Below, one piece after another: positions 1-64,000 of a DNA stretch of 64,000 nt. Both the position numbers and the translations under genes were made by a program. The notes beneath the pieces are model-generated. The model made no database searches and had not been told where the DNA came from. It saw only the letters and a program-made list of their open reading frames with translations. Location of the stretch: assembly GCF_000264905.1 (NCBI RefSeq), contig NW_006763131.1, positions 2,622,708 through 2,686,707 of the forward strand. The letters are read 5' to 3'. This stretch comes from Stereum hirsutum FP-91666 SS1 (taxonomy: Eukaryota > Basidiomycota > Agaricomycetes > Russulales > Stereaceae). Numbering within the stretch: the stretch's first letter is position 1; every line of letters starts with the position of its first letter.

Positions 1-537
1 TTTCCTACTAGGATACTGAAGTGGTCATTCTTAAAGACAAATCTGAAGTGATACTGGCTACCTAGATAGGCTCAAGTAGCACTAGACTCATGCAATCCAC
101 AGAAAAAACAGAGTTTCCATTGATATTTGACGAGGGAGAAGCAAGATGTGTCTGTTACCGCCACCTGTGCCAACCTGCGCCACCTTTGTACGTCGAACGG
201 CAGGCGGCGGCTGCGTTCAGCATTCAAGCTCCGCCGCCGACTTTCGTTCCTGTTCTCGAACGTCTATTGCGCCCGTGAGTCTTGGCATCTACCGTTTTCG
301 GTAGCAAGCACGCTTCCCTCATATCCATCGCAATATACGATATGAGGGCCTGCTCGAGTAGCTCGAGCAGATTTTAGAATTGAGCTGCCCCCAGGGGGCA
401 GCTCAAACTCATATCGAGCTCATTTGGAGCTCATATACGTGCCTCATATGTGAGGCCTCAATGCGAACTTTGAGCAAGGCTAGTGTGGCGCGGCTACTCT
501 GCGGTTTGCTTCCATCCATACCTGAAAGGTTTCCGAA
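1..537. other. 5' flank of the trypsin-like gene, no gene seen
   Basis: I see no convincing coding sequence here. Short overlapping open frames occur, but they show no family features and no fungal codon pattern. The notable content is a run of perfect palindromes between 316 and 456, listed separately. The stretch ends at the start codon of the trypsin-like gene. Confidence 0.5.
316..456. repeat. Cluster of four short inverted repeats
   Basis: Four inverted repeats lie within 141 bases: arms 316-325/339-348 (10 bp, 13-nt spacer), 350-358/362-370 (9 bp, 3-nt spacer, ctgctcgag type), 381-392/394-405 (12 bp, 1-nt spacer, tgagctgccccc) and 441-446/451-456 (6 bp). A direct repeat of gagctcat lies between the last two. 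They sit 80-220 bp upstream of the next start codon, so they could be promoter sites for dimeric regulators or remnants of a foldback element. The sequence alone does not decide. Confidence 0.75.
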
Positions 538-2694
538 ATGTCTGACGATACGAAGAGTATGTGCTGGAAGTCGTCTTCCGCGTCTGTTCCACTTACGAGC
601 GTTTTGTTCTTTTGTAGTCATTTCTTTGAGTGATGCAGATCTTACGTCTCTCAAGTTCCTTGGTCCTGGTGAGTACCTCCGCATTTCGCATGTGTATCCC
701 TCACTTATCGTCACGCCCCTAGACTCTATGCAGCGCGTCAGGGATTTGATCACGGCCATCAAGAAAGCTCCTCAGTACTTAGGATGTGAGTGTCTTAGTC
801 TTTTCGTGTATCGTCTCTATAGCTGACTTGCGAACTTCCTCTTAGGGGTCACTGTATTCCACGTCGGGTGCCTCAACACCCAGCTCAAGTACCAACCAAG
901 TCCTCCGTCCCCAACCTCGCCCACGGCCATCGAGATTACGCTTCTCTCACAGTCGTCCGAATCCTCTGTTGGTGATGATGACTACATCTCGCCCTTCGAA
1001 CGCGTATACTTCTACAACGGCATCGCCGACGACCCTCCCCACCTCTTCCAGCGTTCCGATCTCATGCAGCGTCCTTTCCCCACCCCTGAAGAGAGGCCTA
1101 CAGAGAGGCACTCCGCCACTCCGGTGAAGGCCGCCCACACCGCTAACCACCCTATCCTCAAGAACGCACTTTGGAAGGGGTCGGTTGCTCCTGAGATCAT
1201 TGCTTTGTGCAACGAGGCGAGTCGTGGCATCCGCATCTCGACGATGCTGCCTGTGCGTTTCTCTACCCTTGATGAAGACGACAAGGACGTATTCGACGAC
1301 CACATCGTTCTTTGGATCTCCGTTCATCCTGGCAGCACCAAGATGACCAGCTGCCGTGATGCGAACGACCCCATCCTCGACATCTTCGCCAAATACGACA
1401 TCCACGACGTCGCAGTCCACTGGATCGAGGGCGCTATGGAATCACTTGCTGGTCCTCCTGAGATGATGCCGATCACCAGAGATACCGACCCGACTCATTG
1501 GGTCCGCCGAGCTCTCACAGCCGTCCTGGGCGTCCCCCTTGCTGCGCAGGACATGGCGGACAAAGACTCGCAGGGCTCACTCGGTCTCTACTTCCACCGT
1601 GGTAAGGACCGACATGGCAATAAGAGCAAGGACGTCTTGGCATTTACCAACAAACATGTCGTGTCCAAGAAGACCAACGAGGACTACAAGTACAGTGGCC
1701 ACCAAGGTGAACGTAAGCAGTACATTCGCAACTGCGGTTATCGTCGCTTTGAGAAGCTCCTCAACGAGGCTCGTGCCCTGCTTGCTGAGAAGCTCGATGA
1801 CGCCAAGTTGTTCGCCGAGCAGCTTGCGGAGCTGGTGGCGAAACGACCTGAGGAAGAGGATGCGGAGTACAACAGGGACTTGAAGGATAAGGAGCAGCAG
1901 TTGCAGAAAGCGGAGTCGGACGTTGGTGTCCTCGATGAGTTCCTCAAGCTCCTCAAGTCCACCTGGAGCGATGCCCTCGATCGTATCATCGCCTGGGTCG
2001 ACTGGGCGCCCAAGATCGCCAATGACGCCGACTCCCGCCGCTACACTCGCGATATAGGTGTCATGACGCTCGAACGGGACAAATTCGTTCAGAACTTCAA
2101 GGGGAATGTCGTCTACCTTGGTGCGTACTTCTTTTTGTCTCTCTTCTTTTTCTTGACTTCATCTAATGGAAATTTTAAGCTGGTAAGTTCACCCGCGCCG
2201 AGATCAACGCTTGCTTCTACCCCAACGCTGCCAACCCCTCCGTATTTAAGTACCCAAAGGACCACCTCTTCAGGCTCTCGGGTACCGTCGACGCCGCAGC
2301 CCTCTCGAACCCGTACTTTGTTGACAAGAACAACAACCCCTGCTTCGTCGTTGCCAAGCAAGGGCAGGTGACCGACCTTACCTTTGGTCGCCAGTCCGAG
2401 CTCGAGGCTTACACCTATAGGGACCTCGAAGGCAGGTCCTGGGAGGTCGCAGTCCTCAACTGGGGGGGCAACAAGCACGGTAATTTCTCGGCTAAGGGGG
2501 ATTCCGGCTCAGCTATCTTCAACGCGGAGGGAAAGCTGGTCGCTGTCCTGCACTCCGGAATGCCCCGCGGCATGTCCAACCATGTTACCTTCGGAACCCC
2601 TGGTCACTATGTCATGGAGCTCATCTTGGAGCAGTACCCCGACGCCGATTTCTCCCGCTTAAAGTTCGAAGAAGACGAGGCCACCGCCGCCTAA
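538..2694 (+). CDS. Trypsin-fold serine peptidase-like protein with coiled-coil insertion
   Basis: Five exons (538-556, 618-668, 723-785, 846-2120, 2180-2694) join in frame to about 640 residues. There is no signal peptide, so the protein is probably intracellular. A chymotrypsin-type triad can be read: His in TNKHVV (about residue 314), Asp in TRDIGVM (about 446) and Ser in GDSGSAIF (about 580). Between His and Asp lies a charged, heptad-like helical insertion of roughly 75 residues (about 338-415). The first 300 residues are unrecognised. The start at 538 is supported by splicing of three small 5' exons into the long one; the first exon is only 19 nt. Uncharacterised proteins of this general shape occur in Agaricomycetes from general knowledge; substrate and activity are unknown. 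An HtrA-like or self-processing role is conceivable but unproven. Confidence 0.8.
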
Positions 2695-4019
2695 AGCATC
2701 AAAGTCGTTTTTTTTCCTCCTCGACTCTTTTTTCTGTCCTATGGTCGTTGGTTCCAAATGCGTGTCTTGCCACAGTCATCGTGCTGCAAACGTTTGTCCC
2801 TGTGCCTTATCATTTTTCGTACTCGTAGCTAATAGACTTTGACACTCTAGATCTACGACAATTCTGCACGCTTCGATTTTGTGCTCTCGACTTCGTCTTG
2901 ACTCGTTTCTTGGCTCGGTAATGTAATTTATCGGTTGGCTGTCGACGCTGCTGCATCTCTTGACTCGTAATTCCTGACTTGGTATGTTTATCCACTCTGC
3001 CTGATGTTGATTTACCATGGGGAAAGGGAGACGATTCTGGGTGGATCCTAGGTGAGAACAACGAGTTGCTTGCATGGGTACCATCAGAGCTGAGGGAAGG
3101 GTTCAATTGGTCACCGCAAGTACGCGGCGAGGCTCATGGGATGTCGCGGACGAAGTGTCTGGTCGAGGGATAGTTGAAGGGACGGTCTGTCTACCTGTTT
3201 ACAGAGTTTGAAATTATTTTTTTGTATTGATTACTTCCAATCAAGTCTATGATCTCTTGCTGCCCTCAGACTTCCTCTTTGGTGTTCGTCATAAGTATAC
3301 TCGTCAATCTTCGTTCGTTTACTCCTGTGTGAGCTAGACAGTTCGCCGTTCAGTGTGGGCGAGGGCGATCAGACTCATGCTGCATCATAGAGAACTCTGA
3401 GGGCTCGGTGCCTTGGGGCTTGGGCTGACATCGAGGCTTGTGGGGTTTCGGGTACTGTTGTGGAAGTATGAAAGTGTCACGCTCGCAGCCTAGGCATCTA
3501 TCCAGTTCCTTCGCAAAACACGGTGTAAGTCACTTTCTCTTAAGAGTAGTATGTTATAAAAAATGACGACGACCAGCTCAAATAAATAAAGGATGAGATC
3601 CTGCCCAGACGGAACTTTCAGCCAGACAAAGCCCCTGATATTAGCAACCCTATCAAAACCCAAAAGCGATGGGCTGTGATCTGTCCAGCTTTGTTTCGTT
3701 GCGTTTTGGCAGGAGAGGGAGAGACGGTAGAGGACAGGGCCGATGTGGTGTCTGTATTGCTCGCACTGCTAGTGATTCCTCCGTGATGGATTGGCCCAAA
3801 GCAGCTGAGCGAAGTGGTTGCTCTCAACCGAGTCATTCAATTCAAAGTGGCACCGACCATTTTTCACTTTCCGACGGAAGCAAAGTCCAACTCCGCCCTG
3901 CCGCGTCGGCAACAGTCTCGGAAAAATGAGGACATAAGTCAATTCCCTTGACACCATGGTAGATAGACAGACAACGCGATCAGCTCGGATAAACATACGA
4001 TGAAATCGTCCTTAGACTC
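2695..4019. other. Convergent intergenic region
   Basis: This 1.3 kb gap separates the 3' ends of two converging genes. Small open frames on both strands (for example near 2979-3173 and 3618-3929) lack motifs and splice context. I see no repeat or RNA gene. Confidence 0.5.
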
Positions 4020-4841
4020 TCAAATAGACAGGGCCCCTGCGACCAGCATAACGATAAGAACCAAGACGCAATGAGCTACGGCTTGTGAAGCCTTGCTAGA
4101 TTGCATGCTCGAGGAGGACGTTGAGGCAGCGGTTGACGCGGTACTCGATGCACTGACAACGCTGGAATTACCGCCAGCCGTGCCATCTGACTCGGTGACA
4201 CTGTGTCGAATGATTAGTACGTGTCATACATTCTAGAGGCAGCACTCACATAAAATTGTCTAATAGCAGAGACCATTGCGAAGAGTCTTGCAGCGTTGAG
4301 TTTGCAGTAGGCGACGGACCGCCTATGATCACGCTGATTTCGTGTTCTTTGGTTCCGTCAAGTCCGCTTTGCGAGAAAAGCGTGTCGCAGAGGAATGGAC
4401 CAGAAAGGCGAGCACCGTCCACGGACGTAGTCACACCGTCTAACGTGATGTTGAACAGATTGGAACCGTCGTCGAGGAGAGCTGAGACGATAATGGCCGT
4501 TCCTGTACGCACAAGAAAGATCAGTACATTTGATGCATATAGATGGCCATGTGAACAAGCAAAATCTCACCGTTGAACTTGAGGGAGGCTCCGTTTCCTT
4601 CTCCCTTCGACCACCCGAAATGGTCCGTGCAGTTGTGTGGGAGCGTATTGAAACAACCAGCTTGTCCGCCGATGAGTTGACCGTTATCATCGACTTCGCA
4701 AGGTATGGCTCCACTTGCGCCATTGGTATAGGAGATAGACGGATTATCATCGTCAACGGTGGTGTTTGTATCTGCGTGGACGAGCTGGATGGTCAAGAAG
4801 ATAGTCAAGATGGCTGCTGCAGAAAGAGTGGTGCAGAACAT
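4020..4841 (-). CDS. Small secreted protein, probably GPI-anchored
   Basis: Three exons (4571-4841, 4250-4502, 4020-4200 on the minus strand) give about 234 residues. The N-terminus MFCTTLSAAAILTIFLTIQ is a clear signal peptide. The middle has several N-glycosylation sequons (NTT, NCT, NIT, NST, NSS) and cysteines, with a pattern typical of beta-sandwich surface proteins of Agaricomycetes. The end is a Ser/Thr-rich stretch followed by a hydrophobic tail (VLVLIVMLVAGALSI) and an immediate stop, which fits a GPI-attachment signal; a C-terminal membrane anchor is the alternative. Both introns are short and canonical. No catalytic motif is visible and the function is unknown. It is divergent from RPB8. 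Confidence 0.75.
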
Positions 4842-5259
4842 GTCGGCGCAGCGAGTGTGTGAGTAGTCAAGAGCAGAAACAGAGCTGGCCAGGAAATATG
4901 GTCGCGCTCCTCCTAGAGCGCATCTTTTTATGAGTGTTCCGTTACGGTTGCGAGATCAGTCACGGTAAAAGCGTGGCAGCACCAATCGGCGGAGTGTTCA
5001 AGCCGCTCGTAGGTGAACTGAGATGAAAAAGCAGGAACAAGCTTTGGAAGTAGTGAGGAAAAGATTTATCTGCCGTGGGAGGAGGACGTGTGGCGTGGAT
5101 GCAGGCGCCTAACTCAGACCGGCAATCTGCGAGGTTGAGGCTCGCCACAAATCTTCAACTGCTGCACTCTGTTGCAGTGCTCCTTCACCGTTCTTTACAC
5201 CTCTTTTATCTGTTCGGACTCTTTGAAACCCAAAAGTACATCAAGTACATCCAACAAAA
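4842..5259. promoter_or_regulatory. Divergent promoter region of the GPI-type gene and RPB8
   Basis: A 418 bp head-to-head interval. The RPB8 side ends in a CT-rich leader (cttcaccgttctttacacc, around 5184) typical of constitutive fungal genes. No coding sequence or TATA box close to either start was seen. Confidence 0.5.
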
Positions 5260-5867
5260 ATGACGACCCCGGCCTCTTCCAATGTCGTATTTGACGATAT
5301 TTTCACCGTCGAGGACATTGATCGGGAAGGCAGGAAGTTTGACCGAGGTGCGCTCCATTTTGTTCTATGCATCATATATCTTCACCGTCTGACGATATAG
5401 TTTTCTCGTTCTAAGTCTCGCGACTATACGCCCACTCTAAAAACTACGACATGGACCTCACACTCGACTACAATATCGAACTCTTCCCTCTCGAGAAGGG
5501 CCAAACCCTCGCACTTGCACTCGCCAGTTCGTTAGCACGAGGACCTGCAGGACCATCGGGGGCAGACGGGGCAGAAGATGAGGACAAGGACAAAGATGTA
5601 TGGAGACCTGATGGAAAAGGACGTAGGGGTCTGGAGGAGGATTACGACTACGTCATGTACGGGAAGGTGTATCGGTTTGACTCTGGTACAGCAGAGATTG
5701 TGTACGTGTTTTACCTCTATTTCTTTGATGCTAATAGTGCTGAAGGCAGTTCTTCCAGAACTGCATATGCATCCTTTGGGGGATTGTTGATGTCGTTGAC
5801 TGGGTCGTTCCGGCATATGACTAGTATCGTCCTGGGAGACCCGGTGTATATTCTGCTACGAAAGTGA
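5260..5867 (+). CDS. RPB8: DNA-directed RNA polymerases I, II and III subunit RPABC3 (Rpb8)
   Basis: Three exons (5260-5347, 5416-5701, 5738-5867) give 167 residues; yeast Rpb8 has 146. The family signature is clear: FDDIFTVEDIDREGRKFDR at the N-terminus, MDLTLDYNIELFP, DYDYVMYGKVYRF and the C-terminal SFGGLLMSLTG followed by VYILLRK. The protein is a shared OB-fold subunit of all three nuclear RNA polymerases. Relative to yeast it carries an extra acidic, low-complexity loop (about residues 70-95, Ala/Gly/Asp-rich) in the position that is variable in the family. Intron 2 (5702-5737) is only 36 nt, near the lower limit for fungi, and is required to restore the reading frame. Confidence 0.95.
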
Positions 5868-6553
5868 CGGGTGTATGTGCGTGTGTGTATCATTATTTCC
5901 ATTCATTGTCAAGCCCTTAGAAAGTGCTCGCTTCCCATGAACCGTCTGACTTGACACTCACCGTCTATTACTGTGGCGCCGTAAAGTTCACTCCTGGGAG
6001 GGCCAACATGTTCTCTGGCCGTGTCCCGGAGCTTCCGTTACTTCCAGCTTGTCTTATCAGCATTTCTCTTGTTTCTACACCATCTGTGGCCCTGATGGAT
6101 GTTCTCGTGCAATGAGGTCTTCCGCCACTCTGTGCCATACTCTTGGTTCCCACGGTCTTCGAGCGCTGGTCTTGTTCTTTCCACTTAGCGGCTCCGCCTC
6201 ATATCAAACACATATAGACAACTTCCTTTCGTGAACCCTCATCGGCAGCGGTCACCATCCCTCTGATTCTTTCCCATAGTGTTGTCTTCCGACAGCCCCC
6301 TCGCGCCTCCTGGGCTTATTGTCTTCACAATACGCGCGCAACGAGGCAAGCTATATAATATTGCGATGCAAGGGGTAAGACAATAGATCGTCGTCTCTAC
6401 GGGTGTGGATGTACTGATATATCTCAGCAAGTTGTACACGAAGTTCGCGTCGGCTGCTGGACGGCGAGATATACCCCCATCACACTCGAGTACACCGAGC
6501 AGCTCCATCTTGCCCTTTCACCATCTACACTCTTTCTACGGTCCTAATCACAA
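5868..6553. other. Intergenic region between RPB8 and the pseudokinase gene
   Basis: No gene seen. A TATA-like string (tatataata, 6352-6360) lies about 195 bp before the chosen start of the next gene, and CT-rich sequence follows. Small open frames on both strands look like chance. Confidence 0.45.
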
Positions 6554-8859
6554 ATGTTCCCCTTGGCATGGAATCCTCGCGGCTTGGCCTACAATGTATA
6601 CAGACGCTTGCAGTACCTGCTTCCGTGGAGGGTTGAGAGGGTGGAAGACGATTGCTTCGTTTGCGAAGTAAGTTCAGTCGAGTATCCTTGTTCTGGTAAG
6701 CCCTACACTCCCATACCCGCTCGTGGTCTCTCATACTCACATTGTGTTTGTCAGAATTTTTTGATGACGACGATGAACGAGGAGCGAGACCTCACGGAAG
6801 GTTCATCACGAAAAGGTACACAAAATTACTTACCTCCTGCTCATAATCCGCTCAACATGATTTTGGTGATACAGCTGCGCACTCGCATATAACCACAACG
6901 GCATGATGGCAGAGGTATGTACGGTTCGCTCGTTCTCCCTCATCCGCACGAAGTCCTCACTCCGTGCATCAGCCTTATCTCCTCTCGAACTCAAAGCTCT
7001 TGGAGCCTCTCCAAGGATCATGCGTACCTCGTCTGCTTGGCATGTGGCTCTCCGAAGACGGGTCCACGGTCACATACGATCTAGAGACTTTCGATTCCCT
7101 CCGCCAGCGCCTTCTCCATAGTCCCCTTACTGAAGCGGAGAAACAATCCATCGTGGAAGCCTACGAGCTTATCCACGCGCGAAACGTCCTTCACGGCGAC
7201 GTGTCCTTCGATAATATACTGATTGGTATGTTTCGTCTCTGAATTCCTTCACTGCTCACGGGCGCTGATCGTGGAGGACAGACGACGAAGGCAAGATCAT
7301 GATCACCGAGTTCAGCCAAGGATGTTGCTTAGCGTCCATAGACGACCCCGACATCGATATGGAAGTCCGCTGCGAGAGATGCGAGCTCGAATACGAAATA
7401 CGGCATGTCAAGTTTATGCTGGATTACATGGATAGCAGACGATCAGAGTATGCGCTCACGGACAGCGCGGCTGGTCGCCGCGATGGTCATATCTTTCCCT
7501 TCCTGGGTCTAGGCTTCGATGTCGAGAAACCGGTGAGTGTATGTCTTTCTGAGGAAAAATTAAGGTGTATCCTAACCGTGTACCTTTTGATAGTTCTACA
7601 TTCCTCGACGTACGCTAGAACAGTGGCAACTGGAGGCCTCCATGGCCATCGCACCCTGGTCCTTTTCATCAGAGCTTCCTATGCATCTCTTTGCTCCGAC
7701 ACGGCTTACAATAAACACAACTTCTCAGAACGAGAGCTCCGACAGCCTATCGTCCGCCAATCTTTCACCACCCATCTCCTCTTCCTCGCTCTCCCTCTCA
7801 TCAGACTCATACTATCACGAGTCCACCTCATCCCTCCCACTCCGTCGTAAAAGGTCATTCAGTGACACCTTCAGCGACACCGTTTGCGGCGTGGGCACGA
7901 CAAGGGCTTCTTCATCGTATAAACGTACACGAGACGGCCGTCGTCGCGCGATCAGTATGGATGACGCTTTGTGGCCCCCAACCCGCGCTCAAATCTCGCC
8001 GCCGCCAGAACCACCATATATGCCGTTCGCATCGTATTCTTCTTCCCTCTCCCCCTCCCCTTCCTCCCCTTATGGATTCTCGAACACCCGACCCAAATCA
8101 TCCACATTCACGGCATACTCGAGCGCTCATTCATATTCACCACCGCCAAGTCCCGTCCTCCTTCTATCCGATTTCATGCAACTCGACCCGGACGACGTGC
8201 CTTTCGCGAAATCAGGTCCTGGGACTATCGGGATGTGGTTTCCGCCCTCGCCCTCGCCCTCCCCTTCCGTCGCTGTGGACATGGATGGAGACACTAATAT
8301 TGCGAGCGATGAGTCGGAGTGTTTCTCCAGCGACGAGGGCGAGAGCGAAGACGAGGTGGAGATGGAGATGGAGGTTGGGTACGAGAGTGGAAGGGGCGGC
8401 ATCAGTTTCATGGAGAATTTGGGCACGACCACACACCGTCCTATCAAGTGGGACTCTGAGTGGGACGCTGAGGACGAGACTGCTGTCCAGCCTCAGCACA
8501 CTACAGACGAAGACTCAGGCTTCGACCCGTCGATGCACACCAAGATTTCGCCCTCATCGCCACCAGCTACGACATCCGCTTCCTCGATACCGTACGAAAT
8601 CATCCATGGTCCCCAGACGGCGACTTGGTATCGCGTTCCGGAGGATAGTGATAGCAATACTCCGGGCTACGTTAGTTTCGAGCCTATGAGTGTTACTCTT
8701 ATCGACGTTTCGTCGGATGAGGGGCGACAGCGTCATACCGCTCTACCGAGGCCTGAATGTGCGTCTTTGTCGGTTCGCGATCGGAGAATGGAGTCGGTGA
8801 CTGGGAAGGAGAAGGCGTGGAGGGGGATGGGGCGAGATGGTGTAGGTGAAGATGTTTAA
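6554..8859 (+). CDS. Kinase-fold protein with degenerate active site and long disordered tail
   Basis: Six exons (6554-6695, 6755-6815, 6875-6914, 6973-7225, 7282-7532, 7594-8859) join in frame to about 670 residues. The N-terminal half resembles small fungal kinase domains: LLEPLQGSCVPRLLGMW as the N-lobe strand segment, then LIHARNVLHGDVSFDNILI as the catalytic loop with Asp and Asn kept. The usual DFG is replaced by TEFSQG, and I see no convincing VAIK lysine, so catalysis is doubtful. Residues from about 270 on are low-complexity: Ser/Pro-rich, then acidic (ESEDEVEMEMEVG), probably disordered. The RRKRSFSD and YKRTRDGRRR patches could be nuclear signals. The start is the least certain point; an upstream exon is possible. 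The partner and role are unknown. Confidence 0.7.
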
Positions 8860-9160
8860 TGGTGGCAATCTGTCTCTGTAAAAGTTACTTACCAAGACGT
8901 CCGAAGAGTATTTATCGCGACTCTGAAACATGTTAAATCAATTTCTCATGTTTTGCTGTAGGTACTGGCCTGCTCACGTGCTTTCGCGTTGACTAGTGGC
9001 GTGGGAAATACCAGGACGCGTTCTGGTCTGTTCTGGTCTGTTCTGTTTCCGGCGTAGTCACCGCGTCGCTGTACCTCTTACCCTTTGCATTTACATCCTC
9101 TTCTCCACAGTTTGCTCAAGGAAAACACAGTGCTTCATACTAGCTCTCAGCCCTACCATA
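8860..9160. other. Intergenic region with a short tandem repeat
   Basis: Non-coding leader of the DUF7726 gene. It contains a 10-bp tandem repeat of ttctggtctg (9021-9045, about 2.5 copies). No gene seen. Confidence 0.5.
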
Positions 9161-10105
9161 ATGCCTCCCAAGCGTAAATCTGATGCTCTCGACGACGCGG
9201 ACGACGCTGCTGTTGCCCCCGCCGTCGCACCAGCCAAGAGAACTCGCGTGTCGAAGAAGAAAGTGAACGTAGATGCGGATGCGGACGCAGACGGCGACGA
9301 TGACTATGCTGACGATGTCCCAGAGGCGTCGACGTCGAAGGGGAAGAAGAAGGCGAAGGTCCAGGAGGCTCCGAAGGATTATAAGGATATCAAGCTCGAT
9401 GGGGAGGATGAGGTATGGACTATGATTCTGAACGCGTCGTGTTTCTTCGTCGTTCTCTGTGCTGATTCGGACGCGACGCGTTTTGAATTTGTTGGACGTA
9501 TAGGGAGAGGTTCCGATCTAGTACGCGTATTTCCTTGTGTTGAGTGTGTTGAGGCGTGGACTGGTACTGATGTTGCTATGCAGTGACGACTGTAATGAAG
9601 TCCGTCGTAAGATCCGCCTTCTGCAGAAGGAACCCGGATTCAAGGTATGCATGCATGATCCTTTGAGTAGTTAAATGCACGGATGCTGACATATTATGCC
9701 GATCCGACCTGCAAAGGTTACGCACTGGCTGAAAGAGATCGGTGGTGTGAACAGTAATTCATATGGCCGGTTCAGTAAGTGGCTCTTCACTTCTTCAACA
9801 GTTTTCTGACTGACACTCAGCGACGTCTGCAGTGAAAGCTACTGGCCCTACTGGAGGTGCAGAGAACTCCACATACTATGGCGCGTGAGTACCAACTGCC
9901 CTTCCCTTCCATAATAACTAGCTGACGAGCTCTGGTGGATCACCATACTAGATACGTCTACTTTGAGAAACGGCGGATCGCAGAGGGAAAGAAGAAGACT
10001 GCGAAACGCGAGCGCAACGAGATTGAGCATCCGGGCGGGATGCCGCGCGAGGACAGAGGACGGAGGGGTTATTGGGTCTTCACCGGTGTTCCCGGACGTC
10101 GTTGA
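9161..10105 (+). CDS. DUF7726-type nuclear protein
   Basis: Six exons (9161-9412, 9504-9520, 9584-9644, 9717-9774, 9833-9884, 9952-10105) give 197 residues. The N-terminal 80 residues are charged with basic clusters (PPKRKS, KRTRVSKKK, KGKKKAK) that look like nuclear localisation signals, alternating with Asp/Ala repeats. The C-terminal half matches the fungal DUF7726 pattern: DDCNEVRRKIRLL, VTHWLKEIGGVNSNSYGRFM, then YYGAYVYFEKRR. This fold is thought to be a helical DNA-binding-like module, but its function is not established. Exon 2 is only 17 nt (it encodes GEVPI plus part of Tyr) and is required because reading through the first donor meets an in-frame stop at 9584. Confidence 0.82.
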
Positions 10106-10549
10106 ACGTTTTTGGACTTGGCCACGCTAGATGAGGGCTGTACGGTGCCAGAAGCGTGCGTGCGTTTGTTGTGTGCGTTTTAGGCGGATGATAGACGCGT
10201 GGGGTGTGCTGCAGTTGGCGTAGTTGTTGTTACTTCTTGGAGCTTTGCCTGCGTATATGGTATGAGCTTGTATAATATCGTGTAAATAGACCGGCAATGG
10301 ATAATAGTGGCTGTTCCTGAAACCGTCGTGGAGGAGAAGTCGCTCGAGAATTGCCGGCGAAGAAGGCTAAATGAAAGAAATGATTGGTCCTCGGCGCATG
10401 GCTGAATTGATGTGGGGCTCTGGCCGAAGAGCGTGGGAGAGTGAGGGTAGTGAGCGGTGACGCCGTCAAGCCGTTGCTCTCGTTCGCCACCGACGACGGC
10501 AGCCAGCACATGCTCGTCCTCGCCCTCGTCCACTAGCACTACCCGTACA
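10106..10549. other. Intergenic region upstream of the CNH-GYF gene
   Basis: No gene recognised. The open frame of the next gene extends upstream to 10457 without a better ATG, so the start was placed at 10550. Confidence 0.45.
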
Positions 10550-13500
10550 ATGTCCACAGAATCCCTGCTCGCCGCGCTGCCGTCCGACAGGGACCAGCCC
10601 ACGCCGGAGCCGGACGACGGCCACGAGCAGTGGAGCGATGCACCAGAGATGTTCGACAGCAGCCAGCCACGCCCTCCTTCTTCTGACATCGTCGAGGTCA
10701 TCGCCACCAGCGAGGACGCAGAGGACCAGGACCAGCTCGAGACCGAGGACACTCAGCTCACCGTCAAATCGGAAAACTTTGCAGGCCCCGAGACCGACAA
10801 GACGTCTTCCCCACCAGACATACCCAACCCGACCGACATCGCTCCGCCCGCCTTGCACAACACAGACTCGTCTTCCGTACACTCTCTACCTGCAGTCCAC
10901 GTGCCACACTCTCCATCTCCCGTTTTAAATAACCGTCCACAGACTGCAAACGCCGCTCCTTCTCCTCTAATTCAACCACCCATGCCGTCCCCGCCCCCGA
11001 CGGCTTCGTCCGCCAGGAACTCGACGACGACGGCCAGGACAGCGTCCAGGCAATCAGCCACCACTGGACCTCCACCTGCCTCGTCGACCAACTCCTCCAG
11101 ACGGCTCACTGCCCGTCAGAACTCCGGCAATGATGTCCGTCCTCATCATTCTTCCTCTCTTTTAGCGCTTGCTTACTCAATCTCTCTTTGTGTTTCCCTC
11201 AGACTCGTTCCTCCGGTCGACTTTCCGGTTTCTTTTCGCATTTAATTCATCGTAGAGACCATATGCCACCTCCCTCTCCCAATCCTACCCGCGACGACGC
11301 CACCACTCCGACACCAGATCAATCATCCCTTCCCTCTCGTTCCGCATCTCCTGTACCCCCGCCCCGCCCAACAACCCCTCCACCCGCGCTCCCCGCTCCT
11401 TCCCTATCGGAACTCGGTCTCAGTCTTTCCGTACTCACCAACAATCTTTCTCCTTCCCATTTCAGTACTCCGCCAGCAAGCGGAGCTTTCTTAGCTCCGC
11501 ATTACCTCCTTCTCTGTCACGCTCAGGGCCTTGACGTATTGCCTTTGTCCTCTCCTCCTGCGCCTCAGCCTTATGCATTGATCCGCAGAGTTAGTTTCAA
11601 AAGCGTCGTCGTAATGGAGCACAGAGGTGTCCTCGTCGCTATCGCCGGCCGCCGTGATGGTGTACGCGTCTACGCCTTGGAGGAGGTCAAGAAGGCGGTT
11701 GAGTGGCGGTTGGAAGTTGAGATACGCAGGGAGCAGGATCGTGCGAGACGAGAGGAGGCGAAGCGGAGTGTTTTCCCTCGAGATAGTCACTCTTCAGATA
11801 AACCCGTCGGTGTCGGTCCCTCGTCTTCCGCCCTCACCAAAAGCAAGACCCCTCGCAGGCCTTCTTCCGCATCCGCGGCATCCTCTGCTGCAGCTAAGGA
11901 GCCAAGACGTGTGAGGACACCGGTGAAGTCTCATAGTCCGCATCCACCACCTGGCGCCTTGAATCAAGTACCTACGGCACCTCCGCCTTCGTACAGTCAA
12001 TCTACGCCTGCCCCATCACCTCCACCTCCACCACCCCCACCACCTCCGACATTGAATGTTAGTACGGCCTCTGAGCGTCGTTCATCAGTCAACAACGTCC
12101 TCGCAGGAACAATTACTAGGCGCAACACGGACGCGAATTTCGTCGGACGGGAGCCCTCTACCAGTGACGACGGAGATGCGAAGGGTGACTGGATAGAGGG
12201 GAGGGAATCTAGTGATGATGAGGCTATCAATGTCGTTGCGGCGGGTGCGAGCGGCAGTGAGGCTTTGGATGAGCGTACGAGCGCTGCAGCCGCTGCTTCA
12301 CATCATTCGCCGACTTCGACTCCACATATCGAAAGTTCTCCCCCAATAGACACTCACCGTCCTTTATCGTCTTCTTCAATTCCCGGTCGTCGACGTCCTG
12401 CAAACCTAGATCTCACTACATTATCACGTTCGCATTCGAATGGGCCAGCTGCCTCCGCCGCTCCACCACCATCTCCTACACCTACACTTCTCACCTTACG
12501 ACACGCACTGTCCGGGACGCCTTCTTCTGGAAATCTCCCCACCATGCGGTCTCTAGACTCACAGATGACGGATGCCGAAGCGGACGAACCTGGGACGCCA
12601 AATGATGATGATAACGACACGCAAGAGGGACAGACGACTCCGACGAACGAACGGATCTCATTCGCTCAGGCCTTAGAAGAAAGTCGTATACCGGACCTTC
12701 CCCCGCCTGGTACCCGCCGATCGCAGCAGGTCATCATGATCACGGAATCTCATCCTGTCGCCACAGGGGACGAGGACACACCTTCCAGTCCAGTTTCGGC
12801 AGAGTCACCCAGCGTACGGACGCGACGCAGCCAGGACGCACCGTCTAGTACATCGTCTAACAGTCGTAGGAGGCGCTGGTCCGTTCTCGGTGGTTTGCTT
12901 CCCCCTGCAGAATCGTCGTCGAGCCTTCAGCACGAGACGGTCACTCAGGCGAACGCGAATGTACGACCGATACCTTCATCACGGTCTATCCCTGAGATTC
13001 CCACTTCGGCCAGTGCCAGTGGTAGCAGTAGTAGACCAGATATGCGTGAACGGCGGACGACCGTCCTCGCCCGCTCACAATCCTCTCATTTCCACCAGCA
13101 CGGCTCATCCGTCCCCACACCCCATCCTCACCCCGTCTCAAGATCGTCTTCACGACCTTCGACTTCACCCTCGCAGAACGCCAGCTCAAGCACGCACACG
13201 ACGCCCGCCGACACGCCCGCCGTCCCGACACCCGCCACGTCTCGCTTCTTATCCCGTTTCATCCCCAACGCGTTCTCGTCTCGTCGTTCGGAGGACAGCA
13301 CGCAGTCATTAGCGCAGAAGAACGATCCCAATGATCCGAACAGGAAGGCCGTGGGCACGCCGACGATGGCTCAGGCTCCCGCGCCCAAGTTGGAGTACGT
13401 CAAACTGCCGGGAACTAAGGGTTCCTTGATGATTAAGGCGGTGGAGACATCAAAGAAGAGGTATGTCTGTTTGTCTGTTTTGTCTCTAGGGTTTCGCGTA

Positions 13501-15465
13501 TCACTGATCGTACATCTTTTTTTCGTTTGCTTCTGATGATGCTGCACGTGAACCTTGTTGGTTATATTATAGCTTCCTTGCGATTCTGTGTGGCGAGAAC
13601 GGAGAGAAGGTGGAGTTGTTCGCAGGGACGTATCGGACGGCTTTGGGCCTTTCGAGGACGTTCATCTTGCCGGATTCGCCTCGTTCTTTGGAGCTTCAGC
13701 TGCAGGGAGACGATCTCGTCGAGGTCTTCCTCGTCTTTTCGCAGAACGTGTTCGGGTTGGAGCCCGCGACCGTGCGTGTGCGTGAAGTCCGTATTGGCAG
13801 GGCCGAACGGAGAGCTGCACGGCGACGTGCGAGGGAGTTGCGCGATGGGCAGACGGCAGAGCAGGAGCCTGATCCAGCGCCGACAATACCGACTGAAGAA
13901 CCGACCAGCGTGAACGTCAGCATCGGCGTCTCCGTTCCATCCTCAAGTTCCCTGGCCACTGCAGATACTATACCTCCCGTCACCGGTAGCAGCACCCCCG
14001 CACCGACCGGCGTACCGCGCACATCTTCGTCCGCGACCTCGATCGTCCCTCCTGGCCCAGCGAGCGGTACGATTACTTCGACGGTCCAAGCCGACGGCCC
14101 AGGAGCGACGAACCCGCCCCATCCACCTCCTTCGCTCCCACACACGGAAGAGCTCGTCGCGCTCGCCACGGCTCAAATGGGTCCCTACACGACGTTCCAG
14201 CAGCTCTCGTTCGCGCCGAACTTCCCGCTGGCGTCGATCGCGGACGAGTATGTCATCCCGCCGACGTATCCCGATTTCTTGCAGTATCGCGCAGAGTACG
14301 AGCCGACGGAGAATGGGGGAGGTGCGGATGTGGATTTGAGTCAGTTGCAGTTTTCGCCGCCGGGGTTGCCGTTGCCTGCGCCGGCGCTGCCTTCGAAGTG
14401 GTTCTATCGCGATCCGAAGGGGGTCGTGCATGGTGGGCATTTTCTCTTGTTTTGTTTGTTCATGGTTTGGTTGCTGATGGACTTTGTTTGTGGGGTTTTT
14501 TTTCTTGATCAGGTCCATGGAAAGCGACGCTCATGCAGGCTTGGTACCGCGATGGTCTGTTGCCTCCTGACCTGCCCGTCCGTCGCGAAGAAGACTCGAA
14601 CTACCTGCTCTTGAAAGACCTACGCCAACAGTCCGTCGACCCCACACAACCCTTCGGTCCTCCACCCTCTCGCCCGACTCCTACCACCGACATGGTGCCC
14701 ACCGTCCTCGCCGACGCCGCGAAACCGCTCCTCTCACCACTTTCACTCCTCTCCCAACCGAAAATCTTCGGCCCTCCCGCTCTTTTCTTCTCTTCCCGCG
14801 GCGGTCACAGTACCGTCATCGTCGACGGCCGCGGTCGATCCGTGCTCAAAGGTCGATTCATGTGGAGTTCCGACGACAGGGACGATGATTCTTCGCCCGT
14901 GAGCGGTCGGCTGGGAGACGTCAAGCGTCTCGAGGCGTTCGACGTCCGTGACCGTTCTGTACTCGTCGCAATGCGTCAAGGAGGTCTCGAAGCCGTCGAT
15001 CTGTCCGACGCGCTCCTTCGTCCAGCTGACTCGTCAAGGAGCTCCCTCCCACAATTCACGCCCGCGCCGTCGCTCGTCAATCGTCGTGCGCCGTTCATTT
15101 GGCGCATTGGGATGCCCGTGTCGTCGCCTCATAATTCGGCATCTGCGTCTGCTGCGCTCTTGCCCACTAAACCGCATTCGACGACGACGAGCAAGCTTGC
15201 GACGCCTGTGAAGAAGCTGGGAGGGGGTGGTGGAGGTGGTGGAGGCGGGGGAGGTGGGGGTGGGGGTGGAGTGGGCGGGTCAGGGAAGACTGGGGGTGGG
15301 AAGACGGACTTTGGGGATGGGCATCATCATCATGCGTCGGAGGACGTGCAGGACGAGGTGATCTTCCTCGGGAGGAGGGAGGATAATATGTATCTTTGTG
15401 AGAGGAATGCGGGGGCGTTTAGGATCTTGAGGTTGTGTCCTGTTTCGGCGGCGGGGTCGTCGTGA
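10550..15465 (+). CDS. Large CNH-domain protein with embedded GYF domain
   Basis: Four exons (10550-11134, 11203-13460, 13573-14432, 14513-15465) join in frame to 1,551 residues. A citron-homology (CNH)-like beta-propeller appears in separated pieces. The first blade set is at about 290-370 (APHYLLLCHAQGLDVL, VLVAIAGRRDGVRVYALEEV), the second at about 950-1025 (FLAILCGENGEKVELFAG, LQGDDLVEVFLVF). A possible last part follows after 1310. Between the second and last parts sits a GYF domain at about 1218-1290 (KWFYRDPKGVVHGPWK, MQAWYRDGLLPPDLPVRRE), a fold that binds proline-rich peptides. The linkers are Pro/Ser/Thr-rich and presumably disordered; one has a polyproline run near 12009 and one a run of about 17 glycines near 15226. 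GYF proteins such as yeast Smy2/Syh1 act in mRNA and vesicle processes; a role here is inference. Exon 1's donor (gtccgt) is weak. Confidence 0.8.
15220..15290 (+). repeat. Polyglycine-coding G-rich tract
   Basis: A stretch of almost only G, T and A (ggaggcgggggaggtggggg in its middle) encodes a glycine run within the CNH-GYF protein. It contains many GGG runs on the coding strand and could form G-quadruplexes or be length-polymorphic. Confidence 0.8.
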
Positions 15466-16640
15466 GAGAATGCGGTCGTGGTGGTGTGGTGTGGTGGTTG
15501 GAAGGTTTCCATTGTTTTTTGATGCAGATTCGGATTCGGATTCGCAACACGATTTCCACTCGTAAGTTATGCATGCATGCATCGGTCGTTTCTTTGCTTT
15601 ATATCCCTCCTCTGGCTTTACTGGACCGGACCGTCTCGATCCCCCGTTCTTGTCCTTTCCACCGGTCCTTTTCTTTCTTTTTTTCCATTCCCATTATCTT
15701 TGTCGCTTCCTCACATTGACAGTTCGTTTGCCCGGCATTATCCCCGTCATGGCTCGACACGATCCCTCATCCCATCTCGTCCCGTTACGCGAAATCATCC
15801 TGCCTCGTCTGCACGTTCTCATGATCATGGACCGTGACTCCTGACTCCTGAAGCCTGATCGCCTCCATACATTCACATTCGTCCGTCCACATAACATATT
15901 CAGTACACCCGCATTCACCAGACCGACCGACAATCCAACATCTCGATTCTCGTCCGCCCCGCCTTTTGATACATTATCATAACCAACCCCGTGTAGCCGC
16001 CAGTGATGATCCCGAAATACAGTATCGATACCTTTTTCTTTTCTTTCTTCTTTTCTTTTCTTTACCTCGTACCTTGCACATCCGGCAGTCGCGGTTGGCG
16101 ATTACTCTTTGCCGTTACCCCCTGCCACCTCGACTTTATGATTTTTCTTGCCGGCTTTCTTTCCATCTCTTCTTCAAACTTCTTCTTTTTATATGGTACC
16201 TACGTCAGACAACCTCTCCCTCTCTCCCTCGTTTCTTGTCCACTTGTTGTTCTTACCCTGTCTACCTACCTACCCACCTACCTGACTCGATCGACCGATT
16301 ATTATGCATGAATATATCGAATATTCTACGTATATTATCTCAATACATAACATGGCTCGGATGCGTTCTGGCATGGCAAGCGCTAGCCTAGCCTCGGTGC
16401 GAAGCGGAGAGGAGTGAGTATGAGTGATTGGGTTTTGGTGTTCAGCCGACTATTGATATGAGTGCTGGGCTCTACCAGCTAAAAAAGATAGATACACGCA
16501 TTCTTTCTATTGGACTTGTCAAGCATCTTTGCATACATTTACACGGTAGCAACCGTTCAGGCCTTGAGATGTATTTATTACAGAGATGGTACAGATAGCA
16601 ATTATCACAGTGGCCTCAGTCGACGGGCGATCCGACTCCT
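15466..16640. other. Convergent intergenic region with CT-rich tracts
   Basis: Between the 3' ends of the CNH-GYF gene and the acyl-CoA synthetase gene. The + strand is strongly pyrimidine-rich around 15650-15710, 16020-16075 and 16150-16260. In this group such tracts usually mark promoters, yet no + strand gene follows. Hydrophobic open frames here (for example 16003-16311) are products of the composition. Confidence 0.5.
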
Positions 16641-19350
16641 TCACAATTTAGCCAGCGTAGCCGCACGTTTGCGGAGCGTGGTCTTGAGGATCTTGCCCGT
16701 CGACGTTTTCTACTCGGGAAGAACCGGAAGTCAGCCACCACTCGTTCCGAGTCGTTCGAGTCCTGACGTTGTACTCTACTCACCGGCAGCTCATCGACCA
16801 CGACGACCCACTCCGGCGTTGCGAAGCCAGGCAGACGCTCCCTCGCGTGCTTCTTCAGCTCTTCGGCGAAATGATGGTGTCTTCCTGACCACTGTTTCGC
16901 TGGTTCGGCGTGCAGGAGGACGAAGGCCATGGGGCGTTCGCCCCATTTCGGGTGTTCGCGTCCGACGACGGAGACTTCGAGGACGTCGGGATGCGAGGCG
17001 AGTTCTGCGAGGGAAGGTGTCAGTCATGGGCTGTATGTGGAGATCAGCGAGGGGATCGGTGAACTGACCTTGTTCGATTGCTAGACTGGACGCGTTCTAT
17101 TCAAAATAGAATATCATGGACGGTGAGTGAGTTCAAGAATCTAATCCATGGGCAAACTGCTGCTGGGATGCACAAACCTCGCCACCCGAAATGATGATAT
17201 CTTTCGACCGATCCTGAATCGCGATACTCCCGTCCTCGTGCCACACCGCCAAATCCCCCGTATGAAACCAACCACCTTTGAATGCCCTCTTCGTCGCCTC
17301 CTCATCCATAAAATAGCCGTGCATCGCTATATTGCCTCGCATTACAATTTCCCCGATCGTCTTACCATCTTTAGGGACGTCTACCAATGCGCCGTGTGGG
17401 TGTTGGTGGGGGTGCTTGTGTGGTTCCGTGTCGCTGGGGAGGTCACTGGAGAGGTAGACAACGCGAAGGGGATGGGAGGTGGTGAAGGTATGGCCTTGGC
17501 GGGCAGCAAGTTTGGCGCGCTCGGAGAGAGGGAGAGAGGGCCAGTGGGGCTGCGGATAGTTTCGCGTGAAGGGGCCGTAAGTCTGGAAACAACGCGCGTA
17601 AGTCCAGTGTTTTGCTTGTACCAGTCAGAACTCACCTCTCTATATGCACGACGAGTATGAGAGGTAAGGCGTTATATCAAATACTTTGGAACTGGGCTAA
17701 ACACTCACGTCAGACCATAGACATGAACCGGCTGTATGCCTTTCTGCTCCAATTCACCGAGAAGGTGGGCAGTGGGGGCTGCTCCTGCGATAACTGCCGT
17801 TACGGTCTGGGGTAAGCGTCTCGCATCGGGATGGTTTACGATGCCGATCTGGTCAAAATTGTTTCAAATTCTAACAATCACTCATTTTGTAGGAAAAGGC
17901 CGAATATACCTGAACTGTGGGTGCGCCACAGTAGTGAGTGACCTTCGAATGGAGGAAGTGTTTCCAGATGAGGGAGTAGTCGACCGTTCTGAGCGTTATC
18001 TAACGATGTCACTATAAGCTAAGCAGACTCAGCGCCGAAGATGTCCATAGAGATGCTTGCTTGTGTGGCAAATGCGCAAGTGATAGCCCAAGGGAATGTC
18101 CAACCAGCGGCATGGAACATGGGGAGGATCCTGTAGACCTATCACCATCCGACCTCTTCGTTTAAGTGGCTGAAGACCTACCAAAGATACGTCGAATCTA
18201 TATTCATCCTGTATAGCAAAATCAGTGAGTAATTGACGGGCTGACGGTATCTGGGTCTCACTGAGACTCCATGACATTAGCCATTGCTGCGAGATATGAG
18301 CCTGAAAGCCTTGATGATCAATCATATCGCTTACCAGGCGTAGGGGCTGCGACTTACCTCTGAGCGTAGTAAGAACGCCCTTCGGTCGTCCTGTTGTTCC
18401 GCTCCTGCAATACATATCTTTATGGGTTATGACTGCATGGCTCATGATCAGTGAACGGCTCACGTATAATTCAGTGATAGGGGTTTATTCTCGTCCGCGT
18501 CCATCTCAAGTCCGGCCCATCCTCTCTCCTTGCTGAACCTCCTTCCGGAGCTGAGGAAGTCTTCGTAAGGACAGCCCGCTCGACCTGTATCCTTACAGAT
18601 AATGATACGTGCTTTGGCGCCCTGAACCAAATGAGCGTATTCGTGATCTACAAATATTATTCTAGAGCCACTGTGCTCTAGTATGTAGGCGACTTCAGGC
18701 TTCGTTAATCGAGTATTGATGGTCGTGGCGATGGCTCGAGCACCGATGACACCCTGAAGAGCATCTGTTGGTATGATCATGAGGACTTATTCTCGAAGGA
18801 TGTTATTGAGCTCATTGTAACCTGCTATCATTGGTCTTCGCCTATTTCAGACAAAGGTATAATCCTCGTGTCGATGGGAAACTCACGAGTTCGGCGCCAC
18901 AACTGCTACACGATCACCAGGCCGTACACCACCTTCAATGAGACCATACGCAAAGTTCTGGACGCGCTGCGCCCTGACTTAAGTGTCAGAGAGGATGGAA
19001 CCGAGTTTCCAACGCACTCCTCGGACGTACCACACAGAGTATGTATAGAATACTGGATCCGCAACGTCTGGGTGAGCAATAGCAAGCTTGTCGGGGTAGA
19101 TCTGAGCGGCTCTTAAGAGGAAACCGAGAGGGTTCTTTCCTATAGATCAACGATAGCCCATTACTTAGCGAGTGCATTACTCACTAAAGGATGAATGTTG
19201 ATTGGGAGACCCTCTGGGACGCGCAAGGTCAGAGCAACATTACGGGGAGGAATGCTCTCAGGCGTAGGTCTGAATGCAGCAAGAGATTTGGCTGTAGTTT
19301 CGGTTAGTACCAAGTAGCTCGTAGAATGTCCCCGACCTACAAAAAGACAT
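16641..19350 (-). CDS. Peroxisomal acyl-CoA synthetase (AMP-dependent ligase)
   Basis: About 575 residues from many short exons. Core motifs: TSGTTGRPKGVL (P-loop), LPMFHAAGWTFPWA, VYGLTETYGPF, GGWFHTGDLAVW, DRSKDIIISGGEN and KTSTGKILKT. It activates a carboxylic acid through an acyl-AMP to the CoA ester; its relatives act on short- to medium-chain or aromatic acids. The C-terminus is Ala-Lys-Leu, a PTS1 signal, so the enzyme should enter peroxisomes. The 5' exons are 19341-19350 (10 nt), 19185-19291, 19031-19134, 18887-18973, 18822-18835 (14 nt), 18464-18764 and 18358-18404. A 4-nt exon (17636-17639) completes the YGLTETYGP motif. The junction near 18030-18050 uses a weak donor and is the least certain. 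The start is inferred from the 10-nt first exon. Confidence 0.88.
17636..17639 (-). other. Four-nucleotide microexon of the acyl-CoA synthetase
   Basis: On the minus strand the sequence reads gcatatag, then AGAG, then gtgagttc. The upstream exon ends in ...GGT CTG AC and the downstream exon starts ACT TAC GGC CCC. Only inclusion of AGAG gives Gly-Leu-Thr-Glu-Thr-Tyr-Gly-Pro, the highly conserved ligase motif; skipping it loses the Glu and shifts the frame. Confidence 0.8.
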
Positions 19351-19910
19351 TGTTAACGATGGCACGGTGTTTTCGCTGATAGTCTAAAGGAAAGGACAAG
19401 GAGGGCAGTCGAAACCCCGCATTGGATGACCCCGCATGATATCCCCACATCCGCTACCCCGGACTTCCGGCAATCAAATAGGTGGGAACACAAGAGCTGA
19501 TGACAAAGAAGGACAGCCATAAGGGCACCGGAGAAGTCAATGCTTTTCCCTTCCTATCCTGGAATTCCGAGCTTAGTACTTATAAGTGCCTGCTGTTCGG
19601 CATGCTGGAATCGGGGTTTGTCTAGAAGAGAATAGTAGCACGATGGCTCGGACAAGTACCCCATTGACGGATTGTCTGCATCCGCCGGTGGCGGCGAGCG
19701 GCAACTCAAACTTGCAGTCCAACAGCTAAACAACAATGGTAATGGGCAACAGGAGCAAAAGGACTGTCCGTATAGGTATCTGGAAGCGCATATCGCATTT
19801 TGTACAGTCGGCCCAACGTACAGCACAGGACTTTACACAAAACTATAGCCAACAGCATCCACTCTTTATAAAGCCGAACAGCGTTCACAAACGAGACCGC
19901 GACAGGATAT
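19351..19910. other. Intergenic region between the synthetase and the GH5 gene
   Basis: It holds the promoter of the synthetase and the 3' end of the GH5 gene, both on the minus strand. No additional gene, repeat or RNA recognised. Confidence 0.5.
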
Positions 19911-21824
19911 TTAAGGCAAGTTGGGTTGAACTGGAAGTTGGGGTCGTTAATATTATAAAGACAGGAAAAAAATGCGAAATCCACTTACCAGCAGCAATCC
20001 AGAGTGGCTGGTCAGAGCCGTCGGCGTTGGGCGTCACAGTGAGGACGTAGGTGTCATCGAAGGCACCGGCGGCCCAGACGGTGAACCCAACGATGCTATC
20101 CGAATTTTCCTTGACAAACGCGAGTTCCTGGCCCAGACTAAGCAGTCCCAGAAAATCAGTCATAGGAAGATCAAAAATTTCGCGCGCACGTACTCAGTCT
20201 CGCAACTGCTAGTGTTGCCTCCGCCAGTCTCGCTAAGAATTGCCTGACGGTTTCCGTTTTGCTTCAGCCAAGCAACGAGGGTGGTGAAGGTATCGACGTT
20301 GTTCTAGAAAGTAGACGTAAGTACTACTCGGTCTAGATAACTCAATAGGAAGACGTACGGTGACACATTCAGCCTGGGTACCGCTGTCGTCGGAGTCGAG
20401 GTACATGTGAACATCGAAGAGCAGCTTGGAAGTGTCACCATTGGGGTCGGTCACGTTCAAAAGGTAGGGGCCGGCCTCTGTGGGCAGAGCTTTTGCGCTC
20501 GACCAACTTGAGCCAGGCATGAGCAACAGCTGTTCTGTCGCGCCGGCCGCACGGATCGCATTGACGGCCAATTGAACGGAGTTGGCCCAAGTCGGAACGG
20601 CTGGATCGGGGACGGTAAGTTGAGAATACAATCAAGACGAAATATCACAATACTGACAAGGAATGTCATGAGGCTCGTTCATGATTCCGAACTAGGGGCA
20701 GACTCAGTCACCGTGTTCAGATTGAGTAGAGCAAGACGAATGCTTACAATGATACGAGGCTCGCTAGCATACTTGGTTGCAAGTTGGGTCCAGATACTCG
20801 TGAACTGGTCATCCGTAGGTCCGCCTTGGGCGATGATCCCACCATTCCAGCGCGCATAGTTGTGCTAATGCGAGGCTTAGCACATATCCCGGGAGAGACA
20901 GGCAAAGACGTACAAGATCGACGATAACATAGACGTTCGACGCAGATGAAAGAGCAGCCTGAACAGTAGCATCGTATCGCGACAAGAAGCCGGAGTCGAT
21001 GGTCCCTCCGAGTGTCGGCGTCATGAGCTGCCATGCTGTTGCGATTTCTTAGGGACGGTGACCATTGTTATGCGGTGACAGGACTTACCGAATGCTGAAA
21101 ACGTCATGCATTAGTATCGTGTCGTATGCATTGAGCAAAATATGGATATTTTCACTTACGAATACGGAAGATGTTGACTCCTTCTTGGGCAAAATGGGTA
21201 TACTGGTCAGTTGGAGGGGAAACACCAGTTCCGGTGAACGACCCGTCCGTAGCCACGGAAAAGTCATATCCTGCAGTGTTGACACCACCCATGAAAGCAA
21301 TGGAGCTGGTCGACGTGGAAGTCGGAGCAGAACTAGACGATGAGGGCGAGGTAGGCGTGTTTGAGGCCGTACCGGGGAGGCATCTTTGAAAGAGATGTCA
21401 AGAAATATTCGTCCACGCAATGGCGTTACTCACTGGGAATAGTCTTGCAAAGGTACAGTCAGCGAAGAGTGAATGATCATATTTGGGAGAAATACCCACA
21501 AGAGTTGCTGTATGTGCATACAGATCCTGAAGCGCAGGCTGTAGCCCCAGCTGTAGAAAGTACGTTTTATATAACTTCGAAGTGAGATGACGCTACGCAA
21601 AAAAACTCACTCCAGCCCGTGCCTCCGCCTGTCTCGGTCATCACGGTGAGTAAGTGCCACATATGAAATGTAAAACACACCCACATTGTCCGTAAATCTG
21701 CAGTTGATAGGTTTGTGTATTATTACTCGGTGTATCAACATCTGCGCATACGACTCACCGGAGCTTGAGCCTGGGAAAAGGGTATAGCGGCGAGCACAGC
21801 AGCAAAGGCGAGGGACTTCATCAT
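19911..21824 (-). CDS. Secreted GH5 endo-beta-1,4-glucanase with N-terminal CBM1
   Basis: The signal peptide is MMKSLAFAAVLAAIPFSQAQ. It is followed by a fungal cellulose-binding module (CBM1) rebuilt from four short exons: IYGQCGG, GTGWTGATACASGSVC, TYSNSYYSQC. A Ser/Thr/Pro linker leads to a GH5 (subfamily 5-like) catalytic barrel. Visible motifs are GVNIFRI, VYVIVDLHNYARW, IIFGIMNEPHD with the general acid Glu, FDVHMYLDSD, and LSETGGG with the nucleophile Glu. The end is AVQPNLP. It cleaves internal beta-1,4-glucosidic bonds of cellulose outside the cell. More than ten short introns interrupt it. A TATA box lies about 45 bp upstream of the start. Divergent from the LYR gene, with an 864 bp interval. 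Confidence 0.93.
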
Positions 21825-22688
21825 GGCTCGAGAAGATGATGGGAGACAGATGTACAGAGTCACTGCTTATATATGGTGTAGCCCCGAGAGTCGACGAGAC
21901 ATCGCTCTGGTGACGGCTGAACTACCACAGGAAGACGTCGGAATAACGGCGGGAAAATTCCTTCCACTAGTAAGGTCCAACGAGCATCACGGTAAAATCG
22001 AGACTGTGATATGCATAGAAGAACGTTTATGGAAAGCAGACAAAACGTAGCGTGATACTCCGCATGTAAATCCAGTGTTAATCCGGCAGGGGGTCGCAGT
22101 TGAGCTCGAGTGGTACAAAGATTAGACACTAGCCCATGTGCTCCGAAGCGAGTCGGACGCAAAGGCTTGTGATCACTATGGAAGAAAATGACGATGCGAT
22201 CAAGAAGCACAACTGGACCTCATGTTGACGAAGAGCACAGACGGAAATGTGCCCAGTGATCGGAGTATTGGCTTGCCTTCACCATCACTAGCAGTAGCCT
22301 TCGAGCCACCGCGATGTTGCTGAAACGAACTGACTTATCAGTCATTGGGATGATAGCATGCATCGAGCATGTCGTCAAGTCACAATAAGATTTTGAGTTG
22401 ATTTCCATACAAGCCAAGGTGTAGCATAGCAACCTTCACAAAAGTTACGATGGTGATGGTGGAGAGCCAGACGATGTGGAAGGAAGGGCTTGCATCAGCG
22501 TCGATCATATACCCGGAAAGTTCCGAAGACAAACTAGTGCAACAATCAAGTTCGCCTCTTTGAAACGTCTCCGTCACGACCTCGTGCTGCTTTCGACTCC
22601 TAACCAAATCTGTCTTCTAAAAGCCCCCTCTCAAAGTACATCTACTTACCAGTGTATCAATTCAAAGGGCGGAGCAGGACGGACTAGG
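21825..22688. promoter_or_regulatory. Divergent promoter region of the GH5 and LYR genes
   Basis: An 864 bp head-to-head interval without a recognisable gene. Small frames on both strands look random. The GH5 side has a TATA box (minus strand tatataag, 21866-21873) about 42 bp before the ATG. Confidence 0.5.
21866..21873 (-). promoter_or_regulatory. TATA box of the GH5 cellulase
   Basis: Minus-strand tatataag about 42 bp upstream of the start codon, at a distance that fits a short leader. Confidence 0.55.
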
Positions 22689-23972
22689 ATGGCCTTGATG
22701 GAATCAAGGATAGCGCCTCGTGCTTTATTTTCTCTGTATCGCTCGTTATTGCGCCAGGTGCAACAACTTCCTCACTACTACTTGCGGCAAGTACACCTTG
22801 GAACGTCTCAACGGTATCTTCTTTGCAGCTAACGTTCCCGCAGAGAATTCTTCCGAATAAAAGTCGGTGAGGATATCCGAAGTATCCTGCATGCGAAGCA
22901 GACGGAGAAAGTCCGCATATCCAAAGTAAGGCGAGTTAGACAGGTAAATTATCACCTCATTATATCAGAGAAGTAGGCTCAAGCCTTTCCAGGAGCTGCT
23001 AAGATTAGAGCGTGCCAATTCAGGACGGAAGAAATCAATAGACCATATTCTTGATCTTGCTTATGGTCGCAAAGGACCACTGAAATGGAGCATGATGAAG
23101 GTCTGTTGCTAAGTTAATCAACATTGCACCGCGTTCTGACCGTGGCAAACCAGCCGCTTCTCACAGATCCTACATCACCTCTACCTCCTCGAATTATTTC
23201 GGAAGTTGAGCGCTCACGTCCGCCACAATACTCTCCAGAACTTGCGGCCCTCTTAAGCTCCAACTTTGCTCGTGCGGGAGGTAAACCGATGAAAACACCG
23301 CATTTCGAGCGGCCTCCTACACTACCTCCCAGAGCCGACCCGAATTCGGATCAAGCGCGCTGGTTCGGTCCATTCAGTAAACGCCGCCGAGTAAACATCC
23401 ACTGGCGTTACTTCACTAGCCAATGGAAATCTACGTATCCTCCTCTCGAAGTTTCTGTCTCCGCATGTCCAGAAGGAGCTGACGGGACAGTTCCGATGTC
23501 GCAATCAGTCAATGCCCTTGACATCAGAGGAGTTGGCTTGCAGGACAGTGGTGTCTTACAGGAGCTACATGCTCTCGCGGGCCCCCGCTCAAGACGACCG
23601 CCCATCCCACGTCGGCAACGACAGTCGCTCAGCCGACCAGATGATCCAACGCCTTCATCCTCGTCACCTTCTCTCGCTGAAGCACCTAACCGATTCCTCC
23701 GGCGTCGTTATCGTGAACTTCTGGCCAGGATACCCATCCTCACTTACACGCCACCTCCTATCAACAATACCACATCCGATTCAGTCAAACACGGCCGATA
23801 CACCGTCTCGTTGTCCAACGCTTCAGTCACACAGAAACTTTCCGGTGAGCTCGGGCTTCCAGAAACGGATATTATCGACGAGGCTTGGTTACAACAGTCC
23901 GTAAAAGATCCATCGACGAATGACGAAGAAGTTGGGAAAGCGACAGTGAAGGTGAAGAACAAAAAACTATGA
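22689..23972 (+). CDS. LYR-motif mitochondrial protein
   Basis: Four exons (22689-22786, 22844-22943, 22993-23100, 23154-23972) give 374 residues. Residues 16-18 are Leu-Tyr-Arg in RALFSLYRSLLRQ. A downstream FFRIKVGEDIR helix with the Phe typical of Complex1_LYR proteins follows, and the N-terminus is Arg-rich as in mitochondrial proteins. The C-terminal 270 residues, with RRRVNIHWRYFTSQW and RFLRRRYRELLARIP, are a conserved-looking fungal extension of unknown role. LYR proteins are small helical adaptors that work with acyl-carrier protein in respiratory-complex and iron-sulfur-cluster assembly; which of these applies is unknown. The first intron must be GC-AG: donor gcaagt at 22787. A GT alternative at 22791 gives a frameshift and stop. 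The 3' end converges on SEC8 with an 80 bp gap. Confidence 0.78.
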
Positions 23973-24052
23973 TGAGATGGTATATGTACGGATATAATCC
24001 TGGGATACCAGAGAAATAAATACACCAGATCCAGTCCGTGCTCACTCGTAGC

Positions 24053-27000
24053 TCATGATTTTTCGAGCTCCAGTCCATGCAGATCGATGACATACATGCT
24101 ATAGTTCCTGTCTGTGGGCTGCGAAGCGCCATTCTTCGCCTGGCTTGGGTCTACGCCACATTGCAGGTCCAGCATGGTCTTGTACTCATCGAAGGTGAAG
24201 ACCTGCTTCTTTCGAATACTGCTCAGCATATCCTATAAACAGAACGAACAAAGTCAGCGCCGCACGCTCCTGAAGGTCACTTGGCACGACGACTCACCGC
24301 CGGGTTCTGAGAGAAGAGGGCATAGTACTGCTTTGCTCGCTCGAACTCCGTGTCCCGCGAATCTCGCGCGATGGTCTTCACACACTGTTGAAGAGCAAGC
24401 ATGTTCCGACTCATTTTCTTCATGCCGAACGCATTAGCACCATGGATCTTCTGAGCGTTCGATATCAAGAGCTCTTCCATGAGTAGTCCCAGACCTTCGA
24501 AGACGAATCTGGAGGCTGAACGTGAGATCGACGGCAAGCGTACAGTACAAAGAGACACTAACCGTTGGTCTTCTGGGGGCAATGTAGTCGAGACTACGTC
24601 ATCGCACTCTCCGAGCTCGATGTTGAGGTCGATGATGTGAGGGTCGGGTTCACCCATCTCGCGATCCGGATGATAGTTTCCCTAGGATTGGACTGAGAAT
24701 ATTTTCTATAACCACAAAGCTTGACATGACTCACGTATCTGAAGGCCAAGTCGAGGTAATGCCCAACTCGACACCGAATGTCGACACGAATGGTAAACAA
24801 AACAATCTCGGCGAGCAACTCATATGTCTTGAGCAAGGAATGGAAGCGCCTGTCATTGCTAATGGTTAGTCTCACTAGCTGTTACCTGGTGCTCGGAATA
24901 CTCACATTGCCATATCCCGCGATAGCGGAAGTTGTAATTCGTCCTCTGCGGAGACGGGGAGGATAAAAGGCATATACGGCGTGTACGGCGTAGTGGCGCT
25001 GGTTGGGTCAAGCCTCATCGGTGTAGTGGGTGACAAAGTAGCATCCTCCGCAACGGCTTTCAACTGGTGCAGTGCATTCCAAAACCATGACTGTGCAAAA
25101 GTAAGGTCAGTTAGATGATGCCATAAAAAGCAACAGAATGTGCATACAATACTGCGGTGCAGATTGCACAAGGACGAAAGATTTCGCATTGGCATAACGA
25201 GATCCTCCTTCGTTATGCTCTCCTCTCCCAAGAAGCCCCTCTCGATCTCGCCCTCTTGCTTGCATAGTCTGCGTTTGCCACCCGTATCGGTTTCCTGTAA
25301 ACAAGCGTCAACAGCAGAGTTCAACGAAATGATGTTAGTTGTCGAATTCTCACGTCTATATTCATCAACTCCGTAAGAGTGGGTATGAGTTCAGCCTTCT
25401 GCGCCCACTGCGAAGCCAACGCCACTCTGGTCTCTGCAGGTGCCTCGTCGGCACTGACAGGCGAAACCAACGCCTGAAAGCGATCACTGCATCGCTGGTA
25501 AAACTGGATGATCACCGTGAGGATTAGCCTCGCGTAGTTTTCTCGGTGGAAGGGCGTCGTGCGGAGCATTGCGCAGAGAGAGTTGATTAACGACATGAGC
25601 TGGGTGCTCGCCTAAAAGCAGGACTTCCGTTATTCCCCAGGTTTAGTGCTGACGGCATTCTACAACGTACGTTTACAAGAGGTTGCTCCGATAACCATGC
25701 CGAGGCGGGGTCAGGTTGGAAAGCTTCGGAGCCTAGTTTATACGACATTTCAGTATTTTTACGATGAGGTCATATGATAGCAACGAATGGGACGCACCAG
25801 TTACAGCATGATGGAACAATAGCGAGACCTTGTCTTCGAGCTGCGGAAGATACACTTTTGCAACGAAGTCATCCAGCACGGCACTCGAGGTTCGCGCAGA
25901 CTCTTGACCCGCGGGCAGAATCGCGGCGACTCGATCCAGGAAAGTGAGCGTTGGCTGGAAGAGGACGCTCACATGGAACGCATCTGGCTTGATGAGCAGT
26001 CGGTGATGTTGATCCATGCCTAGGAGTCGCTCGTCCGTCCCTACTGATGAGAGAGTAGATTGTACGGTAGAATCGTTTGAGCCTTGTACGAGACCGGGGA
26101 CTGTGTCTCTGAGTACGCGGTTCAGCTCTTCTTCGTGGGGCTTCAACATTTTGTTCGACATCTTGAGGTCTGTGTCGGCGAAGCGGAAGACGTGCTACGA
26201 GAAGACTCTACAAGTCAGCTGAACGTCCTAAGTGAAAAGCACTACGCTACTCGAACCTTTGCTTTGTCTCGAGTAAATCTGCCTTCCCGTAAGACATCGT
26301 TAATGGATGAGATTGGATTTCGACCGGCCATAGCGCCTTGTTCTTCATCTGTCAGGTAGTCGTTTAGAAGCGTCCGTACCTACAAGGAAAACGTCGGTCA
26401 GACGAATAGAGGAGCTTAGAGCCCCAAAATGCGACTTGCCTCTGCTTGCACGGGCATCCAGATCTCTGCGAGGTTGAACAAGGATCCCGGTTTTGCACCG
26501 GAGGAGTCTTTGAAGTCTCGTCTCTGTATCGGGTGACGAAGACGGTTGAGACGAATGATCAGAGAAAACCAGCAGCAAGACTTACACTTCCTATTCGATT
26601 AGAAACCTCGTATACGACCCGAAGACCCTGAGTCACAGCATCCAGCTTAGAGTAAAGCGTCCAAAACAGATCCCTCAAGATTTCATGCTCAGCATGTTTT
26701 GACGATCCCTCCAACGCCGCTAAGCGCAGCCGTAGCGCACTGACAGCAACACCCGCACGCGATCCCGCTCTTCGTGCAACTAATGGTCCCGCCGAACTAA
26801 CTGTGCCATCGCCTGATACTAGCACGTACGCCGAATTCACCTTGCCTGCTGCAGAACTTGCAGGACTGGTGATCAGAATCGACGATCGTCGGGCGTACTC
26901 AGCCCGTTCTCCAACTTCTTCGATCGTGCCCTCGATGAGCTGGAAGACTTCACTGGGTAGCCGCTGTGCAACGACGTCCAATGCACTGCCGAGCTTTCCT

Positions 27001-28984
27001 AGTACGGCGAGAGACTCCAACAAAGTCTCGAGATATGCAAAGGAGTCAGTTTCTGGATTCTTGCCCTGTTCGTCCTCTTGGGCTGTTAGAAGGTGGCCAA
27101 ACGCCGCCACGGTGGAAGATACGGGTAAGGAGCTGCTGGGATTGGAGAACGTTGTGCCTGATGACGAGTTGCCGCCTCCGAGGGACATGCTGTGTCGGAA
27201 GTTTGAACCTTCAAAGTCATCTGGTGGGTTGTTTGGGCGGAGCGCGAGATCGTTGAGATATCGAGATAATCGAGTCGGACGTGAGGAGGAAGACGTGGGG
27301 AGATCGGGGGACGTAGGTGTTGAGGGTACTTTGGAATCGAATTTGCTAGATAACGGCTCGTTCTCAAATTCAACATCGACCACTGTACAAGGTTCAGTGT
27401 TTTGCCATATGTTTCTCGAGAATGTTGACATACTGCTCTGTTGATTTGGTGTATACGATGCCCATCGGCTGTCGCACCAAAAAGACTTGAGATATAGATG
27501 GCTATGGAGCTCGTCAATTAAGATCTCACGCAAAGCCTAGAGAAGAGAATGTCAGCGACTATCCAACACAACCAGCAGATTACGACAGACCGTCTCTTGC
27601 CCAATCAAATAACCTCGTAGATCAGCTACAGCTCCGATATCCATCATATCCTGGCTGTTAGCGATCTTCAAGCTTCGTACAAGGAGTATGGCTGCGTGGA
27701 GCAACCGCTTCTCAGACATGAGGCTTTCGAGGACATCGGGAACGAGTTTGAGACGTTCACTTGAAAAGATAGACGGTCATTATTACTCTCATTCAAATGT
27801 GAGGAAAGGCCTACATCTGATCCAATATTCGCAGCATCTCCTCCAGGATCTGACCACGATTCCACATCTGTACCAAGTCGGCGCGTCGGTTGCCGAGAGC
27901 CTCTTTCGATTCTTGCAATGATGTTCGAGCTTCCTTTATCTGAGTTTGTGACGATCCGAGGTGGTTGAGTAGGGAAGCATGGTGAGGTAGTGAGGCAGCA
28001 AAGGCTTGGTAGTGCTCTATCGTATAAATAGAACAGAGATGAATTTCAGTGGATTTTAGAGAGTGTGGCACCAAACGTACTATCAACCGATCCCTTCAAG
28101 GCGCGCGAAAGCATGTGCTTCGTCTGTCGGAAGGACTCCATATCTTTCCCGGAAGACGATTCGTCGAGTATTTGAAGAGCAAGGTCGACGGGGTTGAACT
28201 AAGATAGAGTGTAAGGCGTTGGCTGAATTGTGGCGTAGAATGGGCATGACAGGTCTTACATCTGGATCGACGACAAACTCCCATTCATCCTTGATTTGAT
28301 CCAACACGGCTATTGCAGTGTTTGTCACAGTTTCAACGAGAGAGTACTGAAGCACGGACCATCAATATCGCCTGCTTTTGCTTTGCCGTTCACGCGCCGC
28401 CCAGGGACTTTATCCCGTATTCGCTTCTGCCTCTGCTGTTCTTCCTGCGTAGCACGCCGTCGCTCCGCCTCCCACTCATCGTCACCATCGATCGTCTTCT
28501 TTCGGACGGCTTGAAATGCAGACATGACGTTGGCTAATGCCTTAGGTGATGTCTGGTCGGAAGCAGTGGTATCCGTCGTGCCAGACCGGAGACGCCGAGG
28601 CTGAGGTCGGCCTGATGAGATAGTAGCATTGCTGTCGTTTCGTGAGCGATACGGGTTGGGCAATGATACCTCTGATGTTGTAGTACCCGAGCTGTCTCTC
28701 CGGTCTCTGGAGGGGCGCGCGGGACGAGAAGATATAGAACCAGATCCTGTAGAGACATCTGATACTTGACGAGACCTGAGCTCTGAGCGTTGTGGGCGAG
28801 ACGGTCCGCTAGGAGAGCTGGAGACTGATATCATGGAATTATTGCTGGGAGTGGTCGGACGAGCAGGTGCTCGACCGATCTGTAGGGGTTTAGTGTTAGT
28901 CCCATACGGGTCAACGCCATTAGTAGAAGACGGAGAGCGTGGACGTCGGTTTGAGGCAGCCGGAAAGGGTGGTGCTCGAGACAT
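24053..28984 (-). CDS. SEC8: Exocyst complex subunit Sec8
   Basis: A protein of well over 1,000 residues from about a dozen exons. The first 200 residues are Ser/Pro/Arg-rich and probably disordered (MSRAPPFPAASNRRP). The Sec8 core then follows: LQILDESSSGKDMESFRQT, LSRALKGSVDKHYQAFA, a coiled coil (QTQIKEARTSLQESKEALG) and long helical-rod segments. It ends with IRKKQVFTFDEYKTML near the C-terminus. The exocyst tethers secretory vesicles to the plasma membrane at sites of polarised growth, such as hyphal tips. The start at 28984 was chosen because it begins a typical disordered N-terminus. The gene is divergent from the lipid-droplet hydrolase (195 bp apart). Confidence 0.93.
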
Positions 28985-29179
28985 GAAAGTCGTCGAGAGC
29001 TGGTGAGAAGAGCAGCCAGTGCGCGCTCGAACAAACAGAGATGGTGGGACTGGAAACCGAATGGGTATACAACTTGCATAGCAGACGCCGTCCGTCGCCA
29101 CGTGCTAGCAATACTGCGATATATTACGTAATTTAATCTCGGACATCTTGTGGTTCGCGACTTGCTCTGGACGTCGACG

Positions 29180-30349
29180 ATGAACAGCCCATCTTCGGCT
29201 TTGCCTCCCTTTCTAGAACCCCTCGCTCATAACCCAAGCCTACAGGAATCCGACGCTCTCCCTCATCATGCTCGTTTCGCGCACGCTCGCTCAGGCCAAC
29301 ACGCCCACACTATATGGTGGCCCGCTGCAGCGCCTTCACCCACACCACCGTCAACTATTCTGCTCTTCATCCCTGGTGTGGACGAGTCTACCCATATACC
29401 TACTGTGTAGGAGACTGATAAGAGTCCAGGAAATCCGGGTCTTATAGGCTTCTACATCCCGTTTCTCTCTGCCCTATGGGAACAATGTTCGTCGAGTAAC
29501 TTCGCCATATTAGCCCACTCCCACCTAGGCCACACACCCGGCATTGGAGACGATCATCGTCGACCACTTCCCTCAGCAATAGCGCTTACGTCTCAAGTCG
29601 AAGCCATTCTCGAGGTCGTGGCTGCTATCCGATCTGCCTTTGGTCCTTCGCCAAAGATTGTCTTTGCAGCCCATAGCGTCGGCTCCTGGCTAGTGCTTCA
29701 AGCTCTGAAGAACCTACCATCATCAGAGATATCTGGCACGTTCCTTCTATTCCCAACCATATGCAATATAGGCAACACGCCAAATGGCCGTCGCCTTTCT
29801 GTGCGTGCTACATAATCTATTGCTGTACACCGTTCTGACCACAGCGTAGTGGCTATTCGGACCACCCCTCCCTCGAGTGATATCTTCACTATCTGCTCTC
29901 ATACGCTGGCTTCCTCTTCGAGCACTTTCTGTCCTCTTCCCATCCTGGCCGTTGGCCCAGGTCTCTGTTCTTCGGACTCTGTTGCATTCCCCGCCAGCCA
30001 TCTTTTCGGCTCTCACCATGGCGGACGACGAGATGAAGATCATACGCGACCTTGACGTAGGTCTGCTCAAAGAGCATCACGATCGACTGTACTACTACTA
30101 TGCTCAATACGACGATTGGGTGGGAGAAGAAAGAGATGCCGTGCTAGAGGCGCTCAATGATGCTGAATCGCCTGTGAAGATTGTACACGGTCATCAAGAC
30201 ATTCCACACGCCTTTTGCATCAGTGAGTCTACCACTGACAACTGACCCTCTCGAATGTATGTTGAATCTATCCTATTTTCCTTCTAGATCACGGTCAAGA
30301 GTTAGCTTCGCAATGTATCGAATGGTTACGTTCCGGTGGCCTGATATGA
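29180..30349 (+). CDS. Lipid-droplet-associated hydrolase family protein
   Basis: Four exons (29180-29375, 29430-29800, 29850-30222, 30288-30349) give about 333 residues. It has an alpha/beta-hydrolase fold. The oxyanion strand is LLFIPGNPGLIGFY, which is the family hallmark. The nucleophile elbow is VFAAHSVGSWL, with Ser in the GHSxG-like position. The catalytic His is in DIPHAFCINHG. Relatives (LDAH, yeast Ldh1) sit on lipid droplets and have weak esterase or lipase activity. A central hydrophobic stretch (LSALIRWLPLRALSVLFPSWPLAQ) could bind the droplet surface. It shares a 195 bp promoter interval with SEC8. Confidence 0.9.
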
Positions 30350-30912
30350 TACGTTTCGCTCCTAAGGCCTAAGGCTCAAATACTACTGTGTACACGTCCT
30401 TGGACTCTCAAAGGGAACGAGTGCTGGTGTCAGCTCCGGTGGAAGCTCCTTTGGCATAGCTTCCCTATCGTGGATCTACGCCACGTAATCGGGCCGTAGT
30501 TAGTCTCCCATGTGCCACAATGCGGTGAACAAAGCTGTGCGACCAACGGACTCGCGACGGGCCCTTTTCAGTGAACCGGTCGGTGTCCTGTTGAAACACA
30601 CTCAAGATCGAACTTACTCCTACGAAGGCTTGCGCCTTGTGGGTGCCGCCCATATCCTCTTTACACACAAGGGGAACAGGTTATGCTCACTGGCGCACAA
30701 CAGGTTTCTGATTGTAAAAGACTTGTTACTCACTGTGAACACCCTCCGGTCCCAATCTCATCAGTCAGATAAGTTTGATTTGACGCCCAAGACATCTAAC
30801 CAGGCCCAGGTCTCCTATAAAACACGGCTAGCTGTTCTCCTCTCGCCCCAAGTTCCTTGTCTTTACTGTTACTCTTCAGCATACAATCTTGCTCTACGAT
30901 CTGTCCATCGAC
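30350..30912. other. Intergenic region upstream of the methyltransferase
   Basis: No gene recognised. A TATA box (tataaa, 30816-30821) lies about 92 bp before the methyltransferase start, with a CT-rich leader between. Confidence 0.5.
30816..30821 (+). promoter_or_regulatory. TATA box of the methyltransferase gene
   Basis: The string cctataaaac lies 92 bp upstream of the start codon and is followed by a pyrimidine-rich leader. Confidence 0.45.
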
Positions 30913-32129
30913 ATGTCCACCCTCACGCCCTTATCTCACTTGGCTCAGTCTGATGTCGATAACTTCTATAAGCTATCTCCAGAGGAGCGAAAGTTCTTCA
31001 TGGCTCAGACAGGCATCGGGGATGATGCTGAGCTTAAACAGCATATCGTCTCGGTTGCAGACGAAGCTTTCGGGGTATGTAGTTCAACTTCCTCCATTTA
31101 GCAGCTGCCTTCATGACCTACGACTTCCTCTCTCTATAGATCTACCCATACGAGACCATTCGCGTGTTCGCATTTACTAGGTACGCGTTACAGGCTCCAA
31201 TGACGATCACAGAACGCTGACATCGCATGTATCTCCAGACTAGTCATCTCCAAGTTTCCAGCCTATCAGGATGTGAAGAGGCTAGGGACTGAGCGTCCTG
31301 GAGCCTTGTTCCTCGATCTTGGTTGTTGCTTCGGGAACGATATTAGGATGCTGGTTTCCGAAGGGTTTCCTCCGGAGCAATGTATCGCTTCCGACATTAA
31401 ACCAGGTATGCACGATGAAGTATCCCGCTTCGGCCTGCACGATTCCCTCGCCTTCTTCTAACCGAATCAAAATACTCTGTTATTGCAGAATTCTGGGATT
31501 TGGGTCATAAACTGTTCAGGTCCACTCCTAGATCTTTCCCCGTACATTTCATCGGCGGAGACGTTCTCGACCCAGCGAACCTTTCTATCCATCCATTCAA
31601 TTCTGGGAACGGAGAAGTCGATAAATTCTCGCCTGTCTCCAAAGCTTCCTCGCTGAATGATCTTAAAGGTCAACTCTCCGCCATTCGTGAGTTCGCGCTT
31701 AGTCTTCCTTCTACCTCAATGTCGTTCAATCCGTCTAATCCAACTCTTATTTGGCACCACGCAGATGTCTCGAGTCTCTTCCACCTCTTCACCGAACCCC
31801 AACAACTCCACCTCGCACGTGCTCTCGCAGGCCTCCTCGTCCCCAAACCCGGATGCGTAATCTTCGGTATGCACCCCGCCAAGAAAGTGAAAGGCGTGTA
31901 CACCGGCATGCCTCCCAATAACCACACCATATTCTCCCATTCACCTGAGAGTTGGATGCAGATGTGGGAGGAGAAAGTTTTTGGACCTGGGTCTGGGAAT
32001 GATGGCGCGGTGATAAAAGTACATGCGAAGTTGTTTGAGATTCCGAGAGGGATGGTGAGGTATAAGGTGGATGATGATGGTGGTGCTTTATATATGATGG
32101 CGTGGTCGGTTCGGGTTGTATCGTGTTAG
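30913..32129 (+). CDS. SAM-dependent methyltransferase (class I)
   Basis: Four exons (30913-31074, 31140-31180, 31239-31405, 31489-32129) give 336 residues. Motif I is ALFLDLGCCFGNDIRML, followed by an acidic strand end at CIASDIKP. Further motifs are HFIGGDVLDP and TLIWHHADVSSLFHLF, then a late strand LVPKPGCVIFGMH. The layout matches the single-domain methyltransferases common in basidiomycetes, some of which sit in terpenoid or polyketide clusters. No such biosynthetic genes flank it here, so the substrate is open. There is no signal peptide; the protein is probably cytosolic. Confidence 0.82.
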
Positions 32130-32766
32130 TTTGCTAGAGTGTATTGTCTATAAGTTATCAGACTCAGACTTATTTAGAGCATTTTGTTGCGTACTGTGTG
32201 AGCTGCGCCACAACAATTAGTGCCACATGTCAGTTGCGCCCATGGTAATTCGGTCGTGGGAAAATGTGGCAAGCAGAAATGCGCTGTGTCGGAATCGCCG
32301 TTGTCCGTTGCGCTCAATCACATCGACGGTCAAGTCAGACACTTTCAAGCTCTCGTCTTTCCCCACCCAACACCCCTCTTTGCTTGAAACACACCGTTCT
32401 CATTTTTTTCTTGGCCTCGTAGAATAACATCTTCTACTCGCCACACCGTGATCATCTCGATTCTCGACGCGTCTTCGCGGTCAAGTGAGGCTCATTCAAG
32501 AAACTTCACCGCGTCCCACTTTTCGCGGCGTTCGCGATTTTAGCGGAGGTCTCTCTGAGCTCGGTCTTCTTTGCTCCAGACGCGACGATCTGAATTGCAC
32601 TACGCGTCAATAATATTGACCTCGTGTGCAGACTAGGTGTGTACCGATTCGCGTCGCGCTGAACGTCCCGTTTCAAAGCGGCCTGTCGCGTTGTATCCTC
32701 GTGAAAAGTTATCTAACAACCCCCTGTCTGCATGCATTTAGTCCTCGTGTCTTCCTTTGAAGATAT
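32130..32766. promoter_or_regulatory. Promoter region of the remodeller gene with MluI-type boxes
   Basis: No gene seen. Two ACGCGT hexamers (32467-32472 and 32602-32607) resemble MCB sites bound by the fungal MBF cell-cycle regulator. An element GCTGCGCCACA at 32202-32212 recurs at 39992-40002 before the RNase III-like gene. Confidence 0.45.
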
Positions 32767-39860
<7,094 letters not shown>

Positions 39861-40414
39861 CTTATAAACGTAACTTCTATAGTCTCTTGTACCTCATTAA
39901 TACCACATCCGTTCTTGTTGTGTTCCGGACCCCTTCGAACTCGTTAAAATTAGTATGTACACAGCTGTGTGGTGTCTCATCAACGTCCCATGCTGCGCCA
40001 CACAATTACTGGATGTGGCACCGCCACCGTGGAATTCCTGTGGCGCTATAGGAAAGAGGACGATCAAAATTCGAGCTGTCTCCAGCTGACTGTTCGTCTA
40101 CCTCGTCTGTCCTTGACACTCTCATCTTCTGAATCAGAGTCAGCCTCGCGCAGTTCTCTTAGTCTAGTTTTCGCGGAATTGCCATCTCTTATTGGGTCTC
40201 TGCGCGAGTCCGAACCTGATTCAGAGTGTCATAGAACAACGTTGCTTGTCTCAGTCGCGAGTGCCGAGAACAGGCAACAATCGTGGTGCGTGTCATAGGG
40301 ATCCCGCATCGATACGGAAAACTGAAGAATACAATAGCTGTGTTTTATTGCTAGCTCTATAAATTTCACGTTCTTTGTGACGCACTGTGCTCTTCCTCCC
40401 CCGTCCGCTTGCCT
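39861..40414. other. Intergenic region upstream of the RNase III-like gene
   Basis: No gene recognised. It contains the element GCTGCGCCACA (39992-40002) shared with the remodeller promoter, followed by atgtggca (40013-40020), the reverse complement of tgccacat at 32221-32228. Confidence 0.45.
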
Positions 40415-41911
40415 ATGTCCTTCCCGATGCAGTTTGCGTCCCAAACGCCCGCTACCAACTCTCTCTCGGTCAAACGTTCAAGACACGATTCAGGCGTAGG
40501 TTCGAGCATGAGCTCTGACGGACCTTCTGCGTACCAGATGCCTACTCTCCCCGAAATCCATGTAAGAAGTTTTCTATTCTCTATTCACTAGAATGAAGCC
40601 AACCGGGTCTCAGGGCGATATGATGTTGGACGTTTTCACGCACAGATCGGTGCGGTTTGCTGGAGCGCCTCCAAACGAGGACTTTGGTGATAGTGAGAGG
40701 CTCGCGTGTGTCGGACAGAAAGTTCTCGCGCTGGCTGCGACATCTGCCTTGTTCAATCAACGACCGATGCTCAATGCGTCGACTTTGGAGGTATGAACTC
40801 TTGCTTGCATTTCACGCTGCCTTCATGTATTTCTGCTCATAATCAATTCAACACTATCTGGAATATATCTTCTCAGACTCAAATCGGTGACACCCTTTCA
40901 GACTCCAAAATCGACGACTGGGTCACTGCGTACAAGATGCGAGACAAGATGCGCTGTTCGCCTGATGCTCGCGACTCGCTCACGGAACCTAAAGTTGTGA
41001 CGGTTCCTTCTTCATCTGCTTACCCTAACTGATAAAACTCCGTAGGAGACGCTCCTTCTCTTTCATAGTTATGTCGGCGCTGTGTATTTGCAACGTGGCC
41101 TCCCGGTAGTGCTAAATTGGATCGGCAAGCTGGTAGACGACAATTTCGAGGACGTCGCACCGGAGCCACCCACACAGCCGGGACAACAATCTCGAAACAT
41201 TAGACTGCTGAACAACATGAAGCGCATGAAAATTGAGCCTTCTCCCTCTCCGAAGCTTAATCATATCGAGCCCCCCTTCTCAACACCCCCTCCGCCGCCG
41301 CCACAGGCGCCTCCGCCGATTCCAATGGCACCGCCGATGTCGAACGGACCCTACGTTCAGGCCGCCCCAACTTATTTCCAGCCCAACCCAATCACTCCAG
41401 CGCAACCCACGGCCGCCTTCCTCCCTGCATTCAATCAGCTTGCCGCCCAGAGAAAGCACTCGATAGAGTGGCAAGCTCAATCGACAGGACCATCGCACGC
41501 GCCTGCGTGGACTGTCAACTGTTTAGGTGAGTGATTTGGACAGTATTATAGCGCCCAGAGCAGAGTCAGATTGGACGGGGAAGCGAAGCGCCGTTGCTTC
41601 ACATGTTTATTTCTTTGTGTGTACATGCGGTTAATGAGCTCGAAATTGTCTGTTGGTGAAGGTAGTATACAAGCAACGGCGCTTCCCTTCCCCGTCCAAT
41701 TTGGCTCTGCTCTGGGTGTGTCTCCCCATCCCTAATGAATGAATTGTAGTCGACGGGTTTCCGAAAGGGTACGGCACTGGAAAGAGTAAGCAGTTGGCGA
41801 AGGAAGCCGCCGCGAGACAGGCCTTTTACAATCTGGGTTGGGCTGGCCGTAAGTGCATTCATGTCTTTTTTTTCTATTGTACTTTACTGACTCTAGTAAA
41901 CAGGATCCTAA
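40415..41911 (+). CDS. Degenerate RNase III-domain protein with C-terminal dsRBD
   Basis: Six exons (40415-40561, 40614-40790, 40877-40993, 41046-41526, 41750-41848, 41904-41911) give 342 residues; the last exon is 8 nt. Residues about 50-190 have an RNase III fold: LDVFTHRSVRF, SERLACVGQKVLALAATSALF, then SYVGAVYLQRGLP. The expected GD(S/A)VL aspartate is replaced (GQKVL), and the D..E of the second acidic motif before GA.YL reads L..H, so cleavage activity is doubtful. A proline-rich linker leads to a dsRNA-binding domain at about 284-340 (KHSIEWQAQ, TVNCLVDGFPKGYGTGKSKQLAKEAAA) with the basic helix intact. Intron 4, which splits the dsRBD, is 223 nt and contains a long hairpin. A cytosolic or nuclear dsRNA-binding role is inferred. 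A catalytically active Dicer is excluded by size and motifs; a mitochondrial L44-like role remains possible. Confidence 0.78.
41554..41716 (+). repeat. Foldback 1: 46-bp-stem hairpin within intron 4
   Basis: Arms 41554-41599 and 41671-41716 are reverse complements at 43 of 46 positions, with a 71-nt spacer. In the + strand RNA two of the three differences become G-U pairs and one is a C-C mismatch, so 45 of 46 positions can pair. It occupies most of the 223-nt intron of the RNase III-like gene. No clear target-site duplication was seen. Confidence 0.92.
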
Positions 41912-41915
41912 CATT

Positions 41916-42284
41916 CACGTCGTTGGTGCTCCAACCACCCTCGGTGCCCCGCGCGCCCTTCCCCGCTCCGGACCTCGACGGGATGTCTGTAGTCTTCTGC
42001 ATTATTGCTTGCATGTACTACTGTCTTTGTAGGCTATGTTGTTTTTATATCGACCATCGCATTGGGGCTTCGTACCATAAAACGTTGAACTCAATGCGAT
42101 GGCCTACACAGAAACAACATAGCCTATGTGCAGCACAAGAGGTATCACGACAATGTGTGGCTCTTGTGCCACATGCGCTGGACCAGTAAGCATTCTTACA
42201 AATTTCTGCATCTGTTTTGGGCCAGCTCCCGAGCGGGGAAGGATGCGCGGGGCACCGAGGGTGGTTGGAGTATGCTTCGACGTG
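41916..42284 (+). repeat. Foldback 2: long nested inverted repeat
   Basis: The main arms 41929-41968 and 42231-42270 match at 38 of 40 positions; one difference becomes a G-U pair. The outer ends carry a further 7-bp arm (cacgtcg at 41916 and its complement ending at 42284). An inner hairpin pairs 42031-42064 with 42092-42125, with an internal loop of about 8 nt. Within the middle, a 9-bp repeat (gcacaagag/ctcttgtgc) forms another small stem. It begins five bases after the stop codon of the RNase III-like gene. Confidence 0.88.
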
Positions 42285-42326
42285 TCACATACATGTCTAT
42301 ATCGTGGCACTAGATCCGGTCTTCTC

Positions 42327-42409
42327 CTCCCGAGGAATTCGTCGAGGACACAGCCCGCCTCCATATTCTGTATGGAGGCGTGCTGTGTCCTTGACGAGCC
42401 CCTTGGGAG
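42327..42409 (+). repeat. Foldback 3: 39-bp stem with 5-nt loop
   Basis: Arms 42327-42365 and 42371-42409 are separated by only ttctg. Of 39 positions, 33 are exact complements and three more become G-U pairs in the + strand RNA. The shape is that of a precursor small-RNA hairpin or a very compact palindrome. Confidence 0.9.
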
Positions 42410-42733
42410 TGGACAGCTCGGTTTTGCTGCTGTGGTAGTATTTTGCTGTCTGTTTATCTGAGTATTGTCCTCGAATTTTCTCTTCGTCGCATGAAAAATG
42501 TTGAAACCCTATTTCTCTTCTACTTCGATCCATACATTCCGTGTTCGTGTACCTTTTGTGTTGCCGTTATCTCCCCATTGTCGTTCGTCGCTCTTCGGTT
42601 GTAGGCAGATAACGCTGAACCCCTAATCGTTTGTTTCGTTCTGCTATTTCAATGATACATGCCATATTTGTTTCAACTCTTTCAGCCTGTTCGTGCCCCA
42701 CTCAATACATACATACTATCTGGAAGCTGACTC

Positions 42734-45700
42734 TCAAATGGACGTGATATCTTTTAACCCCTCCCAGATTATGAATCTCGCCACACTCCCCGCCCCGTTC
42801 CCAATGTGCTGGACAGGTGCGACGAACGACATCGGCGCCATGACCGTCGTACCGTCGACGCCTATCTCATACTCGCCCACGAACTCTCCATCCACATATG
42901 CAAACGTCTGATTCTCCGTCCCCGCGATCACGATCTCGCGCCACGCAGACGCATCAGTCACGGGCAAGGTGTAGTTCAACAGCGGCCATGTGAAGTTGCT
43001 CGATGTGAACGCGAGTGTAGTCCCGTTACCGTACACGGTATACCCGAACGAAGTGTCGGGACCAGAGAGCAGGGTTCCCGTCGTGTCTGAAGTGCTCGCG
43101 TTTACGAGGAAGGTGTAGTTGTGGCCCTTCGACCCAAGAGGCGTGACGATGACGCCGTCGACGAATTCGCCATCGTACCCATTACCGCTGAGATCCTTGA
43201 CCACCCCGCTCGTCTGATTACCAAGTTCGTACGAAAGAACGACGTCGCTTGCGCTGGGCACCCGTCTGTCCAGATTCTGACCGGGCGCGGAGGCTTCGAG
43301 GATAGGGAATGAGGCGAGATATTGTTCTTCGGTGAGATGGTTGTCGCGCGTGGAGGATTGCCAGGAGTTGGCGGCGATGACGGGAAGTCCCATTTTGAAG
43401 GCATAGAAAGCTTCGAGGACCGTGCTCGCGTTGGGGCCATGATCGTTCCATACGGCCTGATTGGTCACGGGAACTATTAAGATGGTGAGTCGAGCATACG
43501 TGGATTCTGCGTACCATGATTGAACCTTGTAGAAGAGGCTCGGAGACGGTAGGATTGTTTGACGCGTTGCCTGTGCCGAATCTTAACCGTCAGCAGACAT
43601 ACACTACTTGCTTGAGATAGAAGACAGCACCTCTGTCAAAGATATGAGGGTCCCATATTCCTTCAGTATCGACATTAGCGCCTTGCCAGAGTCGAGTTTG
43701 ATTGAGTCGTTGGGGATAAGACTGAATAGCAACAAAATTTCAACGTCACTGTCGAGTTCCGAGGACGTTGACCAGTGCTTACGCCAGACTGGATGAAGAG
43801 GACGAGGTTAGGGGTCGTTGTTAGATTAAGTGCAAACAGATGACGCTCACGTATTTCATCACGATGTACTGGAACGCATCATCGCTAGAATAACGCAGAC
43901 TTGTCAGAGAGAAGGTTGAGAAGCATAGCCATCTTGACATATACCTATTGATCACGTTGTAGCCATCTCGGATCAGCTCGTAAGGATCATCTTCGAAGAA
44001 CTCCCTGCAAGCCTAGGAGTCAGAACGTGAGTGAAGTTTAAATCATCACTGCCTTACCAATGTTGGATAGTGATGTTCTTCTCTACACTTGTAGTGTTCG
44101 ACGGCTCGTTCGTCCCCCAAATCCGTATCGTCTTGTTCGCTTCAGCGATGAAGTCACTCTACAATGGCATACAAATGTAGCTCTGTGAAACAATTTATTC
44201 AGATCATAAAACAAGGAGACAGACGCACCATCTCGTTGACGAAATTGTTGTAATCGTCCGCTAAATCCGAGTCATACTCGTCTGCGCCGATAGAAACTTG
44301 CTCTAAACGACATGACATGAGTCAGAGTGTTTGACGGGCACAGAACGGCTACATACTCGACATGAACCACGGAAGAAACTCTGTTTGGAGTGACAAGAAC
44401 TTAGTCAAAGGTGTCAGTAACTGTAGGTATTCTGCAATGTCTCACCTGTCCAGATGGACTTGATGGTAGGAATGGCGTCCGGGACGGTCAGGTTGATTAG
44501 CGTCATATCCGTGGAAAGCGCAAGTTCGGGTTTCCATTGTGTGATAACCAGGGCATGGCCGGGCTACGACACAGCACGCTTCAGATTATTACCAAATTAC
44601 ATGCCCGAAAAAAAAGCCTACTGATTCGATCTCGGGTATGATCTATTCAAGGTGGGACAGTCTTATGAGGTTGTGCCCTCAAAATATCCAAGGGATTGCA
44701 AGCTTGAGTACTCACCGTAACTCCACGAGCGGCACAGTGTTCTTGGAAGCCTATGAACTCGTCGTAGGTGTACGTCTCGTTTAAATGGGGCGTCAAACCG
44801 GCCAAGTCTGGGTTAGAAGGCCGCAGGCGGAAACGAGCATAGGTAGTTTTGGTGACGTCGATGCCATAATTGTCGGACAGATGAACGTGCTGAAAGAACA
44901 CAATCAGACTAAGCTTGAGTACTTGGATGATCATAATTGCTATGATTTTGAACGGCTACGCACAAATTCAGTGGTCTTCCACCATGACGCGTACGTGCAT
45001 AATTCCTCCAAGAACGTGATAGGGTAGAACTGACGACCGACATCTATGGGATTTCGGCCAGTCAATACCTCTGGCAAGACGACTTCATGTGAACAGAAGA
45101 AAGAATCACCTAGCATGTATCCTCTAGTTTGCCAGTCAGGTTGGTCCACGACCATACCACTCGGAAGTTCCTTGTTGTTCAGTAGTAAAGCCTGCAGCAT
45201 CGTCCTAGTGGCCCAGAACGCGCCTGTTCGAGCACTTGAGCATCTAATTCACACTCAAAATGCATAAATATCGAACTCGATACGGACCTCGTGCGCCAGA
45301 GCCACTAATCACCACACTGGAACTCGTGATCGTGATACTATATCCCTCGCTCGTAGGTGTTCCTTTCGCGAGCGTGAAGTTCGCAGCCTCTGCCTCGGAC
45401 ATGATCGTCACGAAAACATCGGCCTTCGCAGTTGACGTTCCAGTAGAGACCTGAGCGGTGAGACCAGAGAAGACAGATTCCGCGTCACTCGCGAAGGTCT
45501 TCGCGAAGGAGAGGAGAGTAGGCGGGATGAGAGTGAGACCATCATCATCAGCGGTAGAAGCCACGTCCTGGTCCACTACGATACTCAGAGTCGAAGGCAA
45601 CGAGAAGGACCCTTCCCCCGAAGAGATGAAAGAGTGAACCGCAGGAACGACGTTCGGAAACTCTGTCGCTGCGTTGACTGGAAGGATCAAGAAAGGCAGA

Positions 45701-45744
45701 GCAGCGACGGCCAGCAAGCCGACCTTGCCCATCACGGACAGCAT
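42734..45744 (-). CDS. Secreted GH20 beta-N-acetylhexosaminidase with C-terminal LamG-like domain
   Basis: The signal peptide is MGKVGLLAVAALPFLILPVNA; an ATG four codons earlier (45744) is used because it is the first after the TATA box, 45732 being the alternative. A GH20b-like N-terminal domain (SEGYSITITSSSVVISGSGARG) precedes the barrel. Barrel motifs are HVHLSDNYGID, IIPEIESPGHAL, VSIGADEYDSD with the catalytic Asp-Glu pair, and IRIWGTNEPS. The last 210 residues (VLSYELGNQTSGVVKDLSGNG onward) look like a concanavalin/LamG-type beta-sandwich, which is unusual for the family. The enzyme removes terminal GlcNAc or GalNAc residues, for example in chitin turnover. The gene has many short introns and converges on the RNase III-like gene. 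Confidence 0.88.
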
Positions 45745-46455
45745 CGCAGACGCGTGAGTGAACAGTAGGAGTGGCAGAAGCAAGTCCAAGGATATATATG
45801 ATCTTCAGCAAACGATATAAGTACACGGCGAGAAGGTTCAAGGTTTAGAAGCAGGCATGACGCAGGATAAGAAAGTTGAAATGAAGGATAACCGTCAGCT
45901 GGACGATCCATGCGGTCCTCGAGCGGAGGACGCATAAATATATCTCAAGTTCTGCAAATTCGAGTTTTCAGAGCGCACATGAAGTATCCGGACGAGCGGA
46001 GATCGCGGGCCTACGGGCGAAGTAGTCGATACAATGTTGTATCGCTGCACCTGGAATTTCGTGGGCTGGAGATAAGTGGTAAGATAGGTAAGATAATTCA
46101 GGAGAACTTGGAGAAGACCGAAGCTTAAGAGCATGCGAGCACGTACCTTGGGAGCCTCGGCGCTGTGAAAAAGGGGCATTTAGAGGAGAGAATGGCCCTT
46201 ATGACTCTGAACAGACCCAAAATACAATTTGAAGTGTAACGAATTGAAGGCCAAAGCATCGTAGTCTGCCACTGGAAGACAAGGAATGTCGCGATCAGGA
46301 AGAGCAGGACATGAAGCAGGTGGTCCACGTGGCGAGATCCGAGTGTGGCGGAAGGCATGACACAACTTTGCCTTCATCCATCAACTTGTGCCCAATTCGC
46401 CTTGTTATCTGACCTTGACCTTCGTCTGATGCTAGTGCTCAGCTAGGTTATCTTC
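45745..46455. promoter_or_regulatory. Divergent promoter region of the GH20 and Ima1 genes
   Basis: A 711 bp head-to-head interval. The GH20 side has a TATA box (tatata, 45793-45798). No additional gene recognised; small frames on both strands look random. Confidence 0.5.
45793..45798 (-). promoter_or_regulatory. TATA box of the GH20 gene
   Basis: Minus-strand catatatatcc about 50 bp upstream of the ATG at 45744. Confidence 0.5.
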
Positions 46456-48671
46456 ATGGCTCCCCTACTCCGTCGAAGGACACATATATCCTGCTTTTTC
46501 TGCCAGTCTCTCCTCGACCCCACTCCTCTGAACCCAAACTCATTCAAATGCCCTCAATGCGACTGCTGGAACCGATACAACTCCAAGGGCGAAATCATGG
46601 CCGATGAGCCTGCCATGCGTGATGAATCCCTTAACAGACGGTCTTTTGCTCGGAGAGGTGCGTCATGCATCCCACTTGGTCAAATGAGAGCGGAACGATG
46701 TAGCTGACTACATATGTGTGTGTGCGGTGTGGCCCTCTTTATATGGACTCGGATGCAGCTTCGCCGAGAAAGGATCGTCTGCCAAGTACCTTTGGGAGTG
46801 CGCCATTCTGTAACACTTGTCAGTCTAACCAGCGGCTTATCATGAACTTGCTTTCGAGTTATCTACCCTCTTCCGATGTGCGCCTCTTCCCGCTATGCTC
46901 AGACCACGTCTCCCGACTTTTGCTCCTAATCACCTCTTGTGGCTGGTTCTGACCGCTCGGCATTCACACAGGATCCGGACTACGGGCGAAGACTGGAGAC
47001 GTACGATGAATACGAAGCATCGGTGCACAAGCGCTATAGACCCGTTTGCGAGAGATGTCAGCCGCTAGTCGAGGAGGAAATCCGTAAAAACGATGCTCTG
47101 GCAAGATCGAAGGTGTTGGGCGGTTGGTTGCGCGTTTCCAACCCTTCGCAGAAGCGTATACCTCGTTCCTTGGGAGAGAGGGCCAAGATGGAGAAAGATA
47201 TACGGTTATGGAAGGTCAGAGGGCTGTTGTGCATGACGACGTTGGGCTTAGTTTTGGCTGGAGATTTAGCAGGTACGTGACGGACTGTTGTATGTGCTGG
47301 CCATATGTCACTGATTGTCGTGCAGGTGCTCTGCGCTACCAGTTACCCCAATCACCAAGATGGACACTTGCTATCCGCTCGTTTCCCTTGCTCGTCCTGC
47401 TCTCCATATTATGGACAATGTGGGAACCAACATGGGCCCGACTACGGCGTGACGAGTTTCAAGGTCGGAAGAGCACTGTAGAAGGGAAGGGCATGCATAG
47501 AGTTCGTCGGCTACATCTACTTCTACGTGCAACATGTTCCTGATGAATGTGCCTGCTATACAGGCCCTACAGCTCGTAGCTTGGCTCAAAAGGCTGACTA
47601 TATCTATTATCCTGGCTGCATCCACATTCAACAGCGTTCCGGATTACTTGGAAGTCTACACACAACCACCCTCTCTATTTCGACGTGCCCTATTCGCTTC
47701 ATTCCTAACATGCGAACTATCAGTACGTTACACATCCTGTCTACGCGACTGTATCAACATCCTAAGCCTTTTCTTCTTCTTTTCAGATTGCCATCTACAG
47801 CTACTCATCCCTCCACCTCAGCCGCTCCCCCTCAATCCGCCTCATTGACGACAACCACAGTCGTCCCTCCACACCCTCCTCCAGCCACTCCTCCTCCGGC
47901 TTCCCCGCCTCAAAATCAGCATCCTTACCACGTCCCTCCTCCTCCCGTTCCTCTGCTCCTCCCATACCTTCCTACGACGACGACGACTCTCTCCTCGACT
48001 CCCTCTCCTTCTCTTCCTCCCACCTCCCAATCGCATCCTCATCCTCATCCACCCGCCACCTGAACCCCATATTCGGCGTCCCGTCATTCGAGCGCGCATC
48101 ATCCAAAGCTCGTTCAGAACCCCCTATGGGCGGTGGTCCATACGCAGGAGGAGCAGGAGCAGGAGAAGAGGAAGACGACGACATGGACTTGTTAGAGTTA
48201 GACGAAGATCCGGACGCTATGGACTGGCAGCCGACGACTCCCGCGCGTCTACGTGCAGGAGCAAACGGAGGAGCGTTCCAAAGCCCTATATCCCCATTAT
48301 CATCCCGAATGGGTCCGAGTAACTCTTGGGCGGCGTGGGGTAACGCGAACGGCAACGGGAATGGGAACGGAGGGTTCGACGAAGCGACGGGGTTGGAGAA
48401 CTTACTCGCACGTACGAACCTTGCCGATCTCGACGGTTCGGGTGGGTTTGGTGGTGGTGGTAGTGGTGGTGGTAGTAGGTGGGGCGGTGGTGGTGGCGGC
48501 GGTGTGGGAGGGAGAGGAGGAAGAGGAAGGACGGGGCGGCAGACTCGGAGAGGGAGAGGGGGGAGAGGACAAGAGTTCGAGTGGCGGTGGGTTTATGTGG
48601 CATCTCTTGTGCCGTTGACGGTCGCGGCATATATTGCGTGGCGGAACGTTCGGGGTACGTACGAGTATTGA
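46456..48671 (+). CDS. Ima1/Samp1-type inner nuclear membrane protein
   Basis: Seven or eight exons. The N-terminal Ima1 domain has four paired-cysteine knuckles that probably bind zinc: CFFC, CPQC, CNTC and CERC (FKCPQCDCWNRYNSKGEI, FCNTCQSNQRL, PVCERCQPLVEEEI). Several transmembrane helices follow (LLCMTTLGLVLAGDLA; FPLLVLLSILWTMW; LTISIILAAS). A disordered Ser/Asp/Gly-rich stretch of about 250 residues with NPIFGVPSF and ENLLARTNLAD comes next, and a last helix (VYVASLVPLTVAAYIAW) near the C-terminus. S. pombe Ima1 and human Samp1/NET5 sit in the inner nuclear membrane and help couple centromeres or the LINC complex to the envelope. The Gly-rich part (48430-48560) is low-complexity DNA. 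Divergent from GH20. Confidence 0.85.
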
Positions 48672-49988
48672 GTAAGGTTTGTATATAGTTTATCTGGTGC
48701 TTGTTTGTCTGTTTGTATTTGAGTGAGTCCGTTGCTTCCGATGTCTGTTCTTGTCTGGGCTGTGAAACAAGTGATCATCGCTACATGTCCATCTCTTTTC
48801 TTTATCTTTCCGTCTTTCTGAACCTCCGCCACAACATCAGCGATACGCATCATCGTCATTCCAGTAAACACGAGTACGAGTGTACGAGTATAAGAGCACA
48901 GGGAGCAGATAAATCGCAAAAACAAAAAACAAAGTTCACAGGAAAAACACGCGGACGAAAGAAAAAGGAAATAAATTGTTTAAAATAACCCACAGGGTCA
49001 GGAACAGAAAGGGACACGAATAAAAACGCTGCAAAAAAGAAAAGGAAAAGAAAAGCGCTGCAAAACAAAAACAAAATCTCCGGGTATGTTATGGTTATGG
49101 ATATTCAAGTTGATGATATGATATGATATTGGGATACCGAAACGACACTGCCTGTACATTGGACCGACCCAGCTACGAACGATGACGACGATGATCCGCC
49201 ACCGATCGACCAATCCTCCGATCGACCTTCTTCCCAACCATTGAAAACCATCCTCCCTTCCTCATAGTCCTAACCCAGACCAGCCCGACCCATCGAAGAA
49301 AAAGAAAGAGAACCCATCCAAAATCATATATAACACAAATAAAGAAAAAGCGAACGGAACCGCCCGTCCAACGTCCAGCGACAGAAACGGAACGAAGGGC
49401 AACGAATGTGTTAAAGACCGTGCGGGGTGTGTGCGTGTGTGTTATAATACGAATCTCGAAATCGGGTTACTTCTTCTTCTTCTTCAAGTCGGGTCGGGCG
49501 CGAGTGGATGGATAGGCGGGATGGAGACGATGAACGAAAGGGTAGGTAGGGTCAGGTTCAGGTACGCAAGGGGGCGCTCAAGAAAAGGGGGGAGCGGGAC
49601 TGGCGTAGACTGGGGTGCAACAGGCTGCCACGTAAGGTCCAAAGAAGGGGAAACAGGGGGGATAAAGAAGCAAAGAGAAGGGGGGCCACCTCCAGCGACC
49701 GGGGCGCGAAAGTTTATCTACAAATGAAAGAGAACGGCTTGGAACGACCGCTCTTTCACTGTAAAAAGGCCAACCGACACAAACGAAACGTGCGAACGAA
49801 CGAAACAACGCGGGGGGAAGAGGGGAGATAAAGAGAAGTCAAATGAAGGGGGGTTGCGGGTTGTTAAGACGGAATAAAAAGAAAGGAAAGAAAAGAGTTT
49901 GAACTGTCCTCTTCGTCCGAAAAAAACCACGACATGTCTTCGTCGTCATCGTCGTTCAATCACCGGAAATAAAACCCCGCCCGACCGC
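48672..49988. other. Convergent intergenic region with purine-rich + strand
   Basis: Between the 3' ends of the Ima1 gene and the membrane-protein gene. From about 48900 to 49950 the + strand is rich in A and G runs (aaaagaaaaggaaaagaaaa near 49035), so the minus strand is CT-rich. No gene, tRNA or transposon recognised. It probably holds long 3' untranslated regions. Confidence 0.5.
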
Positions 49989-51358
49989 TCAATATCCCGT
50001 AGTGTGCTGTTGCGCATTGTAATCGTACACGCCGCCCATCTGCGTCGCGCCGTAGCCTCCGCCTCCCTGGTGATGCAGCGGCACGCCGTACTGGTCGTAA
50101 CGGCTCGCCATGCTCGGCCCACGGCTGAGTTCGCTCATGGACGGTTGCGGGCTCGGTCCCCTCGCGAGATCAGCGTAGCCGCCGACGGGCGCGAGCGACG
50201 CGCCCGCGGTGAAGTCGTGCTCGGGGAGCGGGGCGAGCGAGGGCGCCATGCTGTTTCCGGCGTCGTGGCCGGCAGAATGGAACGAGGAGGCGTGCGATGG
50301 GCGGCGAGAGAGGCCGTCGTCGTGGCTCTCCGTCGAGGGCTGCCAGTCGATGCTAATGCGTATTTTAGAATCAGTATCGCCGTCTCTGTCGCGGGCTGTG
50401 CAGAAAGGCACTCACGGTTGCATGCGGTCTTCGAACTAGAACGAAGTGATGAACACCGTCAGCGCCTATCTATCAATTTGAACCTAGAGACAAAAAAAAT
50501 CTATCGTACCTGAGAGGAAGGTCTGAACTTCCATTTACGAATGACAGTCCAAATGACAGCGACACCCGCAATAGACGACGCGATGACAATCAACACGGTG
50601 ACCGCGGTATGGCTGATGGACGACGAGCCGCTAGTTGACGCATCGGAGCTCGAGGTCGCAGAGGCGGCGGCCTGGGAGACGGAGCTGGTGACGACGACGT
50701 GGCTGACGGAGTTCGTGCTGCCCGAGTTGTCGGCGGCAGAAGTGGCGGCAGGGGCGCTCGTTTGGACGTTCAGCGTCTGGGAGGTCTGTGCGCTGGAGGT
50801 GGTAGCCGCGGAGGAGGTGGAGGCGGAGGAGGTGGTCGCGGAGGAGGAGGAAGAGGAAGCGGAGGAAGTAGCGGCGGAAGAGGAAGAGCTCGACGAGGCC
50901 TAGAAGACGCTTCAGTACAATCGTCCGCGCAGCTTGCGCAAGAATGAAGAACTAACCGAGGTAGTCGCAGCAGAAGACGTCTGGGACGACGAAGAAGCCG
51001 ACGTCGTCGCAGCCGAACTGGTAGTCGTCTGAGCGGCGGCGGACGACGAGCTGGAAGTCGTCGCAGCGGCGGCACTGGAGGTCGTAGCCGCCTCTGCCGC
51101 CGACGATGAAGTAGCAGCAGCAGCGGACGAGGATGCGGCCTCAGCAGTCGTAGTGGTCTGGCCGAGATCACCCAGGACAGGTTCGGCACGGTTCACGACG
51201 AAGGACCTCTTCTTGACCATGCGATTGACGTCGGCATGGGCTCGTCGTGCGGGGACGGCGGCAAAGCCCTTGGCATCGGCGGTAGAGACAAGGATTAGGG
51301 CGAAGAGCGTATAGAAAACGAGCGTAAGGACAAGCTTGTTGGGCTTGGAGGAGAGCAT
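49989..51358 (-). CDS. Ser/Thr-rich single-pass membrane protein (stress-sensor-like)
   Basis: Several exons. The N-terminus MLSSKPNKLVLTLVFYTLFALILVSTADA is a signal peptide. A KKR site follows near residue 50 (NRMVKKRSF), a possible Kex2 cleavage site. About 170 residues are almost only Ser, Ala and Thr, a mucin-like O-mannosylated rod. One transmembrane helix (AVTVLIVIASSIAGVAVIW) is followed by basic residues (RKWKF) and a cytosolic tail with SRRPSHASSF and SRGPSM repeats that ends TTGY. The plan resembles fungal wall-stress sensors of the Mid2/Wsc type, but no WSC cysteine domain is present, so this is an analogy of architecture. The repeat region is prone to length change. Confidence 0.78.
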
Positions 51359-51955
51359 GTTGGCGGAGTATTTAATTGGTGTCTTTTCGTGCTGATAGAA
51401 GTGTACGTTCGCCGAAGCCTGGTGGGGACCAGCCCGAGTCGAAGTAAGAATATAAAAAGGGAGGACGAAAGAATATGAGCACCAGGCAGGAAAGAAAGAA
51501 AGAGAAAGCGACGCACGAAAGGGAGACGCTGCGATGACCAGGCGAAGGAAGAGGAGATGAGAAAGGAGCGAAGACTGGAAGCGACTGCGACGCGGTTGCA
51601 AGATGGAGACCACCGCCCGTTGCCAACTGCCAAGACGTCCCCCGCTTTATTATAGCCGATCATTCCCACCCCCAATCACTCGGAATCGCATCTCATTCTC
51701 AAAGGCTAAAACGTGGTATCATGCAGGAAAGTACAGGAAATCGCTAAATAAAAAAACTAAAATGTCTGTCCTTGGTCCCACCTCCGGCCCAGAAGGCGAG
51801 CTCGATTCCATCAAGTACAAACGCTCGCCACCCAGCCCCGCAGCCAATCGCAGGACGTAAAGTAAAAGAATCCACCCAACAAAGAGCGCTAACTACAAGA
51901 CCCCTTAGCTGTGTCCTCCAATCCAGTCTAGTAGTATGTAGATGTAGAATCCGAC
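51359..51955. promoter_or_regulatory. Promoter of the Ser/Thr-rich membrane protein
   Basis: On the minus strand it is strongly CT-rich (ctttctctttctttctttcc around 51490-51510), as is usual before highly expressed genes. A TATA-like tttttatattc lies about 90 bp before the ATG. No gene seen. Confidence 0.5.
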
Positions 51956-54473
51956 TTATGAGTGGCTCGTCAAGCTCCAGTTCTCCAACGCCACCGATGA
52001 CGGCGTCACAAAGTCGCTCGACGACATCCCCGACCACTGTGGGTTGAACAGCACCTGGATATCGTACGTCCCCGCATCCTCCAAGTCGATCATCAAGACC
52101 GTCACCCCTGGGTTCTCCTGGTCCGTCATCCCCGCCGGCATCGCCGGGTCGCTCGACAGACGAACCGCATCGCCCGTCGTGAACACCGCGCCGCTGGGTG
52201 CGTTCAGAATCTGCACGATCATCGTCTGGCCGTCTAGCTCCAGAGTCGCCGACGTCCCGCTCGAATCGACCGTGACCGTCGCGTTCGTGTGCATGCGCCA
52301 CATGACGGACGCCGAAGCCGTGATCTCGTCTTGAAGGAGGACCTGCTTGCGACCATTAATCAGGCGCATCCCGCGCTTGAACGACGTTCTGTGTAATTCC
52401 TTCAAGTCAGCTTCGCTCCATCTCACGCTCAAACACTAAAAACTCACACGTTGAAGTACGCGCTGGTCAAATCGGCGACGAAGTACGCCGTAGAGCTCGA
52501 ATCGACCTCCATCACCGTACTCGAACCCTGTGTCTCGCCCGTACTATCGTGCGTCACCGTCGGCGCAGCGAGCACATCCTGATTATCCTTATTCACAAGG
52601 ATCGTGTTCTGTCCCTCCGTGCGCTTGCGATAATACGTCCACCGGTCGCTCCCCTGCGTATCGTTGCTGAAATAGTTCGTCGACAGGTAATCTCCCGACC
52701 CGAGCTCGCCCGCCCAACGCGTGCCCAACGCGTCGATCACGAAATCGCCGCAGTCCAAATCGTTGTGCGTCTGGTGGCCCTGGTTCTTCCCGGCCTTGAT
52801 GGCAGCGAAGAGCGCGTCGCCCTCCGTCCAGCTGCTCCGCATGGACGCCCACTGGTCGAGCCCATTGTCGAAGAAGTGGTCGAGGGCGAGCCCGTCCCAG
52901 AACGCGCCGGAGACGGTGGGGTCGTACCAGAACATGTTCCAGGGATCAGCAGCGTCGGGCATGTCCCTCTGGAACAGGGCGTACATCGGCTGGTTGTATT
53001 GCGAGGCGTAGAAGATCAGACTGTTGGCGGTGGTCGAGTACTTGTTGGGGCCGTGGTCACCGTAGTTGAAGAGCGAGGTGGCACCGTAGGCGTACATGTG
53101 GAAGAGACCGGTCTTGTAGAAGTCAGGGTTGACGGTGAGGAGGTCGTAGTCCGAGCCGGTGGCGGTCATGAGGGACGACGACATCTCGGAGTGTCCGGTC
53201 GTACCGAAGTACCAGTAGTTGGCGGTTTCGGCCCAGGTACCGTCGTCGGAGACGGCCATGGCGCAGTTCTCCTTGGCGTTGGGGACGGTGTAGTTGAGAA
53301 TGGACAAGGCGTTGCCGGTGGTGTCGTCCCCGAGGATAGCGAGCGCACCCATGGTCAGACCGTTGTTGCAGACGCAGTTCCAGTTACCGGTGGTGTTGGT
53401 GTTCCACCAGCCGATGTAGTTGGTGTTGACCGTGTAGGCGTTGATGCCGTAGTCGAGACCATACTTGTTCAAGGTGAAGCGGATCATCTCCTTCTGGTCA
53501 TCCGTCCACATATCGTAGAGCCAGTCATAGCCAATGGCGAATGCAGCGGAGAATTCGCCGGTGTCGAGGAAATGGGCAGAATTCCACTTGTCGTCGTCTG
53601 GACCGAACGAGTTGGTGCCGTTACCAGCAGCATTCTGCGAACACGCTCTATTATGAGACGGATGTCAACTTCAGAGCAGGACAACGAACGTACCTGAAGT
53701 TCCTCCCATGCTCTGTCGACCCATGCTGAGTTGTTGGTCATACGGTAGGCATAGGCGAAGGCCTTGATCCTCTCTTTGACCTCACGAGCATTGTCCAGAA
53801 TACCACTGTCTCCGTCCATGTAGTACACGACGGGATCCATAGCAGACCACGTCGTAGCATTGCCGAAAATAGTGTCGTTCCAGCTCTTCATGTAAGGGTC
53901 ACTGGCGATGAGGGCAGGAAGAGCAGCCCATTTATAGGCGGGGGCGATGAGACGGGGACGATCTGTGCGAACGGAGGTAGGGCTAGGATCGGCGGGTTGG
54001 AATGAGTCTTCAGGCCAGGTAGCACTGCTGCTGCTGGATGCAAAAGTAGGGGAAGTGAAAGCGGCGGTGTTGGTCTGATAGTTTTACAAACATTCAATAT
54101 ACCGTTCATTACAAGGCGAACATATGCCGATGAAACTCACCGTCGCAGGGTAAACGGGAATCATATATTCGCTATTGGTAGAAGTGGGGAATATGCCAAT
54201 AGCAGCTTTCGCCGCGCTGGCTGAAGCCGCACTGGTCGAAGCATCTGCACTGGACGAGCTGCTCGCACGAGAGCCAAGGATGCCTCCGACGACAGCACCG
54301 GCGATGACGATGACTGCGACGGGGATGCCGAACTTGATCCAGTTGCTGACGCCCTTCTTGCCTGCTGGGGCGGGGGTGATGTACCCGGTCGACTGGTTGT
54401 AGTAGGGGTCGCCGGAGCCATAAGGAGAGCTTGCGTCGTGGTGCTGGTTTTGCACCGAACCGTATGAGGCCAT
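51956..54473 (-). CDS. Membrane-anchored heparinase II/III-like protein (polysaccharide lyase fold)
   Basis: A type II membrane protein: a short cytosolic N-terminus (MASYGSVQNQHHDASS), then one transmembrane helix (WIKFGIPVAVIVIAGAVVGGI), a Ser/Ala stalk and a large outer domain. The outer domain has an alpha-toroid (AREVKERIKAFAYAYRMTN, WLYDMWTDDQKEMIRF, NWNCVCNNGLTMGALAI). It then has a heparinase II/III-type beta-sandwich (HQTHNDLDCGDFVIDALG, RWAGELGSGDYLSTNYF). The family cleaves uronic-acid-containing polysaccharides by beta-elimination; the natural substrate in basidiomycetes is not established. At least four exons are visible. A shorter C-terminal segment (51956-52390) continues the sandwich. 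Confidence 0.87.
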
Positions 54474-54719
54474 GGCGCTGCGATGGCCTCTGAAAATGCG
54501 AAAAAAGAGAGTGACGAGAAAGGGCTAGCAAAGAGCGTGGATGTTGTGGGGGACGACTAGGTACTTGAGAGGAGGAGAGAGAGCGACAGAGGCGACGGCG
54601 ACGGACGACGGGAATTCGAAGCGGACGAAACTCGCAACGTCCTTTTGTGGCCAATCCGGCTATATTTAGCCGTACCCTTATTCCGTTTCAACATTTCAAC
54701 CTCGCATGGCCACACACTA

Positions 54720-56372
<1,653 letters not shown>

Positions 56373-56852
56373 AGTTCCCAGACTTCAAGCTTCAAGGTTT
56401 CGACAGTATATAGCAAGCGAGAACACGGAGGGAAAGGAAGAAATGCGGGGAAGCAACCAAGTGTGTAAGGTTATATACTTCTAGGTCCGGCCGGCTTTCC
56501 ACGTCGCCGACCCTCTCAAGGTAGAACAGGGCATGGGCGGGCGCAATGAGTAAAACAATCACCTGCACGCACTTGGGAGTAGTGCAGTCGCTTGACCTCG
56601 GCCTTGATGTATAGGTACTTCGACCCATGGCCGCGTCTCTCAAGTTAAGTGTTCGCCAAATTTACGCAGGACAGATGGAAAGGGCTCAAGCGGGATCCTT
56701 TCCAAATCCTTTCCGCGTCGAGAATATGAGACGGATATTATGTAATATACGCCACACATCGCAACCTATGCGAACTGTGAAGCAGCGTCCTTTTCTACCC
56801 GAACAACATGCGTACAGCGCGAAACTTCTAGCTTTTACATTCGTCTACTCGC
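56373..56852. other. Intergenic region between CCT3 and the thiolase
   Basis: It holds the thiolase promoter and the CCT3 3' end, both on the minus strand. No additional gene recognised. Confidence 0.5.
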
Positions 56853-59018
56853 TTACCCTTCCATAGGTTCTTCCGGAGGAGGTCCACCCTGCTCTTGCTG
56901 TCGCTCTCTCCGCGTAGCTGCCACCACATCGTCGACCCTGAGGAGCACACGGGCAGCCTGCAAACAAAGTACGCTCAGAACCATAAAAATAGCGTGTAGA
57001 CAGGTCGAGACTTACCTCGATGGCCGTTTTGAATGTTTGGATCTACAGGTGAAAAATAGGGGTAAGCATATCGTAAGATACGATAGCCAACGGTCTCGTA
57101 CCTTGACGCTGGCAGATTCGTACAAGCCGTAAGTCTTCATGTCGACGATCTTGCCCGTGTCGCCATTGATACCCCACGAATGCTCTCCATTAGCATGTTT
57201 TGCCTACGATTTTCATCAGTAAACGATCAACGGATAATTCGCCTGCGCGTATAAAGAAGAGCGCACCCTGAGCTCTGTGAGGACACGGATTGCATTGCCA
57301 CCGCTGTTCTGTACCAAAGTACGGGGAATAACCTCCATGGCATCGGCGACAGCACGGAAGGGACCAGCCTCGACACCGGTGATGGTGCGCGCTTTTGCGT
57401 GCAGACCAACCGAGACGGCCATCTCGGTGGCACCACCACCAGGGATAAGAGTAGGGTTGAAGTACACGTTACGGGCGACGGACATCGCGTCCGCGAGGTT
57501 ACGGTCGATCTCGTTGAGGATATCCTTCGATGGCCCGCGAAGAAGGATAGTGCAGGCCTTCGGGGTTTTGCATTCAGTCAAGAACGTGAAGTATCTAGTA
57601 ATGTTCGGTCAGATAAAATGGAGCACACCAAGGAGCCTGAAGGGGACTTACTCGTCGCCGATTTTCTCGATGTTGAACAAGCCGCACTTGGTACCGATAT
57701 CGGTCTCGCGGAGGTCCTCCACGCGGTTGACGATTGTGGCACCAACTGCACGAGCGATACGGTTGTTATCCGACTTACGAACACGTCGGATGGCTGAGAT
57801 GCCGGCCTTCGCGAGGAAATATTGTGCATAATCTAAGCGTTGAAATATTAGCATCGTGCCACATGAAGACTTCGCAATAACGGAACCAGACGACTCACCA
57901 GAAATACCCTTCTCGGTGATGACAAGATCGGGCTTGAACTCCATGACACGGTCAACCATCGCCTTGACCTGCTCCTCCTCGATCTGGTTTATCCGTGCAT
58001 AGTCGGCCTCCTTCGAGATCTCGATATTCGTCTGACTCTCGCCCTTCTTGTACTCAAGTGGGCAATCGAGAAGAACGACTCTGGGGTTCTGAATCCGACG
58101 ACGCATCTGGGGGTGGGTGATGTCCTTGTTCAACATAACACCGTTCAACACCCGACTATCCTCGATCTCTCCACCCGGAATCTTCTCGACACGCGCATAC
58201 CGCTTGATGTCGACTGTCTGGATGCCACCTTCTTCCGCCGAGACTGTGCGTACGGCTTCGAGTGCAAGCTTGCACATCAAGTCAGACCAGCGGATGACAA
58301 ATTTCGTCCCGATGGACGTTTTGATGAGGGAGAGCATTTGAGCATCGTCAGAAGTGTCGATGGGGATGGATATCCGCTGGACAATCTCCAATGCGGCTTG
58401 GAGAGCCTTGTTGTATGCGGAAATGATGACCACGGGGTGAATATCGCGTTCAAGTTGGGACAATGACTGGGCAAGAATCTCGCCGGCTGCTTCGATTTAG
58501 AAAACTGAGGTTGCATATGAAGTAAAGAGCATACGCACCCAGCACAATGACACTGGTCGTCCCATCGCCACACTCCTCATCCTGCGTCCGAGACAGTTCG
58601 ATCATGTTTTTAGCAGCTGGGTGCGCAACATCAATCTCACGAAGGATGGCATTTCCATCATTCGTTAGACTGTTCAAGCCGTCAAGAAGACCGTCGATTC
58701 GAAGAGAATGGCAAAGGAAGGTACGAACAGAATGCCACCCATAGGATCCAAGATCATCTTCAGCATGGCTTTGGGACCAAGACATGTCCTGATCACATCG
58801 GCAACAGTCTAATTCATGTGGATGTTGTCAGAGTCGTATTTATACGCGAAAGAAACGAACGTCCGACCTTTGCAGCGGTGATATTCGAGATTTGTGCTTT
58901 CCGCCCGGACTGCCTCTCCGGGGCGGCATCTACAGAAGATTTGAGCGAGTATTAAGAAAGTACAATGGGGGATACACTTACTCATAACAAACACTGGTGT
59001 CTGGCCGGGAGCTTGCAT
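56853..59018 (-). CDS. CCT3: T-complex protein 1 subunit gamma (CCT3)
   Basis: A chaperonin subunit of about 550 residues from eight or more exons. Motifs: VIRTCLGPKAMLKMILDPMGG, TNDGNAILREIDVAHPAAK, DEECGDGTTSVIVLAGE (ATP binding), KIPGGEIEDSRVLNGVMLNK, YKKGESQTNIEISKEADY, AIRRVRKSDNNRIARAVGA, KACTILLRGPSKDIL, NPTLIPGGGATEMAVSVGL and WGINGDTGKIVDM. The gamma assignment rests on QSGRKAQISNITAAK and the RVRKSDNNRIARA region. The subunit forms part of the hetero-octameric CCT ring that folds actin and tubulin. The start at 59018 gives MQAPGQTPVFVMNAAPERQ. Divergent from TatD. Confidence 0.96.
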
Positions 59019-59543
59019 GGTCGATATATGATGTGAGGGAGCAAGCAAAGACGGAGAGGATGAAATGGCTGAGACGCGTGCGCGTAATGCCAGCCCAAAG
59101 TCCTGTTCCACGTGAGATTATTTCCTCTTTTATTTTGGGAAGACAAGGATAACGGGGTTACGGCGCTGGAACGGACGAATTGCAAATCCAATGTTCAGAT
59201 TTAGGACCGCCACACGTCACGGTCAATTGGTTAGTGCCACACTCCACTCTCCTTGACTCTAGATCTCCTCCAACCATCCTCTACTTATCTCCATTTTGCT
59301 TGTATATAGGGCTTCAGGATAAGCGCACGAAGAACTCGTCATACCATGTATATATCCCGCGATATACCTATCGAGAAAGAGACTTCCTGACCTAAATCGA
59401 CTTGCCATCCACATCCCCCCTCGTCTTCCAGCCCTGTAGTAACGAACTCTCGTACTGCAACCTTCCGCTCTACCACGGTGGGATATCTCTATGATGACCT
59501 ATGATTGTTCTTCTAATGTATCTCGCTTTAGCAGACACTCCGC
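59019..59543. promoter_or_regulatory. Divergent promoter region of CCT3 and TatD
   Basis: A 525 bp head-to-head interval; no gene recognised. The string gttagtgccaca at 59231-59242 resembles attagtgccaca at 32216-32227. Confidence 0.4.
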
Positions 59544-61047
59544 ATGCCTGTGACAGTCGTTGCCAGTAAGCCGACCTCTACGGAAGAACTCAATCCTAGA
59601 GATTACAAGTTCATAGGTATCGTGCAGCGGATGTCACTATGTTGGTTTAACAAGAACTAATATTATCCATAATCCAGATATTGGAGGTCTGCCTACTCAA
59701 CAAAGATAGCAGCCAGAGAGAACCTCATCTCTAACCTTCTGGGTTTATCAGTGAATCTTGGAGACCATGTTTTCCGCGGTGTCCATCATGGAAAGCAGAA
59801 GCATGAAGGTAACTGTCGATCAGAGCTGACAGATTTCCCGGTCTTCAAAGGGCTAGCTCCTTAGCTCAATTCGTTGTTTGTGAAGACGATTTTGAGGCCA
59901 TGCTCGAACGCTCACGAGCCGCTGGGGTCAAGTCCATGATCATCACATGCGGCAGTTTACGAGAATCCAAAGAGGTTTTGGATTTGGCAAAGAAGCATGG
60001 TAAACGGAGAGATGATAGTTCTATTTTTTGGACCGCCTGACTGACAGCTATGTGCAGAGATGTACGCCACCATGGGATGTCATCCCACTCGTTCTACGGA
60101 CTTTGACAAGTACCACGGCGGACCAGAGGCTTACCTTCAAGCATTAGACTCTCTCGTCGCCGAAAACCTAACTGGCAAGGGGCGTGTGGTCGCCATCGGT
60201 GAATGTGGACTTGATTACGATAGGACACATTTTGCATCTCCAGACGTACAGAAGAAGTACTTCAGTCAGTCCATCTAGGCGGTGCTCTTTTTTGGACTGA
60301 GCTTAAAACTCACACGTTGCTCAGGAGTACAGCTAGGCCTGGCAAAGAAGTACAGCCTACCTCTGTTTCTCCACTCACGAAGCGCGCATGCCGACTTCGT
60401 CCAGATCCTGCGAGAGGAAGGCTTTGGTGAGGACGGTGGTCGTGCCATTGGCGCAAAAGGTGGAGTTGTGCATAGCTTTACAGGATCCGTTGAAGAATGC
60501 CAAGAATACGTGAGTCTGGCTCAGAATGAAGTGTCTATAGTCATTGACGAGAACCCTTCTCTTGTACTAGATGAGTATGGGATTCCACGTTAGGTATGTG
60601 CTCCTTCGAATAAGTCTTGCCGTGTATCATCTCAGTATTACCAGTGTCAACGGCTGTTCCCTGAAAACAGAAGATAATCTCACTGCTGCAAAAGCAATAC
60701 TTCCAGAGAGGTTACTTCTCGAAACTGGTCAGTCCCTAGACACTCTAGTGGGTTCGTTACGCTGACAACGTATAGACGCTCCATGGTGTTCGATGACCTC
60801 GACGCACGCGTCCAAGCGCCATCTAGATACTCTCCCCCCATCCCTTCGTTCAGTATACTTCCCACCTGCTACTAAGCCCGAGGCCTTCGTGCGTGGAAAA
60901 CCGGTGAAAGGCAGAAACGAACCATCAGCAATCGGTGGTGTTGCTTGGGTCATCCACCAACTTCACCCAGAGATACCATACGAGAAGATTGTTAATAAGG
61001 CATGGAAGAACACGGTAGAGCTTTTTGAATTGCAGGAGCTCGCCTAA
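59544..61047 (+). CDS. TatD-family metal-dependent nuclease
   Basis: Nine or so exons. The start MPVTVVASKPTSTEEL is followed by YKFIDIGVNLGDHVFRGVHHG, the eukaryotic TatD (TATDN1) N-terminus. Metal ligands follow in order: ATMGCHP, VAIGECGLDYDR, LPLFLHSRSAH, GGVVHSFTG, then SVNGCSLKT and LLETDAPW. The protein is a TIM-barrel DNase acting on DNA ends, linked to repair and apoptosis-like DNA breakdown in yeast. The acceptor at 60632-60648 completes ITSVNGCSLKT. The insertion FPPATKPEAFVRGKPVKGRNEP is usual in fungal members. The 3' end lies 26 bp from the stop of the converging GH43 gene. Confidence 0.92.
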
Positions 61048-61073
61048 ACGGCATCATTGCGTGTAGTAACGTG

Positions 61074-63414
61074 TTAGAATACATCATGATTCCCCTTGTA
61101 CGAGAGTTGAGAGAAATACGCAGGGTCCGTGACATCGTTTCCGTTCCCTGTGGTAAATAGACCCACGATCGTGCCTAAAAGGTAATGACATGAAAGTAAA
61201 GTTGACCGAGGGAACTACTCGAGTGCGTGGTGGTGACGTACCTGTAAATCCTCCGCTGACTTGACTCGAATTGCCCCAGCCAACCGTCTTCCATTCAGAT
61301 CCATTTCCGCCATCAGTGTACCGAAAAGCGTATGTCGTGTGGTTCACGGCTTCGACCTGCAGTTTCAACTTTGTCCCCGTGCTAGAATTGAGAGGCAAAA
61401 TCGCTGGACTCGAGAACGGATCCGTCGCTCCGGAATTCGTTGAGTTCGCCGTGATAGTGCGAAGGCGAATGTATGAACTGGTCGTTGTGTCGTTGTTGTT
61501 CTCTGTCGTCGCAGGAGCCAATCCCGCCTCGGTAGCCAAATCTGGTGATAGCATTACAACGCCCAAATCAAAGTGTTGCGCCTGGTTTAAGAACACAGTG
61601 ACGCCGGCTTCGGCTTGATCTTGCATCGAGTTGAACTCCAGAGTGACTTCGAAGATGAACTCGATATGCTCTTGACGCCGCCCGACAAAGGTCTGAGGCG
61701 TGGCTGCTGACCTTGCGTCGCGTCCAGTGAGATTGAGGACGGATGGCGACAGAGCTAAAGTATTGGGATGACCCGATGGGGAGATGGTGTAGGCGCTGAC
61801 ATCCTGGAAGCGGTTGTAGACAAAGTGGTTCGGGAGTGTTGTGTTCGATTCGAACGTGATGTCGTCGTCGGACCCCACCCAATACCTGAACGAGTTGTTG
61901 AGTTGTTGAGTTGTTGAGTGTCTATGTTCAGAAAGCGAGACATACCCATCCCCTGAGATATCTTTGTTGATGGAAGGTAGCGGTCCACTCTCCACGCCGC
62001 GTACGGGTGTGAATGTCGGGAATTCACCCTCATTCCATTTTGCGGTGGTCAAAATGGTTTCTCTACCCATCGGGTAATAAACGAACTCGGGACCAGAACG
62101 CGTGCTGAGCGCAACGGTCCACCTATACTCACTATGTTAAACAAAGGGTGTGTCCTTGTTGATGCACGATGTCTCAACGTACCAGTTCCCCTCTGTGTCA
62201 TTGAACAGGTCGGCGTGGCCCACGGTTTGGACTAGAAGCCGGCTTGTGTGTGAGAAGAGGACAGTCGTCGTCACAGATGAACAACTCACAATACTCTGTG
62301 GTGTTTGCGTTCGTCAGCACAGGATTTTCGGGATCGCCTGTGTAGTTTCCGAATAGGCTGTCTGAACGCGCGTAATTGGTTTCATGGTTGAGACCTGGTG
62401 GAACATACATATTCGTCGAGGGCCACTATCCTCAGAGAAGAATGGTAAACGTACCTGTACCTCCTTCTGCGATTTGAAGGTAAAATGACCCATCGCTCTC
62501 GTAAACATGTGGACCTTCAGGAGCCTGCCATGATGTATGATTTGTCATTGAAGTCGCACATAACGGCAAAGTCAACAGCGACGAACTATGCCTCCAGTAC
62601 CAGGCCACATATCGTGTATGTCACTGGTTATATTTCCCGTGTTCAAGTCAATGCCAAACCCCTGGATCATCTCATAGATTTTCCAAGCGTGACTCCCAAT
62701 GATATACGAGTTCCCTTGACTATCCCAGTAGGGAGAGGTGTCATAGCCCTCGAAGGTAAAGTGAACTGGGTCAGACCAGGAGTCGGTATCGTATGGATTC
62801 GTTGATGTGAAGATAATCTATAAATCATAAGTAAGTATATAAAGACAGGACGAGAGTACAAACCTACATTGTCCCAGCGAGAAGAATCGTTGGCAGCCCG
62901 ATCGTCATAAACGAGAGTCGTCACAACGTAGAAGGTTCCCTCATGGTAGCTGTATGGGATATACACATGAGACGATGTCAGGAATATTATAGATAATAAC
63001 AATTCACCGAATCGTGGGTGCCCATATACCAGATGTTGACCCGTTCGTGGCGGCAAGACCAGGAAGCTGACTTTTTCTCGTGATAACGTTGCCTGCAGAG
63101 GGGTCCCGTTCATATCGAGATCTACGATTGAGACGTGTATTTCACTGACCAATCTGCCTGAAATTCTGCAGGTCTTTGCTAGCAAAGACCGGAACCCCTG
63201 GGACAGCGTTGAACGAGCTTGTCGCACAGAAGAATGTGTCATTCCATTCGGGAACGCGAGTGCAGGAAGGATCAGGGTGAAAGCCAGGAAGTATTGGATT
63301 ATGCCACTGAGAGGATGCTTCTGTGATAGCATGAACAGCGCCCGTATAGAAGCAGACGAGCAGGAGAAGCATAAGTAGCCCCTCTTGTGAGAGAAGCGAG
63401 CGAGGCATTGCCAT
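61074..63414 (-). CDS. Secreted GH43 glycoside hydrolase (xylosidase/arabinofuranosidase type)
   Basis: The signal peptide is MAMPRSLLSQEGLLMLLLLVCFYTGAVHA (length as seen, cleavage not tested). The catalytic five-bladed propeller starts NPILPGFHPDPSC with the Asp base. It continues with YHEGTFYVVTTLVYDD and DSWSDPVHFTFEGYDTSPYW, then APEGPHVYESDGSFYL with the Glu acid. The last 270 residues are the C-terminal beta-sandwich common in fungal GH43 xylosidases (QEHIEFIFEVTLEFNS, NHTTYAFRYTDGGNGSEW), ending FSQLSYKGNHDVF. There are many N-glycosylation sequons. At least seven exons; the intron 61886-61945 is exactly 60 nt and stop-free. A TATA box lies about 56 bp upstream. Confidence 0.9.
61886..61945 (-). 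other. 60-nt stop-free intron with 8-bp tandem repeat in GH43
   Basis: On the minus strand GGG GAT GG is followed by gtatgtctcg...cgttcag and then G TAT TGG. The intron is a multiple of three and has no in-frame stop. Retention would add 20 residues (beginning YVSLSEHRHS) without frame change. It contains about 3.4 copies of an 8-bp repeat (gagttgtt on the + strand, 61892-61918). Confidence 0.7.
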
Positions 63415-63776
63415 CTGGAAGGATAGAGCCTGAGTGGTGACTTGGCCTGGACCATAATGTAGTATTCAATATATAGCCGTCCAAAGCAGCGAATGCGGCA
63501 AAGAGCAGGTGATCTTTTGCATCCCAGCCGGACCGCTTTCCATCATTACGAGCAAACATCTGAGCAGAAGAATGACCTCGGGGGGAAAGGGTCAAAAAAG
63601 TGCGCGACCGTGACGGTCCTGTGGAAGGACTCGGAGCTTATACTTACGCCACAAAATCAGGAGATCGGCGACCCGAGAACTGGGCCTTACCCGAGATTTC
63701 CTCAGCTCTCAATGTTCAGCGTCATCCACTCTGCTCATCTATAATCATTTTCTCTGTTTACGAAGGAGGTCGCGCT
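63415..63776. promoter_or_regulatory. Divergent promoter region of GH43 and the right-edge gene
   Basis: A 362 bp head-to-head interval. The GH43 TATA box (tatata, 63470-63475) lies within it. No other gene seen. Confidence 0.5.
63470..63475 (-). promoter_or_regulatory. TATA box of the GH43 gene
   Basis: Minus-strand gctatatattg about 56 bp before the start codon at 63414. Confidence 0.5.
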
Positions 63777-64000
63777 ATGGCTGTGGACGAAATTGGTGGA
63801 GAGCATCGGATAACTGCGCCCTTAGTGTTGTCTATCGCAGGGACCGTTTGGTATGCGGTGATTTGGGGTATGGGTCTGGTGGGATGTATCGCGGCGTACG
63901 TCTATTCAAAGTGTAACATCCTTTCTGACTTCTCACCTCTTGTTGAGTGTACAGTCGAAAGCGATACAGACTACGTCCACGCTCACCTACGTCAACAGCT
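63777..64000 (+). CDS. Partial membrane protein gene, cut by the window end
   Basis: The ATG at 63777 opens a frame MAVDEIGGEHRITAPLVLSI with a hydrophobic helix (VWYAVIWGMGLVGCIAAY). A likely donor (gtctat) at 63900 and an acceptor (tgtacag) at 63955 would join AAY to SKAIQTTSTLTYVNS; reading through is also open. The product is not identified. It is divergent from GH43. Confidence 0.4.
   Translation, partial: MAVDEIGGEHRITAPLVLSIAGTVWYAVIWGMGLVGCIAAYVYSKCNILSDFSPLVECTVESDTDYVHAHLRQQ

Follow-up and report, generated by a model that had tools for sequence, protein, structure and literature searches.

The message of Escherichia coli rnc carries a double-stranded RNA (dsRNA) element, rncO, at which RNase III cuts the transcript of its own gene. 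A related arrangement is known from plants where, according to PMC12825306, processing of the Arabidopsis DCL1 pre-mRNA at intron 14, which harbours miR838, gives non-productive fragments and thereby negative feedback. In animals, PMC3814725 has Drosha cleaving stem-loops in the Dgcr8 mRNA, from which autoregulation of the complex is proposed, DGCR8 being a dsRNA-binding protein (PMC3892995). Fungal hpRNA and milRNA loci, as covered in PMC9757828, include hairpins beside or within protein-coding genes.

The locus considered here lies in a stretch of 64 kb of the Stereum hirsutum genome (contig C1, 2622708-2686707), hereafter the window, and it resembles each of these systems in part. Like E. 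coli rnc, it would encode a protein of the RNase III fold whose transcript has a dsRNA element, but the family of the host gene, unlike the E. coli enzyme, is without the catalytic residues. Like DCL1, it has a hairpin in an intron of an RNase III-family gene, whereas DCL1 is catalytic and gives a defined miRNA, and the protein here is without the active site and has two extra foldbacks past the stop codon of its gene. As with Dgcr8, the stem-loops belong to the mRNA of a dsRNA-binding component and are a candidate target for an RNase III; those of Dgcr8, however, are at the 5' end of the mRNA, while the strong stems here are intronic or follow the stop codon, and the cutter would be Dicer. 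With the fungal hpRNA and milRNA loci it shares the placing of hairpins at a protein-coding gene, differing from them in that a single gene, whose predicted product binds dsRNA, has three foldbacks. Among the matches listed, the titles and abstract openings of the literature describe neither such hairpins in this protein family nor small RNAs of S. hirsutum, which does not prove their absence from print.

The reading preferred here, to which a probability of about 35% is given, is that dsRNA is supplied by the transcript itself and that the encoded protein, Dicer or both use this dsRNA for feedback. If true, an RNase III pseudoenzyme that binds dsRNA would, in a mushroom-forming fungus, be subject to feedback encoded in its own transcript. 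Such feedback is described for DCL1 in plants and has been proposed for Dgcr8 in animals; here it would operate with a host protein that is not catalytic. A role would then also be indicated for a family of fungal proteins for which no stated function was found.

The host gene and its predicted protein

The features of the locus are collected in the table below. The gene model was made manually from the sequence; all five of its introns are bounded by GT and AG, and the frame is open throughout.

Table. Features of the host gene, its foldbacks and the duplicated segment (positions in the window)
Feature	Position	Strand	Description
Duplicated segment	36213-42854	.	~6.6 kb; start inside Mit1-like remodeler gene
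Weaker foldback	40128-40225	+	26-nt arms, 85%, z -4.8; 190-287 nt upstream of ATG
Host gene	40415-41911	+	Manual model: 6 exons, 342 aa; predicted RNase III-like fold and C-terminal dsRBD
Host-gene exons	40415-40561, 40614-40790, 40877-40993, 41046-41526, 41750-41848, 41904-41911	+	Manual model
Intron 4	41527-41749	+	223 nt; splits dsRBD
H1	41551-41719	+	Hairpin of ~47 bp within intron 4
H2	about 41917-42284	+	Foldback directly 3' of stop codon; full span taken from RNA fold, short outer pairs counted
H2in	42030-42126	+	Hairpin nested inside H2; arms 42030-42064 / 42092-42126, 35 nt, 86%
H3	42327-42409	+	Arms 42327-42365 / 42371-42409, 39 nt, 85%; 5-nt loop

On this model the window protein matches the Pfam family dsrm above its cut-off (E 4e-7), and Ribonucleas_3_3 (1.7e-6) and Ribonuclease_3 (3.4e-4) under their own cut-offs. 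A protein search gave 47 related proteins, 33 of which were aligned, including the product P0001 of the copy on contig C31; the 14 omitted include P0002 as well as the most fragmentary and the most distant sequences. Among the Russulales, the protein occurs in Bondarzewia, Dentipellis, Auriscalpium and Artomyces. A profile built from the 33 relatives matched yeast Rnt1 (5t16) at 1.1e-20. Similarly, the structure model of a relative from Bondarzewia, P0004 (mean pLDDT 82.8, pTM 0.55), matched E. coli RNase III (7r97, 1.2e-8) and Rnt1 (5t16, 2.4e-8) in a Foldseek comparison with the PDB. The original prediction of a dsRNA-binding protein with an RNase III fold is thus upheld by the dsrm match, the Rnt1 profile match and the fold of the modelled relative. 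The domain order of a class I RNase III, in which the dsRBD comes after the RNase III fold, is present, and from family membership the host protein is predicted to bind dsRNA.

The catalytic residues of RNase III, which we take to be the Glu and Asp of the ERLEFLGD and DxFE motifs, were located in the family through a HMMER alignment to yeast Rnt1. Of the 33 aligned relatives, none retains the Glu of ERLE, three retain the Asp of GD, one retains the Asp of DxFE and none retains the Glu of DxFE; in the window protein these four columns are occupied, in this order, by A, Q, L and H. In other words, the acidic residues of a catalytic (class I) RNase III are missing from the family, and the host protein is probably no nuclease but an RNase III pseudoenzyme. 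Self-cleavage of the rnc type is unlikely given this loss. The overall interpretation offered by the original prediction is therefore divided: its RNase III-fold and dsRBD host stands, and the many dispersed copies of the arms that would have counted against it were not among the matches reported (see below), but autoregulation in the manner of a catalytic RNase III is not supported, since the catalytic acids have been lost. Paired RNase III domains were found at two loci of the genome, C17:71318-72445 and C3:2655203-2656276, which from their sequence look like Dicers. No match was obtained among phage records.

Foldbacks in and behind the gene

Three inverted repeats had been predicted within about 860 nt (41554-42409), and their arms are indeed present. 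The arms of H1 (41554-41599 / 41671-41716) are 46 nt long, 93% complementary and separated by a spacer of 71 nt, and the main arms of H2 (41929-41975 / 42224-42270) are of 47 nt and 91%. H2 starts just past the stop codon, TAA at 41909-41911, in agreement with the nested foldback expected there. When the + strand RNA was folded and compared with dinucleotide-preserving shuffles, the stretch 41540-41730, with H1, gave -106.4 kcal/mol (z -11.8, none of 200 shuffles as good), 41900-42420, with H2 and H3 together, gave -290.3 kcal/mol (z -22.3, none of 100), and 42315-42420, with H3, gave -73.5 kcal/mol (z -10.6, none of 200). The foldbacks are real and far beyond chance. They have the fold of a hairpin precursor as at an hpRNA or milRNA locus, and they give stable stems on the + strand of the gene's own transcript, where this transcript is assumed to span H2 and H3. 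The weaker foldback upstream of the gene lies in a promoter or 5' UTR position and has a nearly identical fold in all four copies of the gene.

A scanner for stems of at least 25 and spans of at most 500 returned exactly four stems from the window (H1, H2, H2in and H3), all at the host gene, and none from 10 first-order-Markov random windows. A repeat search across all 64 kb, run with a longer seed that does not pick up H3, returned H1, H2, H2in and a weak inverted pair at 42566/42844 (26 nt, 77%). The expectation that nothing similar occurs elsewhere in the window consequently holds at the thresholds of the scanner and the repeat search, the weak pair and the upstream foldback aside. Beyond the window, the scanner found three stems on C31 (72.9 kb), two of them the H1 and H2 of the duplicate there, and five and four stems in two 30-kb stretches of contig C13, in each of which two are the H1 and H2 of the copies. 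Five samples of 10 kb, which cover very little of the genome, gave two stems, and the genome-wide rate is thus only a rough one. None of the 12 other loci that matched RNase III or dsrm (38.9 kb in total, some loci overlapping or lying in one gene) had such a hairpin; the hairpins are, therefore, a trait of the host gene and not of its gene class, and proteins of this kind are not linked to hairpins in general.

With its short loop and its arm length, H3 resembles a short-hairpin precursor, and the genome has the Dicer-like paired RNase III domains that could serve it, such that the gene might house a small-RNA locus, of hpRNA or milRNA type, with stems cut by Dicer and small RNAs acting elsewhere. 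This is unlikely. Genome searches (E <= 10, best candidates scored) that used H2in and H3 in full, and H1 and H2 by their 5' arms, reported no place beyond the gene and its duplicates, and hence no near-perfect target in trans. Moreover, the four Rfam matches in 40000-43000 all fall far below their gathering scores, and fungal milRNAs are very rarely wholly intronic, according to PMC9757828. Identity with an Rfam family was rejected, all four matches being sub-threshold.

Duplicated copies and the origin of the foldbacks

The genome searched comprises 46.0 Mb in 38 contigs, and it contains three further copies of the segment around the host gene. One lies at C31:65375-71992, its first 2 kb being 96% identical and the remainder 90%, and the others, C13a and C13b, are two separate sites on C13 at which the segment occurs in rearranged pieces. 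In the window the frames of the remodeler extend upstream to ~33 kb, beyond the start of the segment, and the sequence past the left junction of the segment is, by eye, common to C31 and C13a; on these grounds we regard the window copy as the parent and the other three as descending from a single duplication. This upstream neighbour (33187-39700) resembles a chromatin remodeler of the Mit1/CHD type, with zf-PHD-like, SNF2 and helicase C matches above cut-offs and chromo and MIT1-chromo matches below them. Its 3' part is inside the duplicated segment, so that C31 and C13 contain fragments of it.

The gene copy on C31 is open except for an altered start codon, and its differences from the window copy are spread nearly evenly over the codon positions (14, 18 and 19, per 340 each), while the C13a and C13b copies have stops in frame. 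H1 and the outer part of H2 are present in all four copies, and both are older than the 6.6-kb duplication. H2in and H3 occur in the window and C31 only: the C13 copies have no stretch homologous to H3, and H2in is missing from both, its site lying between TGT repeats. The lack of H2in in C13 is read as a deletion, since C31 contains it and has the same left junction as C13a. The copies are mosaic across 36213-42320, in that C31 and C13a are nearly fully alike against the window at ~39.3-40.6 kb and also differ from each other outside this tract, which suggests gene conversion.

Rearrangements of other kinds are seen in the C13 copies. In C13a, ~1.4 kb of the segment is inverted and exon 5 has an insert resembling a solo LTR (C13:1576752-1577332; L011 3253-3833). 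C13b carries a MITE-like insert of ~265 nt with 28-nt inverted repeats beginning TACTGT (C13:1675573-1675837; L010 3574-3838).

Chance insertion of miniature transposons was the alternative set out with the original prediction, together with a genome search with the arms as a check. The probes were the 5' arm of H1, the 5' arm of H2, the whole of H2in and the whole of H3, run against the whole genome at E <= 10, in a search that scores the best candidates only and skips very common words. They matched 6, 5, 4 and 2 stretches, respectively, all of them in the host gene or its segmental duplicates, and no match was reported elsewhere in the genome among the candidates scored. By the same procedure a control hairpin, L027, was matched by 45 stretches (22 candidate places) and another, L030, by 37 stretches (20 places), and the third, a hairpin on C31, proved to be single copy; many copies were thus recovered for two of the three controls. 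L027 (815-1020) is a hairpin element of ~200 nt with many genomic copies and is probably a MITE family, and the single-copy hairpin (C31:37140-37313; L016 7140-7313) has arms of 34 nt at 97%. Elements such as L027 and L030 show that MITEs are available in this genome, and the insert in C13b that one could have entered a copy of this very gene. Nevertheless, the dispersed copies of the arms that such an origin calls for were not among the matches reported, no target-site duplication is seen by eye in the flanks of H1 or H3, and H2, with its nested and irregular build, does not resemble a simple element. Nor is there an empty site for H1 among the copies. On the single-hairpin searches and the three control hairpins, the insertion of MITEs by chance is disfavoured and is regarded as very unlikely.

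Preservation of the stems and the proposed feedback

H1, H2 and H3 are all most stable in the window copy. The folds of H1 on its own are -105.9 in the window, -83.6 in C31, -76.7 in C13b and -74.0 in C13a; those of H2 are -190.9 in the window and -165.3 in C31, with shorter forms of -128.0 in C13b and -119.2 in C13a; and those of H3 are -68.0 in the window and -45.3 in C31. Commensurate with these values, a manual count of pairs broken in one copy and intact in the other gave 4 for the window (three in H2in, one in H3) and 20 for C31 (five in H1, four in H2, five in H2in and six in H3; binomial p 0.0015). This comparison of window and C31 was made on ungapped arm pairs, with gaps counted as breaks, and excludes the pair 41599/41671, at which the window differs from a state common to C31 and C13.

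Whether the better preservation reflects selection on the stems is a separate matter. On the window branch, 4 of 212 sites in the H1 and H2 stems have changed, as against 20 of 311 other non-coding sites of the tract (p=0.018), and the C31 and C13 branches have no such contrast (p 0.86 and 0.72). Intron 5, however, holds 13 of these 20 non-coding changes, and without it the comparison becomes 4/212 against 7/256 (p=0.76). Since the contrast vanishes in this way, purifying selection specific to the stems is not established. Against all other introns the contrast is stronger (p=0.0006), but this mixes tracts of different history. Indeed, the window lineage is slow across much of the tract, the loop of H1 included (0 of 66 sites changed). 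The H1 stretches of C31 and C13a, at z -6.0 and -5.3, still beat all 200 shuffles, although they have different ends and their energies are not comparable between the two copies; the survival of a stem, therefore, needs no function. Overall, the window copy is better preserved, and the case for selection on its stems is suggestive at best. Covariation was set aside as evidence, four copies with a single two-sided compensatory change (41565/41705 in C31) being too few, and the mispairs in the window arms, 7 G-U against 6 A-C with no clear excess, were uninformative as a signal of selection.

These rates bear directly on the main rival of the feedback reading, which is that the foldbacks are neutral local inverted duplications, one-off events without a role that decay in every copy, H1 and H2 having arisen before the segmental duplication. 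Such an origin is a real possibility, at well under even odds yet nearly as probable as feedback. It accords with the free breakage of stem pairs in the C31 and C13 copies, with the failure of the stem-specific rate test once intron 5 is removed, and with the occurrence of another single-copy hairpin on C31. It accords, too, with the size of intron 4, which without H1 is 54 nt, like its neighbours (the other four introns of the gene are of 52, 86, 52 and 55 nt), such that H1 seems to have been added to a normal intron. Less easily explained by neutral origin are the strong clustering of four stems in only 860 nt at a single gene and the retention of better stems by the window copy than by the duplicates. 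Should the stems prove neutral, the locus would still offer a natural test of how a gene fares with three long dsRNA foldbacks in an organism that has Dicers.

In support of feedback, the stems are beyond chance, they are clustered in one gene, their arms gave matches in that gene and its duplicates only, among the candidates scored, and the best stems are those of the window copy. The anatomy fits feedback through self-provided dsRNA: a putative dsRNA-binding protein, an intronic stem that splits the dsRBD, further stems past the stop codon and two Dicer-like loci. Under the preferred reading, the primary transcript would bear three long foldbacks specific to the gene, one in the intron that divides the dsRBD and two right past the stop, and through these stems it would become a dsRNA target in cis, with negative feedback as the outcome. 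When abundant, the protein, or the protein with Dicer, would bind H1, whereupon splicing of intron 4 would be blocked and the protein made would lack the latter half of its dsRBD. In an alternative branch, the protein would pass the transcript to Dicer, by which H1, H2 and H3 would be cut. Transcription through H2 and H3, binding, cutting by Dicer and the feedback itself are what we infer here. A bolder and decidedly improbable version has the pseudo-RNase III sensing the dsRNA load through its own transcript, with H1 as a splicing switch and the post-stop stems coupling the message to Dicer, such that RNAi capacity would be set by feedback.

The reading frames around the foldbacks were also followed. 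A frame that stays open across intron 5 and on into H2, as far as 42189, was not accepted as coding because the C31 copy has a one-base deletion in it. Retention of intron 4 brings a stop after two residues, with the frame ending at 41534, and the annotated C13 protein P0002 terminates by this same read-in to intron 4.
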